This document shows, in pieces, positions 1 through 64,000 of a stretch of 64,000 nucleotides of DNA. Both the position numbers and the translations under genes were made by a program. A model generated the notes under the pieces. That model ran no database searches, was not told the origin of the DNA, and saw only the letters and a program-made list of their open reading frames with translations. Position 1 is the stretch's first letter. Each line of letters opens with the position of its first letter. Where the stretch lies: the NCBI GenBank assembly GCA_024640505.1, contig JAHEEV010000004.1, positions 1-64,000 of the forward strand. Reading direction: 5' to 3'. This DNA is from Halieaceae bacterium (GTDB lineage Bacteria > Pseudomonadota > Gammaproteobacteria > Pseudomonadales > Halieaceae).

Positions 1-628
1 TATTGGCCCATTCCCAGCCGACGCCCGCCCAGCGTCCGAACTGGGGAGTCTGCGCCCACAAATCCTCCACCAGCAGGCCGTTGTTCTGTTTCAGCAGATC
101 CAGCGGTGTGGCCATCGTTACACCGTCGAAGGCGGACGGTGTAAAACAGGCCTGCAGTGCCTCCAACAGCCCGGGCAGTTCCCCCAGACCCCGGGGTGGC
201 GCCCAGGCGGTCATCTGTAGCGGAAACGAGATCAGCAGGACCACATATCCGACCATCGCCGGATTGAACGGGTTGTAGCCGAGTCCGCCGTAGAGGTGTT
301 TGGCCAGCAGGATCGAGGAGGCTACCCCGATGGCGATCAGCCACCAGGGCGCGTAGGGGGGCATGGCGATACACAGCAGGGTGGCAGTCACCAGGGCGCT
401 GTAGTCGCCCAGGTAGAAGCCCAGTGGTCGGCGGCGCAGGGTGAGAGCCAGCGCTTCGCAGGCTATGGCGACGGTGCAGCCCCACAGGATATTGATCACT
501 GTGCCGAAACCGAAAAAATGCGTCAGCACGATGATCCCCGGCACCGTGGCCAGCAGCACGTACTGCATGACCCTGGCAGTGCTGAGGGGGCCGTGGGCGT
601 GGGGCGACGTGACGCGCATCAGCGCCAT
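1..628 (-). CDS. rnfD: Rnf electron transport complex subunit D (partial, C-terminus off the window)
   Basis: Integral membrane subunit of the Rnf/Rsx complex, which couples electron transfer between ferredoxin and NAD(H) to ion movement across the inner membrane. The start codon at 628 lies just past the rnfC stop, in the order A-B-C-D usual for gammaproteobacteria. The frame is open to the window edge, giving about 209 residues of a protein usually near 350. Hydrophobic segments begin around residue 20 (MQYVLLATVPGIIV), and an LGYNPFNPAMVGYVV stretch typical of NqrB/RnfD is present near residue 115. The DGVTMATPLD motif near residue 170 matches the site where FMN is covalently bound to a threonine in this family. 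The missing C-terminal third should hold the last helices; rnfG and rnfE would be expected beyond the edge. Confidence 0.93.
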   Translation of the reverse strand, partial: MALMRVTSPHAHGPLSTARVMQYVLLATVPGIIVLTHFFGFGTVINILWGCTVAIACEALALTLRRRPLGFYLGDYSALVTATLLCIAMPPYAPWWLIAIGVASSILLAKHLYGGLGYNPFNPAMVGYVVLLISFPLQMTAWAPPRGLGELPGLLEALQACFTPSAFDGVTMATPLDLLKQNNGLLVEDLWAQTPQFGRWAGVGWEWAN

Positions 629-629
629 A

Positions 630-2657
630 TCAGGATTCCTCCAGTTCGGCCAGCCTGTCGCGCGCCTGGGTCACTTTCTGCTCCAGGCGGCTCACTGTGG
701 ATTCCAGGGCCTCGACAATCTTCGGCTCGTCGCCCGCATCCCGGCTCTGGACCAGCCTGTGGCGGGACTTTTCCAGTCGCTGCTGCAGTTTATCCAGCTC
801 GGAGCGGGCCTTCTGTCCCGGGTCCATCGCCGCCTCTGCCGCGCGTGCGGCCATGGCCCGCTCGATGGCCGCCTGGGCGGCATCGGTTGGCGCGGCGGGT
901 TTCTGTTCTGCCACGGTGCTGTTGGCGTGCAGGTAATCGTGCAGGGCCTGTTCCGCGGCTTCGAGCTTGGCCCGGGTCTTCTCCACGCCGGTTTGCAGGG
1001 CGTCCACCAGGTCGCTGCCCTCGGTCTGCGCCTGCTCCAGCTTGGTGCTGGCCGTCTCCAGGCGTTTCCGGGTGGTAACGACGGCCTTCTCCAGCCTCTC
1101 CTGTTCGCTGATATCCTGGCTGCCGGCCGCCTGGGCGGCCTTTTTCGCCTTGGCCCGTTCGATAGCTGCCTGGATCGGATCTTCCCCGCCGCCGGAATCT
1201 GCAGCACCCTCCTGGGCACGTAACTCGGCGGCCTTTTTTCGCGCAGCGCGCCTGGCCTCCTTTTCGGCGGCCTCCTGCTCGAGTCGCTGCTGGCGCGCCT
1301 CGAAACGAACCCTGGAATGTTCGGATTTTTCATTTTCCCGGCGCAGTTGCAGGATCTCCGCCTTGGAGGCACGGTAGTACTGTACCAGGGGTATATGGCT
1401 GGGGCAGACCCATGAGCATGCCCCGCAGTCGATGCAGTCGAACAGATTGTGCTGCTCCAGCTTGTCGAATTCCTTGCCCTGGGCGAACCAGTAAAGCTGC
1501 TGGGGCAGCAGGCTGGCCGGGCAGGCCTCCGCGCAAAGCCCGCAGCGGATGCAGGCCTGCGGTGGCGGCGGTGCCGGAAGCTCGACCTTGCTGGGCACCA
1601 GCAGGCAATTGGTGGTCTTGACCACCGGTACCTCGGCAGAGGGCAGGGTGAAACCCATCATGGGGCCACCCATGATCAGCCGCTCATTATCTGCGGCGCG
1701 ATAGCCCGCTTTTTCCAGCAGGTGGCTCATCGGTGTGCCCAGCAGGACCTCGAAATTCTGTGGTTGGCTGACCGCTTCCCCTGTCACGGTTGTGATCCGT
1801 GAGATCAGCGGCTTGCCGTGCACAACCGCATCGTACACGGCTGCTGCGGTGCCCACGTTCTGGCAGATGACGCCCACATCAGCGGGTAGTCCGCCGCTGG
1901 GAACCTGTCGGCCGGTCAGGATCTCGATCAATTGTTTTTCACCTCCGGAAGGGTATTTTGTGGGAAACTCCACGACCTCAATCCCGCTTCCTTCGGTGGC
2001 GGCTTGCAATGCAGTCAGTGCCTCGGGCTTGTTGTCCTCAACACCGATGAGGGTCGCCTCCGGTGCGACCAGGTGACGAATAATGGCTGCGCCCTCGACG
2101 ATGGCGGCGGCCCTCTCACGCATCAGAACATCGTCCGCCGTGATATACGGTTCGCATTCGGTGCCGTTGATGATGAGGGTGTCAATGCGTGCGCCGGCTT
2201 TCACAGCCAGTTTGATGTAGGTGGGAAATCCGGCCCCGCCCATCCCCGCAATACCCGCATCGCGTATTAGATCCAGCAGTGCTCCCCTGTCCAGGCTTTT
2301 GTAGTCTGCAGCGCCCTCATGGGCTATCCACTGGTCCTCTCCGTCGCTGGCGATGACCACGCAGGGGGCCCGGTAACCAGAGGGGTGGGCGATCAGGCGC
2401 TCTTCAATGGCGATAACGGTTCCCGAGGTCGGCGCGTGCAGGGCGACACTTACCGGGCCGTTGGCCGCGGCAATCATCTGTCCCTTCGAGACGCGCTCGC
2501 CCACGGTCACGATGGGCGTTGAAGGTGCGCCGATATGTTGGGACAGGGGTAGCGTCAGTTCCGCCGGGATGCCGGCATCGGCAATCGCGGATTGCAGCGA
2601 CTGCACTTTATTTTCCGGCGGATGGATACCACCGTGGAAGTCGAACACCTTTCTCAT
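630..2657 (-). CDS. rnfC: Rnf electron transport complex subunit C with long coiled-coil tail
   Basis: Peripheral subunit of the Rnf complex that handles NADH and FMN and carries two 4Fe-4S clusters. The N-terminal 370 residues form the NADH-binding/SLBB part (for example [12 protein letters not shown] near residue 140). The two cluster motifs follow at about 375-430: [17 protein letters not shown] and [18 protein letters not shown]. After residue 440 comes a long Ala/Glu/Lys/Arg-rich coiled coil with two copies of an AAIERAxAxxAA unit ([14 protein letters not shown] and [14 protein letters not shown]), like the tail of enterobacterial RsxC. At 675 residues it is the long gammaproteobacterial form. 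It overlaps rnfB by 4 bp (ATGA), so translation is probably coupled. Confidence 0.96.
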
Positions 2658-3286
2658 GCCGCTTCATCCCGGGCATTATCAACATCGGGGCCATCGGTGG
2701 CGATGATGTCGACCTTTCTGCTGGTGGGGTCGGGCAGGTCCCAGTGCCAGGTCTGGATGGTCTGCGCCTGGGCGGGGATCATGTCGATGCAATCCACCGG
2801 GCAGGGCTCTACGCAGAGGTCGCAGCCGGTACATTCGCTGACGATCACCGTGTGCATCTGCTTGGCTGCACCGAGAATGGCATCCACCGGGCAGGCCTGG
2901 ATACACTTGGTGCAACCGATGCACTCCGCCTCCCGGATAAAGGCCACCGACTTGACCTTTTCCTCACCGTGTTCCTCGTCCAGTGGTATGGGCTCAACAT
3001 CCAGTAAGTCCGCAAGTGCCTGAATTCCCGCTTCGCCGCCAGGCGGGCACTTGTTGATCGCCTCGTGGCTGTTGGCGATGGCTTCGGCATAGGGTCGACA
3101 GCCCGGATAGCCGCACTGACCGCACTGCGTCTGTGGCAGGATCTCGTTGATCTGGTCGGCGAGGGGGTTGCCCTCGGTTTTGAAGCGCACGGCGGCGAAG
3201 CCCAGCAGCGCGCCGAAGGAGGCCCCCAGTCCCACCAGTGCCAGGACGGCTGCCAGCAACGGGTATTGTGCGATGAGTTCGACCAC
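2654..3286 (-). CDS. rnfB: Rnf electron transport complex subunit B
   Basis: Ferredoxin-like electron entry subunit of the Rnf complex. One N-terminal membrane helix (about residues 8-30) is followed by the [16 protein letters not shown] motif of the first cluster near residue 52. Two bacterial ferredoxin motifs follow near residues 113 and 143: [16 protein letters not shown] and [16 protein letters not shown]. Its 210 residues match the family. The stop overlaps the rnfC start, and rnfA ends only 6 bp upstream of its start, so the four genes form one transcription unit on the minus strand. Confidence 0.96.
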
Positions 3287-3292
3287 GTGCGC

Positions 3293-3871
3293 CTACACCA
3301 GCCCCGCAAAACCCATAAAAGCCAGCGACATGAGACCCGCCGTCACCATGCCTATGGCTGCGCCCCGGAAAGGCACCGGCACATCGGCCACGGCGAGGCG
3401 CTCACGCATTGCGGCAAACAGCACCAGTACAAGGGAGAAACCGACGGCGGCGCCGAAGCCATAAAAAAGTGCCTGCAGGAACGAGTGCTCCTTGTTGATG
3501 TTCAGCAGCGCCACTCCGAGCACCGCGCAATTGGTGGTGATCAGGGGCAGGTAGACCCCCAGGACGCGGTAGAGTAAGGGGCTGCTCTTGCGGACTACCA
3601 TTTCCGTGAACTGCACCACGACGGCTATGACCAGAATGAAGGAGATAGTCTTCAGGTACTCCAGGCCCAGAGGCTCGAGGAGGAAGTGATAGGTCAGGTT
3701 GCTGCAGGCCGAGGCGAGCGTCAACACGAAGGTGGTCGCCATGGACATACCCATGGCGGTCTCGAGTTTGTTGGAGACCCCCATGAACGGGCACAGTCCC
3801 AGGAACTGCACCAGAACAAAGTTGTTAACCAGAATCGCGCTGATCAACAGGATGGAATAATCTGCCAACAT
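3293..3871 (-). CDS. rnfA: Rnf electron transport complex subunit A
   Basis: Polytopic inner-membrane subunit homologous to NqrE/RsxA. Six hydrophobic segments are visible across 192 residues, the usual length. The N-terminus [20 protein letters not shown] and the middle stretch [15 protein letters not shown] are family signatures; their cysteines belong to the intramembrane iron-sulfur site reported for this family. First gene of the visible rnf operon. The 147 bp separating it from metG must hold the rnf promoter, but I could not identify a convincing one. Confidence 0.95.
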
Positions 3872-4018
3872 GGTGGTGATCCCGATAAAACCCTGCGTTC
3901 CTGCACTTCTGCGCAGGCGTGCGTCAAGGGTGACATTTTAGCCGTTACTGCGGGTGAAAACAGTCCGTATTTGCAGACTAATGGTCTGTAGTTTCCGCCT
4001 GCCCGGGGCTGCTGCTCG

Positions 4019-6043
4019 CTACTTTACCTGCATTCCGGGCCTGGCACCGTCGTGGGGTTCCAGCAGGTACAGCTCTTCACCGCCGGGACCGGCCGCGAGC
4101 ACCATGCCCTCCGAGACCCCGAAACGCATCTTGCGCGGTGCCAGGTTGGCCACCATCACCGTCAGCCTGCCCACCAGCTGTTCCGGTTGGTAGGCGGATT
4201 TGATACCGGCGAAAACCTGTCTCTGGCCGAGCTCTCCCAGTCCCAGCGTCAGGCGCAACAGCTTGTCGGCGCCCTCCACATGCTCCGCGGCCACGATCTC
4301 GGCCACGCGCAGGTCGATCCTGGCAAAGTCCTCAAATTTTATCATGTCCTGCTCCGGGACTTCCGCTGGGGCAGTGATCGCGGCAGCCGGCGGCTCGGGC
4401 TCCCTGCTTGCCTCCACCATGGCTTCCACCTGTTTGGGATCAATGCGGGTGAGCAGCGGCTTGAACCGGGCCAGTTGATGGTCGATCAGTGGTCCGTCGA
4501 GTGCGCACCAGTCCAGCGAACAGCCCAGGAATGCCTCCGCTTTTTCAGCCATTGCCGGCAGGACCGGCTTCAGATAGGTCATCAGTATACGGAACAGGTT
4601 GATGCCCACGCTGCAAACGTCGTGCACCTGGCTCCCGGTGCCCTCCTGCTTTGCCAGCACCCAGGGTTTCTTCTCATCGATATACTGGTTGGCGCGATCC
4701 GCCAGGGCCACGATTTCCCGGATTGCCTTGTTGAATTCACGCTGTTCGTAGTGTTCTGCAATGAGGTCGCCCCGATCCAGGAACCCGGCCAGCAGTTCCT
4801 CTTCGGCGCACCCGGCGCTGAGACGGTTGTCGTGGCCCTTGCTGAGGAAGCCGGCACAGCGACTGGCGATGTTGACGATCTTGCCCACCACGTCGGAATT
4901 GACCCGCTGGACGAAGTCCTCGAGGTTCAGGTCGATATCGTCTACCGATGCCCCCAGTTTGGCGGCGAAGTAGTAGCGCAGGTATTCCGCATCCAGGTGT
5001 TCCAGGTACGTGCTGGCCTTGATGAAAGTGCCGCGGCTCTTGGACATCTTGGTGCCGTTCACGGTGAGGAAGCCGTGGGCAAAGATGGCACTGGGGGTGC
5101 GCAGGCCGGCGGAATGGAGCATGGCGGGCCAGAACAACCCATGGAAATTGATGATGTCCTTGCCGATGAAGTGGTACAGCTCCGTGTCCGCGCCTTCCTG
5201 CCAGAAGCTGTCAAAATCGTGGCCGGTGCGCTCGCAATAGTGCTGGAAGCTGGCGATGTAGCCGATGGGCGCGTCCAGCCAGACATAGAAGTACTTGCCG
5301 GGCTCACCGGGGATCTCGAACCCGAAGTAGGGTGCGTCCCGGCTGATGTCCCACTCCTGAAGGCCCGCTTCCGTCCACTCCCGCAACTTGTTGGCGACCT
5401 GGGGCTGCAGGGTCCCCGAATCCAGCCAAGCAGCGAGCATACCCGCGAGTTCGGGCAGCCGGAAAAAAAAGTGTCGGGATTCCTTTTCGATGGGCGTGGC
5501 GCCGGAGATGGCCGATACCGGATCAATCAGGTCGGCGGGACTGTAGGTCGCGCCGCAGGCCTCGCAGTTGTCGCCATACTGGTCCGGGGTCTTGCAGCGT
5601 GGACAGGTACCCTTGATGAACCGGTCGGCCAGGAACAGCTCTTTTTCCGGGTCGAATGCCTGGGTGATGTCGCGGGCTGCGATGTGGTCGTTGTCCTTGA
5701 GGCGCTGGTAGATGGTCTCGCACCAGTAGCGGTTTTCCTCGGAGTGGGTCGTATGGAAGTTGTCGAACCCGACCAGAAAGCCCGCACTGTCGTGTTCGTG
5801 CTCCCGATGCATCGCGGCGATCTGCTCCTCCGGCGTGATACCCAGTTTCTCCGCCGTCAGCATGATGGCGGTACCGTGGGCGTCGTCGGCACAGACATAG
5901 ATGCAGTCGTGGCCGCGGGATTTCTGGAAGCGCACCCAGATATCCGTCTGTACCTGCTCCAGCAGGTGCCCGAGGTGCAGTGACCCGTTGGCGTAGGGCA
6001 GGGCGCTCGTGACCAGGATTTTGCGCGGGGTTGTGGCGGCCAT
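4019..6043 (-). CDS. metG: Methionine-tRNA ligase (class I, with C-terminal tRNA-binding domain)
   Basis: Charges tRNA(Met) with methionine in the cytoplasm. The HIGH motif is HLGH at residues 23-26 and the KMSKS motif is at 332-336. The zinc knuckle is [18 protein letters not shown] near residues 147-164. A C-terminal EMAP/Trbp111-type OB fold ([20 protein letters not shown]) follows the anticodon-binding region and drives dimerisation in this family. The 674 residues match long gammaproteobacterial MetG. Transcribed divergently from mrp, as in many gammaproteobacteria. No metG-type leader or riboswitch is apparent. Confidence 0.98.
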
Positions 6044-6133
6044 GACGATGTGGAATCCGAAAGCAAAAAAGGGGCGCTACTATAGCGGTTTTACCGTGGC
6101 TTTTCATCCGCGGAACGCCGCCCGACACCGCCG

Positions 6134-6162
6134 TTGTTGTGCGGGCGGCATGTACTTATACT
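6134..6162 (+). promoter_or_regulatory. Predicted sigma-70 promoter of mrp-dcd
   Basis: TTGTTG at 6134-6139 and TATACT at 6157-6162 are separated by 17 bp. A transcript starting near 6169 would begin inside the longest possible mrp ORF and before its ATG at 6218, which supports the shorter Mrp. Confidence 0.6.
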
Positions 6163-6217
6163 ACGCATCCCGACGCGGCCAGCGCGGCGCGTCACCAGTT
6201 CATCGACGGGACCCTCC

Positions 6218-7033
6218 ATGAACGCGATCAAACACATCATCGCCGTCGCATCAGGCAAGGGCGGTGTAGGGAAGTCCACGACTGCGGTCAATCTGGCGCT
6301 GGCACTGCGAGCCCTCGGCAGCCGCGTGGGCTTGCTCGACGCTGACATCTACGGGCCCAGCCAGCAACTCATGCTGGGCATTGCGGAAGGTGTGCGTCCC
6401 GAGCAGCAGGGCGGGGAGTACCTGCTTCCCCTGGAGGCTCACGGATTGAAGACCATGTCCATGGGGTACCTGGTCAACGAGCGCACCCCGATGGTCTGGC
6501 GCGGGCCCATGGCCGGTGGCGCCCTGGCCCAGATGCTGGAGCAGACTCTTTGGGGCGAACTGGACTACCTGGTGATCGACATGCCGCCCGGAACCGGTGA
6601 TATCCAGCTGACGCTGACGCAGAAGGCCAGCGTATCCGGGGCTGTCATCGTCACCACACCCCAGGACATCGCCCTGCTGGATGCCCAGAAGGGTATCGAG
6701 ATGTTTCGCAAGGTGGATGTACCCATTCTCGGGGTGGTGGAAAATATGGCGGTGCACATCTGCAGCCAATGCGGCCACCAGGAACATATATTTGGTGAAC
6801 ACGGCGGGGAGCGCATTGCCCGGGAATACGGCGTGCCGCTCCTCGCCAGTCTGCCCCTGGCACTGTCGATCCGGGAGCAGACCGATGGGGGCAGGCCTAC
6901 CGTGGTCGCAGAGCCGGATTCTCCGGTGGCCGCTCTTTACATGGAGGCTGCCCGTGGTCTGCAGGCTGCGCTGGAAGCAAGGGGAGACGGTGCCGTGCGC
7001 CAGTTTCCCGAAATCAGAATTTCCGACGACTGA
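6218..7033 (+). CDS. mrp: Mrp/ApbC-family iron-sulfur cluster carrier ATPase (short form without MIP18 domain)
   Basis: P-loop ATPase of the Mrp/NBP35 family that binds and transfers 4Fe-4S clusters. The deviant Walker A motif GKGGVGKST is at residues 13-21. The metal-binding C-S-Q-C pair is at C182 and C185. The start at 6218 gives 271 residues and places the P-loop near the N-terminus. The frame continues upstream to 6134, but that stretch overlaps the predicted promoter and has no family resemblance. Enterobacterial Mrp carries an extra N-terminal MIP18-like domain of about 90 residues; it is absent here. The dcd gene follows after 11 bp, an order common in Pseudomonas and relatives. Confidence 0.93.
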
Positions 7034-7044
7034 CGGGAGGTCCG

Positions 7045-7611
7045 GTGAGTATCAAGGCTGACAAATGGATTCGCAGGATGGCGCAGGAGCATGGCATGAT
7101 CGAGCCCTTCGAGTCGGGCCAGGTCCGGGCCAACGGCGGGGAGCGCCTGATTTCCTATGGCACCTCCAGCTATGGCTACGACGTGCGCTGTTCCAACGAG
7201 TTCAAGGTGTTCACCAATATCAACTCGGCTACTGTCGACCCCAAGGGCTTCGATGAGGGCAGTTTTGTGGATGTCGTGGGCGACGTCTGCGTCATTCCAC
7301 CCAACTCCTTCGCCCTGGCCAGCACCGTGGAGTATTTTCGTATTCCGCGCAACGTCCTGACCATCTGCCTGGGCAAATCCACCTATGCACGCTGCGGGAT
7401 CATCGTCAACGTCACCCCGCTGGAACCCGAGTGGGAGGGGCACGTCACCCTGGAGTTTTCCAATACGACGACGCTGCCCGCGAAGATCTATGCCAACGAG
7501 GGCGTCGCGCAGATGCTGTTCTTCGAATCGGACGAGGTGTGTGAGGTCAGCTACAAGGACCGTGGCGGCAAATACCAGGGCCAGCGGGGGGTGACGCTGC
7601 CCAAGGCCTGA
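7045..7611 (+). CDS. dcd: dCTP deaminase
   Basis: Deaminates dCTP to dUTP, the main route to dTTP precursors in gammaproteobacteria. GTG start preceded by GGGAGG at 7035-7040. Family motifs include [15 protein letters not shown] near residue 36, [31 protein letters not shown] at about 110-140 containing the catalytic Arg and Glu, and the C-terminal [13 protein letters not shown] that closes over the nucleotide. At 188 residues it matches the homotrimeric monofunctional enzyme. Probably co-transcribed with mrp. Confidence 0.97.
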
Positions 7612-7616
7612 GCCCG

Positions 7617-8354
7617 CTAGTCACCCGAGATCGGCTCGCCGTCCAGGGTGCCGCCGGTCAGCAGGACCTCCACCGGTTTGCCGTCCTCGATGTGGATGGT
7701 TTTCACCATGAGGTAATCCCAGGCCGGTGCCACCCAGATGTCTGACTCCCGGTCGGGGTCGTCGTGCAGGCGCTCGAAATGCAGGGCCGATACCGATCCC
7801 GCCGGTGTCGTGATAGTTTCCTCTCCCACGTAAACCAGGCGGTAGTCCTTGACGCGCCTTGCGTCAGCCACCCGGATAGTGATGTCCTCTTTCGGCGTCG
7901 GGTCGTTCAACAGGGTGAGCCGGAGTTGTTCCTGCTGACTCATGCGGTCCAGCGTTTTGTCGGTGTAGGGCAGCTCGTACCATTGGTCCTTGTAGAGGCT
8001 GCGAATGGTATCGGAGCCCGGTGTGAAGTGTACCTCCCGGCGGCGATTGATCAGACCGGTGCCCTGGTAAACATAGGATTTGGGCACCACCCGGCTTCCG
8101 TCGAGCCTGAACACGCTGACCTCGTGAAATCCGACGACCAGTATCTTCCCTCCATTGGTGAGCGTGTAGGTGTTGTCCGGGCCGCGCTTCAGGTTGCGGG
8201 TAAGGTCCAGTTTCATACCCCGGGCACTGGTCTGGTACTGGGCAGTATAGGGCTTGAGCTCGGTGACCTCTTCGGCCAGGACCGGTGTCACAGCAGCAGA
8301 TGCCAGGATTGCGGCGCTGGCCACCGCCGGAAGGCTGTTAAGCAAGGTTCTCAT
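7617..8354 (-). CDS. Predicted exported DUF3108 protein
   Basis: Secreted protein of unknown function in the DUF3108 family. I chose the ATG at 8354 because it opens directly onto a signal peptide ([27 protein letters not shown]); the longer reading from 8408 adds 18 residues that would spoil it. The mature part is about 220 residues, beta-rich, with the YTAQYQTSARGMKLDLTR opening and GKILVVGFHEVSVFRLDG core seen in this family. The start overlaps the purN 3' end by 17 bp, so it is the last gene of purM-purN-DUF3108, a conserved arrangement in Pseudomonas-like bacteria. Probably periplasmic or envelope-associated. Confidence 0.85.
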   Translation of the reverse strand: MRTLLNSLPAVASAAILASAAVTPVLAEEVTELKPYTAQYQTSARGMKLDLTRNLKRGPDNTYTLTNGGKILVVGFHEVSVFRLDGSRVVPKSYVYQGTGLINRRREVHFTPGSDTIRSLYKDQWYELPYTDKTLDRMSQQEQLRLTLLNDPTPKEDITIRVADARRVKDYRLVYVGEETITTPAGSVSALHFERLHDDPDRESDIWVAPAWDYLMVKTIHIEDGKPVEVLLTGGTLDGEPISGD

Positions 8355-9003
8355 GGTACTGTATTCCCGTAGGAGGGATCGGATCGCCATCAAGATAAGC
8401 TCCTTCATCCTTCAATTTCAGCCGCCCCTGCAGATGCCAGCGTGCAGCGATGGGGTAGATTATGTGTTCCCTGTTGATGACCCGCTCGGCCAGGCTTTCC
8501 GCGGTATCCCCGGCTACCACGGATACCCGTGCCTGTATGACAGGTGGGCCGCCATCCAGTTCCAGGGTGACGAAGTGCACGGTTACGCCCGCCTCGCCGT
8601 CGCCTGCATCCAGGGCGCGCTGATGGGTGTTCAGGCCCGGATACTTGGGCAGCAATGAAGGGTGAATGTTCAACAGTCTGCCGTAGAAAGGTCGAATGAA
8701 GACCGGCGTGAGGATGCGCATGAAGCCTGCCAGTATGACCAGGTCCGGTTGCAGGGGCAGCAGGGCGTCCACCAGTGCCTGGTCGAACTCCTCCCGCGTC
8801 GCGTAGTCCCGGTGATCGATACACCCGGTGGCGAGGCCGGCCCGGGTCGCACGCTGCAGACCCGCCGCGTCGGGCTTGTTGCTGACAACCAGGGCGATGT
8901 CGGCCTCCAGTTCGCCGCTGGCACAGGCGTCGATGAATACCTGCAGGTTGGAACCGCGGCCAGAGATCAGTATCGCCAGGCGTGCTTTGGGATGATCGAT
9001 CAC
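8338..9003 (-). CDS. purN: Phosphoribosylglycinamide formyltransferase
   Basis: Third step of purine synthesis: formyl transfer from 10-formyl-THF to GAR. The GTG at 9003 overlaps the purM stop by 4 bp (GTGA) and gives 221 residues beginning [20 protein letters not shown], which matches the family start. The longer frame upstream lies inside purM. Catalytic landmarks are the SGRGSN phosphate loop near residue 14, [20 protein letters not shown] with the catalytic His, and [18 protein letters not shown] near residue 137. Translation is probably coupled to purM. Confidence 0.95.
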
Positions 9004-10040
9004 GATAAGAGTTCGACCCGGTTCTCGCCGGCTGTGATGCGGCCGATCTCCCAGGCGTGGTGACCGCTCTGGCTGAGGCATTGCAACGCGGCTTCCCGGT
9101 CCCCCGGGGCGACGCAGATGACCATGCCCACGCCACAATTGAAGGTGCGGTACATTTCCCGGGTGTCGACGTTGCCCTGTTGTTGCAACCAGCTGAATAT
9201 TTCCGGCCACTGCCAGCTGTTCGTGTCGATGGCGGCATTGCAATGCTCCGGCAGCACCCGCGGCAGGTTTTCCAGCAAGCCGCCGCCGGTAATGTGGGAG
9301 AGGGCTTTTACCTGTACGTCCCGGAACAGCGCCAGCAAAGCCTTGACATAAATAGTGGTGGGTTCGAGCAGCGCCGCACCGAGGGTGCTGTCGCCGAGTG
9401 TCTGGTGCAGGTCGGCGCCGCTCACCTCGAGAATACGTCTGATCAGGGAGTAGCCGTTGGAATGGGGCCCGCTGCTGGCGAGCCCAAGCAGAATGTCACC
9501 CTGCTCCACGCCGCTGCCGTCGATGATCGCGGACTTTTCGACCACGCCCACACAGAAGCCCGCGAGGTCATAGTCCTCGCCCTCATACATGCCGGGCATC
9601 TCCGCCGTTTCACCGCCAACGAGGGCGCATCCGGCGAGTTCACAGCCTCTGCCTATGCCTTCGACGACGTCGGCTGCCGTATCCACATTGAGCGCGCCCG
9701 TCGCGTAGTAGTCGAGAAAAAACAGGGGCTCTGCGCCCGCGACCACCAGATCGTTGACGCACATGGCTACCAGGTCGATACCGATGCTGTCGTGGATGCC
9801 CAGGTCCATGGCCAGTCGAAGCTTCGTCCCCACACCGTCCGTGCCGGCTACCAGTACCGGCTCGCGGTAGCCGGCAGGAATCTGGCACAGGGCCCCGAAG
9901 CCCCCCAGTCCGCCCAGGACCTCGGGTCGTGCGCTGCGCCGGGCAACCCCCTTGATGCGCTCCACCAGGGCGTTGCCCGCGTCGATGTTGACGCCGGCGT
10001 CCTTGTAGCTGAGAGAGGTTTGCCCGTTGTCGTTGCTCAT
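9000..10040 (-). CDS. purM: Phosphoribosylformylglycinamidine cyclo-ligase (AIR synthetase)
   Basis: Fifth step of purine synthesis: ATP-dependent ring closure of FGAM to AIR. The 346 residues match the family. Signatures are [21 protein letters not shown] at the start, [15 protein letters not shown] near residue 65, [22 protein letters not shown] near residue 93, and [11 protein letters not shown] near residue 140. First gene of purM-purN-DUF3108, divergent from DUF2066 as in Pseudomonas. The 236 bp divergent region should hold promoters for both directions. Confidence 0.97.
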
Positions 10041-10229
10041 GGAAAAGGGTGTCCGGCTGAGGTTCAGGGAATGGCGGCGGAACGGCGTATTTTAGCTCGC
10101 CTGACCCGTCAGCGCACTCCTGTAAACGGCGCAGGGCCCCATTCACGCATTATTCACAGGATTCGTTAATTGCGGGTGGCAGTCGGCGGAGGCGGGGCAG
10201 AATCCCCTGTGCCGGGGAGCGGTCAGTGC

Positions 10230-10238
10230 TGCTACAAT
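10230..10238 (+). promoter_or_regulatory. Predicted extended -10 element of the DUF2066-perM-hda operon
   Basis: TGC followed by TACAAT (10233-10238) is an extended -10 about 40 bp before the TTG start at 10277. A perfect 6-bp inverted repeat, GCTGCT/AGCAGC (10228-10244), straddles it and could be an operator. No good -35 is visible. Confidence 0.45.
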
Positions 10239-10276
10239 AGCAGCCGCTCAAGGAAGGATGAGAAAGGGAGAGAAAT

Positions 10277-11323
10277 TTGATCAAGCTGCTGGTGCGGTCG
10301 CTGGCTTGCGCATGGCTCCTGGCGCTGTCTGTGTCTGTTCGCGCCGACGTGGTAGAGGACCTCTACTGGGCTGAGGTGGCGGTCGCCGACCAGTCCTCGA
10401 CGTCGCTGGCCAGCGCTGCCCGCGACGCGTTGGCCGATGTGATGGTAAAGGTGTCAGGAAGCGAAGCGATATTACGAAACCCGGTGGTCAAGGGAGCCCT
10501 CGGGGAAGCCCGTAGCCAGGTATTGCAATACGCCTATCGTCGCGGCAAGGAGGCGGATGAACTGTTTGCCCGTTTCGAGTTTGATGACCGCTTTGTTGGC
10601 GATCTTCTCGTCCGGGCGGGCGAACCCCTGTGGACGGCCAATCGCCCGCGGGTCCTGGTCTGGCTGGTGGTTGAGGAGCAGGGCGCGCGCCAGTTCGTCG
10701 ACCGGGACAGTTCACCCGAGCTGGTGGAACAGTTGTTGGCCGAGTTCGGGCGCCGTGGCGTACCGGTGCAGCTACCACTGCACGACCTCGCCGACGCAGC
10801 GGCCATTACCGCCGAGCAGGCCTGGGGGCTCAATGCCTCTGCCCTGCGGTCCGCCTCGGAGCGTTACGGTGTTCAGGATGTGCTGGCTGGAAGGCTGGCG
10901 GGATTATCCTCTGGCAGCTGGAGCGGAGACTGGAGCTACCTGGAGGGTGGCGAGCGCATTGACCGGGCGTTCACCACGCCAACCACCCAGGCATTTGCCC
11001 GCTCTGGCGCTTCCCTGGTGGCGGAGTCGATGTCCGCGCGTTACGCGGTCGCCTCAAACGCCGGTGGTGGTACCGGAGTCCTGATGACGGTGACCGGGGT
11101 TGAGCGCTACGCGGACTACGCGGGTATCGTCGCGTGGCTCGAGGGACTGGAGCTGGTGGAGCACGCCAACATCGAGTACATCGAGGGAGACCGCATACAG
11201 TTGCGGCTGCATGCCGCTGCAGACGCGTCGCAGCTGGCGCGCATTATCGAACTCAATCGCCGGTTTAAACCGCTGCCAGACCCTGATTCAGGGATAGTAT
11301 TGAGTTACCAGTGGCAGAGCTAG
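10277..11323 (+). CDS. Exported DUF2066 protein
   Basis: Protein of unknown function in the DUF2066 family, conserved between purM and the AI-2E/PerM permease in many gammaproteobacteria. TTG start with GGGAGAG about 8 bp upstream. Residues 1-23 look like a signal peptide (LVRSLACAWLLALSVSVRA). The family motif follows: VEDLYWAEVAVADQSS, then LADVMVKVSGSEAI. Its last 13 bp overlap the next gene. Location is probably periplasmic; no biochemical role is visible. Confidence 0.88.
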   Translation: MIKLLVRSLACAWLLALSVSVRADVVEDLYWAEVAVADQSSTSLASAARDALADVMVKVSGSEAILRNPVVKGALGEARSQVLQYAYRRGKEADELFARFEFDDRFVGDLLVRAGEPLWTANRPRVLVWLVVEEQGARQFVDRDSSPELVEQLLAEFGRRGVPVQLPLHDLADAAAITAEQAWGLNASALRSASERYGVQDVLAGRLAGLSSGSWSGDWSYLEGGERIDRAFTTPTTQAFARSGASLVAESMSARYAVASNAGGGTGVLMTVTGVERYADYAGIVAWLEGLELVEHANIEYIEGDRIQLRLHAAADASQLARIIELNRRFKPLPDPDSGIVLSYQWQS

Positions 11324-12402
11324 AGCCCGACAGTCCCCTGGAGTCCGTTTCCGTGAACCGATGGCCCATCGCCGTGGCGGTGATCGCAGGGGTGGCGGCG
11401 CTACTCTATTTTCTTCAGCCTATTTTGCTGCCTTTTGTGCTGGGTGGCCTGATCGGTTACCTGGGTGATCCCCTGGTCGATAGCCTGGAGCGCCATCGTG
11501 TCAACCGGACGGTGGGCGTGGTCATCGTATTTTTGTTGTTCACCGCCCTGGTTATCGCGGCCATGGTGTTTCTTGTGCCGCTGCTGCTGGATCAGCTGGA
11601 TCTGTTGGTCAGGAAGGTGCCCCAGTTTTACCAGTGGCTGACCCAGGAGGCCGTGCCATGGTTGCAGCAGAGGCTCAGCCTGCCGGCGAGTAAACTGCCC
11701 GCCGTCGACTGGTCCGGGCAGTTGGCCGATAACTGGCAGTCGCTGGGCAAGGTCACCGCGAAGGCGCTGGGTCAGATCACCGGCTCCGGATTTCATCTGC
11801 TGCTGGGGCTGGCAAACCTGGCGCTGGTGCCTATCGTGGCGTTCTACCTGATGCGCGACTGGGACATCCTGGTCGACAGGACCCTGAACATGTTCCCCGT
11901 GGCATGGCAGGACAGAATGTCCTACATGGTCGGTGAGGCAGACGAGGTGGTCGGCGCATTCCTGCGCGGGCAGTTCATCGTGATGTCCGCCCTGGGCGTG
12001 ATCTATGGTGTGGGCCTGTGGCTCATCGGGGTGCAGCTCGCCCTGTTGCTCGGTCTCATCGCCGGTCTCGCCAGCATTGTCCCCTATCTCGGTTTCACGG
12101 TCGGTATCCTGGTCTCCAGTGTCGTTGCCTACGCGCAGTTCCAGGAGTGGAGTGTACTTTTGTGGGTGGCCCTGGTGTTCGGGGTAGGCCAGGCGATCGA
12201 GAGCATGGTATTGACCCCGGTTCTGGTGGGCGACCGGATCGGGCTGCACCCCGTGGCCGTTATTTTTGCCCTGATGGCCGGGGGCCAGTTGGCCGGATTC
12301 GTCGGCGTGGTCCTTGCGCTGCCGGTGGCGGCGGTCATCATGGTGTTCATCCGCCACGCCGTGGCGCACTACCGCGCCAGTCACATTTACAGCGGAGATT
12401 GA
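11311..12402 (+). CDS. AI-2E/PerM-family transporter
   Basis: Polytopic inner-membrane protein of the AI-2E exporter (TqsA/PerM/YdiK) superfamily, 363 residues. GTG start at 11311, overlapping the DUF2066 3' end. The family layout is clear: two N-terminal hydrophobic segments with LLPFVLGGLIGYLGDPLVD, an amphipathic middle (FYQWLTQEAVPWLQQRLSL), then AFYLMRDWD, FLRGQFIVMSALGVIYG and the C-terminal PVLVGDRIGLHPVAVIFALMAGG. Members are linked to autoinducer-2 or sodium/proton transport, so the substrate cannot be assigned. The hda gene follows after 2 bp. Confidence 0.88.
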   Translation: MAELEPDSPLESVSVNRWPIAVAVIAGVAALLYFLQPILLPFVLGGLIGYLGDPLVDSLERHRVNRTVGVVIVFLLFTALVIAAMVFLVPLLLDQLDLLVRKVPQFYQWLTQEAVPWLQQRLSLPASKLPAVDWSGQLADNWQSLGKVTAKALGQITGSGFHLLLGLANLALVPIVAFYLMRDWDILVDRTLNMFPVAWQDRMSYMVGEADEVVGAFLRGQFIVMSALGVIYGVGLWLIGVQLALLLGLIAGLASIVPYLGFTVGILVSSVVAYAQFQEWSVLLWVALVFGVGQAIESMVLTPVLVGDRIGLHPVAVIFALMAGGQLAGFVGVVLALPVAAVIMVFIRHAVAHYRASHIYSGD

Positions 12403-12404
12403 AC

Positions 12405-13112
12405 GTGGGCTCTGGCGGGCAGCGACAGAAGCAGCTGACGCTGCCCGTGCAGTTACGTGAAGAGACGACCCTCGACAATTTCCTGGTTCTGCCCGCCAAC
12501 CGGTCATTGCTTAATGCGCTGCGTTCCCAGCTACAGCCCGGTGGAGAGCCGGTGGTTTTTCTCCATGGTGCTTCCGGCAGTGGGAAGTCGCACCTGTTAC
12601 AGGGGAGCTGCCACCTGGCGGGGGGTGGGGCGCTGTACCTGCCGCTGGCAGAACTTGCCGGCTTTGCTCCCGAAGAGATCCTCCAGGGGGTGGAGTCCAT
12701 GGATATCGTCTGCCTGGACGACCTGCAGGCGGTGCTGGGCGACCGTGAGTGGGAGGTCGCGCTGTTTGATTTCTACAACCGCGCCCGTGCGCAGGATTGC
12801 GCCCTGCTGATAGCTGCCGATGCAGCGCCGCGCGCCCTGCAGGTGGGTCTGGCGGACCTGCGCTCCCGCCTGGCCTGGGGCGTCGTATTCCAGTTGGCCC
12901 GGGCCACTGACGAGGATAGGGCGGAGATACTGCGCTTTCGGGCGGGACGTCGCGGCCTGGAGCTGACGCCGGAGGTGGCTGCCTACATCGTCCATCGGGC
13001 GCCACGTAGTATCACGGAGCTGCTGTCCTTGCTGGACAGGCTGGACAGCGCCTCGCTGGCGGAGCAGCGCGCCCTCTCGATACCCTTCGTAAAGCAGGCG
13101 CTGGCCTGGTAA
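12405..13112 (+). CDS. hda: DnaA regulatory inactivator Hda
   Basis: AAA+ protein related to DnaA that, with the DNA-loaded beta clamp, promotes ATP hydrolysis by DnaA to prevent re-initiation. I used the GTG at 12405 because it has GGAG 8 bp upstream and begins with a clamp-binding-like QKQLTLPV segment at residues 8-15, as in Hda. The longer frame lies inside the permease. Walker A GASGSGKS ends with K61, Walker B is VCLDDLQAV, and the arginine-containing sensor region reads LRSRLAWG. The 235 residues match the family. Same operon as DUF2066 and PerM. Confidence 0.93.
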   Translation: MGSGGQRQKQLTLPVQLREETTLDNFLVLPANRSLLNALRSQLQPGGEPVVFLHGASGSGKSHLLQGSCHLAGGGALYLPLAELAGFAPEEILQGVESMDIVCLDDLQAVLGDREWEVALFDFYNRARAQDCALLIAADAAPRALQVGLADLRSRLAWGVVFQLARATDEDRAEILRFRAGRRGLELTPEVAAYIVHRAPRSITELLSLLDRLDSASLAEQRALSIPFVKQALAW

Positions 13113-13119
13113 CGGGTGG

Positions 13120-13135
13120 TTTTTGTGCACAAAAA
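13120..13135. promoter_or_regulatory. Perfect 16-bp palindrome upstream of the ompA-like gene
   Basis: TTTTTGTGCACAAAAA reads the same on both strands. It lies 7 bp after the hda stop and about 28 bp upstream of the predicted -35 of the porin promoter, so it is placed as an activator or repressor site. It has no proper T-run beyond the stem and so looks less like a terminator. Confidence 0.45.
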
Positions 13136-13162
13136 TTGCCAAACATTGGCCGCGTGGATCGT

Positions 13163-13191
13163 GTGTCATTCCCGCTCGTTAGTGGTATGAT
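13163..13191 (+). promoter_or_regulatory. Predicted promoter of the ompA-like gene
   Basis: GTGTCA (13163-13168) and TATGAT (13186-13191) with a 17 bp spacer. This would give a leader of about 35 nt before the ATG at 13232. Confidence 0.5.
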
Positions 13192-13231
13192 CGCGCGCTG
13201 GAAAAAACAAGATTGCTAAATGGAGATCGCA

Positions 13232-14248
13232 ATGAAAAAGCAATTGCTCGCACTGGTGGTAGCAGGACTCGTTTCCCTGACGAGTTTTCATGCGTCGGCG
13301 GAACTGCCGATCACCCTGAACCTGGGGATGACTCACCTCTATACCGATGGTGATCGGGATCTCAACGACCCGGATCTGCCCTGGGTCAGCCTGGAATGGG
13401 CCTTCAACGATACGTGGGCCGCAGAGATTTTCTACGCCGATGGCGATGGCGGTACGGACAATGGTGAGTTCGACGTCGATGTCACGACCTGGCAGCTGAG
13501 CATGCTGGCTTACGGTGGCAGCTACATCGGCAAGGGTATGCGTATCCGCCCCTATGCCGTTCTCGGCGCTGGCGAGATTGATTACGACGCAGATTTCGCC
13601 GATACGGTAGAAACCACTATCAACGGCGGACTGGGTGTTCGCTGGATGCTCACCAAGCGCCTGGGTGCCCGTTTCGAGTGGCGCCTGCTCTATAGCCTTG
13701 ACGAGGACTACAAGGATTCGATCCTTTCGGCCGGCCTGAACTACTATCTCGGCCGCGTTGATCCTGAGCCGGTACCCGTCGTGGCTCCCCTGGATTCAGA
13801 TGGTGACGGCGTCACCGACGACCTGGACCAGTGCCCGAACACGCCTGCCGGTACCCGTGTCGACTCCACCGGGTGCCCGCTGCCCGTGGCCGAGGTGGCA
13901 TCCATCAAGCTGATGGTTAATTTCGGCTTCGATTCCTCGGTCGTGCAGGAGCGGTACTTCAGCGACCTGGCTGAGCTGGCCGCGTTCCTGAAGCGTTTTG
14001 AGGATGTCTACGTCGACATCGAGGGACACACCGACAGTGTAGGCCCCGATGACTACAACATGAGCCTCTCCCAGCGCCGGGCGCAGGCCGTGGTCGACCT
14101 GCTGGTCAATGAGCATGGCATCGCACCTCAGCGCCTGACGGCGGTGGGCTTCGGTGAGACCCAGCCCGTGGCCAGCAATGATACGGCCGAAGGTCGTGCG
14201 GAGAACCGCCGTGTTATGGCTACCCTCGAGGTAGAGTACACGGAATAA
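13232..14248 (+). CDS. OmpA-family outer-membrane protein
   Basis: Outer-membrane beta-barrel joined to a peptidoglycan-binding OmpA domain, 338 residues. GGAG at 13222-13225 sits 6 bp before the ATG at 13232, so this start is preferred over the ATG at 13220 that contains it. A signal peptide is obvious (MKKQLLALVVAGLVSLTSFHASA). Residues 24-175 form an OmpW/OmpA-like barrel. An Asp-rich calcium-type linker follows (DSDGDGVTDDLDQCPNTPAG, thrombospondin type 3-like). The C-terminal domain has the conserved FDSS, IEGHTDSVGPDDYNMSLSQRRA and ENRRV motifs. Monocistronic by its promoter and terminator. Confidence 0.92.
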   Translation: MKKQLLALVVAGLVSLTSFHASAELPITLNLGMTHLYTDGDRDLNDPDLPWVSLEWAFNDTWAAEIFYADGDGGTDNGEFDVDVTTWQLSMLAYGGSYIGKGMRIRPYAVLGAGEIDYDADFADTVETTINGGLGVRWMLTKRLGARFEWRLLYSLDEDYKDSILSAGLNYYLGRVDPEPVPVVAPLDSDGDGVTDDLDQCPNTPAGTRVDSTGCPLPVAEVASIKLMVNFGFDSSVVQERYFSDLAELAAFLKRFEDVYVDIEGHTDSVGPDDYNMSLSQRRAQAVVDLLVNEHGIAPQRLTAVGFGETQPVASNDTAEGRAENRRVMATLEVEYTE

Positions 14249-14273
14249 ATCCGCAGCGGATCACGCAAAGCAG

Positions 14274-14309
14274 AAGGGGCGGGCCCGCAAGGGTGCCGCC
14301 CCTTTTTTT
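14274..14309 (+). terminator. Rho-independent terminator of the ompA-like gene
   Basis: A 9-bp perfect stem AAGGGGCGG (14274-14282) / CCGCCCCTT (14296-14304) with a 13-nt loop, ending in a T-run at 14303-14309. It separates the porin from the convergent omega-amidase gene. Confidence 0.85.
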
Positions 14310-14321
14310 GTTCCGGTGTTG

Positions 14322-15089
14322 TCAAAGGGTGAAATCATCCGCATCCAGGTGGCAGGGGAATGATTCCCGATAGGTTTCCAGCGCCGCTCCATCCAGGATG
14401 ACCCGGGCGGTCTCCTCGCGGCTCTCCAGGTCCAGCAGGACCTCCCCGTCCCCGGCGACAGCCAGGCTGTCACCGCTGTAGGTGAGACCGTTGGCATCAC
14501 TGCCCACGCGGTTGACCCCGATCACGCAGGCCTGGTTCTCGATGGCGCGGGCGATCAGCAGCTGGCGCCAGTGCAGGCGTCGCTTCGCGGGCCAGTTGGC
14601 GACGAACAGCATCAGGTCATAGTCCTCGCGATTGCGGCAGAATACCGGAAAGCGCAGGTCGTAACAGACCTGCAGGTTGATGCGCCAGTCGCGCCACGCC
14701 ACGATCACCCGCTCTGTGCCGGGCTGGTAGCGTTTGTGCTCTCCGGCCATGCGGAAGAGGTGGCGTTTATCGTAGTGCTGCACCCCCTCCGGGGTGGCGA
14801 ACAGCATGCGGTTGTAGACACCACCCTCGGCATGTACGGCTATGCTGCCGGTGATTGCGCAATCCAGTTCCCGGGCTCTCGCCTGCAGCCATTGCTCGGT
14901 GGGGCCGCCGGGCGGCTCTGCATTCGCCAGGGCGTTCATGGAAAATCCGGTAGTGAACATTTCCGGCAGCACGATGAGATCGCAGGGTTTCTGGCAACGG
15001 GCGAGGAGTGTGCCCAGTTGATCCCTATTGTCATCGGGGCGCTCCCAGGCCAACTGGCACTGGATCAGGCTGACACTCAGATCGCGCAC
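14322..15089 (-). CDS. Omega-amidase / YafV-type nitrilase-fold hydrolase
   Basis: Carbon-nitrogen hydrolase of the nitrilase superfamily. The Glu-Lys-Cys triad is visible as E43 (LPEMF), K108 (YDKRHLF) and C142 (VCYDLRFP). Length (255) and motifs fit the YafV/Nit2 branch, which hydrolyses alpha-ketoglutaramate and alpha-ketosuccinamate. It overlaps the 3' end of a YbdL-like aminotransferase by 13 bp. This pairing is meaningful: glutamine-using transaminases release alpha-ketoglutaramate, which omega-amidase converts to 2-oxoglutarate and ammonia, pulling the transamination forward. The substrate is inferred from family and context. Confidence 0.88.
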   Translation of the reverse strand: MRDLSVSLIQCQLAWERPDDNRDQLGTLLARCQKPCDLIVLPEMFTTGFSMNALANAEPPGGPTEQWLQARARELDCAITGSIAVHAEGGVYNRMLFATPEGVQHYDKRHLFRMAGEHKRYQPGTERVIVAWRDWRINLQVCYDLRFPVFCRNREDYDLMLFVANWPAKRRLHWRQLLIARAIENQACVIGVNRVGSDANGLTYSGDSLAVAGDGEVLLDLESREETARVILDGAALETYRESFPCHLDADDFTL

Positions 15090-16219
15090 AGCACCTCCGC
15101 CGCCTGCAATAAGACCTCGTCGCTCTTGGCGAAGCAGAAGCGCAGGTAGGACTGCGGTGGCGGGTCACGGTAAAAGACAGAGACCGGAATCGAGGCGATG
15201 CCCCGTTCACGGGTCCAGCGCTCGCACAGTTCCTTGTCTGGCGTGCTGTCGAAAGCGCTGTAATCGAGCAACTGGAAATAGGTGCCGGCGCTGGGGCGTA
15301 CCTCGAAGCGCGAATTACGCAGGGCCCCGCAGAACAGGTCCCGCTTGGCCTGGTAGTAACCGGCCAGTGTGGCGGGATAGTCCGGCTGTTCGCGCATGAA
15401 ATCGGCCAGCGCCAGTTGCACCGGGGTGACGGCAACGAATGAGACGAACTGGTGCACTTTGCGCAGTTCGGCTGTCAGGGCGGGGGGCGCGATGCAGAAG
15501 CCGGTCTTCCAGCCCGTGACACTGAAGGTCTTGCCGAAGGAGAACAGGGCAAAACTGCGTGCCCGAAGTGCCGGGAATTGCAGTACGCTGTGGTGCTGCC
15601 GGCCGTCGAACACCAGGTGCTCATACACCTCATCGCTGATGACCAGCAGGTCGTGCCGCTCAGCCAGGTCCTCCAGGCGATGAAGATCCTCCTGTGCGAG
15701 AATGCTGCCGCTGGGGTTGTGAGGCGAATTGATCATCACCAGTCGGGTGCGCGGGGTGATGCCCGATTCCACCCGTTCCCAGTCGATGCCGAAATTACCG
15801 GCGGTCATCGGAATATGGATGGCGCGCCCGCCCGCCAGTTCAATGGCCGGCTCGTAACTGTCATAGCAGGGGTCGAATACGAGAACCTCGTCCCCCGGGT
15901 GCACAGTGGCCATGACCGCACAGAAGATCCCTTCGGTGGCGCCCGGTACCACGGTGATCTCGGTCTCGGGATCACAGCTCACCTGTCGATAGCGGTCACA
16001 GTGCGCAGCAATCTGCTCGCGCAAATCCAGAACCCCCGCCATGGGAGCATACTGGTTGTGCCCGGCCATGGCGTGCCGGCCCAGGGCTTCGCGCAGGGCT
16101 GCGGGTGCATCGAAGTCGGGAAAGCCCTGCGACAGATTCAGTGCGCCACAGTCGGCCGCCAGGGCAGACATGTGCGTAAATATGGTGGTGCCCACGCGGG
16201 GCAGTTTGCTCTTCAGCAT
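15077..16219 (-). CDS. YbdL-like methionine/aromatic aminotransferase (fold type I)
   Basis: PLP-dependent class I/II aminotransferase, 380 residues. The PLP lysine is K230 in SFGKTFSVTGWKTG. Other landmarks are NLSQGFPDFDAP near residue 28, NQYAPMAGVLDLREQIA, PCYDSYEPAIEL, and NSPHNPSG near residue 165. Closest match by eye is YbdL (methionine, phenylalanine and histidine transaminase) and kynurenine/glutamine transaminase K-like enzymes. Its immediate partners are an omega-amidase downstream and an Lrp regulator upstream, with an arylpyruvate-type ferredoxin oxidoreductase divergent. Together they suggest conversion of aromatic or sulfur amino acids to 2-oxo acids. Confidence 0.88.
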   Translation of the reverse strand: MLKSKLPRVGTTIFTHMSALAADCGALNLSQGFPDFDAPAALREALGRHAMAGHNQYAPMAGVLDLREQIAAHCDRYRQVSCDPETEITVVPGATEGIFCAVMATVHPGDEVLVFDPCYDSYEPAIELAGGRAIHIPMTAGNFGIDWERVESGITPRTRLVMINSPHNPSGSILAQEDLHRLEDLAERHDLLVISDEVYEHLVFDGRQHHSVLQFPALRARSFALFSFGKTFSVTGWKTGFCIAPPALTAELRKVHQFVSFVAVTPVQLALADFMREQPDYPATLAGYYQAKRDLFCGALRNSRFEVRPSAGTYFQLLDYSAFDSTPDKELCERWTRERGIASIPVSVFYRDPPPQSYLRFCFAKSDEVLLQAAEVLCAI

Positions 16220-16240
16220 CAGTCTGTCGCGTTTACGCTA

Positions 16241-16717
16241 CTACAACTGGGTATCCAGCGGCAGTTCGGTGGTGTTCTTGATCTCGGTGACCGCCATGTG
16301 TGAGTGTAACTCACGGATCGACGGACTGGCAGTCAGGGTATTGCGCACGAATTCCTCATAGTGCCGGATGTCCCGGGTGACGATTTTGAGCATGTAGTCC
16401 CAGATACCGGTCATGGTGTAGCACTCCATGACCTCCGGGTGGCGCTCGATCTCCCGTTCGAATTCGAGCAGGTTCTGACGGCCGGTAGAGGTCAGGTTGA
16501 TGGTGGCGAAGACCACGACCTCCATACCCAGACCGGCCCGGTCCAGCAGGGCCACCTGTCGCCGGATCAGTCCCGCCTGCTGCAGTCGGTTGATGCGGCG
16601 CCAGCAGGGTGACTGGGAGAGATTGATGCGCTCGGCGATGGCCGCCGTGCTGACCGTGGCGTCCTCCTGCATCAGTTTCAGGATTTCGATGTCCTGTTTT
16701 GCCAGAGAAAGGGTCAA
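16241..16717 (-). CDS. Lrp/AsnC-family transcriptional regulator
   Basis: DNA-binding regulator of the feast/famine family, 158 residues. N-terminal winged helix-turn-helix (DIEILKLMQEDATVSTAAIAERINLSQSPCWRRINRLQQAGLI), then the RAM ligand-binding domain (VVVFATINLTS through HPEVMECYTMTGIWDYMLKIVTRD). TTG start with AGAGG 6 bp upstream. Positioned between an aminotransferase/omega-amidase pair on its own strand and a divergent ferredoxin oxidoreductase, so it probably controls both in response to an amino acid. Candidate operator at 16732-16757. Confidence 0.93.
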   Translation of the reverse strand: MTLSLAKQDIEILKLMQEDATVSTAAIAERINLSQSPCWRRINRLQQAGLIRRQVALLDRAGLGMEVVVFATINLTSTGRQNLLEFEREIERHPEVMECYTMTGIWDYMLKIVTRDIRHYEEFVRNTLTASPSIRELHSHMAVTEIKNTTELPLDTQL

Positions 16718-16731
16718 AATAACCTCTATAA

Positions 16732-16757
16732 ATGCATATTTTGGATATATTATGCAT
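16732..16757. promoter_or_regulatory. Candidate Lrp/AsnC operator in the divergent regulator/oxidoreductase region
   Basis: Inverted repeat ATGCATA (16732-16738) / TATGCAT (16751-16757) with a 12 bp AT-rich spacer, total 26 bp. It is only 15 bp upstream of the regulator start and 86 bp upstream of the oxidoreductase start. Lrp-family sites are typically AT-rich imperfect palindromes in such divergent regions. Confidence 0.5.
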
Positions 16758-16842
16758 AGTTAAGCGTATGCTGCGATAAAATGAAATAAAAAATTCTCTT
16801 CGCATGCGCGATACTGGGCAGATCATTCCCGAGGTGGCGACT

Positions 16843-19800
16843 ATGGGCTCAGAACACTCCCGATCAATCCGTAAAGTTTCACTGGATGACAAGTACGCCC
16901 TGGACCGGGCGCGGGCCTATATGACCGGCATCGAGGCCCTGGTGCGACTGCCGATGTTGCAGCACCAGCGCGACCAGCAACGCGGGTTGAACACGGCGGC
17001 TTTCATCTCCGGCTACCGGGGTTCGCCCCTGGGCGGGGTGGATCAGGCTATGTGGAAGGCCCGCCCCTGGCTGGAGCGGCACAATGTCCACTTTCAGCCC
17101 GGGGTGAACGAGGACCTCGCCGCGACCGCCGTGTGGGGGAGCCAGCAGACCAACCTGTTCGCGGGGGCCAGGTACGACGGCGTCTTCGGCATGTGGTATG
17201 GCAAGGGCCCAGGCGTGGACCGCAGCATGGATGTGATCAAGCACGCCAATGCCTTTGGTACCTCCCGCTACGGGGGCGTATTGGCGGTCGCGGGTGATGA
17301 CCACGCCTGCAAGTCCTCCACCCTTCCGCACCAGTCCGAGCACATGTTTATCGGCGCCTCGGTACCGGTGCTCAGCCCGGCAAACGTGCAGGAGGTGCTG
17401 GACCTGGGGGTCTATGGTTGGGAACTGTCCCGCTACAGCGGTTGCTGGGTGGCGCTGAAGGCGATCACCGAGAATATGGATTCCGCCATCTCGGCCGATA
17501 TCGACCCCAATCGCATTGAGATCGTCACTCCGGAGGACTTCGAGCTGCCTGCCGATGGCGTTCACGCCCGCTGGCCGGACAAGCCGCTGGAACAGGAGTT
17601 ACGACTCAACAAGTACAAAATCTACGCCGCCCGGGAGTTTGCGCGGGTCAATGGCCTGAACAGAATTGTGGTGGACAGTCCCAACGCACGTTTCGGCATC
17701 ATCACTTCGGGCAAGGCCTATCTGGACGTGATGCAGGCGCTGGAGGACATGGGCATCGACGATGCCGCGGCAGCCCAGATCGGCCTGCGCGTTTACAAGG
17801 TGGGCATGCCCTGGCCGCTCGAGCCGAGGGCTACCCACGACTTTGCCGAGGGCTTGGAGGAGATTCTGGTGGTCGAGGAAAAGCGCTCGATTATCGAGGA
17901 TCAGCTTACCGGCCAGCTTTACAACTACCCGGTGGCGGCGCGGCCGCGGGTCATCGGCGAGTTCGACGAAGCGGGTCGCGACCTGTTGCCCAACCTGGCC
18001 GAGCTGACGCCCGCCATCGTGGCCCTGGCTATTGCCAGTCGTATCCGGCGCTTCTTCCGCTCCGACATTATGGATGAGCGCATTACGTGGATCGAACAGA
18101 AAGAGGCTTCCCTGGCCACCCCCCGCGATATCATCGAGCGGGTGCCCCACTTCTGCTCCGGCTGTCCCCATAACACCTCGACCCGGGTGCCGGAGGGCAG
18201 CCATGCCCTGGGTGGTATCGGCTGTCACTACATGGCCACCTGGATGCCGGACCGGGATACGCATACCTTCACCCAGATGGGCGGGGAGGGTGCAACCTGG
18301 ATCGGCCAGGCCCCCTTCACGGACACCGCCCATGTATTCCAGAATCTCGGGGATGGAACCTATTTTCACTCCGGGATCCTGGCGATCCGCGCGGCGGTCT
18401 CTGCCGGGGTCAATATCACCTACAAGATACTCTATAACGATGCCGTGGCCATGACCGGGGGGCAGCCCATCGATGGCACCCTGCGGGTGGAAGACCTGAT
18501 CTACCAGGTGCGTGGTGAAGGGGTCAGGCGTATCGCCCTGGTGAGTGATGAACCGGGCAAATGGCGCGGTCAGTTCCACGGTATTCCCGGCTACAGCCTG
18601 CATCATCGCGACGAGATGGATCAATTGCAGCGCGAGCTGCGCGAATATCAGGGCACCTCCGTCATCGTCTATGAGCAGACCTGTGCGGCGGAAAAGCGCC
18701 GTCGCCGCAAAAAGGGGACATTGGAGGACCCGGCCAAGCGCCTGTTCATCAACGCTGCCGTCTGCGAGGGGTGCGGGGACTGCAGTGTGAAGTCAAATTG
18801 CCTGTCGGTGCTGCCCAAACAGACCGATCTGGGTCGCAAGCGCCAGATCGACCAGAGCGCCTGCAACAAGGACTACAGCTGTGCCAGCGGCTTCTGCCCC
18901 AGCTTTGTCACCGTACTGGGTGGACGGTTGAAAAAACCGTCGGGCGGGCTCGGAGACATCCCTGTCCGGTTCGATCCACTGCCGGAGCCGCAGCTTCCCT
19001 CTCTCGAGCGGCCCTGGAATACCGTGGTGACCGGCGTCGGTGGCACGGGAGTGTTGACTATTACTGCCCTGGTGGCCATGGCCGCTCACATCGAAGGCAA
19101 GGGCTGTGCGACCATGAACCAGACCGGGCTGGCGCAGAAATTCGGTGCCGTGGTCAGTCACGTGCGGGTCAGTGAGAACCAGGAGGATATCAAGGCGGTG
19201 CGAATTCCCGCCGGGGAGGCCGATCTGCTGCTGGGTTGCGACCTCGTGGTTACGACGACCTATGAGGCGATGGGAAAGGTCGCCCGGGGGCGTACCCAGT
19301 CCGTGGTCAATGAGGCAGAGGTACCCACCGCTGCCTTCGTGCTGGATCCGGATGCCCGGTTTCCCACCGCGTCCATGAAGAGGAAGATTCTTGACGAAGT
19401 GGGTGAAGAGGGCGCCTATTTTATCGACTCGACCGCCGTGGCCACAGCGCTGCTGGGTGATTCCATAGCGGGCAACCTGTTTCTTCTGGGTTACGCCTGG
19501 CAGCAGGGTCTGGTGCCGGTATCGGCGGCCGCTTTGGAAGCGGCGATAGATCTCAACGGTGTTGCCGTCGAGTTCAACAGGCAGGCTTTCCTGTGGGGCC
19601 GGCGTCTGGCTCACCAGCCGGAGAGGGTGTTGCAGGTAGCCGGCCTGGATCGCGAACCGGCAGCAGCCCCCGGCCTCGACGAGGTCATCGCCGACCGGGA
19701 GCACCGTCTGGTCGCCTACCAGAATGCGGCGTATGCGCAGACCTACCGGGATACCGTGGCAAGGGTTCGCCGCGCCGACCCGACGCCCGAGGCAGGGGAA

Positions 19801-20337
19801 TCACTGACCATGGCGGTTGCTCGCAACCTCTACAAATTAATGGCCTGCAAGGACGAGTACGAGGTGGCGAGGCTCTACACCGAGGGGGAGTTCCAACGCC
19901 AACTGGAGAAGCAGTTTGAGGGAGATTTCGAGCTGCGTTTCAATCTGGCCCCGCCCCTGTTCAGCAAGCGTGACCCGCAGACGGGACATCCGATCAAGCG
20001 GGAATTCGGCCCGTGGATGGCAAAGGCTTTCACCCTGCTCGCCGGCCTGCGTTTTCTGCGCGGCACTGCACTGGATGTTTTCGGCTATACCGCTGAACGC
20101 AGGCGGGAACGCGCGGACGTCGCAGAGTACCGCGAGCTGCTGCAACAGTTGATCGACCCTCTGGACGCTCACAATTACGCGATCGCTACCGAGCTGGCCA
20201 GCCTGCCGGCCAGGTTGCGCGGCTTCGGCCACGTCAAGGACCGCAACCGCGAGCTGCTGGTGGAGCGGCGGGAAACGTTACTGTGCCAATTCCGGGGGGA
20301 AAGCCCGACCCCGGTGAAATTCGTGGAGGCACGCTAG
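16843..20337 (+). CDS. Indolepyruvate ferredoxin oxidoreductase, fused alpha/beta chain
   Basis: Thiamine-pyrophosphate enzyme that oxidatively decarboxylates arylpyruvates (or branched 2-oxo acids) to acyl-CoA with ferredoxin as acceptor. The 1164 residues combine the IorA-like part and the IorB-like gamma domain in one chain, as in aerobic proteobacteria. GAGG 8 bp upstream supports the ATG at 16843 over that at 16804. Seen in order: pyrimidine-binding region (GYRGSPLGGVDQAMW), CSGCP at C438, TPP motif MGGEGATWIG, a 4Fe-4S-type cluster starting at C641 (CEGCGDCSVKSNC), then the gamma domain (TGVGGTGVLTITALVAMAA). The family's usual C-terminal ferredoxin repeats are lacking. It overlaps the next, convergent gene by 4 bp. 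Confidence 0.92.
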   Translation: MGSEHSRSIRKVSLDDKYALDRARAYMTGIEALVRLPMLQHQRDQQRGLNTAAFISGYRGSPLGGVDQAMWKARPWLERHNVHFQPGVNEDLAATAVWGSQQTNLFAGARYDGVFGMWYGKGPGVDRSMDVIKHANAFGTSRYGGVLAVAGDDHACKSSTLPHQSEHMFIGASVPVLSPANVQEVLDLGVYGWELSRYSGCWVALKAITENMDSAISADIDPNRIEIVTPEDFELPADGVHARWPDKPLEQELRLNKYKIYAAREFARVNGLNRIVVDSPNARFGIITSGKAYLDVMQALEDMGIDDAAAAQIGLRVYKVGMPWPLEPRATHDFAEGLEEILVVEEKRSIIEDQLTGQLYNYPVAARPRVIGEFDEAGRDLLPNLAELTPAIVALAIASRIRRFFRSDIMDERITWIEQKEASLATPRDIIERVPHFCSGCPHNTSTRVPEGSHALGGIGCHYMATWMPDRDTHTFTQMGGEGATWIGQAPFTDTAHVFQNLGDGTYFHSGILAIRAAVSAGVNITYKILYNDAVAMTGGQPIDGTLRVEDLIYQVRGEGVRRIALVSDEPGKWRGQFHGIPGYSLHHRDEMDQLQRELREYQGTSVIVYEQTCAAEKRRRRKKGTLEDPAKRLFINAAVCEGCGDCSVKSNCLSVLPKQTDLGRKRQIDQSACNKDYSCASGFCPSFVTVLGGRLKKPSGGLGDIPVRFDPLPEPQLPSLERPWNTVVTGVGGTGVLTITALVAMAAHIEGKGCATMNQTGLAQKFGAVVSHVRVSENQEDIKAVRIPAGEADLLLGCDLVVTTTYEAMGKVARGRTQSVVNEAEVPTAAFVLDPDARFPTASMKRKILDEVGEEGAYFIDSTAVATALLGDSIAGNLFLLGYAWQQGLVPVSAAALEAAIDLNGVAVEFNRQAFLWGRRLAHQPERVLQVAGLDREPAAAPGLDEVIADREHRLVAYQNAAYAQTYRDTVARVRRADPTPEAGESLTMAVARNLYKLMACKDEYEVARLYTEGEFQRQLEKQFEGDFELRFNLAPPLFSKRDPQTGHPIKREFGPWMAKAFTLLAGLRFLRGTALDVFGYTAERRRERADVAEYRELLQQLIDPLDAHNYAIATELASLPARLRGFGHVKDRNRELLVERRETLLCQFRGESPTPVKFVEAR

Positions 20338-21119
20338 GTACGGTAGGGTACGGTCTCGCCGCCGGGTACGGCGGTTTCATTGGGGGCAAGGTGCAGGTAG
20401 CGCCTCAGGTAGTGTACGGCCAGGTAGAAGGGCCCGGTATCCAGCAGCGCCACGGTCGCCTTGAACAGGTAGTTGCTGCCGACCAGTACCAGTAAGGTCT
20501 GGAACGCCATATCGCCGCGGAGGAAAGCGGCGCCGAAGGTCACTGAGATTACCATGACCGAATCCACCAGCTGGCTGCCCAGGGTGCTGAAGTTGTTGCG
20601 CACCCACAGGTACCTGCCTTTGGTGACCCGTTTCCAGAAGTGGAACAGCTGCACGTCACAGTACTGGGCGGCGATATAGGCCAGCATGGAGGCAAACACC
20701 GCACCGGACGTGGTGGCATAGATCAGCTGGTACAATCCCACGCTCTGCTCCACCACCTGCCCGTTGGGCAGCGCTACCGGGGCCGCCAGTTGCAGAATCT
20801 GCCAGGGTGGCATGTTTTCGGCGGGTACTGCGGGTATGCTGTTGCCGAGCAGCAGCACGAAAAGGATGAAAAAATTCAGTCCCAGTCCCACCGTCACCAG
20901 AAAATTGGCCCGCGCCTTGCCATAGAGCTCGCAGACCAGGTCGGTGCAGAGAAAGGTCAGGGGGTAGGGCAACACGCCCACAGCCAGTGCCATGGGTCCG
21001 AGCTGGACAAAACGAGTGATACCGATAACGTTGAGTAGCGTCATCGCACACAGAAAAATGCCCGATAGAATCAGGAAGACGCGCTCCCGTCGCTCCCATA
21101 TAACCAGGCTTACCGGCAC
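20334..21119 (-). CDS. Queuosine-precursor transporter family protein (YhhQ/QPTR)
   Basis: Integral membrane protein of the VUT/YhhQ family; the characterised member takes up the queuosine precursors preQ0/preQ1. 261 residues with about six to seven hydrophobic segments and the diagnostic LPYPLTFLCTDLVCELYGKARA near residue 50, plus LGSQLVDSVMV near residue 180. GTG start 3 bp after the SDR stop, so the two are co-transcribed. A pterin-synthase-like gene (possible QueD relative) lies divergently, which fits a deazapurine or pterin role, though the exact substrate is inferred. Confidence 0.85.
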   Translation of the reverse strand: MPVSLVIWERRERVFLILSGIFLCAMTLLNVIGITRFVQLGPMALAVGVLPYPLTFLCTDLVCELYGKARANFLVTVGLGLNFFILFVLLLGNSIPAVPAENMPPWQILQLAAPVALPNGQVVEQSVGLYQLIYATTSGAVFASMLAYIAAQYCDVQLFHFWKRVTKGRYLWVRNNFSTLGSQLVDSVMVISVTFGAAFLRGDMAFQTLLVLVGSNYLFKATVALLDTGPFYLAVHYLRRYLHLAPNETAVPGGETVPYRT

Positions 21120-21122
21120 ACT

Positions 21123-21824
21123 TCAGGCCTCTTTCTGGCCCAGGTTGGCGTGCAGCACCGCGCCGTTGATCACCGGGTTGTGGTGGGCCCAACGGATCAG
21201 TTCGCCGATCTCCTCCGGCTGGATCAGGCGGTCGTAACTGTTCATGCCTGCAATGATGCGTTCCACTTCGGGATCATCCCCGAGATGCGTGCGCAGCATC
21301 TCGGTGTCGGTAAAGCCCGGGCAGATCAGGGCTGTATGCACACCGGCACCCATGAGATCCTGGCAGGTGGCGCGCATCATGCCCAGTTGGGCATGCTTGC
21401 TGACGACATAGCTGAAAGAGCCGGGCACGGCTTTCTCCGACAACGTGGAACCCACGTAGAGTACGCTGGAGGACCGGGGCAGCAACGACAGCAAGCGCCG
21501 GTTGAGGCTGTTGATCGCCACGACGTTGGTCTCCAGTACGCGCCGTAGACTGTCGCTGTCGCAGTCCTGCACGCTGTCCTTGAGCATCTGGCTGGCGTTG
21601 TGCACCAGCGCCACCGACGTGCAACCGGCGATATCCGGGGCCAGTGCGTCACAGGCAGCATCTATCGATTCAGGGGAAGAGAGGTCGCAGGGCAGGTTGT
21701 TCACCCCGGGCTCCGGGCATTCCCGTCGCGAGAGATTGAACACGCGAAAACCTTCAGCGACGAAAGCTCTGGCGGTTGCATGCCCGATGCCGACACTCGC
21801 ACCGGTAATGATTGCTGTCTTCAT
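21123..21824 (-). CDS. Short-chain dehydrogenase/reductase, sepiapterin-reductase-like in context
   Basis: Classical SDR of 233 residues. NADP-type glycine motif TGASVGIG at residues 7-14 followed by a basic RR at the end of beta-2 (FNLSRRE). The usual NNAG is replaced by HNAS, and the active site is S-x12-Y-x3-K (YVVSKHA). Located between a YhhQ-type transporter (same strand, 3 bp apart) and a divergent 6-pyruvoyl-tetrahydropterin-synthase-like gene. Sepiapterin reductases are SDRs, so a pterin-reducing role is plausible, but sequence alone does not establish it. Confidence 0.75.
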   Translation of the reverse strand: MKTAIITGASVGIGHATARAFVAEGFRVFNLSRRECPEPGVNNLPCDLSSPESIDAACDALAPDIAGCTSVALVHNASQMLKDSVQDCDSDSLRRVLETNVVAINSLNRRLLSLLPRSSSVLYVGSTLSEKAVPGSFSYVVSKHAQLGMMRATCQDLMGAGVHTALICPGFTDTEMLRTHLGDDPEVERIIAGMNSYDRLIQPEEIGELIRWAHHNPVINGAVLHANLGQKEA

Positions 21825-22052
21825 GGATGATCCGTTTCACGGTGCCTGGCCAGCACCTTCGACGTTCAGGTTCAGGCATTTTGCCTGGGTCGTCAAGGCA
21901 AATGCGGTGACGACGACTGCTTACCCGCGGGACTGACCGCGAAAATCGGGGCGCCTATTGTGCGCGCCGGCATTGGCTTGCAATCCACCATCGGTTGCGC
22001 TCCGTATGTTGAGGCATGACAATGCGTGGAAAATGGCAGGAAGACAGTATTC

Positions 22053-22535
22053 ATGGAACGATTGACGACACTTTTTATCGACAAGGAGAGCCACAAGTTC
22101 TCGGCGGCCCACTATACGATCTTTTCGTCGAGTGAGCGGGAGCGTCTGCACGGCCATAACTACTCGGTATCAGTGCGCATCGTTGCGCCCATCGGTCCCA
22201 ACGGTTTCTCTGCAGATTACAATGTCTACAAGTCGCGCCTGAAAGCGCTCTGTGATGACCTGGACGAGTACCTGCTGCTGGCCGGCGACTCCCCTCACCA
22301 GAGCATCGACGAAGCTGGAGCCTACTACCGGGTTGCTTTTGCCGGTGAGGAGATGATGTTCCTGCGAAGTGACACGCAAGTTCTGCCCATCAGCAACGCT
22401 ACCGTGGAAGAATTCTCCCACTACCTGCTGCAGCGACTGCTGCAGGTTTCAGAAGGGGAGGATCTGCGTGAGATAGAACTCTGCGTCGCATCGGGACCGG
22501 GCCAGCGGGCCAGCGCGATCTGGCGCATGGCCTGA
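22053..22535 (+). CDS. 6-pyruvoyl-tetrahydropterin synthase / QueD-family protein
   Basis: Member of the T-fold family that converts 7,8-dihydroneopterin triphosphate to 6-pyruvoyl-tetrahydropterin or 6-carboxy-tetrahydropterin (QueD). Zinc ligands are visible as the His in KFSAAHY near residue 19 and the two in RLHGHNY near residue 33. The start at 22053 has AGGAAG about 10 bp upstream and gives 160 residues; a GTG at 22026 would add nine unsupported residues. The conserved catalytic Cys of QueD (normally after SFSAAH) is not obvious, so a canonical QueD assignment is uncertain. Divergent from the SDR/transporter pair. Confidence 0.8.
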   Translation: MERLTTLFIDKESHKFSAAHYTIFSSSERERLHGHNYSVSVRIVAPIGPNGFSADYNVYKSRLKALCDDLDEYLLLAGDSPHQSIDEAGAYYRVAFAGEEMMFLRSDTQVLPISNATVEEFSHYLLQRLLQVSEGEDLREIELCVASGPGQRASAIWRMA

Positions 22536-22576
22536 GGGCCCTTCTTTTACTTTCAAACGGGTCAGACGTGGACCAC

Positions 22577-24622
22577 TCAGGTTCGCGCGGAAGCGGCGAT
22601 GCCGCTGTGGCGCAGCAGGGCCCCCGTATCCGGTTCGCGACCGCGGAAGGCGACAAACAGGTCCATCGGCTCCTTTGAGCCACCGGCTTCAAGGATGTTT
22701 GCCCGGAACGCAGCCCCTGTCTCCCGATTGAAAATGCCCTCTTCCTCGAACCGGGAGAAGGCGTCCGCTGACAGCACCTCGGCCCATTTGTAGCTGTAAT
22801 ATCCGGCCGCATAGCCACCCGCGAAGATGTGGCTGAAGCTGTTCTGGAAGCGGCTGAACGCAGGGGGAAGAACGACGGCCACCTCACTTCGCACCCGGTC
22901 CAGCAGATCCTGCACCGAATCGAATGCCCCGGTGCCCCATTCCATATGCAGTCGGAAGTCGAACAGGGCCAGTTCCAGCTGTCTGGCCAGCATGATGGCG
23001 GCGTTGAAATTGCGCGCGGCGAGCAATCGTTCCAGCAACGCCTCTGGCAGCGGTTCCCCGGTTTCATGGTGCCCCGAAATAAACGCCAATGCCTCCCGCT
23101 GCCAGCACCAGTTCTCCATGAACTGGCTGGGTAGCTCCACCGCGTCCCAGGCCACGCCGGAGATGCCGGATACGGCGGCCACCGTCTGGCGGGTCAGCAT
23201 GTGGTGCAGGCCGTGGCCGAATTCATGGAACAGGGTAGTGAGTTCAGCGTGACTCAGGAGTGCGGGGGCGTCACCCACCGGCGGTGTAAAGTTGCACACC
23301 ATGTAGGCAACGGGAATCTGCAGCTGTCCGCCGGACTGCCGGCGTGTGCGGCAGTCAGCCATCCAGGCTCCCCCTTTTTTGTGCTGTCGCGCGTAAAGAT
23401 CCAGGTAGAAGCGGGCGATGACATCGCCATCCTGCAGCAGTTCGAACAGGCGGGCATCGGGGTGGTAGCTGTCGAACTCAGTGACCTCCCTGACCGTGAC
23501 GCCATACAGGCGCTCCACGACCTGAAAAAGCCCCGGTAGTACCCGGCTGACCGGCAAGTAGGGCCGGATCTCCTCCTGGGAAATCTGGTACTGCTTCTGG
23601 CGCAGTTTCTCGCTGTAGTAAGTGACATCCCAGGCCTGCAGTTCCTGCAACCCGTGTTCTTCCCTGGCGTAATCCGACAGGGCCTGCCACTCGGCCTCGG
23701 CCTGTAAGCGGGACTGCCGGCCCAGCTCCTGCAGGAATTCCATGACGCGTGCCGGGCTATCTGCCATTTTGGTGGCCAGGGATAACTCCGCATAGTTGTC
23801 GAACCCCAGCAGTTTTGCCAGCTCCAGGCGCAGGTCCAGGGTCTCGCAGATAATGTCCGTGTTGTCCCACCGGCCGGCGTGGGGGCCATAGCCGGAAGCT
23901 CGGGTACAGTTGGCCGTATACACTTCCTCTCTGAGAGCGCGATCGTCGCAATAGGTCTGGACCGGGTGGTAAGAGGGGAACTCCAGGGTGATCAGGTAGC
24001 CGTCCAGCCCCTGCTGCTTTGCCGCCTGGCGAGCGAGGGCGAGGTTGGTCTCCGGGAGGCCGGCCAGTTGCTCTGCCGTGACCTGCCTGGTCCAGGCATC
24101 GGTGGCATCCAGTACATTTTCCCCGAATTGACTGCCCAGTTCCGACAGCCGCTTCTGCAGTTCGCCGTAGCGTCGCCGCGCAGCCGCCGGGAGTGATACG
24201 CCCGCCAGCCGGAAATCGCGCAGGGCGTTCTCGATCGCTTTGCGTCGGGCGGTATCCAGGGCGTGAAAGGACTCGCTGCCTGCAATCTGCCGGTACGCCT
24301 CGTAGAGCCCCGTGTGTTGCCCCTTCCAGGTGCTGTACTCGGAGAGTAAGGGCAGGGATCCGTGGTACGCCTCGCGCAGCGGCGCACTGTCCAGCACGGA
24401 GTGCAGGTGGGAAACGGGGGACCAGGCCCGGGCCAGCTGATCCTCCAGGTCCTCGAGCGGCTGCAGCAGGTTGTCCCAGTCATAGCTGTCGTGGGCGGCC
24501 AGCAGTGCGTCGACGGCGCGCTGGTTGCGTTCGATGAGCTCCCGGATGGCGGGCACCACGTCGGCGGGAGAGATGCGAGAGAAGGGTGGCAGGTCGTGCT
24601 GCTCGAGCAGTGGATTGGGCAT
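22577..24622 (-). CDS. prlC: Oligopeptidase A (M3 metallopeptidase)
   Basis: Cytoplasmic zinc endopeptidase that degrades oligopeptides, including cleaved signal peptides. Zinc motif HEFGHGLHHML at about residues 455-465 (HExxH). The N-terminus MPNPLLEQHDLPPFSRI at 24622 matches OpdA; a TTG frame from 24679 adds 19 residues lying in the thpR end and is not preferred. The 681 residues match the family. In Enterobacteria prlC is followed by rsmJ; here rsmJ is elsewhere (55782). Confidence 0.95.
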   Translation of the reverse strand: MPNPLLEQHDLPPFSRISPADVVPAIRELIERNQRAVDALLAAHDSYDWDNLLQPLEDLEDQLARAWSPVSHLHSVLDSAPLREAYHGSLPLLSEYSTWKGQHTGLYEAYRQIAGSESFHALDTARRKAIENALRDFRLAGVSLPAAARRRYGELQKRLSELGSQFGENVLDATDAWTRQVTAEQLAGLPETNLALARQAAKQQGLDGYLITLEFPSYHPVQTYCDDRALREEVYTANCTRASGYGPHAGRWDNTDIICETLDLRLELAKLLGFDNYAELSLATKMADSPARVMEFLQELGRQSRLQAEAEWQALSDYAREEHGLQELQAWDVTYYSEKLRQKQYQISQEEIRPYLPVSRVLPGLFQVVERLYGVTVREVTEFDSYHPDARLFELLQDGDVIARFYLDLYARQHKKGGAWMADCRTRRQSGGQLQIPVAYMVCNFTPPVGDAPALLSHAELTTLFHEFGHGLHHMLTRQTVAAVSGISGVAWDAVELPSQFMENWCWQREALAFISGHHETGEPLPEALLERLLAARNFNAAIMLARQLELALFDFRLHMEWGTGAFDSVQDLLDRVRSEVAVVLPPAFSRFQNSFSHIFAGGYAAGYYSYKWAEVLSADAFSRFEEEGIFNRETGAAFRANILEAGGSKEPMDLFVAFRGREPDTGALLRHSGIAASART

Positions 24623-24653
24623 GTCAATGTGTCTTGTGGATAGGATGATCGAT

Positions 24654-25196
24654 CTATAGTAACCCGGACTGGCCGGCAATTTCCCACTCCGTTATTGGGT
24701 GATAGCTGACACCGGTTCGGCCCTGGCGTGATTCGAACAGCGTGAAATGGTCGTAACAGAAGTGAAAGTCCGGCGGGGAGGCGGGCGGGGCGGGTGCACG
24801 GTCGCAGCCGCGAAACAGCGTAATATGTGGCTGGAAGGTTTTTCGGTCGCGCTTGCCACCTACCCGATGGGAGAGGATCCCCAGTTTGCCCGCCAGGTGC
24901 GAAAGTTCCGGCGGGCAGAGTGTCGGCCCGAGCCAGTATATGCCAGGTTTGTGCCAGTAGCCGGTACGGTCCAGTGTGAGCGCCGCTCCGCGCGGCTGCG
25001 AGCGTTGCAGCCACGAATCGACAGACAGACAGAGCTGCTCGATGTCCCGCTCGCCCAGCTCGCCGATGAATGCGAGCGTGATGTGGAAGTTGGCCGGGGG
25101 TACGGGGCGGCCCACCGCGTTAAACTGCCGGTCGCGCCAGTCCGCTATGGCGAGAAGGGTCTGTTGGTCAGGTTCCAGGCCGAAGAAAGCGCGCAT
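24654..25196 (-). CDS. thpR: RNA 2',3'-cyclic phosphodiesterase (2H family)
   Basis: LigT/ThpR-type 2H phosphoesterase of 180 residues. The two catalytic HxT motifs are at H38-T40 (NFHITLAFIGE) and H124-T126 (QPHITLFRG). The enzyme opens 2',3'-cyclic phosphates at RNA ends and was first described as a 2'-5' RNA ligase. It sits 5 bp downstream of a DEAD-box helicase and just upstream of prlC, so the helicase and cyclic phosphodiesterase may act together in RNA metabolism (inference). Confidence 0.92.
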   Translation of the reverse strand: MRAFFGLEPDQQTLLAIADWRDRQFNAVGRPVPPANFHITLAFIGELGERDIEQLCLSVDSWLQRSQPRGAALTLDRTGYWHKPGIYWLGPTLCPPELSHLAGKLGILSHRVGGKRDRKTFQPHITLFRGCDRAPAPPASPPDFHFCYDHFTLFESRQGRTGVSYHPITEWEIAGQSGLL

Positions 25197-25201
25197 CGAG
25201 G

Positions 25202-26518
25202 CTACTCTTTCTTTTTCATGAGAGGCGCAAACCCATCATTGTCCCCGCCGGTGTCGCTGCGGGGCTTGCCACGGCTCTTCTGGTTGCGTTGACGGGTTTT
25301 CTGCTTGGGCGGCGCGGACTTGCTGCGTTTTTTCTTGCGGCCCTCGGCCTTGCCGGATGACTTCGTTTTCTTCGGTCCGCTGTAGCGCGCCTTAAGTCCC
25401 GGCAGGCTGCGGCGCTCGAACGCCAGCTTCAGATAGCGCTGGATGCTGATCATAAGGTTCCACTCGGGAGGGCCGACCAACGATATGGCCAGTCCACTGG
25501 CGCCTGCGCGACCCGTGCGCCCCGTGCGATGGAGGTAGTCATCCCCACTGTGCGGCATGTCGTAGTTGATCACCAGGTCGATGTCGCTGACGTCCAGGCC
25601 ACGAGCGGCGACATCGCTGGCACACAGAATATCGATTTTCCCATCGCTGAACTGCACCATCACCTGTTTGCGCTGCTCGGTCGTCAACTCGCCATGGAGG
25701 CATCCACAGCGTAGCCCGGCATGCCTGAGTGCACCCGAGAGTCGCTCCGCGGTCCTGCGCTTGTTGGCAAATACCAGCGCGCGCCTGAAGCCCCCGCTCT
25801 CCAGCAGGGCCTGTAGCAGCCTGTCCTTGTGGTCAGGGCCGTCGGCGAGTATCAACTGGTGAAAGATGCTGCTGTGAGGTTGTCTCACGGCCCCTACCGT
25901 GACCGTCTCGTGCTCGTCCATCAATTCGCGAACGACACCGCCCAGGCCGCGGTGCCTGAGAGTGGCAGAAAGCATGAGCAGCTGCCGGTCGGGGGCGCAG
26001 TAGCCGTTTATTTTCAGGACATCCTCGCGAAAGCCCATATCCAGCATGCGGTCCGCTTCATCCAGCACGAGGGTCTGCAAGGCGCTGAGGTCGGCGCTGC
26101 CCCGTTCGCAGTGCTCCAGCAGTCGACCGGGAGTGGCAATGATGATCTCGGGGTTCTTGCGAAACAGGGATTGCTGGTACTTGAAATCAGCCCCGCCGGT
26201 GATCGCCTGGGCCTGCAGCGCGGATTTTCGCAGCAGTGCCCGGCTCTGCTTCAGTACCTGCCTGGCCAGTTCCCGGGTCGGCACCAGAATCAGGGCCAGG
26301 GTCCCGGCCTGCGCCCCTGCCTGCCCGGTCAGAATTTTCTGCGCCAGCGGGACCAGATAGGCGAGCGTCTTGCCGCTGCCGGTTTCGGCACTGATGACGA
26401 CGTCAGAGCCAGCCAGCGCCAGTGGCATTGCCTGTTCCTGCACGGCCGTGGGTTCGCTGAAGCCCAGCTCATCCATGCCCAGTTGCAGACGGCGGTCCAG
26501 TTGCAGTGCTTCCAGCAA
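25202..26518 (-). CDS. DEAD-box ATP-dependent RNA helicase (SrmB/RhlE-like)
   Basis: RNA helicase with all core motifs: Q motif region ELGFSEPTAVQ, motif I SAETGSGKT, Ia PTRELA, II DEAD, III SAT, IV/V region LCASDVAARGLDV, and VI HRTGRTGRAG. The C-terminus (last 70 residues) is Lys/Arg/Ser-rich, typical of RNA-binding tails. I place the start at the TTG at 26518 because GGGGGAAAG lies 5-10 bp upstream and the product begins close to the Q motif; an ATG frame from 26593 would add 25 residues without family support. Length 438. First gene of helicase-thpR-prlC. Confidence 0.9.
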   Translation of the reverse strand: MLEALQLDRRLQLGMDELGFSEPTAVQEQAMPLALAGSDVVISAETGSGKTLAYLVPLAQKILTGQAGAQAGTLALILVPTRELARQVLKQSRALLRKSALQAQAITGGADFKYQQSLFRKNPEIIIATPGRLLEHCERGSADLSALQTLVLDEADRMLDMGFREDVLKINGYCAPDRQLLMLSATLRHRGLGGVVRELMDEHETVTVGAVRQPHSSIFHQLILADGPDHKDRLLQALLESGGFRRALVFANKRRTAERLSGALRHAGLRCGCLHGELTTEQRKQVMVQFSDGKIDILCASDVAARGLDVSDIDLVINYDMPHSGDDYLHRTGRTGRAGASGLAISLVGPPEWNLMISIQRYLKLAFERRSLPGLKARYSGPKKTKSSGKAEGRKKKRSKSAPPKQKTRQRNQKSRGKPRSDTGGDNDGFAPLMKKKE

Positions 26519-26683
26519 GGCGCTTTCCCCCGATAAGCCAGGCCAGGCCTGACGGAGCCTGCATGTTACCCGAAGGCCAGGCAGCATAGCCACCGGCCTT
26601 GCACCCGGCAGCCGAGAGCAGGGGCAATATCATCCGTTGTATGATGTAGCCTGTTTACTGCTGCACTGCCGAACGCAACGCTT

Positions 26684-28825
26684 ATGGGGTTATCCGCAAA
26701 AATTTTCCTCGGCCTGATCGCCGGTATTGTCACCGGGCTGTTTTTCGGTGAAATGGTAGCCGGGCTCAGGGTGTTCGGCGATATCTTTATCAAGCTGCTG
26801 CAGATCACGGTCCTGCCCTACATTATAGTGTCCCTGATCGCCGGCTTCGGCCGTCTGCAGATGGAACAGGCCCGTCGCCTGGCCGTGCGGGGGACCCTGG
26901 TGCTCCTGGTGATATGGGGGCTGGCGCTGGCCCTGATTTTCCTGGCTGCCCTGGCTTTCCCGGAGATGGACACCGCTTCCTTTTTCAGCAGCTCCTCCGA
27001 ACACTCGACGGAACAGCCTGACCTGTTCGAGCTCTACCTGCCGGCCAACATTTTCTATTCACTGTCGCACAATCTCGTACCGGCGGTGGTGTTGTTCAGC
27101 ATACTGGTCGGGGTGGCGCTGATTTCGGTGGAGGACAAAAGCGGCGTGCTGCCGGTCTTCGACAGCCTGGCGACAGCCATGAGCCGGATCAACGCCGCCA
27201 TCGTACAGCTCACCCCCTACGGTATCTTCGCTATCGCCGCGGCGGCTGCCGGCACCATGACCATCGAGGAGATCGGCAGAGTTCAGGTCTACCTGGTCAC
27301 TTATATCAGTCTGGCCCTGCTGACCACCTTCTGGATCTTCCCGGGTCTGGTAGCTGCGGTCAGTGGCATCTCCTACCGGGAGGTATTGCGTACCTTCCGC
27401 GACGCGCTGGTGACCGCTTTCGCTACCGGCAACCAGTTTGTGGTGCTCCCGCAGATCGCGGAGAATTGCAAGGAATTGCTGCGGCGACACCGCGTCGAGA
27501 GCGGCGAGGTCGAGTCGGCGGTAGACATCATCGTGCCGGTTTCCTTCAACTTTCCGTCACTGGGCAAGTTACTGGTACTGCTCTTCGTGCTCTTTGCTGC
27601 CTGGTTCACCGATACCGGGCTGAGTGGGCCGGAGCGTCTCTCCCTTGCGTTTAACGGTCTCTTCAGCCTCTTTGGCAGCATCAACGTGGCGGTGCCCTAC
27701 CTGCTCGATTCCCTGCGGATTCCTACCGACATGTTCCAGCTGTTCCTGGTTACCGGCATCGTGGTGGGTCGTTTCGGTGCCATGCTCGCCGCACTGCATA
27801 TCATCGTGCTCAGCGTCATCGGCACCCTGGCTCTCGCCGGCGCGCTGCAGCTGCGCAGTGCTGCGATTATTCGCTATCTCGCGATCAGTGCGGTATCCAT
27901 GCTGTTACTGGTGCTGGGTCTGCGCTCTTATTTTCACCATTTCGTACCGGACCCCCCGGCGCGCGATGAAGTGCTGTCCGGTATACAGCTGATGCAGCAG
28001 CGGGTGCCGGCGCGCGTGTCGGACGTGCTGCCGGAGGCCCTGCCTGCCAAGCTGGCGGGCGCCAGGCTGGATCATATTCTAGAGACCGGAGTGCTGCAGG
28101 TCGGCTACCGTCCCGCGAATCTGCCCTGCAGCTTCCTGACCGACGGCGGTGACCTGGTGGGATTCGACGTGGAGATGGCGCACATTCTGGCGGAAGATTT
28201 TCGGGTGGAGCTGGAATTCGTGCCCTTCAAGTTCGATACCCTCGGGGCCATGCTGGATTCCGGGCAGATCGATATCGCGATGTCCTGCATCGCCAGCCTG
28301 CCCGATCGCTATGCCCAGGCGTCTTTTTCCCGCCCCTACCTCGATCTGCGGCTGGCCCTTATCGTCCGCGATCATGAACGGCAACTGTTCGCCGATCCGG
28401 ACGCGCTGCTCGCGCGCAAGGACCTGACCATCGCGCTGGTGAGCAGCCATTACTTCGCATCCAGGCTGCGGCGGCTGCTGCCGGAGGCGCGCATTGTCGA
28501 ACTCGGTGGGGCCGAGGAATTCTTCACCGGTGCCGGGCAGGAGGCTGACGCCCTGCTGCTCTCCGCCGAGGAGGGGGCGGCTTACACGTATCGCTATCCT
28601 CGCTATGTCGTGGTCCACAGTCGCAGTAATGTCCGCCTGCCCGCGGCCTATGCCGTGCCCAAGGGAGATATAGAAACCATGCAAGTGATCAGCAACTGGA
28701 TCGACCTCAAGCGCAATGACGGCACGATCGACGCGCTTTACGATTACTGGATGCTGGGCGGCGCATCGCGCCCGCGGGAGCCGCGCTGGTCGATCATCCG
28801 CAATGTGCTGGGCTGGGTTGACTGA
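26684..28825 (+). CDS. DAACS-like (SDF) symporter fused to a periplasmic solute-binding domain
   Basis: A 713-residue fusion. Residues 1-390 follow the dicarboxylate/amino acid:cation symporter fold (KIFLGLIAGIVTGLFFGE; ANIFYSLSHNLVPAVVLFSILVGVAL; LTPYGIFAIAA). Residues 393-418 are one more hydrophobic segment (YLAISAVSMLLLVLGL), and about 463-695 form an SBP_bac_3-type domain (ILETGVLQVGYRPANLPCSF, GFDVEMAHILAEDF, GQIDIAMSCIASLPDR). The extra helix would put the binding domain in the periplasm. The hallmark NMDGT and DxxRTxxN motifs of glutamate/aspartate carriers are not recognisable: the corresponding areas read VSFNFPSLGKL and VVGRFGAMLAAL. The substrate therefore cannot be predicted. Confidence 0.85.
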   Translation: MGLSAKIFLGLIAGIVTGLFFGEMVAGLRVFGDIFIKLLQITVLPYIIVSLIAGFGRLQMEQARRLAVRGTLVLLVIWGLALALIFLAALAFPEMDTASFFSSSSEHSTEQPDLFELYLPANIFYSLSHNLVPAVVLFSILVGVALISVEDKSGVLPVFDSLATAMSRINAAIVQLTPYGIFAIAAAAAGTMTIEEIGRVQVYLVTYISLALLTTFWIFPGLVAAVSGISYREVLRTFRDALVTAFATGNQFVVLPQIAENCKELLRRHRVESGEVESAVDIIVPVSFNFPSLGKLLVLLFVLFAAWFTDTGLSGPERLSLAFNGLFSLFGSINVAVPYLLDSLRIPTDMFQLFLVTGIVVGRFGAMLAALHIIVLSVIGTLALAGALQLRSAAIIRYLAISAVSMLLLVLGLRSYFHHFVPDPPARDEVLSGIQLMQQRVPARVSDVLPEALPAKLAGARLDHILETGVLQVGYRPANLPCSFLTDGGDLVGFDVEMAHILAEDFRVELEFVPFKFDTLGAMLDSGQIDIAMSCIASLPDRYAQASFSRPYLDLRLALIVRDHERQLFADPDALLARKDLTIALVSSHYFASRLRRLLPEARIVELGGAEEFFTGAGQEADALLLSAEEGAAYTYRYPRYVVVHSRSNVRLPAAYAVPKGDIETMQVISNWIDLKRNDGTIDALYDYWMLGGASRPREPRWSIIRNVLGWVD

Positions 28826-28912
28826 AACCGCTGGTCGATGGCGGTGATAAATTGTCGTATTGCCGCTAGAATCATAGGTCACGAACAACAGTAAAACACC
28901 GGATGCTATCCC

Positions 28913-30811
28913 ATGCGCCCTGTCTCTCGATTCGTTTCGTTCCTGATTTTCCTGTCACTGTCCATCAGTGCCCTGGCCGCGGATTACGATGTCCGCACGG
29001 ATTCCCGGATAGTGGCGTTCGGCGATGTACACGGTGCCTACGACGATTGGGTGGCCATGCTGCGTGAGCTCGGCGTGGTGGATGGCGATCTGAACTGGAG
29101 CGGCGGTGACACACACCTCATCTCCCTGGGCGACCTGATCGACCGGGGCCCCGGCTCCCGCTCGGTGGTGCAGCTGATGATGAAGCTCGACCGGCAGGCT
29201 GAAAAGGCGGGTGGCGCGGTGCATATGGTCCTGGGTAATCACGAGGTCATGGTGATGACCGGGGCCCTGAACTATGTGTCCCGGGAGGAGTTTGCCGCAT
29301 TCGCCGCCGATGAGAGCGGGGCCGACCGGGAGTCACTCTACGCAGAGTACCGTCGCTTCAATCCCGGGGGTGACGAGGCGGCGGCCCGCAGTCGATTTGC
29401 AGACCAGTACCCCTCCGGTTTCCTCGCCCTGCGCAAGGCCTACTCCCGCGAGGGCGAATTGGGACGATGGCTCCTGGAACAGCCCTTCATTCTCAAGGTC
29501 AATGACAAGGTCTATATGCACGGTGGGATATCCGGCCCCCTGGCCGGCGAAACCATTGCTGACCTGAACAGCCGGCTGAAGAGCGAGCTGTCCGCCTACC
29601 TCGAGGACATGGACGCCTTGCGCGATGCCGGCGTCATGCCCTGGCATGTCTCCTTCGATGATCACCTCGGGTTTCTCAATGCCCGGGCGGAAGAGTTCGC
29701 CGCGGCCAACCCGAAGGTGCAGGCCGACTGGTTCGAACCGCTCAAAAACGTCTTCGAAGCCCAGAAAGCCCTGTTGTTCAACCAGCGGGAAAATCCCTTC
29801 TGGTACCGTGGCACGGCCTACTGTCACCCCTATTCGGAGTCGTTCAATACCGAGCGTTTTCTCAAGCGCGCCGGGGCGAAGCAACTGGTCGTCGGCCATA
29901 CCCCGGTTCGCGGCGAGGTCTACCAGCGGATGGAGGGGCTGGTGCTGCGCCTGGACAGCGGCATGCTGAAGAGCGTCTACAATGGCCTGGCTACTGCCCT
30001 GGTTTCCCAGGGCGGCAGGGATTATATCCACTACCTTGGCAGCAGTGAGCAGCGGCAACCACTGGCAGAGCCGCGCAGTCTGGCCTATGCCCTCTCCGGT
30101 ATGAACGATGAGGACCTCGAGGAATTCATGCGCACTGCACCGATCGTGGAGGTGCGGGATATCGGCACCGGAGTCACCAAGCCCAAGCGCGTGACGCAGC
30201 AACGCGGTGATGTAAGCAACGATGCGGTATTCAAATACCACGACAGCCAGCCTGGAATGGAGTCCAAGGCCAAGTACATTGCACGGCAGTATAATGAGGC
30301 CGATCGTTATATCTATGACGTGGCCGCCTACAAACTGGATCGCATGCTGGATCTGCAGATGGTCCCGACCGCCGTGCTGGCGGACGTAGAGGGGGATGCC
30401 GGGGCACTGTCCGACTGGATCGAGAACGCCATCAACGAGCGGGACCGGCTGGAGCAGAAGTTGCCCTTTGACAGTTACTGTCCCCAGTGGGAGCAGTATC
30501 GCCTGCGCTTCGTGTTCGACATCCTTATTCATAATGATGACCGCAACCTGACGAACCTGCTGTGGACCCGCAAGGGCAACTACCTGAGGTTCATCGACCA
30601 TACGCTGGCCTTTCGCACCACAGAAAAACGGCCTAAACAGTATCGCAAGGTGGATGTTGAGGTCTCCGATCTGCTGGCCTCGAAGCTGGAGTCCCTCACT
30701 GAGGAGAACCTGCGCCGGGAATTGTCTCCCTATCTCCATCCACGGCAGATCGATGGCGTAATAGCGCGGCGCGACCTGATCCTCAAGGAAGCCGTGCGGA
30801 GCGCGAAATAG
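28913..30811 (+). CDS. Secreted PPP-family phosphatase fused to a PI3/4K/FAM20-like kinase-fold domain
   Basis: A 632-residue protein with a signal peptide (residues 1-22) and two catalytic-looking domains. The N-terminal domain is a calcineurin-like/PPP phosphoesterase close to Shewanella-like phosphatases: GDVHG 37-41, GDLIDRG 73-79, GNHE 108-111, HGG at 203 and VGHT with H329. The C-terminal part looks like an atypical kinase fold: K441 in AVFKYHD, an alpha-C-like helix (YDVAAYKLDRMLDLQMVP, 468-485), a catalytic-loop-like HNDDRNLTN (540-548) and a metal-loop-like FIDH with D562. Both halves keep their key polar residues, so both could be active. Opposing phosphate chemistry in one periplasmic protein is unusual. 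The kinase assignment is by motif pattern only. Confidence 0.75.
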   Translation: MRPVSRFVSFLIFLSLSISALAADYDVRTDSRIVAFGDVHGAYDDWVAMLRELGVVDGDLNWSGGDTHLISLGDLIDRGPGSRSVVQLMMKLDRQAEKAGGAVHMVLGNHEVMVMTGALNYVSREEFAAFAADESGADRESLYAEYRRFNPGGDEAAARSRFADQYPSGFLALRKAYSREGELGRWLLEQPFILKVNDKVYMHGGISGPLAGETIADLNSRLKSELSAYLEDMDALRDAGVMPWHVSFDDHLGFLNARAEEFAAANPKVQADWFEPLKNVFEAQKALLFNQRENPFWYRGTAYCHPYSESFNTERFLKRAGAKQLVVGHTPVRGEVYQRMEGLVLRLDSGMLKSVYNGLATALVSQGGRDYIHYLGSSEQRQPLAEPRSLAYALSGMNDEDLEEFMRTAPIVEVRDIGTGVTKPKRVTQQRGDVSNDAVFKYHDSQPGMESKAKYIARQYNEADRYIYDVAAYKLDRMLDLQMVPTAVLADVEGDAGALSDWIENAINERDRLEQKLPFDSYCPQWEQYRLRFVFDILIHNDDRNLTNLLWTRKGNYLRFIDHTLAFRTTEKRPKQYRKVDVEVSDLLASKLESLTEENLRRELSPYLHPRQIDGVIARRDLILKEAVRSAK

Positions 30812-30905
30812 TGACCCTTCCAGTCAATGCCTGCGTTGCATCCTCGATCCCCGGTAGGGCAAACTGAGCCCCGCACGACAAACGATCTGGCAGAGAGGGT
30901 TTCAC

Positions 30906-31877
30906 ATGGTAAAGGCAATCCGTGTTCACAGGACCGGCGGCCCTGAGGTGATGTCGCTTGAGGATGTGTCCCTGGAAGCACCGGGTCCCGGCATGGTCAG
31001 CATCGCCAACCGCGCCATCGGGCTCAATTACATCGATACCTATCATCGCAGCGGGCTATATCCCCTGCCGCTTCCGACCGGTATCGGCATGGAGGCGGCG
31101 GGTGTGGTTGAAGCCGTGGGTGACGGCGCAGATCTGGAAGTGGGGGACAGGGTCGCCTACTGCTCTGCCGGGTTCGGTGCCTATAGCGAGGCTATCAACC
31201 TGCCGGCGAGCCGCCTGGTTAAGATGCCTGATGGGATAGATTTCGAGCAGGCGGCAGCGGCCCTGCTCAAGGGGCAGACGGTGGAGTACCTGTTGCAGCG
31301 GACCTATCCACTCAAGCCCGGGGAGACCTGCCTGTTCCACGCCGCCGCCGGCGGCGTGGGCCTGATATTCGGCCAGTGGGCCCGCAGCATTGGCGCGACG
31401 GTCATCGGTACAGTGGGGTCCGATGAAAAGGCGGCACTGGCGCTGGCACACGGCTATCACCACGTCATCAACTACCGCAGTGAAAATGTGGTCGAACGTG
31501 TGCGGGAAATAACCGCAGGGGCCGGCGTGCCGGTTGTCTATGACGGGGTTGGTCGAGACACCTTTGATATGTCCCTCGACTGCCTTCAGCCCCGCGGGCT
31601 GATGGTGAGCTTCGGCAATGCCTCGGGCGCGCCTGAGCCTCTGGATTTAGCGGTACTGGCCAACAAGGGATCTCTCTTCCTCACCCGGCCCACCCTGCTG
31701 ACCTACACGGCCGGAACCGACGAGTTGCGGCAGTCCTCCCGGGACCTGTTTTCGCGCGTGCTCAGTGGTGATATCCGGATCGAGGTCAACCAGCGCTACG
31801 GCCTTGCCGATGTGCAGCAGGCACATCGGGACCTGGAGGGGCGGGCGACGACCGGCTCCTCGGTGCTGCTGCCCTGA
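30906..31877 (+). CDS. qor: NADPH:quinone oxidoreductase (zeta-crystallin type MDR)
   Basis: Zinc-free medium-chain reductase of 323 residues that reduces quinones with NADPH. Seen: substrate-domain opening VHRTGGPEVMSLEDV, GLNYIDTYHRSGLYP near residue 39, GIGMEAAGVVEAVG, and the cofactor motif AAAGGVG near residue 146 followed by IGTVGSDEKAALALAHG. C-terminal GRATTGSSVLLP is typical of Qor. Follows the phosphatase/kinase gene by 95 bp and precedes a GNAT gene by 29 bp; linkage with the latter is likely. Confidence 0.93.
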   Translation: MVKAIRVHRTGGPEVMSLEDVSLEAPGPGMVSIANRAIGLNYIDTYHRSGLYPLPLPTGIGMEAAGVVEAVGDGADLEVGDRVAYCSAGFGAYSEAINLPASRLVKMPDGIDFEQAAAALLKGQTVEYLLQRTYPLKPGETCLFHAAAGGVGLIFGQWARSIGATVIGTVGSDEKAALALAHGYHHVINYRSENVVERVREITAGAGVPVVYDGVGRDTFDMSLDCLQPRGLMVSFGNASGAPEPLDLAVLANKGSLFLTRPTLLTYTAGTDELRQSSRDLFSRVLSGDIRIEVNQRYGLADVQQAHRDLEGRATTGSSVLLP

Positions 31878-31906
31878 ACAACTGGGGGGGTGGGGAACTG
31901 AACGTC

Positions 31907-32479
31907 GTGCCCGTGACGCTCGAAGGCGACGGCATACGCCTGGAACCTATGGGGCCGCAGCATGCCCAGGGTCTCTATAACCGTGGCCGTTCCGCGGAGG
32001 ACTGGGCGCTGTTGCCCCGTTCCTGTTTCGTCGATCTGGCGGATACGCGGCAGTGGATCGACGAGGCCCTCGAAGATGCCGCAGCACTGCCATTTGTCAT
32101 CGTGGAATCAGCCAAGGGCAAGGTCGTGGGCAGCACCCGCTACCTCAATATCCGCCCTGAGCACCGTTCGCTGGAGATCGGCTGGACCTGGCTGGGCCAG
32201 GAGTGGCAGCGCACCGGCGTGAATACCGAGGTCAAGGCGCTGCTGCTGACACATGCCTTCGAACGCCTCGGCTGCATCCGCGTCGAGTTCAAGACCGATG
32301 CGCGTAACCTGCGTTCGCAGCGCGCTCTGGAGCGGATCGGTGCCACCATGGAGGGGGTGCTGCGCAATCACATGATCGTGCAGGGCGGTCACTATCGTGA
32401 CTCCGTCTTTTTCAGCGTGATCGACAGTGAATGGTTGGAGGTCAAGGAGCGGCTGGCACTGCTCCGCAACCGCTCCTGA
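31907..32479 (+). CDS. GNAT-family N-acetyltransferase (RimJ/RimL type)
   Basis: Acetyl-CoA-dependent N-acetyltransferase of 190 residues. GTG start with GGGGAA upstream. The RimJ-like pattern is visible: LEGDGIRLEPMGPQHAQGLY at the start, STRYLNIRPEHRSLEIGWTWLGQEWQRTGVNTEVKALLLTHAFE (residues about 75-118), and FKTDARNLRSQRALERIGATMEGVLRNH. Substrate unknown; relatives acetylate ribosomal protein N-termini or small amines. Ends 30 bp before the convergent cysK stop. Confidence 0.88.
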   Translation: MPVTLEGDGIRLEPMGPQHAQGLYNRGRSAEDWALLPRSCFVDLADTRQWIDEALEDAAALPFVIVESAKGKVVGSTRYLNIRPEHRSLEIGWTWLGQEWQRTGVNTEVKALLLTHAFERLGCIRVEFKTDARNLRSQRALERIGATMEGVLRNHMIVQGGHYRDSVFFSVIDSEWLEVKERLALLRNRS

Positions 32480-32509
32480 CGGCATTCCCCATCGCCTGCA
32501 GGAAGTGCC

Positions 32510-33490
32510 CTAGCTGATGGTGGCCTGCACCGTCTCGGCGTCGCTGAACCGTCCCTCGAACAGAGGGGAGGTGAGGTAACGTTCCCCGGAGTCCGGCAGG
32601 ATAGCGACGACCAGCTTGCTTTCATTGCCCGGCTGTCGCGATACGCGATCGGCAGCCGCCATGGCTGCCCCGCAGGATACACCCGCCAGTATGCCTTCGC
32701 GCTGCATCAGTTTGTGGGCCCACTCCATGGCCTCCTCACTGGAGACCTGCTCCACCTGGTCCACCATCTCCAGGTCCAGGTTTTTGGGCACGAAGCCGGC
32801 TCCGATACCCTGGATTTTGTGCGGCGCGTGGGTGGGTTCCTGCCCAGCTTTCGCGGCGGTAATCATGGTGGTGGAATCCGGTTCTACCGCCACGGTCTGG
32901 ATGGCCTTGCCCCGGGTGTTCTTGATATAGCGTGAGATTCCGGTCAGCGTTCCGCCGGTTCCCACGCCGGAAACCAGGATATCGATCTGCCCGTCAGTGT
33001 CTTCCCAGATCTCGGGCCCGGTGGTCTGTTCGTGAATGGCCGGATTGGCCGGATTCTCGAACTGGTGGGGGCCCCAGTATTTCGCCGGGTCTGAGGCGAT
33101 GATATCTTCGGCGGCCTGGATGGCGGCTGGAATGCCCTTGGCCCCTTCGGTGAGAATGATCTCCGCCCCCAGGGCCTTCATCAGCATGCGCCGCTCCAGA
33201 CTCATGGTATTGGGCATGGTCAGGATGCAGCCGTAACCCCTGGCAGCGGCCACGAAGGCCAGGGCGATACCGGTATTGCCACTGGTGGGCTCGACGATGG
33301 TCATGCCGGGTTTGAGGCTGCCGTCCTGCTCCGCAGCCATCACCATGCTGCTGCCGATACGGCATTTTACCGACATGGCGGGATTGCGATTCTCCAGCTT
33401 GGCGTAGACATTTCCGGTGCTGATATGGTTGATCCTGACCAGCGGGGTGCCCCCAATAGTCTCGGCGTTGTCCTTGAAGATTTTACTCAT
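32510..33490 (-). CDS. cysK: Cysteine synthase A
   Basis: O-acetylserine sulfhydrylase; makes cysteine from O-acetylserine and sulfide with PLP. The start at 33490 follows a GGGGGGG Shine-Dalgarno-like run by about 7 bp and gives 326 residues beginning [20 protein letters not shown]; the longer frame to 33622 adds unsupported residues. The PLP lysine lies in [11 protein letters not shown], the substrate loop is [20 protein letters not shown], and the phosphate loop is [10 protein letters not shown]. Monocistronic. CysB regulation is usual for the family, but no binding site was identified here. Confidence 0.96.
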
Positions 33491-33764
33491 GGGTGAACCC
33501 CCCCTCGATATTGTTCTTGCCGCGCTGTGCGGGATGCAGTCAAGCCTAGTAGCATAGTTGCCTGCTGTCCATCCATCGGCAGCTTCGGGTTGGCCGCGCC
33601 GCCATGGATTAAAAAAAATCATCAGGCGGCGGGAACTCTCCTACCCTGGCCCTGTCATATCGGACAGTGGCAGCAACGCAGTCGTATAGTTTTTGAACCG
33701 ATGCGACGGCAGTGCTGTTTCGGACACCATCCAGGTCCCGAATCCCATGTGGAGACTCCCTTAC
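33491..33764. other. Non-coding stretch between cysK and an orphan terminator
   Basis: With the terminator at 33765-33790 this forms the only gene-free stretch above 300 bp in the window (33491-33828). The minus strand near 33491 must hold the cysK promoter and leader. The plus strand carries a run of eight A's (about 33609-33616) inside a short ATGATT/AATCCAT-type dyad, and several GGA trinucleotides between 33630 and 33765. No tRNA, riboswitch or convincing ORF was found. Because a strong plus-strand terminator closes the stretch, a small RNA is possible. Confidence 0.4.
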
Positions 33765-33790
33765 AACCGGCCTCTGGGCCGGTTTTTTTT
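33765..33790 (+). terminator. Strong Rho-independent terminator with no annotated gene upstream on its strand
   Basis: Perfect 8-bp stem AACCGGCC (33765-33772) / GGCCGGTT (33777-33784), 4-nt loop, then eight T's (33783-33790). The orientation is plus, but both flanking genes (cysK and the deiodinase-like gene) run on the minus strand, so it must end a non-coding plus-strand transcript or readthrough from the GNAT gene region. Confidence 0.8.
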
Positions 33791-33828
33791 GCCTTCAGGG
33801 CGCTCACGGTGGCCGTTCCCTGCCCTCT

Positions 33829-34503
33829 CTACTCCAGGAAGCTGGCGATCTCTTCCAGCGATTTGCGTGAGATATCCGGTACGCGAGCTCCGGCTGCCGG
33901 GTAGCCGACCACCAGGATCATGGTGGGTTTCTCGCGCTCCGGCCTTCCCAGAATCCGGTTGAGGAATTTCATGGGGCTGGGGGTGTGGGTGAGGGTGGCC
34001 AGGCCCGCATGGTGGAGCGCGGTGATGAGAACGCCCGTGGCAATTCCCACCGATTCCGGGACGTAGTAGTTTTTCACGCGGCTACCGCCCTGTCCCAATC
34101 CGTACTTTTCCGCGAAAATCACGATGAGAAAGGGCGCTGTTTCGAGGAAGGGTTTACTGGCGTCTGTACCCAGTGGCGCCAGGGCTTCCAGCCAGTCATC
34201 CGGGGCGCGGCGTCGATAGAACTCCCGCTCTTCCGCCTCTGCGCCAAGGCGGATCTCGTGCTTCAAGGAGGGATCGCCGACTACGCAAAAATGCCATGGC
34301 TGGCGATTGGCACCGGAGGGCGCGCTGCCGGCGCTCAGGAGACAGTGTTCGATAACTTCCCGTGGCACGGCTTCGTTACTGAAATCCCGCACACTGCGCC
34401 GCAGACTCACCTCTCGCTGGAAATCAACGGCGCGGCTCAGCATTTCCTGCTCCGGGAAGCGGATCGGCGAGAGGGGGACGGTGACAGGTTTGCGGTTACT
34501 CAT
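33829..34503 (-). CDS. Nitroreductase-fold flavoprotein resembling iodotyrosine deiodinase
   Basis: FMN enzyme of 224 residues. It has RRSVRDFS at 35-42 and [16 protein letters not shown] near 57-72, both typical of the deiodinase branch of the nitroreductase superfamily. The three residues that bind the amino-acid zwitterion of iodotyrosine in human IYD (E157, Y161, K182) align with E92, Y96 and K117 here at identical spacing (4 and 21 residues), within EEREFY and SKPFLETAP. The TLTHTPSPM stretch near 171 matches the active-site Thr region. A role in reductive dehalogenation of halotyrosines is predicted. The start overlaps the TlpA-like gene by 8 bp, so the two are co-transcribed. Confidence 0.82.
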
Positions 34504-34945
34504 CCGCCGGGGCCGTCTCAGCCTGCCCGGTGGCCTGTGCCAGTGTTTCCAGCGTCTGCGGGCCCACCAGGGTTTCCACCAGTCTGCCCTCCGGGTCGAT
34601 AATCAGGGTGGTGGGCAGCACCACAGGCCGGGTGGTGCCCAATTTTAGCGCCGGGTCGTCCGGCAGGGTGGGGAACTGTACATCGAGTGCCGTCAGCTGC
34701 CGCTGCAGTTCCTCGCCGCTGGCGCCATCGTAATTGACGCCCAGCACGCTCACGCCCGGGTATTCCCGGTCCAGCGCGTTGAGCTCCGGAATCTCGCGGA
34801 TGCAGGGTTTGCACCACTCGGCCCAGTAATTGACCACCACCCAGCTGCCGCGCAGCTCCTCCAGTTCCAAGGCGTCACCGCCGCTCCTGCCGCCTCCGCA
34901 GGCTGCAAGTGACAGTACCATGAGCAGGCAGAAAAGCTTTTTCAT
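34496..34945 (-). CDS. TlpA-family thioredoxin-like lipoprotein
   Basis: Periplasmic thiol-disulfide oxidoreductase of 149 residues. Lipobox LAAC with acylated C16, and the active-site pair C45-C48 in [14 protein letters not shown]. The cis-Pro region [13 protein letters not shown] is present. Likely anchored to a membrane and reducing disulfides in envelope proteins, as in TlpA/ResA. Overlaps YihY by 4 bp upstream and the deiodinase-like gene downstream; TlpA-like and YihY genes are also neighbours in Pseudomonas. Confidence 0.9.
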
Positions 34946-36171
34946 GTGCTGAACAGGGTCGCCAGATCGGCGGACAGAAGTTCACGCTGCTGCAACCGCT
35001 GGTCGCGCAGCAGGCCATAGGCGTCCTCCTGCCACTCCAGGCGGGACATGATATCGGCCTGGTTCAATGGCTGCTCGTCATTGACCCACTCCTTCAGTTG
35101 CCAGAACGGTATGGTGTGCAGGTCCCGGCTCAGCATGTAGTGCCCCCGGTCGTTCTGCGCGATGATCCTGTGTTCCATAAATATATCCCGCAGTTCCCGC
35201 CAGGTCTCGCTGTCCAGGCCGCGAGTGACCTCCTGGCTGCCATTCAGTAGTTCGATCTCCCGCACCGTCCTGCCGGATTGCTGTCGCTGCCAGAACAGAT
35301 AGAGGATGTCCAGGGCCTTGAGGGCGGTAGGCCGGCTGGCCTGCTCGGCGCTCTGGTACGCCGACAGGCTGTGGACCAGGATGCCGCCCATCAGGACGAT
35401 GTTCCAGGACAAGTAAATCCACAGCAGGAACAGCGGCACGGCGGCAAAGGCGCCGTAAATGAACGTGTAACTCGAGTTTACCACCAGGTCCGTGAAGACC
35501 GAGCGGGCGAAATTGAAGGTGAGGGCAGCGGCAAGGCCTCCGATGACCGAGTGTTTGAACGGTACCCGGCAGTTCGGCACCGCGACATAGAGCAGGGTGA
35601 ACACCGCCGCACTCAATAACAGGGGGGCAGTCTTGAGCAGGTAGGCCTTGGCGCCAAATATGTCGAACTGGTCCAGTGAATTCGCGAACGAATTCAGGTA
35701 GGTGCTGATCGCCAGGGCCAGCCCGATCATGATCGGCGCCAGGCTGAGGACCGCCCAGTACAGCAGGAAGCTGGAGACGGCGCTGCGGTTTTCCCGTGTG
35801 CGCCAGATCATGTTGAAGGCTTTCTCGATATTGCGCAGCATCAGTACCGCGGTGACCACCAGGAATACGATGCCCGCCCCTGTCAGGTTCTTGGCCTGTC
35901 GCGAGAAATCGTTCAGGTACTGTTCGATTTCGGAGCTCGTCTCGGGCAAAAGGTGCTGGAACAGAAATTCCTGCATCTGTGATTCCAGGCCCTGGAAAGC
36001 CGGTACTGCCGATGCCATGGTGTAGACCACGGTGAGCAGCGGCACCAGTGCAAACAGGCTCATGTAGGTCAGGGCCGCGGCAGTTTCCATGCAGCGGTCA
36101 TCCTTGAAACGGGATAGCAGATACCGCGCACGGCGCTGCATTTCCGGCAGTTTTTCCCGGATATCGGTCAT
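34942..36171 (-). CDS. YihY/BrkB-family inner-membrane protein
   Basis: Polytopic membrane protein of 409 residues, once mislabelled ribonuclease BN. Six hydrophobic segments occupy residues 30-290, with family motifs ETAAALTYMSLFALVPLLTVVYTM near residue 30 and YGAFAAVPLFLLWIYLSWNIVLMGG near residue 240. The 120-residue soluble C-terminus with a winged-helix-like pattern (LNGSQEVTRGLDSETWRELRDIFMEHRI) is typical of the gammaproteobacterial form. Function is not firmly known. First gene of YihY-TlpA-deiodinase-like. Confidence 0.9.
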   Translation of the reverse strand: MTDIREKLPEMQRRARYLLSRFKDDRCMETAAALTYMSLFALVPLLTVVYTMASAVPAFQGLESQMQEFLFQHLLPETSSEIEQYLNDFSRQAKNLTGAGIVFLVVTAVLMLRNIEKAFNMIWRTRENRSAVSSFLLYWAVLSLAPIMIGLALAISTYLNSFANSLDQFDIFGAKAYLLKTAPLLLSAAVFTLLYVAVPNCRVPFKHSVIGGLAAALTFNFARSVFTDLVVNSSYTFIYGAFAAVPLFLLWIYLSWNIVLMGGILVHSLSAYQSAEQASRPTALKALDILYLFWQRQQSGRTVREIELLNGSQEVTRGLDSETWRELRDIFMEHRIIAQNDRGHYMLSRDLHTIPFWQLKEWVNDEQPLNQADIMSRLEWQEDAYGLLRDQRLQQRELLSADLATLFST

Positions 36172-36248
36172 GCCGACATTATGTCACGAATACCAGGGGT
36201 GCACACCGGCGTGAAGTCCCGCGCCTGGGGGTAGGCTTTCGGGTGCTT

Positions 36249-36257
36249 TGCTATAAT
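36249..36257 (+). promoter_or_regulatory. Extended -10 promoter element of arsC-wrbA-DUF2069-sppA
   Basis: TGC directly before TATAAT (36252-36257), a full consensus extended -10, 33 bp before the arsC ATG. No clear -35, as expected for this promoter type. Confidence 0.6.
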
Positions 36258-36289
36258 CCTGCGCTTCAGCCTTTACGGGGGATACCCTG

Positions 36290-37606
<1,317 letters not shown>

Positions 37607-37610
<4 letters not shown>

Positions 37611-39457
37611 GTAAACCCTCCCTGTTGCGCCGGATTTTTGGTGCAATCTGGAATGGCATCACCCGAATCCGGCTGGCCCTGTCCAATATTCTTTTCCTGG
37701 TGATGCTGGTGCTCCTCTACCTGTTTTTTGTAGGTGGTGCGCCGGAACCGCTGCCCAAGAAGGCCGCGCTTTTGCTCAATCCTGCAGGCGTGGTGGTCGA
37801 CCAGAAGTCACAGGCCGACCCGTTACAGGCGATGCTTGGCAGCCCTTCCCCGGCTGACCAGGAGGTATTGCTGCAGGATATCATTGCGGCCATCGACACC
37901 GCGGCGAAAGACCCCGCCATCAACTCCCTGGTGATGGAACTGGATTACCTGGTCTACGTGGGCCTCAGCAAGACACAGGAGATTGCGCGCGCACTGGAAG
38001 CTTTCAGTGCGACCGGCAAGCCGATCGTGGCGGTGGGGGATTATTACACTCAGGACCAGTATCTGCTGGCCAGTCACGCGGATGCCATCCTGATGCACCC
38101 GATGGGTGCTGTAGGGTTGGAGGGATACAGCAGCTACCGCAACTATTTTCGCGAGGCCCTGGCCAAGCTTTCCGTGAACATGCACGTGTTCAGGGCGGGA
38201 GAGTACAAGTCGGCCGCGGAGCCTTTCCTGCGTGATGATATGTCTCCCGAAGAGAAGAAGGTCACCGAACGGTGGTTGCAGCTGCTGTGGCGTCAGTACA
38301 CCGCCATGGTGGAGCGGGGGCGCGACCTGTCGGCGGGTGCGGTGGATGCCTACGTCAACCAGTACGCGTCGGGCATGGCGACACATGGCGGCGATTCCGC
38401 TCAGATGGCCATGCAGGCTGGCCTGGTGGATGAGATCTATCACCACAGCGAGGCCAACCAGTACCTGGCCGAGATGGTCGGCGCTACTGACGAGGATGGC
38501 CTGTACGAGGCGGTCCAGTTCGAGCACTACCTGTTTCGCAAGCACCCCCTGGGACACTTGGGCGATGGCGAGGGGCAGCGCATCGCGGTGATTACCGCGA
38601 GGGGCAACATGCTCCCCGGGGAGCAGCCGCCCGGTAATATCGGTGCCGACACCCTGGCGCAGCAGATACGTGTGACCGCAGAGGAAGAGGATGTGGCCGC
38701 CATCGTGCTGCGGATCGACAGCGGCGGCGGCAGCGTATTTGCAGCGGAGGTCATCCGCCAGCAGTTGCTGGAGGCACGGGCATCCGGTTTGCCGGTTGTG
38801 GTGTCCATGGGTTCTCTCGCCGCCTCGGGTGGCTATTACATCGCGGCGGAGGCGGACGAGATATGGGCGACGCCGGCGACACTGACGGGCAGTATCGGCG
38901 TCTTTGCGGCTTTCCCGACGCTGGAGGAGCTGCTGCAGCGCCTGGGCGTGTACACCGACGGAGTAGGGACGACCGAGCTGGCCGGTTCCCTGCGGTTGGA
39001 CCGCCCCCTCAATCCGCAAATCGCTGCCTCGATCACTCACGCCATCGATTTCACCTACCGGAAATTCCTGCAGATTGTGGCGGAAGGGCGCGATATGAGT
39101 CTGGAGGAGGTCGATGCCCTCGCCCGGGGGCGTGTCTGGAGTGCCGAGGATGCCCTGGAACATGGCCTGCTGGATGGTCTGGGCAGCCTGGAGGATGCGA
39201 TCGAGGTTGCGGCGGCGCGAGCTGATCTGAAAGAGTACCGGGTCGATTACATAGAGCCCTACCGCTCGCCCCGGGAGCTGCTCCTGCAGCAGCTCGCGGA
39301 GCGATTGGGTAACCTTGGGTGGTGGCGACCGTCCGCCGCTACCGTTGGACTCTCGGGATTGCTGCGACCCGTGGCTCAGGCTGCTGCGGAAATCGGCAGC
39401 CTGCAGGATCCGGCGCACCTCTACATGCGCTGTATTTCCTGCGGGTCGGCGAACTGA
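37607..39457 (+). CDS. sppA: Signal peptide peptidase SppA, 67 kDa type
   Basis: Membrane-anchored serine protease that digests leftover signal peptides. One N-terminal helix (about residues 22-43). Two tandem S49 domains give the Ser-Lys dyad: K201 in FRAGEYKSAAEPF (N-terminal half) and S403 in SMGSLAASGGYY (C-terminal half), corresponding to E. coli K209 and S409. The 616 residues match the long form. Last gene of arsC-wrbA-DUF2069-sppA. Confidence 0.94.
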
Positions 39458-39493
39458 GTCGCCGACCGCAACGGGGATAAGAGGAGAGGCTGC

Positions 39494-40309
39494 TCAGTCG
39501 CCCTTGCCCACGTGTACATCCATCTGCGGGTAAGGGATGGTGATGCCCGCCTCATCAAACTTGAGTTTCACCGCTTCCGTGGTATCCCACAGCAGCTTCC
39601 AGTAGTCCTCTGCTTTAACCCAGGGGCGCACCAGGAAATTGACACTGGAGTCAGCCAACTCGCCGAGTGTTATCACCGGAGCCGGCTCGGGCAGGACCCG
39701 ATCGTCGGCAGCGATGATCTCTTCCAGCAGTTGCTTGGCCTTGCGGATATCGTCGTCGTAGGATATGCCGAACACCATATCCACCCTGCGGGTGGGGCGG
39801 GCGGAGAAATTGGTGATATTACTGGCGAGAATTGCGCCGTTGGGCACGATCACTTCCTTGTTGTCCGGAGTCGTCATGGTGGTGGTGAAGATACTGATCT
39901 TCTCGATCACGCCCATCGCACCGCCAGCCTCGACGAAGTGGCCCTTGGTGAATGGCCGGAAGATAATCAGCATGACGCCCGAGGCGAAGTTGGACAGCGA
40001 GCTCTGCAGGGAGAGGCCAATGGCCAGTCCCGCGGCACCAAGCAGTGCGACCAGTGAGGTGGTGTTGATGCCAAGCTGGCTCAGGGCGGCGATCACCACG
40101 AACAGCAACAGTACCCAGCGCAGGATCGAGGAGAGGAAACTCACCAGGATCTCGTCCATCTCGTGTCTCAGCATGATCTTTTTGACGAACCTGATGATGA
40201 GGCCGGTGACCATGCGTCCCACGTAGAAGATAACCAGCGCCAGGGCAAACTTTATGCCCCAGGGGATAGCGTATTCGGTTACCAGTGCATTGATGTCCAT
40301 TGATTCCAT
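39494..40309 (-). CDS. mscS: Small-conductance mechanosensitive channel (MscS family)
   Basis: Inner-membrane channel that opens on hypo-osmotic shock. 271 residues with three transmembrane helices; the pore helix is LLGAAGLAIGLSLQSSLSNFASGVMLIIFRP, with the Gly/Ala packing of TM3. The beta domain follows (VIEKISIFTTTMTTPDNKEVIVPNG). The ATG at 40309 has GAGG 8 bp upstream. A clear promoter is found at 40346-40373. Confidence 0.95.
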   Translation of the reverse strand: MESMDINALVTEYAIPWGIKFALALVIFYVGRMVTGLIIRFVKKIMLRHEMDEILVSFLSSILRWVLLLFVVIAALSQLGINTTSLVALLGAAGLAIGLSLQSSLSNFASGVMLIIFRPFTKGHFVEAGGAMGVIEKISIFTTTMTTPDNKEVIVPNGAILASNITNFSARPTRRVDMVFGISYDDDIRKAKQLLEEIIAADDRVLPEPAPVITLGELADSSVNFLVRPWVKAEDYWKLLWDTTEAVKLKFDEAGITIPYPQMDVHVGKGD

Positions 40310-40345
40310 GACCTGAGCCTCTGTGATTCGATGTGTGCGCGAGAG

Positions 40346-40373
40346 TCTATAGCCGACCCCTTGGACTTGGCAA
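40346..40373 (-). promoter_or_regulatory. Predicted sigma-70 promoter of mscS
   Basis: On the minus strand TTGCCA (40373-40368) and TATAGA (40351-40346) with a 16 bp spacer, about 37 bp upstream of the mscS start. Confidence 0.6.
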
Positions 40374-40438
40374 CAGGAACGTCAATCGCATGTGGTGAAT
40401 AGTGTTAAACCGCTGAAGCTGAGGCCGTTTTCCGGTAG

Positions 40439-40447
40439 TGCTATAGT
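40439..40447 (+). promoter_or_regulatory. Extended -10 promoter element of the MaoC gene
   Basis: TGC followed by TATAGT (40442-40447), 37 bp before the ATG at 40485. Confidence 0.5.
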
Positions 40448-40484
40448 GGTCGCCTCATTGACTTGACGACAATGGACATCGGGT

Positions 40485-40940
40485 ATGAGCATGACATTCG
40501 AATCCCCCGCCGCCCTGCTGGACGCCGTTGGCACGCATCTCGGCTACAGCGACTGGCTGGAAATCGACCAGCGCCGCATCGACCTGTTTGCCGAGGCGAC
40601 CGGCGATCACCAGTGGATCCATGTGGACCCTGAACGGGCGGCGGCCGGTCCCTTCGGCAGTACCATCGCTCACGGGTACCTCACCTTATCCCTGGCCAAT
40701 CTGTTCCTGCCGCAGATCATGCAGGTTGACAATGTGTCGATGGGAGTGAATTACGGGTGTGAAAAGGTGCGATTTCCTGCGCCGGTACCGGTGGGCAGCC
40801 GGGTGCGCGGCGGAGGGGAAGTGATCAGCGCCGAAGAGGTCAAGGGCGGCGTGCAGGTGGTCGTGCGCATGACCATCGAGATAGAAGGGCAGGATCGCCC
40901 GGCCTGTGTCATCGATACCATCAGCCGCTTTTTTCCATGA
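40485..40940 (+). CDS. MaoC-family (R)-specific enoyl-CoA hydratase/dehydratase
   Basis: Single hot-dog-fold hydratase of 151 residues (NodN/MaoC subtype). The catalytic Asp/His motif is visible in FAEATGDHQWIHVDPERA near residue 36, followed by STIAHGYLTLSL near 62 and VNYGCEKVRFPAPVPVGSRVRG near 85. It hydrates trans-2-enoyl-CoA. Nearby genes for a thiolase with DUF35 partner and a 3-alpha-HSD-like SDR suggest acyl-CoA or sterol side-chain metabolism, but it is separated from them by a NUDIX gene. Confidence 0.88.
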   Translation: MSMTFESPAALLDAVGTHLGYSDWLEIDQRRIDLFAEATGDHQWIHVDPERAAAGPFGSTIAHGYLTLSLANLFLPQIMQVDNVSMGVNYGCEKVRFPAPVPVGSRVRGGGEVISAEEVKGGVQVVVRMTIEIEGQDRPACVIDTISRFFP

Positions 40941-40989
40941 ATCGGGTTGCGGCAATCAGCGCCGGCATGACGTTGACCGGAGAACACCC

Positions 40990-41682
40990 TTGCTGGAATT
41001 GAGTGACCAGGAAGAACCGGTTCACCCCGCCGCGACCGTAATCCTGGTGCGAGACGGTGCGGCGGGCCTTGAAGTGCTGCTGGTGCAGCGAAGCAAGGCG
41101 GTAAAACACATGGGCGGCATGTGGGTATTCCCGGGTGGCAGGGTGGACGCGGAGGACTACCCGGCCGATCGCGATGATTACGCCGCGGCGCTGAACGCGG
41201 CCATCCGCGAAACGCGTGAAGAGGCCGGCCTGGATGTGGATTCCGGGCAACTGGTATATCTATCTCACTGGACAACACCCGAGGGTGCGCGCAAACGCTT
41301 TGCCACCTGGTTTTTCCTGGCGGTGCTGGAGGAAGACCAGGAAGTCACTGTAGACGGTGGCGAGATCGCTCACCACCGCTGGGTAACGCCCGAGGTGGCC
41401 CTGGCCGAACTGCATGACGAGGAGCACCCGTTCCGACTGATGCCCCCGACGTTTGTCAGCCTGGTCGATATCGCCCCGTTCAGTTGCTGTCGGGATGCGA
41501 GAGTCGGGATCGCCTGCCGCGACCCGGTAATCTACGAGCCTCGCATGGTTTTTGTGGAGGAGGGTATCTGCTTCCTGTACCACGGTGACGCCGGCTATGA
41601 ACAGGAAGATATCCATGTGGAGGGCTCGCGGCACCGGGTCTACATGGTCGGCGGCCAGCTCGATTACCTGCGCGATTACTGA
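40990..41682 (+). CDS. NUDIX hydrolase with insertion in the Nudix box
   Basis: Hydrolase of nucleoside diphosphates linked to other moieties; long-insert members often act on CoA derivatives. I use the TTG at 40990, with GGAGAA 5 bp upstream; the frame to 40906 runs inside maoC. The Nudix signature is split: PGGRVDAED at residues 44-52 and the REtrEEAGL part about 18 residues later, an arrangement seen in NUDT7/8/19-type enzymes. Substrate unknown; placement among acyl-CoA genes fits a CoA ester hydrolase (inference). Ends directly against the convergent thiolase stop. Confidence 0.82.
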   Translation: MLELSDQEEPVHPAATVILVRDGAAGLEVLLVQRSKAVKHMGGMWVFPGGRVDAEDYPADRDDYAAALNAAIRETREEAGLDVDSGQLVYLSHWTTPEGARKRFATWFFLAVLEEDQEVTVDGGEIAHHRWVTPEVALAELHDEEHPFRLMPPTFVSLVDIAPFSCCRDARVGIACRDPVIYEPRMVFVEEGICFLYHGDAGYEQEDIHVEGSRHRVYMVGGQLDYLRDY

Positions 41683-42870
41683 CTATTTCCTGACAATGAC
41701 CGAGCTGCCGTGGCCGAACAGGCCCTGGTTGGCGGTGATGCCCACGGTCGCACCTTCGACCTGGCGGTCGCCGGCCTCGCCGCGCAGTTGCCAGGTCAGC
41801 TCGCAGACCTGGGCGAGAGCCTGGGCCGGTACCGCTTCGCCGAAGCAGGCCAGCCCGCCTGAGGCATTGACCGGTATCCGTCCGCCGATGGCAGTGTCCC
41901 CTGAGCGCAGCAGTTGGGCAGCCCCTCCCCGTGGAGCCAGTTGCAGGTCCTCGATCCAGTCCAGTTCCAGGGCCGTGGAGAGGTCGTATACCTCCGCCAG
42001 GCTGACGTCTTCGGGGCCGATACCTGCCTCTTCGTAGGCTTTCAGCGGTAGCATGGAGCGGAAACTGTGGGCCTCGATCCCGGCTGCCGCGGCTGAATCG
42101 GTGGCGATGTCGGGCATCTCGACCACACCGCTGGCAAATGTGGGCGTGACGGTGGAGATTGCGGCCACCCTGGGCGCATTGCCCTTGCCGATCTTCTTCG
42201 CGTAGTCGAGGCTCGAGACAATCAGTGCCGCGCCGCCGTCGCTGGTGGCGCAGATATCCATGAGCCGCAGCGGGTCCGCCACCAAGGCGGAAGCCGCCAC
42301 GTCTTCGGCGGTGAAACACTTGCGGTAGCGCGCCCGCGGGTTTTTACTGCCGTGACGGGAGTTCTTGACCTTGACCGCCGCGAAGTCCTCCAGGGTGTCG
42401 CCGTACACGTCCATGCGTCGTCTGGCGTACAGGGCAAAATAGGTGGGATTGGTTATGCCCAGGTAGAAACGCACCCAGTCCGGGTCTTCCGGCCGGTAGC
42501 CGCCGGCCGGGGCGAGAAAGCCCTTGGGCGTGGTATCGGCGCCGATCACCAGGGCCACCTCGCATTCGCCGGCGAGTATCTTGTTACGGGCTGCCGCCAG
42601 TGCCTGGGAGCCGGAAGCGCAGGCGGCGTAAGACGTATTGACCTCCGCGCCCTGCCACCCCAGGGCCTGGGCGAATGTCGCCCCGGCCACGTAGCCGGGG
42701 TAGCCACAGCGCACGGTCGCCCCCCCTGAAACAAACCTGACGTCCTGCCAGGGTACACCCGCGTCTGCCAGGGCCTCCCGGGCAGCGGCCACGCCGTACT
42801 GCACAAAATTATGGCCCCACTTGCCCCAGGGATGCATGCCGGCACCCAGGATTGCGATCTCATTCGACAT
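41683..42870 (-). CDS. Thiolase-superfamily lipid-transfer/Ltp2-like protein
   Basis: SCP-x/Ltp-type thiolase homologue of 395 residues. The nucleophile region SYAACASGSQALAAA contains C84, and the C-terminal ITANQGLFGHGSSVIV keeps the HG motif, but the second catalytic CxGG(G) of true thiolases is absent, as in Ltp2-like aldolases. It is preceded on the same strand by a DUF35 Zn-ribbon/OB-fold gene, 3 bp away, the standard partner. In actinobacteria and some proteobacteria such pairs cleave sterol side-chain CoA esters or related beta-hydroxyacyl-CoAs. Substrate here is not determined. Confidence 0.85.
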   Translation of the reverse strand: MSNEIAILGAGMHPWGKWGHNFVQYGVAAAREALADAGVPWQDVRFVSGGATVRCGYPGYVAGATFAQALGWQGAEVNTSYAACASGSQALAAARNKILAGECEVALVIGADTTPKGFLAPAGGYRPEDPDWVRFYLGITNPTYFALYARRRMDVYGDTLEDFAAVKVKNSRHGSKNPRARYRKCFTAEDVAASALVADPLRLMDICATSDGGAALIVSSLDYAKKIGKGNAPRVAAISTVTPTFASGVVEMPDIATDSAAAAGIEAHSFRSMLPLKAYEEAGIGPEDVSLAEVYDLSTALELDWIEDLQLAPRGGAAQLLRSGDTAIGGRIPVNASGGLACFGEAVPAQALAQVCELTWQLRGEAGDRQVEGATVGITANQGLFGHGSSVIVRK

Positions 42871-42873
42871 TGC

Positions 42874-43314
42874 TTACTTCTCCAGATCCACGGGTCGCCA
42901 CTTCCAGGTGACCTTGATTGCCTCGTCGGTCTCGTGCAGTGGTTCCAGTACCAGCTCTACCGGCATCCCCACCTTGAGGTCCGCCACGTCTATCCCTGCA
43001 ACCACCTGGCCGAGGACGACCATCTGCTCCTCCTCCAGCTGGACCGCAGCGATGGCAAAGGGCTCGAAGGGGTCGGGGGCGACAAAGGGCTCGGGTGGCT
43101 GGTAGCACGCGTTGGTGTAGCTCCAGACGTGGCCGGTCCGACTCAGCTCGACCTCGCGGAAATCAGTGCTGTCGCAGCCCGGATTCCTGCAGTACTGGTG
43201 TTGCTTGGGAAAAAAGTAAGTACCGCACGCCTCACAGCGTGTTCCGATGAGGTGCGGTTTTGCTGCCATCGTATACCAGCCCTCTATGGCCGGCACCAGT
43301 GGTTTCTCGCTCAT
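42874..43314 (-). CDS. DUF35 Zn-ribbon/OB-fold acyl-CoA-associated protein
   Basis: Accessory protein of thiolase/aldolase complexes, 146 residues. Four Zn-ribbon cysteines C27, C30, C42 and C47 (TRCEACGTYFFPKQHQYCRN) precede an OB fold (TGHVWSYTNACYQ through VVLGQVVAGID). The start at 43314 is supported by GGGAGA 5-6 bp upstream; the frame runs far upstream, but that stretch lies opposite the SRAP gene. Probably forms a complex with the Ltp-like thiolase. Confidence 0.88.
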   Translation of the reverse strand: MSEKPLVPAIEGWYTMAAKPHLIGTRCEACGTYFFPKQHQYCRNPGCDSTDFREVELSRTGHVWSYTNACYQPPEPFVAPDPFEPFAIAAVQLEEEQMVVLGQVVAGIDVADLKVGMPVELVLEPLHETDEAIKVTWKWRPVDLEK

Positions 43315-43473
43315 GGCTGTCTCCCGGAAAACGGCGCTCAGGGTACTACCGCTGGACCGACAGGGGCAAGAAAACCACTCCGTGACGCCCTGCCTGGACA
43401 GTCCCGGGCTGCCGGGGTTTACTATGACAGACCTGCCATTGCCAGCCTCCCGTGAATTGGGCACAGTGTCCCC

Positions 43474-44157
43474 ATGTGCGGCCGCTTCAATGTTATCGAC
43501 AACCCCGGGTTGCAGCAGTTGCTGCGGGATCTGGGTGTCGATCTGCAGCTGCCATCGGGTATCAACCTGGCCCCTACGGAACCGATACCGTTGGTGCGCG
43601 AGATCGCCGGCGAGCGCAATCTGGAGTTTGCTCGCTGGTGGCTTACGCCCTCCTGGGCGCCGGCCGTCGACCAGAAGTACGCCATGTTCAATGCCCGCAG
43701 TGAGACCCTGGCCAGCAGCCGGGCTTTCCGTCATCCGTTCAAGTGCCAGCGCGGACTGGTCCCTATGAGCAGTTTCATTGAATGGCGTCCCGAGGGCGGC
43801 GTGAAACAGCCCTGGATGATTACCTGCGAGCAGCAGGCCCTTGCGGTCGCGGCGCTGTGGGACGTCTGGGAGAAGGGTGAAGCACCGCTGCTCTCCTGTA
43901 CACTGGTGACCACTGCTGCCCCGGATGAGTTCGTGCCCTGGCACGCGCGGATGCCACTGTTGCTTGGCGCCGATGAACGCGAGCGCTGGTTGGACAATGC
44001 CCATCCCATCGCTGCAGACGACCGGATATTTCGTCGCGAACTGAAAATGCCCCTGCACCTGCAGCCGCTGTCACGCGCCGTCAGTAATGCCCGCAACAAG
44101 GATCTGCAGGTGCTGCAGGGGACCGGGGACGTGATCGAGCTGGTCCCCGCGCAATAG
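43474..44157 (+). CDS. SRAP-domain protein (YedK/HMCES type)
   Basis: SOS-response-associated peptidase-fold protein that caps abasic sites in single-stranded DNA by a thiazolidine crosslink through its N-terminal cysteine. 227 residues. C2 (MCGRF), N73 (MFNARSE), E103 (FIEW) and H157 (WHARMP) correspond to the catalytic set of YedK (C2, N75, E105, H160). No LexA box is obvious upstream. Unlinked functionally to its neighbours as far as can be seen. Confidence 0.93.
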   Translation: MCGRFNVIDNPGLQQLLRDLGVDLQLPSGINLAPTEPIPLVREIAGERNLEFARWWLTPSWAPAVDQKYAMFNARSETLASSRAFRHPFKCQRGLVPMSSFIEWRPEGGVKQPWMITCEQQALAVAALWDVWEKGEAPLLSCTLVTTAAPDEFVPWHARMPLLLGADERERWLDNAHPIAADDRIFRRELKMPLHLQPLSRAVSNARNKDLQVLQGTGDVIELVPAQ

Positions 44158-44297
44158 CCGATCGGTTCAGTAAACTGTGCCCGGGCGCGCTGTCGCCTGC
44201 TCCCGGCAACGAATGCCCTCGCAGTCCATTCAATCCCGCGCGGTATTGGCCGAGAATGTACGCCGTCTGGATTACGTCTGAAAGAGGGATGAGGGAG

Positions 44298-45062
44298 ATG
44301 GGAGTATTCGCACTCACGGGTGGCGCCACCGGCATCGGCGCGGCCCTGAAGGGACAGCTGCTGGCGCAGGGGGAAGAGGTAATTTCCGTTGATATCCGGG
44401 AGGGCGACATCGTCGCTGACCTGTCCACGACGGAGGGCCGCCAGGCTGCGGTGGACGGGATCCGCGAGCGGGCGCCGGAAGGGCTGGACGGCTTCATCCC
44501 CTGCGCGGGGCTACCCCCGGTAGCCAGGCCCCTGTCGCTGATCGCCAGCGTGAACTATTTTGCGGTGGTTGACACGGTCGCGGGGTTGCGCGACCTCATC
44601 GCGTTGAAGCGCGGCTCCGTCGTGATCGTCTCGTCCAATTCGGCGCCCATGGCATCCGCCGGCGATCCCTTCGTGCAGGCCTGTCTGGCGGGTGATGAGG
44701 CGGCCGCCCGTGCCGAGGTCGAGACCCGTGACGGTCACACCGCCTATGCGGGGTCCAAGCGGGCCATTACCATGTGGATGCGCCGGAACGTGGTGGACTA
44801 CGCCGCTGCCGGCGTGCGATTAAACGCTGTCGCACCGGGTATCACCATGACACCGCTGGCTGAACAGGTCTTCGCGGACGCGGAGCTGGGCCAGGCCATG
44901 AAGGATTTCGGTGAGATGACACCCTGGGGAGGCACGGCGCAGCCGGACCAGATAGCCAGCGTGATCCGGTTTCTGCTTGGCCCTGACGCGGGCTTCGTCT
45001 GCGGTGCGGTGTACTTTGTCGATGGGGGCACCGATGCCATGTTGCGCAACGACGACTTCTAA
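44298..45062 (+). CDS. 3-alpha-hydroxysteroid dehydrogenase/carbonyl reductase-like SDR
   Basis: Classical SDR of 254 residues, close in layout to the 3-alpha-HSD/carbonyl reductase of Comamonas testosteroni: TGGATGIG near residue 6, VDIREGDIVADLSTTEGRQAAVD, CAGLPP, SVNYF, SSNSA, and catalytic YAGSK near residue 154 with a long insert before it. It ends DGGTDAMLRNDDF, also as in that enzyme. Start at 44298 places the Rossmann motif at the usual distance; in-frame ATGs at 44289 and 44256 are possible. Natural substrate unknown. Its 3' end overlaps the convergent pqiC-like gene by 4 bp. Confidence 0.85.
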   Translation: MGVFALTGGATGIGAALKGQLLAQGEEVISVDIREGDIVADLSTTEGRQAAVDGIRERAPEGLDGFIPCAGLPPVARPLSLIASVNYFAVVDTVAGLRDLIALKRGSVVIVSSNSAPMASAGDPFVQACLAGDEAAARAEVETRDGHTAYAGSKRAITMWMRRNVVDYAAAGVRLNAVAPGITMTPLAEQVFADAELGQAMKDFGEMTPWGGTAQPDQIASVIRFLLGPDAGFVCGAVYFVDGGTDAMLRNDDF

Positions 45063-45667
45063 CGCTCCGGGTCCCGGGTGTCGCCGGCCTCCCTGATCGC
45101 CCCGGATATTTCTTCGCTGAGCCGGTAGAGGAGTTCGCTGTAGGCCGCTGCGAGATCGCCGGGCGCAAGTTTAGCGCCGGGAGGGCTGTACTCCAGGCGT
45201 GTCATACGACGACTGACGGCAGCTGACGTGTCGGGACGGTAAACCATCCACTCCGCCTCCAGTACAGCCCGCCCCTCGTCTGCATCGAGGGCCAGCAGAT
45301 TGACTGATACGCCGAAATCCGGTGCACGGCCCGGGTGCCAGGGAAACGGGCGCACATTCTCCGTGTCCAGGAGGCCTGCCAGGTTGAGTCCCAGCACTCG
45401 CCCGATACCCTCCTCGAGAGGCTCTGCCCAGCGCTCGTAGTCGGCGATCTGCAGGCGATTGCCATCGCGGCGGTAGACCAGTGCAGTGCGGTTCAGGTAC
45501 TCGGGAATTCTGATCGGGCCGATACCCAGGGAGGGTGTCTGGCCATCCGTCGAGACGCCCTCGTGCGCGGTGAGCACATAATAGTTGTTACTGGGCGTAC
45601 TGCCACAGCCTGTAAGCATCAAAACGAGGGCCAGTATCCAGCCGGGGTTCGGGCTCAAATGTTTCAT
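45059..45667 (-). CDS. PqiC-like lipoprotein of the MCE lipid transporter
   Basis: ABC-type transport auxiliary lipoprotein (DUF330/PqiC), 202 residues. Lipobox LTGC puts the acylated cysteine at about residue 21. Followed by YYVLTA and a beta-rich body with IPEYLNRTALVYRRDGNRLQIADYERWAEPLEEGIGRVL, characteristic of the family. Probably anchored in the outer membrane and working with the MlaD-like protein. Overlaps it by 4 bp. Confidence 0.88.
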   Translation of the reverse strand: MKHLSPNPGWILALVLMLTGCGSTPSNNYYVLTAHEGVSTDGQTPSLGIGPIRIPEYLNRTALVYRRDGNRLQIADYERWAEPLEEGIGRVLGLNLAGLLDTENVRPFPWHPGRAPDFGVSVNLLALDADEGRAVLEAEWMVYRPDTSAAVSRRMTRLEYSPPGAKLAPGDLAAAYSELLYRLSEEISGAIREAGDTRDPER

Positions 45668-46632
45668 GGTCTATTTCCGCTCTTGCCCCGAATCAGCGCT
45701 TCGGGTTGTTCTTCCAGGGTTTTTGCCAGGGCTTGCAACGAGCGCCCCGCCAGCGCAATTTCGCGCAGTGCCCGGTTCAACTCATGGGTCGTCGCAGAGT
45801 CTGGCGAGATGAAGCCGTCGACCTGCTGCATGGCTGCGTCGAAGGCATCGACGGCGGCTTCCAGGGTTTTCAGGTTGGCCTGGACCAGGGACGAGATCTC
45901 TACCAGCTCGTCGTTGGCCAGGGTGAATGTCTGGCTGGCGCCATCCAGGGCCTGATCGAGCTTCGGACCGGTACTCGCCAGCTGATCGCGCAGCTGATCG
46001 CCGAGCGCCGTGATTGCTGTCAGGGATTCGTCCAGCCTGGACGGCAGGGACTGGAACTGTGTGTTGGTAATGAATGCCTGGAGCCCCTCCAGGGTCGATT
46101 CCAGGTCACTGGCGATCTTGGCAATATCGATATCCTGTACTTCCCGGGTCAGGCGCTCCAGCCCGGTGGGTATGGTCGGTATCTGCAGGTAGGGCGAATC
46201 TGTAACGACCAGTTCTACCCGTGTCTCCGGGTGAAAATCCAGCTGAATATACAGCAGCCCGGTGAGTATGCTCTGGGTATTGAGCTGTGCGCGCAGGCCA
46301 CGGGATATCAGTTCATCGGTAAAATCCTCGGTGCTGTGCCCGCGGCGCCTGATATTTTCAGCGCTCAATTCTGCCTCCACCAGCATGATCAGCTTGACGT
46401 CGTCGGTATCCAGGATCAGCTCGATATCCGTTACCTGCCCGATCTGTACGCCGCGCAGGGCGACCGGCGCGCCCACCGACAGGCCTTTCACCGAGCCGTC
46501 GAATACCATGACCACCTTTTCCCGGTCTCGGCCGAATCCGGAGCCGATTACGAATATCACCGTGGTGAGTGCGATCAGCAGGGCGCCGACGATGAAAGCA
46601 CCTATGGCGACGGTATGGGGTTTCTCGCTCAT
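45664..46632 (-). CDS. MCE-domain (MlaD-like) substrate-binding protein
   Basis: Periplasmic lipid-binding subunit of an MCE transport system, 322 residues. One N-terminal membrane helix (VAIGAFIVGALLIALTTVIFVIGSG), then the MCE fold (VVMVFDGSVKGLSVGAPVALRGVQIGQVTDIEL). The long C-terminal half (residues 160-300) is predicted helical or coiled coil (GLERLTREVQDIDIAKIASDL). Hexamers of this family form the lipid channel. Part of a four-gene operon with ATGA overlaps. Confidence 0.92.
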   Translation of the reverse strand: MSEKPHTVAIGAFIVGALLIALTTVIFVIGSGFGRDREKVVMVFDGSVKGLSVGAPVALRGVQIGQVTDIELILDTDDVKLIMLVEAELSAENIRRRGHSTEDFTDELISRGLRAQLNTQSILTGLLYIQLDFHPETRVELVVTDSPYLQIPTIPTGLERLTREVQDIDIAKIASDLESTLEGLQAFITNTQFQSLPSRLDESLTAITALGDQLRDQLASTGPKLDQALDGASQTFTLANDELVEISSLVQANLKTLEAAVDAFDAAMQQVDGFISPDSATTHELNRALREIALAGRSLQALAKTLEEQPEALIRGKSGNRP

Positions 46633-47411
46633 GGGCTGTCCTCCTGTCCCGTGGCGCTGCTGCGCGACAGAAATTGTCTTACCACGGCCTGTTCGCTGTG
46701 ATCCCGCAGAACCCGGGGGTCGCCATAGTCGATCATGGTGCGGGTACTGGCGTCCAGGTAGACCGAATTGGTGGCGATGTCGAAGATGCTGGCCAGTTCG
46801 TGCGTGACCATGACCACGGTGGCGCCGGTCGATTCCTGCAGTTGTACGATCAATTCGTCGAGCAGCCGGGAGCTGATCGGGTCGAGGCCCGCGGAGGGTT
46901 CGTCGAAGAAAAGGATATCCGGGTCCAGTGCGATGGCCCGTGCCAGGGCGGCCCGCTTGCGCATGCCGCCACTGATCTCCGAAGGATAATAGTCCTGGTA
47001 CCCGGCCAGACCCACCAGGGCCAACTTGTAGGCCACGATGCTGTCCCTCTCCCGCTCAGAGTAGTCGGTGTAAAGCTGCAGGGGCAGGGTGATGTTTTCG
47101 GCCAGCGTCATGGCGCTCAGCAGGCCGCCCGCCTGGTAGGTGATGCCCCAGCGTCGGCGCATGGCTTCCCTCTCGGCGGCACTGGCATTGATGAAGCTTT
47201 GGCCGCTGTAGAGGATGTCGCCTGAAGCGGGTTCCAGCAAACCGAGCATGTGCTTCAGCAGGGTGCTCTTGCCACAGCCACTGCCCCCCATGATGACGAA
47301 GATATCACCGTGATAGACATTGAAACTGAGGTCCTGCTGTATCACGAACGTGCCGTACGCCATGGTCAGATCAGACACCTCGATATGCACTGTCCTGGCG
47401 TCGGCCATCAT
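46629..47411 (-). CDS. MCE transporter ATP-binding protein (MlaF-like)
   Basis: ABC ATPase of 260 residues. Walker A GGSGCGKST, ABC signature EISGGMRKRAALARAIALDP, Walker B DILFFDEPSAGLDPISS, and switch His region VMVTHELASIF. The short C-terminal extension is typical of MlaF. Energises lipid movement between membranes with the MlaE-like permease. Confidence 0.94.
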   Translation of the reverse strand: MMADARTVHIEVSDLTMAYGTFVIQQDLSFNVYHGDIFVIMGGSGCGKSTLLKHMLGLLEPASGDILYSGQSFINASAAEREAMRRRWGITYQAGGLLSAMTLAENITLPLQLYTDYSERERDSIVAYKLALVGLAGYQDYYPSEISGGMRKRAALARAIALDPDILFFDEPSAGLDPISSRLLDELIVQLQESTGATVVMVTHELASIFDIATNSVYLDASTRTMIDYGDPRVLRDHSEQAVVRQFLSRSSATGQEDSP

Positions 47412-48538
47412 ATACCTACCTGCTGGAACAGGATGTTGATACCCGCGTCAGCGATGATCAGGTAGACGATGGCCGTCACCACGGCCTCGGTGGCTGCCTG
47501 TCCCACGGCGGCAGAGCTGCGACCGGAGTTGATGCCGGAGCGGCAGCCGGCCACGGCAATCAGCAGGGCGAATACCACGCTCTTGATCAGGCCCACCGAA
47601 ATATGGGTCAGTGAAATGGCGTTCTGGCTTTCCTTGATGTACTGGAGCGGAGTGATTCCCATCCCGCCGGCGACGATCCCGCCGCCAATCATACCGAGCA
47701 GGTCGGCATAAATGGTCAGCAGTGGCATGACGACCACCAGCGCGAGCATGCGCGGCATCACCAGGAATTCCACGGGCGATATTCCCATGGTCACGATTGC
47801 ATCGATCTCCTCGTTGGTCTGCATGGTGCCCAGCTGGGCTGCGTAGGCCGCCCCTGTCCGGCCCGCCATGACCACCGCGGTCATCAACACGCCCATCTCT
47901 CGCAGCATGCCGATGACCACCAGGTCGGCTACGTAGATCTCGGCGCCGAACTGCTGCAGCTGCACGGCCCCCAGGTAGGCCAGGATCATGCCCACCAGTA
48001 CGCTGGTCAGGCTGATGATGGCGAAGGCGTCGGGACCTGCCTGGTAGACGAAGGTGCGAAAATCTGTGAAGCGGGTATTTGCCTTGCCCGCGACCAGGCG
48101 GGCCGCGGCAAGGGTGATCTCCCCGACGAAAGCCAGCGACTCTCGCAGATCGTCGATGAGATCGTGCAGAATTTGTACCGGGTGGATGGACTTGAACCAG
48201 GGGGCGGGGGCCTCTTTTGCAGGCTTTTGCGGTGGTACCGCCGTCGCGACAGCCAGCAGCCGCTGCGCACTCTCAGGCATTTCACGGGTGCTGAACTCGA
48301 TGCCTTCCTCGCTACAGAAGTCATGACACTGCAGCAGAAACGCCATGAGCAGCGAGTCCCACTCGCCCAGGGTTGCGCCGTCGGCGATCAGGGTACTGGC
48401 GCCGGTGCGGGCCAGTTCAGTGCGCAGTTCGGTGAAATCTGCCGTCTCCTGACCCTGCAACCAGTCCCCCGAAAGCTGCAGGGTGATTACATCGCCTGTG
48501 CCGTGCTGTAGCTGGAAGCCCGGTGCCTGCTCGCTCAT
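47408..48538 (-). CDS. STAS-MlaE fusion permease of the MCE transporter
   Basis: 376 residues. Residues 1-100 are a STAS-like domain (TLQLSGDWLQGQETADF, LIADGATLGEWDSLLMAFLLQCHDFC) and residues about 130-376 are the MlaE permease (LVVIGMLREMGVLMTAVVMAGRTGAAYAAQLGTMQTNEEIDAI). In E. coli these functions are split between MlaB and MlaE. The start at 48538 gives MSEQAPGFQLQHG; upstream in-frame codons to 48592 are not favoured. First gene of the operon. Confidence 0.92.
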   Translation of the reverse strand: MSEQAPGFQLQHGTGDVITLQLSGDWLQGQETADFTELRTELARTGASTLIADGATLGEWDSLLMAFLLQCHDFCSEEGIEFSTREMPESAQRLLAVATAVPPQKPAKEAPAPWFKSIHPVQILHDLIDDLRESLAFVGEITLAAARLVAGKANTRFTDFRTFVYQAGPDAFAIISLTSVLVGMILAYLGAVQLQQFGAEIYVADLVVIGMLREMGVLMTAVVMAGRTGAAYAAQLGTMQTNEEIDAIVTMGISPVEFLVMPRMLALVVVMPLLTIYADLLGMIGGGIVAGGMGITPLQYIKESQNAISLTHISVGLIKSVVFALLIAVAGCRSGINSGRSSAAVGQAATEAVVTAIVYLIIADAGINILFQQVGI

Positions 48539-48602
48539 CAAGTTGTGTGTAATTGCCGGCGTAGCCGTTAGTCTAAAGGCTGGCCCGGTCAAATACTATC
48601 GC

Positions 48603-49112
48603 CTACTGGAACGGCAGGGTGGGGCGGTTGCTGGTAATGATGTCGCTGGCCTTGCGGTAGATCTCGGCCACCGGCGTGTCATTGCCAGCTTCACGTCGCC
48701 TGGAAATCATGGTGATGGGAAACAGGTAGGTGTCACTGTCACCGTCGCGAAGTGCCCGGCTGCGGCCCTGGATGTCCTGGTAGAACACCCAGTGCAGGCC
48801 GAATTCGGCTGCCAGCAGATCACCCATGATGACGCCCATGGCCTGCAGTTCACGCGTCTGGTCGGGCCGGATCAGTCGCTGATCCAGCAACCGTTGCAGC
48901 AATGCCAGGTCGCGGTCGCGATCGCCGCTGAATCCAGCGCCGAAATGGCGGGTGCTCAGCTCCTCGAGCAACGCCCGCTGTTGCGTCATATACTGCCTGT
49001 CCAGGAAGGAGAGCTCCCCGGTATCCACTGCCTCAGCCGCGCTCCCCGTTGCGTTGAGGAACAGCAACACCAGGAAGCAGAACATTCGGTAACCGGACGT
49101 GTGGGCTCGCAT
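48603..49112 (-). CDS. Predicted exported DUF3806 protein
   Basis: 169 residues with an N-terminal signal-like hydrophobic segment (FCFLVLLFLNATGSAAEA). The conserved body has GVIMGDLLAAEFGLHWVFYQDIQGRSRALRDGDSDTYLFPITMISRRREAG, the DUF3806 pattern. Start at 49112 with AAGAGA upstream; the much longer reading frame crosses dapA on the other strand and is rejected. Function unknown. Not clearly part of the MCE operon (64 bp gap). Confidence 0.8.
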   Translation of the reverse strand: MRAHTSGYRMFCFLVLLFLNATGSAAEAVDTGELSFLDRQYMTQQRALLEELSTRHFGAGFSGDRDRDLALLQRLLDQRLIRPDQTRELQAMGVIMGDLLAAEFGLHWVFYQDIQGRSRALRDGDSDTYLFPITMISRRREAGNDTPVAEIYRKASDIITSNRPTLPFQ

Positions 49113-49170
49113 GGGGGATCTCTTCGGGTCAGGCCGGCAGTATCGCACAGGGGGCATTTTAACCCACAGG

Positions 49171-49198
49171 TTGTCATCCTGCGTCCGGCATGGATAAT
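49171..49198 (+). promoter_or_regulatory. Predicted sigma-70 promoter of dapA-bamC-MBL
   Basis: TTGTCA (49171-49176) and GATAAT (49193-49198) with a 16 bp spacer; leader about 55 nt to the dapA ATG. Confidence 0.6.
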
Positions 49199-49259
49199 GG
49201 CGGTCTTCCCGGGGCAAGCTGGCACGCCGCCCGCACCCGACTGACATCGGAGACAACTG

Positions 49260-50132
49260 ATGATTACCGGCAGTATTGTCGCCCTGGTCACCCCCATGCA
49301 CGCCGACGGCAGCGTGGACTGGGCGGCCCTGGAGCGGCTTCTCGACCTGCACGTGGAATCCGGTACCGCCGCCATCGGCGCGGTGGGGACCACCGGGGAG
49401 AGCGCCACGTTGAGCGTGCCAGAGCACTGCGAGGTGATCAAACACTGCGTGGCACACGTCAAGGGTCGCATTCCCATCATCGCCGGTACCGGCTCCAACT
49501 CGACCCGCGAGGCCATTGAGCTGACCCGGGCGGCGGCAGACGCGGGCGCGGATGCCTGCCTGCTCGTCACGCCATACTACAACAGGCCCACCCAGCAAGG
49601 GCTTTACCTGCATTTCAAGGCATTGGCTGAGGCCGTGTCCGTGCCGCAGATTCTCTATAACGTGCCCGGCAGGACCGCCGTGGACATGCACAATGATACG
49701 GTGCTGCGGCTGGCGGACCTGGAAAACATCGTGGGTATCAAGGATGCGACCGGTGACCTGTCCCGGGGCCGGGACCTCATAGCCCGCTGCGGCGAGCGCA
49801 TCGCGGTGTACTCCGGTGACGACCCGACGGCGATGGAGCTCATTCTGGCCGGGGGCAAAGGTAATATATCCGTCACGGCCAACGTTGCGCCTGCCCTGAT
49901 GGCCCGGCTGTGCGCGAACGCCCTTGCCGGCGAGCGGGAGGCGGCGGAAGGGATAAATTCACGCCTGACTCCACTCAATCGAGCCCTGTTCCTGGAGGCC
50001 AATCCGATACCGGTCAAGTGGGCGCTGCACCAGCGCGGCCTGATCGAATCCGGTATCCGACTGCCGCTCACGGAACTGGATGACCAGTACCATGCCGAGG
50101 TACTTGCAGCAATGGAGGCGGCGGGCGTCTGA
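49260..50132 (+). CDS. dapA: 4-hydroxy-tetrahydrodipicolinate synthase
   Basis: First committed step of lysine/diaminopimelate synthesis: condenses pyruvate with aspartate semialdehyde. 290 residues. Schiff-base lysine in [15 protein letters not shown] near residue 161, Tyr in [13 protein letters not shown] near residue 107 and [10 protein letters not shown] near residue 43. GGAG 6-10 bp upstream of the ATG. Its stop overlaps the bamC start. Other lysine genes (dapD, dapE) lie at 57-60 kb. Confidence 0.97.
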
Positions 50133-51184
50133 TGACAAACTATCTCGGGAGCGCACAGCGTGCGGTGTTGATAGCCCTGATGGCGATCTGTACCGGTTGC
50201 GGCTACCTGTTCGGCAACGAGGGAATCTTTCGCGATCCCTCTGACGATTACAAGAAGGCGCCAGAACTTCCGGTGGTTGCCGTTCCGGAGGAGACCGACA
50301 GCAAGGAACTGCGGGACCTCTACGCCGTCCCGCCGGTGGAGGAGTCCCTGGTCATGGCCGGGGAGTTCGAGGTGCCGCGACCGGCTCCTCTGGTGGCCGG
50401 GGCGGGCGAAGAAATGGTCCGTATCCAGAAGCTGGGGGACGAGCGCTGGGCACTGGTGGGTGCAGCCCCCGGTCAGGTCTGGCCTCAGGTGCGAGCCTTT
50501 CTCGCCGCGAGCGGTGTTCAGGTTGCGCGCGTCGATGCCAGCGCCGGGCTGATGGAGACCGGCTGGGTGCAGCTGGAAGACCGGGAGATGGCGGCCCGCT
50601 TCCGTTTTCGCATTGAGCAGGGCGTGCAGCGCGGCACCAGCGAGTTACATGTACTGCAGATGAATCAGGCGGGTGACGTGAACAGCTGGCCCACGGTGTC
50701 CGATGATCCCGACGTGGAATCAGAGATGCTGCGGGCAGTGTCGCAATTCCTGGCCAACAGTTCCGACTCCGCACCGGTTTCGATGATTGCCGAGCAGGCG
50801 ATCAGTGGCGGTGGCAGGATCACCATGCAGGAGTCTCCCGAGGGTTATACCTATATCCGGCTGGAACTTCCCTATGAAAGAGCCTGGGCCTCGCTGGGTC
50901 GCGCCCTCGAGAAGTCAGGCTTCGAGATCACCGACCGCGATCGCAGCAGCGGCGACTACTATGTGCGCCTGGTAGGCCTGGCAGATGAGGAGGAAGAGGG
51001 CTGGTTTGACTGGCTGTTTCCCGATGAAGAGCATCCGATGGCCGGCAGGGAGTTCAAAGTGTCCGTGGCATCACTGGATGAAAGGGCGGTGGAGATTCGC
51101 CTCCAGCAGCAGAATGCAACGGAGCCCTTGCCGAAGCGGGAGGAGCAGGGGCTGCTGGCGCTTATCAAGGGCAATATTCAGTAA
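50132..51184 (+). CDS. bamC: Outer-membrane assembly lipoprotein BamC
   Basis: Accessory lipoprotein of the BAM complex, 350 residues. Lipobox ICTGC with acylated cysteine near residue 22. An unstructured N-terminal segment with ELRDLYAVPPVEE precedes two helix-grip domains (RWALVGAAPGQVWPQVRAFLA, about 105-215; LELPYERAWASLGRALEKSGFEITD, about 248-345). Follows dapA with a 1-bp overlap, the standard gammaproteobacterial order. Confidence 0.93.
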   Translation: MTNYLGSAQRAVLIALMAICTGCGYLFGNEGIFRDPSDDYKKAPELPVVAVPEETDSKELRDLYAVPPVEESLVMAGEFEVPRPAPLVAGAGEEMVRIQKLGDERWALVGAAPGQVWPQVRAFLAASGVQVARVDASAGLMETGWVQLEDREMAARFRFRIEQGVQRGTSELHVLQMNQAGDVNSWPTVSDDPDVESEMLRAVSQFLANSSDSAPVSMIAEQAISGGGRITMQESPEGYTYIRLELPYERAWASLGRALEKSGFEITDRDRSSGDYYVRLVGLADEEEEGWFDWLFPDEEHPMAGREFKVSVASLDERAVEIRLQQQNATEPLPKREEQGLLALIKGNIQ

Positions 51185-51198
51185 GAGGTGGAAGCAGC

Positions 51199-51957
51199 AT
51201 GCGGTTTGCTTCCCTGGGGTCGGGCAGCAAGGGTAATGCCACGCTGGTACAGGCGGGAGAAACCCTGGTCATGGTGGACTGCGGGTTTTCCCTGCGCGAG
51301 TCCACGCGGCGGCTGGCCCGCCTGGGCGTTGACCCCTCTCAGCTCGACGCCATTCTTGTCACCCATGAGCATACGGATCACTGCAGCGGCGTGGCCGCCC
51401 TGTCACGCCGGCATAGCGTACCGGTTTATTTGACCCACGGCACTTCGAGCAGCGGCCGCTGTGACGGCTGCTTCGAAATGCGGCGCTTCAACTGTGAGGA
51501 TGAATTCGACATCGGCGTGCTGCAGGTCAAGGCGGTCGCCGTGCCGCACGACGCCGCGGAGCCATGCCAGTACCGCTTCTCCTGGGAGGGGAAAACCCTG
51601 GGATTGCTCACCGACCTGGGCAGCGTTACGCCCCACGTGGTGGATAATTACCGCCAGTGCCACGGCCTGCTGCTGGAATTCAATCACGATCTGCCCATGC
51701 TCATGGCCGGCGATTACCCCTATCCCCTGAAGCGCAGGGTGGGGGGAGACTGGGGGCACCTGAACAACGACCAGGCCGTGGCGCTGCTCGAGCAGATGGA
51801 TCGGGAGGGACTTGCCCGACTGGTGGTGGCCCATGTGAGCGAGAACAATAACTGCCGGCACAAGACCGAGCAGGCCCTTTTATCCGTGCTGGAATCGCTC
51901 GACACGGTGGTGTGGGCAGACCAGGCGGATGGGTTCGACTGGCAGGCACTGTCCTAG
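51199..51957 (+). CDS. MBL-fold metallo-hydrolase (YycJ/WalJ-like)
   Basis: Beta-lactamase-fold metal hydrolase of 252 residues. The metal motif is THEHTDHCSG near residue 55. Opening FASLGSGSKGNATLVQAG and LVVAHVSENNNCRHKTEQAL near residue 210 are diagnostic for the YycJ-type subgroup, considered possible exonucleases or phosphodiesterases. Third gene after dapA and bamC as in Pseudomonas, but purC, usually next, is not here. Role uncertain. Confidence 0.87.
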   Translation: MRFASLGSGSKGNATLVQAGETLVMVDCGFSLRESTRRLARLGVDPSQLDAILVTHEHTDHCSGVAALSRRHSVPVYLTHGTSSSGRCDGCFEMRRFNCEDEFDIGVLQVKAVAVPHDAAEPCQYRFSWEGKTLGLLTDLGSVTPHVVDNYRQCHGLLLEFNHDLPMLMAGDYPYPLKRRVGGDWGHLNNDQAVALLEQMDREGLARLVVAHVSENNNCRHKTEQALLSVLESLDTVVWADQADGFDWQALS

Positions 51958-52017
51958 CGCAACGGCTGGCGCTCTGTACAGGCCCACTGGAGTGATGCGA
52001 GTTGACCGGGACGGGCT

Positions 52018-52899
52018 CTAGCTCGCCGGGTTGGCGGGCTCTTCGATTGGCCCTGACTCCGGTTTGCTGCGCTTCCAGCGACGGTTGCTCCAGAGCCAGC
52101 TTTCCGGCTCGCTGCGAATGGCATGCTCCGCCAGGGCAATGTAGCGGTCGATGATGGCATGGCCCTCTTTGGCATAGGGTGGCCGGGCGACTTCGTGAAA
52201 GATGATGTCGTAGTAGCCACGGGACTTGCGGCGGCACTGTGCGAAGAGGACGGGGAACCGGGTGATCCTGGCGATCGATTCTGCTCCCTCGAAGAAGGCC
52301 GCTTCCTGGTTCAGGAACCGGGTCCAGTAACCCCGCTCACTGCGGATAGGCGACTGGTCAGCCACCATCACAAATACCCTGAATTCGGCGCGCCGGCGCA
52401 GTATGTCCCGCGTCGATTCGGCCATGGATAGCGGCCGTGAGCCGAACTGGCTGCGAATATCGAAAATCAGCTGGTCCACGGTTTTGTTGTGCAAGGGTTT
52501 GTAAACCGGGTCGATGGGTATGCCCAGCGCAATGGTCGCCCCGTGCAGCATCCACTCCCAGTTCCCCTGGTGTATGGTGAGAATGATCACGGAGTCCCGG
52601 AAATCATTGCTGTACTGTTGCAGGAGCTCGGGGTTGGCCAGGGTTACCCGTTCGCGAAAATCCGCTTTGCTCATCCGCCTGGCCTTGACGATTTCCAGGG
52701 CGACCTGCGCCAGCTGCCGGTAGAATTTTTTGGCGAGAACTGTGATCTCATTCTCGCTTTTGTCGGGAAACGCGCGACTGAGGTTCTGCCGGACAACCGT
52801 CCTGCGATAGCCTGCCACATAGTACAGCACCAGGTAGCCCAGCCACGCGGCAGCGTAGAGCAGGGGAAAGGGCAGCCAGCTGATCAGGCGGTAGATCAC
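52018..52899 (-). CDS. LpxL/HtrB-like lysophospholipid acyltransferase
   Basis: Inner-membrane acyltransferase of 293 residues. One N-terminal hydrophobic segment and the catalytic HxxxxE/D motif in LTIHQGNWEWM near residue 109. MVADQSPIRSERGYWTRFLNQEAAFFEGAESIARIT (residues about 175-210) fits the lipid A late acyltransferase superfamily. It could add a secondary acyl chain to lipid A or act in ornithine-lipid or related pathways. Monocistronic or co-transcribed with the LRR lipoprotein upstream (31 bp). Confidence 0.88.
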   Translation of the reverse strand: MIYRLISWLPFPLLYAAAWLGYLVLYYVAGYRRTVVRQNLSRAFPDKSENEITVLAKKFYRQLAQVALEIVKARRMSKADFRERVTLANPELLQQYSNDFRDSVIILTIHQGNWEWMLHGATIALGIPIDPVYKPLHNKTVDQLIFDIRSQFGSRPLSMAESTRDILRRRAEFRVFVMVADQSPIRSERGYWTRFLNQEAAFFEGAESIARITRFPVLFAQCRRKSRGYYDIIFHEVARPPYAKEGHAIIDRYIALAEHAIRSEPESWLWSNRRWKRSKPESGPIEEPANPAS

Positions 52900-52930
52900 G
52901 GAATAAACAGACCTGGCACGGAGGTTTCCA

Positions 52931-53428
52931 CTAGCGGCAGTGGCCTGGCAAAATCACGGTCTCCGCCCGCAGCAGACTGCTGCTGGCAGGACACTGCAGT
53001 TGGGGATTGTGCGACAGATCCACGAAACGCAGGGCAGGGAGTTGGTACAGCGGAACAGGATCCACGATCGTGTTGTGGTCGAGGTAGAGTTCCTGCAGGG
53101 ATGCGAGGGACTCCAGTTCGACCAGGTTGCGCACGGCATTGGATGAGAGTCTCAGGGTCAGCAGGGCGCTGAAACGGGCCAGTCCACCCAGGTCGCTGAT
53201 GCCGGCATTGCTGCAGTTGAGGTCCGTGAGTTGCGAGACGGCAGTGATGCCGGCGTCGGCGATGGTCTGGGTGACACAGTTTCTCAGGGCTTCGTCGGGG
53301 AGATCGAAATCACTGAACAGTTCGTGGGGCGTGAATACCACCCGTTCGTTGAAAGTGACATCAAAATTTTCGCAAGCGGCGAGCGGCAGCAGCAACAGGA
53401 CGAAAAGGCAGGAGACGAGACGATACAC
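52931..53428 (-). CDS. Leucine-rich-repeat lipoprotein
   Basis: 165-residue putative lipoprotein with lipobox LAAC (C19). Residues about 65-150 hold four to five internalin-like LRR units: LTDLNCSNAGISDLGGLAR, LLTLRLSSNAVRNLVELES, LQELYLDHNTIVDPVPLYQ and LRFVDLSHNPQLQC. Final cysteine pairs may cap the solenoid. LRR proteins of this size are uncommon in free-living gammaproteobacteria; likely a surface or periplasmic protein-binding module. Function unknown. Confidence 0.85.
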   Translation of the reverse strand: MYRLVSCLFVLLLLPLAACENFDVTFNERVVFTPHELFSDFDLPDEALRNCVTQTIADAGITAVSQLTDLNCSNAGISDLGGLARFSALLTLRLSSNAVRNLVELESLASLQELYLDHNTIVDPVPLYQLPALRFVDLSHNPQLQCPASSSLLRAETVILPGHCR

Positions 53429-53513
53429 GACGATAGTCCTTTTTTTCGGGCCACACGACAGCAGTGTGGTGCCGGGGTGAGATCAACCCGTGGCCCCGGC
53501 GCCGACCTGGCCT

Positions 53514-53519
53514 TATAAT
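53514..53519 (+). promoter_or_regulatory. -10 element upstream of the cyclase-like gene
   Basis: Perfect TATAAT. With transcription starting near 53526, the first usable ATG is 53553, which sets the chosen start. No clear -35. Confidence 0.45.
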
Positions 53520-53552
53520 GACATGGTATCGCAGATAAAAACGAGTGTCGTG

Positions 53553-54860
53553 ATGGCTGAAACCACTAATCCCGGTAGTCCGGACCCGGTCGGGGAGGGT
53601 CCGAAGGCCATCAGTATCGTGCAGCGGGGTAACCTCAAGTCGCTGGAACAGACCCTGCGCAAACAGTGGCGGCTGGGGCAGAACATTGTCCTGTGCTGGA
53701 GTTCCGACCAGCGAGGTCTGCTGGTGATATTCGTGCCCCACTATTTTCTCGGTAACTACTGTGCCCTGTCCGGCAGCGACGAGGATCGGGACAATGAGGC
53801 TTTCATTCGCGAACTGATCTCCGGGCGTCGCCGCAAAAGCCGCGAGGAGTTGTTTGCGGTCTGCGAGCGACTGGATGTAGCCCCCACCTTCATCAAGCTC
53901 AATACGCCTGTCAGCGAGGAGCCCCGGGTGCTGGACGCGGTGGAGCAGTTGATCAAGCGCTACGGTTTGAGCTATGTCGATAGTCGCGCGGTGCTGGTGT
54001 TCGACATTGTGGAATTCTCGCTCTATACCCCCTTCGAGCAGGCGAGCCAGCTCAACAGCCTGTCCTACTCGTTGAATTCGGCCTATAACAAGATGCTGGC
54101 GCGGGGTATCGAGATCAACTTTGCCCGTACCACCACCGGGGACGGCTACTATATCTGGAACCGGGACCTGGGCCCCGAGGCTAACCGGGACCTGTTCTAT
54201 TTCCTGGTGCTGGTTGTTGCCGACAACACCATGGCCAGGGCCGCGTCCCGGGGCAACACGGTGCCGGTGATTCGCACGGCCTACCACATCGGCGGGCACT
54301 ATGAACTGTACCAGGCTGAGGGGGTGAACCCCACCGTATTCAGCTACATCGTGGGTGATGTCACCATCGAACTGGCGCGCATGGTCGATCTGGCACAGGC
54401 CAACCAGATCCTGGTGGGGGATTTTCACTGCCCCCCTGTTTCCCCCCGGGGGGCCGCCTACGGGCGCCTGCCCGAGATTACTGCACCGGCATTCATCAGC
54501 GCCTGTAACCGGGATCTTGCCGCGCTGCAGGGGACGCAGCTGTCCGGCAAGGCCATCACCTCCCTGTCCTGCCGCCTTACCGCCAGTGAAGGGGAGGACG
54601 GCAAGCGGGAACCCCGGCGTTTCCGCATTGTGGACAAGCATGGCCTTTCGCGGCATGCGTACAACCTGGAGATCACCATGGACCTCGAGGGGAAGAACCT
54701 CTCCCTCGGGCTGGATGTCGGCCGGCTGCCGGCGCGGCAGGGCGGCGATGAGAGCGCTGCGCCGGCGGCGCAGCGGATTGCTCCCAGCGCGGACGAGCTG
54801 ATTGGCGACCTGGCCAGCCTGCTCAAGAAGCGCACCGCCAGATCGATGACTGAGGACTGA
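53553..54860 (+). CDS. Divergent class III nucleotidyl cyclase-like protein
   Basis: 435 residues. Residues 1-125 are an unassigned domain (VQRGNLKSLEQTLRKQW, LVIFVPHYFLGNY). Residues about 145-290 match the class III cyclase fold. Both metal aspartates are present: D151 in FDIVEFS and D197 in TTTGDGYYIW. The residues that choose adenine in adenylyl cyclases (Lys, Asp) are T193 and Y265, and the transition-state Asn is I272, although R276 four residues later is kept (GDVTIELARM). So it is probably an atypical or inactive cyclase, or one with another base specificity. An HD/PDEase-like gene follows after 7 bp. The TATAAT at 53514 and lack of support for earlier codons favour 53553. Confidence 0.75.
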   Translation: MAETTNPGSPDPVGEGPKAISIVQRGNLKSLEQTLRKQWRLGQNIVLCWSSDQRGLLVIFVPHYFLGNYCALSGSDEDRDNEAFIRELISGRRRKSREELFAVCERLDVAPTFIKLNTPVSEEPRVLDAVEQLIKRYGLSYVDSRAVLVFDIVEFSLYTPFEQASQLNSLSYSLNSAYNKMLARGIEINFARTTTGDGYYIWNRDLGPEANRDLFYFLVLVVADNTMARAASRGNTVPVIRTAYHIGGHYELYQAEGVNPTVFSYIVGDVTIELARMVDLAQANQILVGDFHCPPVSPRGAAYGRLPEITAPAFISACNRDLAALQGTQLSGKAITSLSCRLTASEGEDGKREPRRFRIVDKHGLSRHAYNLEITMDLEGKNLSLGLDVGRLPARQGGDESAAPAAQRIAPSADELIGDLASLLKKRTARSMTED

Positions 54861-54867
54861 TCGCGAG

Positions 54868-55785
54868 ATGGCCCCGGCACCGCGCGCTGGCCACATGGAT
54901 GTGAGCAACACCGTTGATGTGACGGATCCCCGGGCCGTCGCGTCGGCGGTGCGGGCGATACTCCAACGACGCTATCGGGATTTCGATTTCTCCATCGTCG
55001 ATCTGCTGGTGCAGGACTTCAACCGTCTCTATAGCGGTGACTATCCCGGCTTCCGGGCCTGCGATATCAAATACCACGATAGCCAGCATGTGCTGGATGT
55101 GACCCTGGCAATGGCCCGCTTGCTCGATGGCTACGAGGGCAGTTCCCCGGGCCGCAGTCTGGGGCCGGAGCGGGCACTGGCGGGAATCGCGACGGCACTG
55201 TTTCACGATTCCGGCTACATACGGCGTGTCCGCGACACCCGCAACAGTAATGGGGCGGCCTATACGCGGGTGCACGTGGGCCGCAGTGCCCGGTTCCTCG
55301 GTGAGTACCTGCCCGGCGTGGGCCTGGGTAATATGCTGGGTATCTGCACCCGCATCGTGTTTTATACCGGTTATGACCTGGACCTCATCCCCCCGGCCTG
55401 CCACGCGGATCCCTGTGAGCACCGTCTCGGGACCCTGCTGGGTACCGCGGACCTCATTGCCCAGATGGCTGACGTGGACTATGTGCGCAAGTGCCGTGAC
55501 CACCTGTACGAAGAGTTTGTGGCGGGAGGGATAGCCGGTGAGGAGGAGGACTATGCGTCGGATCGAACGGTGTATCGCTCAGCGGATCACCTGCTCGAAT
55601 CCACCCCGGAATTCATTCGCGGCGTGATCAGCGACCGCCTGGAGGATCGTTTCGACGGGGTTTACCGCTATGCGGGGGACTTCTTCGGCGGCCCCAACCT
55701 CTACATGGATTCCATTCTCCACAATTGCGAACGGCTCGAGGCCATGCTGTCAGGGGAGCAGCTGGGTAGCGTCGGCATGTCGTGA
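54868..55785 (+). CDS. HD-domain phosphodiesterase (PDEase_I-like)
   Basis: 305 residues. YHDSQHVLDVTLAMARLL (residues 69-86) strongly resembles the YHNxxHxxDV motif of class I cyclic-nucleotide phosphodiesterases. It is followed by the metal pair FHDSG (H113, D114), H136 in RVHVGRSARF and D195 in LLGTADLIAQMAD. This full H-HD-H-D set supports catalytic activity on a phosphodiester, most likely the product of the cyclase encoded 7 bp upstream. Substrate not proven. The stop overlaps the rsmJ GTG by 4 bp. Confidence 0.78.
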   Translation: MAPAPRAGHMDVSNTVDVTDPRAVASAVRAILQRRYRDFDFSIVDLLVQDFNRLYSGDYPGFRACDIKYHDSQHVLDVTLAMARLLDGYEGSSPGRSLGPERALAGIATALFHDSGYIRRVRDTRNSNGAAYTRVHVGRSARFLGEYLPGVGLGNMLGICTRIVFYTGYDLDLIPPACHADPCEHRLGTLLGTADLIAQMADVDYVRKCRDHLYEEFVAGGIAGEEEDYASDRTVYRSADHLLESTPEFIRGVISDRLEDRFDGVYRYAGDFFGGPNLYMDSILHNCERLEAMLSGEQLGSVGMS

Positions 55786-56591
55786 CCGCCAGTTCCGTTC
55801 CCCTGGTACTGTCGGTGGCGGGGGCCTCGCCAGGCGATCTTCCACTGGCCGCACAGCTGGCGGCGCGGCTGGGCCTGCCGTTGCTGCCGGAAGCGATCAA
55901 TCCGCGAGACGTTGTCGCTGCAGATGCCCTGCTGCTGGTGTGCGATGGGCTGCTGTCTCTCCAGCAGACCGGCAGGGGCGCGCCCGGGCCGGTGGCCGTG
56001 GAGTTTGGCAGTGCCGCCATGCGCCACCGGCGCAAGGGAGGGCACAACGAGCTGTTGGGACGCGCTGTCGGAGCGGGAAAACGGCCGGGTCTCACGGTGC
56101 TCGATACCACGGCGGGCCTGGGTCGGGACAGCTTCGTCCTGGCTGACCTGGGCTGTCGGGTGCTGCTGTGTGAGCGTGAGCCTGTGCTGGTGGAGATGCT
56201 GCGGGCCGCCCTGGCAAACGCTGCCACCGGTGACGACCCCTGGCTCAGGGAGGTGGTGGCAAAGATGCGGCTTCTGCCCGGCGATGCCACCACCGTGCCG
56301 GCGGTGGAGCTGGCAGCTGTGGATGTGATTTACCTTGACCCGATGTTCCCGGCGCGCGACAAGAGTTCCGCGGTAAAGAAGGAGATGGCGGTCCTGCAGC
56401 GAGTTCTGGCCAGTGGATCAGGCAGCGGTAGTGCCGAAGCTTTGCTGGCCTGGGCCCTGCAGCAGGATGTAGCCCGGGTCGTGGTGAAACGCCCGGCACG
56501 AGCCCCTGTTCTCGCTGGCAGGGCCCCCTCCCACCAGCTCTCCGGCAAAGCGGTGCGCTATGATGTTTACACCCTGGGTCCCTGGGACTGA
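55782..56591 (+). CDS. rsmJ: 16S rRNA (guanine(1516)-N(2))-methyltransferase
   Basis: SAM-dependent methyltransferase that methylates G1516 of 16S rRNA, 269 residues. GTG start within the HD gene stop. Signatures are VAVEFGSAAMRHRRKGGHNELLGRAVG near residue 70, SAM motif VLDTTAGLGRDSFVLADLG near 106, catalytic YLDPMFPARDKSSAVKKEM near 185, and C-terminal KRPARAPVLAGRAPSHQLSGKAVRYDVY. Usually next to prlC in Enterobacteria; here downstream of the cyclase/PDE pair. Confidence 0.94.
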   Translation: MTASSVPLVLSVAGASPGDLPLAAQLAARLGLPLLPEAINPRDVVAADALLLVCDGLLSLQQTGRGAPGPVAVEFGSAAMRHRRKGGHNELLGRAVGAGKRPGLTVLDTTAGLGRDSFVLADLGCRVLLCEREPVLVEMLRAALANAATGDDPWLREVVAKMRLLPGDATTVPAVELAAVDVIYLDPMFPARDKSSAVKKEMAVLQRVLASGSGSGSAEALLAWALQQDVARVVVKRPARAPVLAGRAPSHQLSGKAVRYDVYTLGPWD

Positions 56592-56637
56592 ACGATTACC
56601 ACCGTCGCCCGGGCGGTGACAGTATGGAGACTTCACC

Positions 56638-59557
<2,920 letters not shown>

Positions 59558-59587
59558 CTCTGTTTCCTTGTGCATGCCGGACCCTGG

Positions 59588-59944
59588 TTACAGGGTGTGT
59601 TTGTTGAAGATCCTTGCGTAGTCTGCCGCGGAGAAACCCGTATGGCGCTCGTGGCCCGTATCCAGCAGCGGCCGCTTGATCAGCGTGGGCTGCTCCATGA
59701 TCGCCACCAGCGCCTGCCGGTCATCCATCCCGTCGCGCACGGCGCTGTCCAGGGCTTTCCAGCTGGTGCTGCGCCGATTGAGCAGGGCCTCCCAGCCGAG
59801 TTCTTTCAGCCACGACTCAACGGTATCCCGCTCCAGACCGTCGGTCCTGAAATCGTGGAAGGCGTATTCGATACCGTGATGGTCCAGCCACTTGCGGGCC
59901 TTCCTGACAGTGTCGCAGTTTTTTATGCCGTAAAGGGTGATCAA
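59588..59944 (-). CDS. yffB: ArsC/Spx-family protein YffB
   Basis: Thioredoxin-fold ArsC-like protein of 118 residues, identical in length to E. coli YffB. LYGIKNCDTVRKARKWLDHHGI near residue 4 carries a single redox-type Cys, and GWEALLNRRSTSWKAL and IKRPLL are conserved. TTG start with GGAG 7 bp upstream; the frame to 59986 is not supported. Next to dapD-dapE as in many gammaproteobacteria. Function is uncertain; glutathione-dependent reductase activity has been suggested. Confidence 0.92.
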   Translation of the reverse strand: MITLYGIKNCDTVRKARKWLDHHGIEYAFHDFRTDGLERDTVESWLKELGWEALLNRRSTSWKALDSAVRDGMDDRQALVAIMEQPTLIKRPLLDTGHERHTGFSAADYARIFNKHTL

Positions 59945-60069
59945 GCCCGGACTCCGTGTTGCAGTGCGCCAGTGCAGAGGCGGCACAGGATAGCAAATCG
60001 GCTGTGCCAGAGATACCGCCCGGTCCCCGGCGGTTCCTGGTCAGGGGGGGTGAAGCGCGGTCAGATCTG

Positions 60070-60099
60070 TTGGTCTGGCCGCGGTAATTTTTGTACACT
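60070..60099 (+). promoter_or_regulatory. Predicted sigma-70 promoter of accA-tilS-pyrG
   Basis: TTGGTC (60070-60075) and TACACT (60094-60099) with an 18 bp spacer; leader about 24 nt to the accA ATG. Confidence 0.55.
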
Positions 60100-60129
60100 A
60101 GCGTCCTTTCCATCGACTCGAGCCCACCC

Positions 60130-61077
60130 ATGAACCCCAATTACCTGGACTTCGAACAACCCATCGCCGAGCTCGAGGTCAAGATCGAGGAATTGCAGCA
60201 CGTCGGTACCGACGCCGAGATCAACATCAGCGAAGAAATCGAGACTCTCCGGGAAAAAAGCACCAAGCTTACCGAGAAGATTTACTCCAACCTCAGCGCC
60301 TGGGATATCGTCAAGGTGGCGCGCCACCCGCTGCGGCCCTACAGCATGGATTATATTTCCAGGGTCTTTACAGAGTTCGACGAACTGCACGGCGACCGTC
60401 ATTTCGGTGATGACAACGCCATCGTCGGGGGTGTCGCGCGCCTCGAGGGCAAGCCGGTCATGGTGATCGGCCAGGAGAAAGGTCGCGCGGTCAAGGACAA
60501 GGTCATGCGCAACTTCGGCATGCCCAAGCCCGAGGGGTACCGCAAGGCCCTGCGCCTGATGGAGTTGGCCGAGCGATTCGGGTTGCCGGTCATCACCCTG
60601 ATCGATACACCCGGCGCCTATCCCGGCATCGACTCTGAAGAGCGGGGCATCTCCGAATCCATCGCCCAGAACCTGGCCGTCATGTCCCGTCTGGCAACGC
60701 CCATCATCTGTATCGTGATCGGCGAGGGCAGTTCGGGAGGCGCGCTTGGAATCGGCGTGGGCGATCACCTGGCCATGCTTCAGTATTCCACCTATTTTGT
60801 GATCTCCCCCGAGGGATGTGCCAACATTATCTGGAAGAGCACCGATAACGCGCCCGACGCCGCCGAGGCCATGGGGGTCACCTCCTCCGTTCTGCAGGAG
60901 CTGGGCATTGTCGATGCCACCATTCAGGAGCCCCTGGGTGGCGCGCACCGTGATGTCGACCTGATGGCGGGGCGCATCAGGGGGCATATCATCGAGCAGC
61001 TGGACCGCCTGGAAGAGCTGCCCCTCGAAGACCTGCTGGACAAGCGGTACAAACGCCTCATGTCCTACGGCAACTGA
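60130..61077 (+). CDS. accA: Acetyl-CoA carboxylase carboxyltransferase subunit alpha
   Basis: Alpha half of the carboxyltransferase that makes malonyl-CoA for fatty-acid synthesis. 315 residues beginning [23 protein letters not shown]; the frame to 60091 would include the promoter. Crotonase-fold signatures are [35 protein letters not shown] near residue 90, [16 protein letters not shown] near 158 and [15 protein letters not shown] near 198. Followed by tilS and pyrG, the order seen in Pseudomonas. Confidence 0.98.
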
Positions 61078-61102
61078 CGGCTGACAACCCGCCCCCGGGG
61101 CT

Positions 61103-62452
61103 ATGCCCGAACCACGGCTTGAACACACGGAGCTCGATCGCGAGCTGCTCGCCCAGGCGGATGCCTGCGGCTGGTACGTCGGATTCAGCGGCGGCGTGGA
61201 CTCCAGTGTGCTGCTGCATCTTCTGCATCGCTGGCGCGCTGCCAACCCCGGGGCGCCTCCCCTGACGGCGATTCACGTCAACCATGGCATGCAGGATGCC
61301 GCGGACGACTGGCAGCAGCACTGTGAGGAGGTATGCAAAAAATTGCAATTGCCGCTGCTGTGTCACCGGGTGTCCGTCGATCAGGGTCCGGCGGGCGCCG
61401 AGGCCGCGGCGCGCGAGGCGCGTTACCGGGTTTTCGAGGACGCACTGGCGCCGGGCGCCGTGTTGTACCTGGCCCATCACCTGGATGACCAGGTGGAGAC
61501 GTTTTTTCTCCGTCTGCTGCGCGGTGCCGGGGTGCAGGGGCTGGCTGCCATACCCGCCAGTCGTCCCCTGGGCGCGGGCAGGCTGGTGCGGCCCCTGTTG
61601 CAGGTGACCCGCAGCCGCCTGGAGGAATACGCCGGGCGTCACAGTCTCCGGTATGTGCAAGACCCCTCCAACGGGGACCCGGGCCTGGACCGCGGCTTTC
61701 TGCGCCACGAAGTCCTGCCGCTGGTGTCCGGGCGCTGGCCGGGTTATCGCCGCACCGTGGCCCGGGCCAGCGAGCATATGGCGGACGCCGCCCGCACCCT
61801 GCGCGCGGTACTTCCCTCGCCGGATACCTGCTACAGCGCGATGGGCGATCCGGGCGTTGCCGTCACTGAACTGGCAGTTGCCGATGTCGGCGCAGTGAAG
61901 CTGCGGGGCTGGCTGCAAAGCCGGGGCCTGCCGGCCCCGGACCGGGCGCCGCTGGAGGAATTTCTGCGGCAGTTGCGCGAGTCGGGCCCGGAAGCCCGCC
62001 CGCGGCTGCAGTGCAGCGCGTTTGCATTGCAGTGTCACCGGGGTTGCGTGTACCTCCTGCCGGAGCCATCGGCGCCGACCGGCCCGGTGACGCTCGCACC
62101 GGGCGAGGTACTGGAGTTGCCCGGCGTGGGGAGGGTGACACTCGAGCCTGTTGCCTCCCGGGGGTTGGTGCTGGACGAGAGTGACACGCTGACACTGGGC
62201 TGGCGCCAGGGGGGTGAGCGCTGCCAGCCTGCCGGCAGTGTCCGCCGGCGGAGTCTGAAGCAACTCCTGCAGGAAGCGGATGTGCCCCCCTGGTGGCGGG
62301 ACCGGGTGCCGCTGCTTTTTCTGGGTGACCAGTTGCTGGCTGTGGGGGATCTCTGGCTCTGTCATTCCGATCGCTATCGACAGCGACCCGCGGGAGGTGA
62401 AACACTGTGGTGTCTCCGCTGGGAGCGCAATATCGGTCCCGCTTTCGATTGA
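61103..62452 (+). CDS. tilS: tRNA(Ile)-lysidine synthetase
   Basis: Modifies C34 of tRNA(Ile2) to lysidine, which is essential for AUA decoding. PP-loop SGGVDSSVLLHLLHRW near residue 29, HVNHGMQ near 57, EAAAREARYRVFED near 100 and AHHLDDQVETFFLRLLRG near 125. TilS_C domain at the end (RRRSLKQLLQEADVPPWWRDRVPLLFLGDQLLAVGDLWL). 449 residues, 25 bp after accA. Confidence 0.95.
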   Translation: MPEPRLEHTELDRELLAQADACGWYVGFSGGVDSSVLLHLLHRWRAANPGAPPLTAIHVNHGMQDAADDWQQHCEEVCKKLQLPLLCHRVSVDQGPAGAEAAAREARYRVFEDALAPGAVLYLAHHLDDQVETFFLRLLRGAGVQGLAAIPASRPLGAGRLVRPLLQVTRSRLEEYAGRHSLRYVQDPSNGDPGLDRGFLRHEVLPLVSGRWPGYRRTVARASEHMADAARTLRAVLPSPDTCYSAMGDPGVAVTELAVADVGAVKLRGWLQSRGLPAPDRAPLEEFLRQLRESGPEARPRLQCSAFALQCHRGCVYLLPEPSAPTGPVTLAPGEVLELPGVGRVTLEPVASRGLVLDESDTLTLGWRQGGERCQPAGSVRRRSLKQLLQEADVPPWWRDRVPLLFLGDQLLAVGDLWLCHSDRYRQRPAGGETLWCLRWERNIGPAFD

Positions 62453-62562
62453 GCTGTCACATGCTTTCTGATAACCTGATTTCCCATCTTTTTGCAGGGT
62501 TCGCATCCGTGGGTATCACCTTCAATGCGGGGTCTGTGTGTCCGGCAAAACAGCGTAATTAA

Positions 62563-64000
<1,438 letters not shown>

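Follow-up and report, generated by a model that had tools for sequence, protein, structure and literature searches.

A predicted secreted PPP phosphatase/FAM20-like kinase fusion in Halieaceae and its association with TLC/NTT translocase genes

Closest described systems

The FAM20 kinases, namely the casein kinase FAM20C, the xylosylkinase FAM20B and the pseudokinase FAM20A, belong to the secretory pathway and work outside the cytosol. They contain several conserved disulfides, and their metal Asp has a metal-binding role. The parts of PMC5865150 used here assign roles to the ion-pair Lys, the acidic residue of the β3-α3 loop and the catalytic Asp. FAM20 is treated as an animal family in the portions of the FAM20 literature covered, and the bacterial atypical kinase CotH is said to resemble Fam20C in the relevant part of a review. 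For the phosphatase half of the fusion analyzed below, the closest solved structures are those of a cold-active protein-tyrosine phosphatase from Shewanella (PDB 1v73, 2z72 and 2zbm).

The transporters encoded beside relatives of this fusion belong to the NTT and NTT-HEAT proteins of free-living bacteria (PF03219, HEAT_2, cNMP; Major et al., 2017, PMC5381601). In the part of that paper drawn on here, the functionally characterized NTTs all come from parasites or endosymbiotic organelles, uptake is described, and the functions of the fused NTT forms are described as unknown. Neither "kinase" nor "periplasm" occurs as a word in its main text. A literature search whose scope took in neither most subscription journals nor any bioRxiv preprint found no description of a kinase-phosphatase-TLC set.

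The fusion protein and its two halves

The window, meaning the whole 64,000-nucleotide stretch of contig JAHEEV010000004.1 from a marine Halieaceae bacterium, encodes the fusion at 28913..30811 on the + strand. The gene runs from ATG to TAG and its product of 632 aa is predicted to be secreted. The N-terminus, MRPVSRFVSFLIFLSLSISALAA, is signal-peptide-like as read by eye (residues 1-22, 28913..28978, + strand, cleavage near ALA/A), which agrees with the preliminary description. By a home-made rule, such a start was present in 24 of 28 full-length fusions, with the window counted and L056 left out.

In total, 29 non-redundant full-length fusions were compared: the one in the window, 27 with 52-68% identity to it and one with 34%. 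Loci of the family were found, for instance, in the cultured marine genera Seongchinamella, Pseudohalioglobus and Parahaliea. A frameshift or annotation artefact was rejected, since a single open frame spans both halves in all 29, window included. The catalytic residues K441, N548, D562, D543 and H110 were each kept in at least 28 of these sequences, indicating that the fusion is not due to chance. An antisense frame (29333-30739, 468 aa) had no Pfam match at E 0.001 and was set aside. Acquisition on a plasmid was also rejected; no plasmid record covered 80% of the fusion, and four matched part of the phosphatase half.

The PPP metallophosphatase domain (residues 31-377, 29003..30043, + strand) was supported by Pfam, motifs and structure comparison. 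All five motifs of the PPP set that had been claimed were found at their places, with GDVHG starting at residue 37, GDLIDRG at 73, GNHE at 108, HGG at 203 and VGHT at 327, and the Pfam Metallophos model matched residues 32-332 (E 2.1e-13). D38, H40, D74, D77, R78, H110, H203 and H329 were kept in 29 of 29 full-length fusions. The predicted model of this half aligned with 1v73 over 273 residues (Z 30.3, rmsd 2.6, 29% identity). The solved Shewanella chains of 331-338 residues differ from the fusion in that they match its phosphatase half only. By motifs and fold, the N-terminal half belongs to the PPP metallophosphatase superfamily and is predicted to be an enzyme.

The FAM20-like kinase-fold domain (residues 393-632, 30089..30808, + strand) was supported by profile, model and structure comparison. 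AlphaFold pLDDT was 91.9 for the whole fusion and 94.7 for this domain alone. The domain was folded alone because VIA-align with the whole model listed phosphatases only. The kinase-like layout proposed earlier for the C-terminal half holds: the model is confident, structural matches to FAM20 and PI4K-II were obtained, and all the named motifs were located (AVFKYHD from residue 438, MVP from 483, HNDDRNLTN from 540 and FIDH from 560). On the + strand, the β3 lysine equivalent K441 lies at 30233..30235, D464 to D469 (αC acid, from the profile alignment) at 30302..30319, the catalytic loop HNDDRNLTN with D543 and N548 at 30530..30556, and the metal motif FIDH with D562 at 30590..30601; the last two were assigned by motif and conservation. 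Each of K441, D464, N548 and D562 was retained by 28 of the 29 full-length fusions, and D543 by all of them. Thus, neither absence of a kinase fold nor loss of K441, D543, N548 and D562 among homologues was observed.

Residue conservation was followed in alignment A1 (29 full-length rows and, in addition, the kinase of L025) and in the wider alignment A3 (104 rows, comprising 14 of 28 full-length fusions, window included, and 90 of 92 other sequences). D464 aligned by profile with an acidic residue of FAM20C that is Gln in FAM20A, and its position was D in 101 of the 104 rows of A3. The A3 counts are slightly flattering, because this alignment lacks two sequences whose catalytic loops are degenerate, L177:2243-2956 and L186:542-1225. 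Among 93 domain sequences, which include the degenerate L177 and L186, D543 was present in 91 and D562 in 92. L076 and L077, whose kinase loops are degenerate, did not reach the required span of 180 columns and contribute to neither the 93- nor the 104-row count. The K441 position varied in the wide family (R in 39, Q in 26 and K in 25 of 93), and the Gln in 26 of these sequences makes ATP use by the whole family uncertain. K or R at this position was paired with D or E at the D469 position in 64 of 64 cases, and 23 of the 26 sequences with Q had N there. The pairing was not significant when independent changes were counted (one pair on starred branches, four on all) on a quickly built tree in which 31 of 99 branches were open.

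FAM20 is the nearest of the candidate families by sequence profile and is structurally tied with PI4K-II. The 104-row kinase profile matched the solved chains of FAM20A (E 1.9e-11) and FAM20C (E 3.8e-9) and the Hydra Fam20, whose entry is named glycosaminoglycan xylosylkinase (E 1.5e-8). Six FAM20 sequences were matched at E 1.9e-11 to 1.6e-6, while the next family, PI4K-II, gave 0.011. The best 20 Foldseek rows were all FAM20. With VIA-align, the kinase half scored Z 18.6 against Hydra Fam20 with sugar (rmsd 3.2, 221 aligned) and Z 18.7 against PI4K-II (rmsd 3.8, 223 aligned). CtkA (Z 15.2) and the spore-coat kinase CotH (10.8), which share the kinase fold, scored lower, as did HipT (12.5). 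Of the likenesses suggested at first (PI3/4-kinase, HipA, FAM20 and CotH), that to FAM20 is therefore the nearest by profile and PI4K-II ties with it in structure, whereas HipT and CotH fall behind. A PI4K lipid kinase appears less likely, the structural tie notwithstanding, because of its far weaker profile match; the Pfam PI3_PI4_kinase model was below cut-off (E 0.026).

The bacterial domain has equivalents of the FAM20 ion-pair Lys, acidic β3-α3 loop residue, catalytic Asp and metal Asp in K441, D464, D543 and D562. It differs from FAM20 in length (about 240 residues versus 349-435 in the solved chains), in its fusion to a phosphatase and in its cysteines, of which the whole 632-aa protein has two (C304 and C523). 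Pfam Fam20C (PF06702) did not match the window's kinase domain at E 0.1; it matched 33 of 104 relatives at that threshold (lowest E 2.9e-4) and none of 149 genomes of the phylum Acidobacteriota, where the control genomes were silent too. Pfam HipA_2 (PF20613) passed its curated cut-off of 27 (29.4 bits with the whole protein, 31.6 with the domain), with a match of only about 45 residues around the catalytic loop. HipA toxin-antitoxin kinases have a HipB partner and act in the cytoplasm. A HipA toxin kinase was considered less likely on account of the signal peptide, the lower structural score and the lack of a HipB-like gene directly beside the fusion. The flanks are a zinc-binding dehydrogenase gene on one side and, upstream and co-directional, one ORF with an SDF dicarboxylate-symporter domain and an SBP_bac_3 periplasmic binding domain by Pfam (26684..28825, + strand). 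Of 24 homologous loci, 14 had the symporter/SBP_bac_3 gene next to the fusion gene, and its link to the fusion is uncertain.

Distribution and association with PPP and TLC genes

Of 297 Acidobacteriota genomes sampled, 59 contained the kinase domain, which was fused to, adjoining or apart from a secreted PPP phosphatase. This search scored the best nine candidates per genome; 150 matches were listed, and the 80 wide regions taken for neighbourhood analysis are the stronger of these. Over 84 loci examined, 12 of 95 kinase-domain ORFs were fused to PPP and 12 separate PPP ORFs were present, eight of them with a frame gap below 300 bp to the kinase ORF. The class sample of Gammaproteobacteria contained it in two of 274 genomes, own genome included. 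The phylum of a Gemmatimonadota MAG (G060) gave weak matches in four of 121 genomes, and that of a Bacteroidota MAG (G061) none in 198. As single sequences, P0002 and P0003 did not match the kinase profile; the six-row profile A6 matched it in the catalytic-loop region (79% probability, E 1.6e-5) and matched no solved kinase.

A TLC ORF was found in 14 of 24 Halieaceae fusion loci and in 12 of 80 acidobacterial kinase loci. No TLC gene was detected in the 64-kb window or, within the DNA examined, in ten of the 24 Halieaceae loci; the TLC-type transporters of the window's own genome are encoded on other contigs. The curated cut-off of PF03219 was passed by eight of eight Halieaceae neighbours tested, by eight of nine ORFs taken from loci of Acidobacteriota and Gemmatimonadota (the exception being L186) and by three of three further ORFs. 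The neighbours comprised TLC alone, TLC with an Ig-like domain, TLC-HEAT and TLC-HEAT-cNMP. At L025, L130 and L145, kinase, PPP and TLC genes lie close together. At least 16 of the 150 listed kinase matches had a TLC match no more than 1 kb away, with a chance expectation below one. Such distance counts are lower bounds, because they use only the 37 listed TLC matches on kinase-bearing contigs.

In Acidobacteriota, TLC was present in 59 of 59 kinase-positive versus 61 of 238 kinase-negative genomes, scored on the best four candidates per genome and uncorrected for kinship; its presence in the latter indicates that TLC has other roles too. In Halieaceae, strong TLC matches (E<1e-100, a line drawn after the list was seen) occurred in 28 of 32 kinase-positive versus two of 88 other genomes, and the contrast shrank at the looser E 1e-10 (30 of 32 versus 46 of 88). 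Two of the four kinase-positive Halieaceae genomes without strong TLC count as positive on weak or partial kinase matches. The Halieaceae result depends on the neighbour-built profile A5, which found TLC in 76 of 120 genomes, while the Pfam TLC model found it in 16 of 120 and not in the own genome (E 1e-5). Fisher and Poisson values for the kinase-TLC association ignore shared ancestry.

The preliminary description had suggested that the fusion is a self-contained switch and had seen a puzzle in its ATP supply. As to ATP, self-containment is probably wrong, given the tie of the family to TLC genes by neighbourhood and co-occurrence. The TLC/NTT genes beside relatives of the fusion offer a candidate answer to the puzzle, with none in the window itself.

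Proposed system and alternative explanations

Computation supports the secretion signal, the two folds, the conservation of the catalytic sets, the recurrent fusion or neighbourhood of kinase and PPP, and the TLC association. Enzymatic activity of both halves, a common substrate and nucleotide transport in the direction of export are inferred. We give about an even chance to the fusion being an exported bifunctional enzyme that adds and removes phosphate with ATP from a TLC/NTT exchanger. An extracytoplasmic protein or glycan would be phosphorylated and then dephosphorylated. The FAM20-like domain would bind Mg/Mn-ATP via K441, D464 and D562, and D543 may act as base in phosphate transfer. The N-terminal PPP domain, with two metals, would hydrolyze the phosphoester. 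Since the periplasm makes no ATP, the kinase would depend on an inner-membrane TLC/NTT-family exchanger swapping cytosolic ATP for spent ADP. That NTT-delivered ATP, a secreted FAM20-like kinase and a secreted PPP phosphatase, in many cases joined in one protein, form a previously undescribed system of reversible extracytoplasmic phosphorylation seems to us slightly short of an even chance.

The kinase-fold half might instead bind nucleotides and regulate or scaffold the phosphatase, in the manner of a pseudokinase-like allosteric domain. Four of the 12 fused ORFs (L056, L076, L077 and L177) combine a degenerate kinase with PPP motifs, complete in the first three and four of five in L177, where VGHS replaces VGHT. 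The domain can therefore persist without its catalytic residues, and one subfamily has Gln for K441. Still, the near-invariance of K441, N548, D562 and D543 in the full-length sequences, the reverse case of L108 and L110 (intact kinase set, degenerate phosphatase) and the 82 of 92 domain sequences (span of at least 180 columns) unfused to PPP make this role unlikely. The half could also be active in a non-classical way, with another donor or with AMP or another group transferred; SelO and SidJ are kinase-fold enzymes with such transfer. The three common states of the β3 position and a periplasm lacking its own ATP source would fit this, but the branch of the window carries the FAM20-like set K441, D464, D543 and D562 and some TLC transporter is present in 30 of 32 kinase-positive Halieaceae genomes, and we regard it as very unlikely.

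Another possible role is the scavenging of nucleotides or phospho-compounds: the phosphatase would trim substrates on the outside, and nucleotides taken up through TLC would be bound or salvaged by the kinase-fold half. Such a system would accord with the uptake described in the part of the NTT literature cited above (PMC5381601) and with the symporter and its solute-binding domain adjoining the window's fusion. It appears very doubtful, as the closest phosphatase structures carry protein-tyrosine phosphatase in their titles and a conserved kinase set would have no obvious role in pure catabolism. Lastly, kinase and TLC may go together through common lineages or lifestyles, with no functional link. 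The co-occurrence counts lack a correction for phylogeny, and the window and ten of 24 Halieaceae loci have no neighbouring TLC; against this, kinase and TLC genes are repeatedly neighbours in both Gammaproteobacteria and Acidobacteriota although the TLC architectures differ, and two Gemmatimonadota MAGs have TLC close to weak relatives of the kinase. An incidental association is rather improbable.

If the phosphorylation system proposed here is real, bacteria would have secretory phosphorylation that resembles the animal Golgi system in its parts, with a FAM20-type kinase, a phosphatase opposing it and a transporter for nucleotides. The ATP source of a periplasmic kinase would be explained, and the NTT and NTT-HEAT transporters of free-living bacteria would have a function, a question left open in the part of PMC5381601 used here. 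The system would also suggest bacterial relatives or roots of FAM20-type extracytoplasmic phosphorylation. The natural variants with one intact half, whether the kinase or the phosphatase is degenerate, provide ready comparisons.

The Halieaceae fusion and its conservation

The fusion gene (28913-30811) is located on contig 97 of G000, a genome of 4.17 Mb in 257 contigs; the window covers bases 1-64000 of this contig. It encodes 632 aa with a Sec signal peptide-like N-terminus (residues 1-22), a PPP metallophosphatase domain displaying the full motif set (residues 31-377) and a kinase-fold domain (residues 393-632), and its nearest homologues came from Halieaceae records. On the opposite strand, a 468-aa open frame (29333-30739) matched nothing in Pfam and was taken for a shadow of the fusion gene.

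Among 41 loci returned from genome contigs, 24 contained both halves at full length, with the kinase domain in all 24. Of 58 related genomes, 15 encoded a full-length homologue with both halves, a figure that includes G000 itself and the divergent copy in G003. After removal of duplicates, 29 full-length fusions including that of the window were aligned. D38, H40, D74, D77, R78, H110, H203, H329 and D543 were invariant (29/29), and K441, D464, N548 and D562 were present in 28/29. The sole exception, L056 from the same genus as the window, had lost K441, N548 and D562 and retained the phosphatase set. AlphaFold2 modelled the whole fusion on this 29-row alignment with a pLDDT of 91.9 and a pTM of 0.88, and the phosphatase half matched the Shewanella cold-active phosphatase 1v73 (Z 30.3, rmsd 2.6, 273 aligned). 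The computed export signal, both folds and the conserved catalytic sets confirmed the preliminary description of an exported PPP phosphatase joined to a kinase fold, including the conservation of K441, D543, N548 and D562 that it had set as a check.

The gene order around the fusion was common to many of the 24 loci, and none of the window's tested neighbours was shared in five of them. This pattern suits vertical inheritance of the fusion with some rearrangement. Directly upstream, the window encodes a Sodium:dicarboxylate symporter (SDF) and a periplasmic SBP_bac_3 domain in one protein (26684-28825); this symporter gene stood beside the fusion in 14 of the 24 homologous loci.

Relation of the kinase domain to FAM20

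A 104-row profile of kinase domains from fusions and stand-alone relatives was searched against all PDB sequences. It retrieved FAM20A (E 1.9e-11), FAM20C (3.8e-9), zebrafish Fam20C (1e-8), a Hydra Fam20 entry listed as xylosylkinase (1.5e-8) and C. elegans Fam20, a golgi casein kinase entry (1.6e-6); PI4K-II came next at 0.011. In the profile alignment, D464 fell on a FAM20C glutamate whose counterpart in FAM20A is Gln, and 101 of the 104 rows had Asp at this position. In the parts of Zhang et al. (2018, PMC5865150) consulted, this acidic residue is described as important for FAM20C activity, as an Asp ion-paired with Lys133 in the Hydra enzyme and, where replaced by Gln, as part of the reason that FAM20A is a pseudokinase. 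The fusion has Asp as in the Hydra enzyme. Judged by sequence, the domain is FAM20-like rather than a strict FAM20 member, because the Pfam Fam20C model gave no match to the window's kinase domain at E 0.1 but Pfam HipA_2 was passed. It most probably works like a FAM20 kinase.

A kinase fold was likewise predicted when the C-terminal half was modelled alone (104 rows, pLDDT 94.7), and FAM20 chains occupied the first twenty places in Foldseek. VIA-align gave Z 18.7 for PI4K-II-beta (rmsd 3.8, 223 aligned), 18.6 for Hydra Fam20 with sugar (rmsd 3.2, 221 aligned), 17.9 for zebrafish Fam20C, 17.8 for human Fam20C, 16.4 for Fam20A, 15.2 for CtkA, 12.5 for HipT and 10.8 for CotH. Of the relatives first suggested (PI3/4-kinase, HipA, FAM20 and CotH), FAM20 is nearest by sequence profile, but PI4K-II-beta ties with it by structure.

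Bacterial likeness to FAM20 as such is already known, since resemblances are reported in the parts seen of two papers. In a Legionella kinome study, FAM20 illustrates clusters specific to eukaryotes or Metazoa, and some Legionella families are placed with FAM20/CotH (PMC9758233); a review notes the likeness of CotH to Fam20C (PMC12189002).

Fused, separate and degenerate forms

Within the family of the window, 32 of 120 genomes had the kinase domain, as did two of 274 in the class sample (G000 counted) and 59 of 297 in the phylum of an Acidobacteriota MAG (the genome of L025), the last with up to seven matches per genome. Weak matches occurred in four of 121 genomes of the phylum of a Gemmatimonadota MAG, and none in 198 genomes of the phylum of a Bacteroidota MAG. 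A set of 84 loci, made up of L025, L056, L076 and L077 together with 80 wide acidobacterial regions, contained 95 kinase-domain ORFs, 12 of them fused to a PPP domain; eight of 12 further separate PPP ORFs had a frame gap below 300 bp to a kinase ORF. Kinase and phosphatase are found joined repeatedly: on a quick kinase-domain tree, no fewer than six changes are required to account for the fused state, so fusion or fission probably recurred.

The integrity of the 12 fused ORFs was judged by motif reading. Both halves were intact in six (L107, L109, L125, L140, L167 and L181), with L125 lacking the xGHT pattern and L181 carrying His at the K441 position. The kinase was degenerate in four (L056, also counted among the 29 full-length fusions, L076, L077 and L177, the last with VGHS in place of VGHT), and two had degenerate phosphatase motifs with an intact kinase set (L108 4923-6626 and L110 5995-7950). 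Because either half can stay intact without the other, the motifs argue that each half of the parent form is an enzyme. L076 and L077 are paralogous fusions from one gammaproteobacterium (G227) outside the window's order; in both, the PPP motifs are complete and the kinase loops degenerate.

By a home-made rule, signal-peptide-like starts were found in 67 of 82 stand-alone kinases vs 120 of 876 control ORFs of the same loci, although the search zone of the controls was fixed at 80 residues and the rates are not strictly comparable; fused ORFs gave 8/12 and separate PPP ORFs 9/12. Stand-alone kinases therefore look exported too. Across 93 sequences of the wide family, position 441 was mostly K, R or Q; K/R paired with D/E at position 469 in 64/64 and Q with N in 23/26, with few independent changes, and this pairing may mark subfamilies of different chemistry.

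TLC transporters and a possible supply of ATP

In several Halieaceae, the gene adjoining the fusion encoded a membrane protein, and all eight tested were TLC ATP/ADP transporters above the Pfam cut-off. A model built from these neighbours identified a TLC ORF in 14 of 24 Halieaceae loci, directly behind the fusion in 13 (frame gap below 70 bp; opposite strand in L010) and upstream in L014. Some Halieaceae TLC proteins carry a C-terminal putative Ig domain (He_PIG), as in L013 (9209-10828) and L221 (6185-7843), an architecture not seen in the part consulted of an NTT paper (PMC5381601). Of the 80 acidobacterial kinase loci, 12 also had a TLC ORF, at varied distances and mostly encoding TLC-HEAT or TLC-HEAT-cNMP proteins; eight of nine tested ORFs from Acidobacteriota and Gemmatimonadota passed the TLC cut-off. 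Transporter, kinase and phosphatase genes lay close together in L025, L130 and L145. In the Gemmatimonadota MAG loci L029 and L030, a TLC gene was close to a weak kinase-like ORF with a PPP ORF behind it; the two kinase-like ORFs could be aligned and carry HNDSNEGN and VDNGVAF motifs, that of L029 having a signal-peptide-like start. Response-regulator genes lay between the TLC and kinase/phosphatase genes in L029 (3315-4612) and L140 (4303-4779), as did a histidine-kinase gene in L029.

Kinase and TLC were also associated across genomes. Ignoring kinship, TLC was present in 59/59 kinase-positive vs 61/238 kinase-negative Acidobacteriota genomes (Fisher 8e-29), and strong TLC (E<1e-100, a line set after the results) in 28/32 vs 2/88 genomes of the window's family (Fisher 8e-21); any TLC match at E 1e-10 gave 30/32 vs 46/88. 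Among the matches listed, at least 16 of 150 kinase matches, in 11 genomes, were within 1 kb of a TLC match, vs a chance expectation of 0.65 assuming five TLC genes per genome and ignoring kinship. Clusters of four kinase-domain and three TLC matches spanning ~12 kb were seen among the matches listed on G565:C35 and G511:C19.

By analogy with known families, the kinase half would perform ATP-dependent phosphotransfer and the phosphatase half two-metal chemistry. The gene context suggests that TLC may export ATP to the exported kinase, and that kinase and phosphatase might share one substrate and act as a switch. Against this mechanism, characterised NTTs are described as nucleotide uptake systems in the part seen of PMC5381601, the 64-kb window has no TLC gene neighbouring the fusion or elsewhere, and one large subfamily has Gln for the lysine. 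The interpretation in the preliminary description, a periplasmic switch, was supported in part (export signal, folds and conservation) and extended; the switch itself would follow from gene context. The exported kinase/phosphatase architecture and its TLC neighbourhood appear new to us, though within known protein families.

TLC was matched three times in G000 itself, twice strongly and once more weakly (contigs 76, 250 and 186). On contig 250 (L222 6238-10062), the TLC gene follows the kinase-like candidate P0003 (475 aa) and a Metallophos protein, both with signal-peptide-like starts by eye. Relatives of P0003 occurred in six of 140 genomes of the family, G000 included, and had the layout FK..VP..DRxGN..NDND in common; a gene similar to the Metallophos gene adjoined them in five of the six, and within the stretches examined TLC was near them in G000 alone. 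A six-row P0003 profile found no kinase among solved structures, and aligned with the FAM20-like profile around the catalytic loop at 79% probability. The row is a lead, not proof, for a possible second set. Another candidate, P0002 (376 aa, L225 8692-9819), exceeded no Pfam cut-off and matched nothing in the PDB; it sits between TLC and the kinase-degenerate fusion, and its motifs FMIGNTDWS and PFDLDMSG are reminiscent of an atypical kinase.
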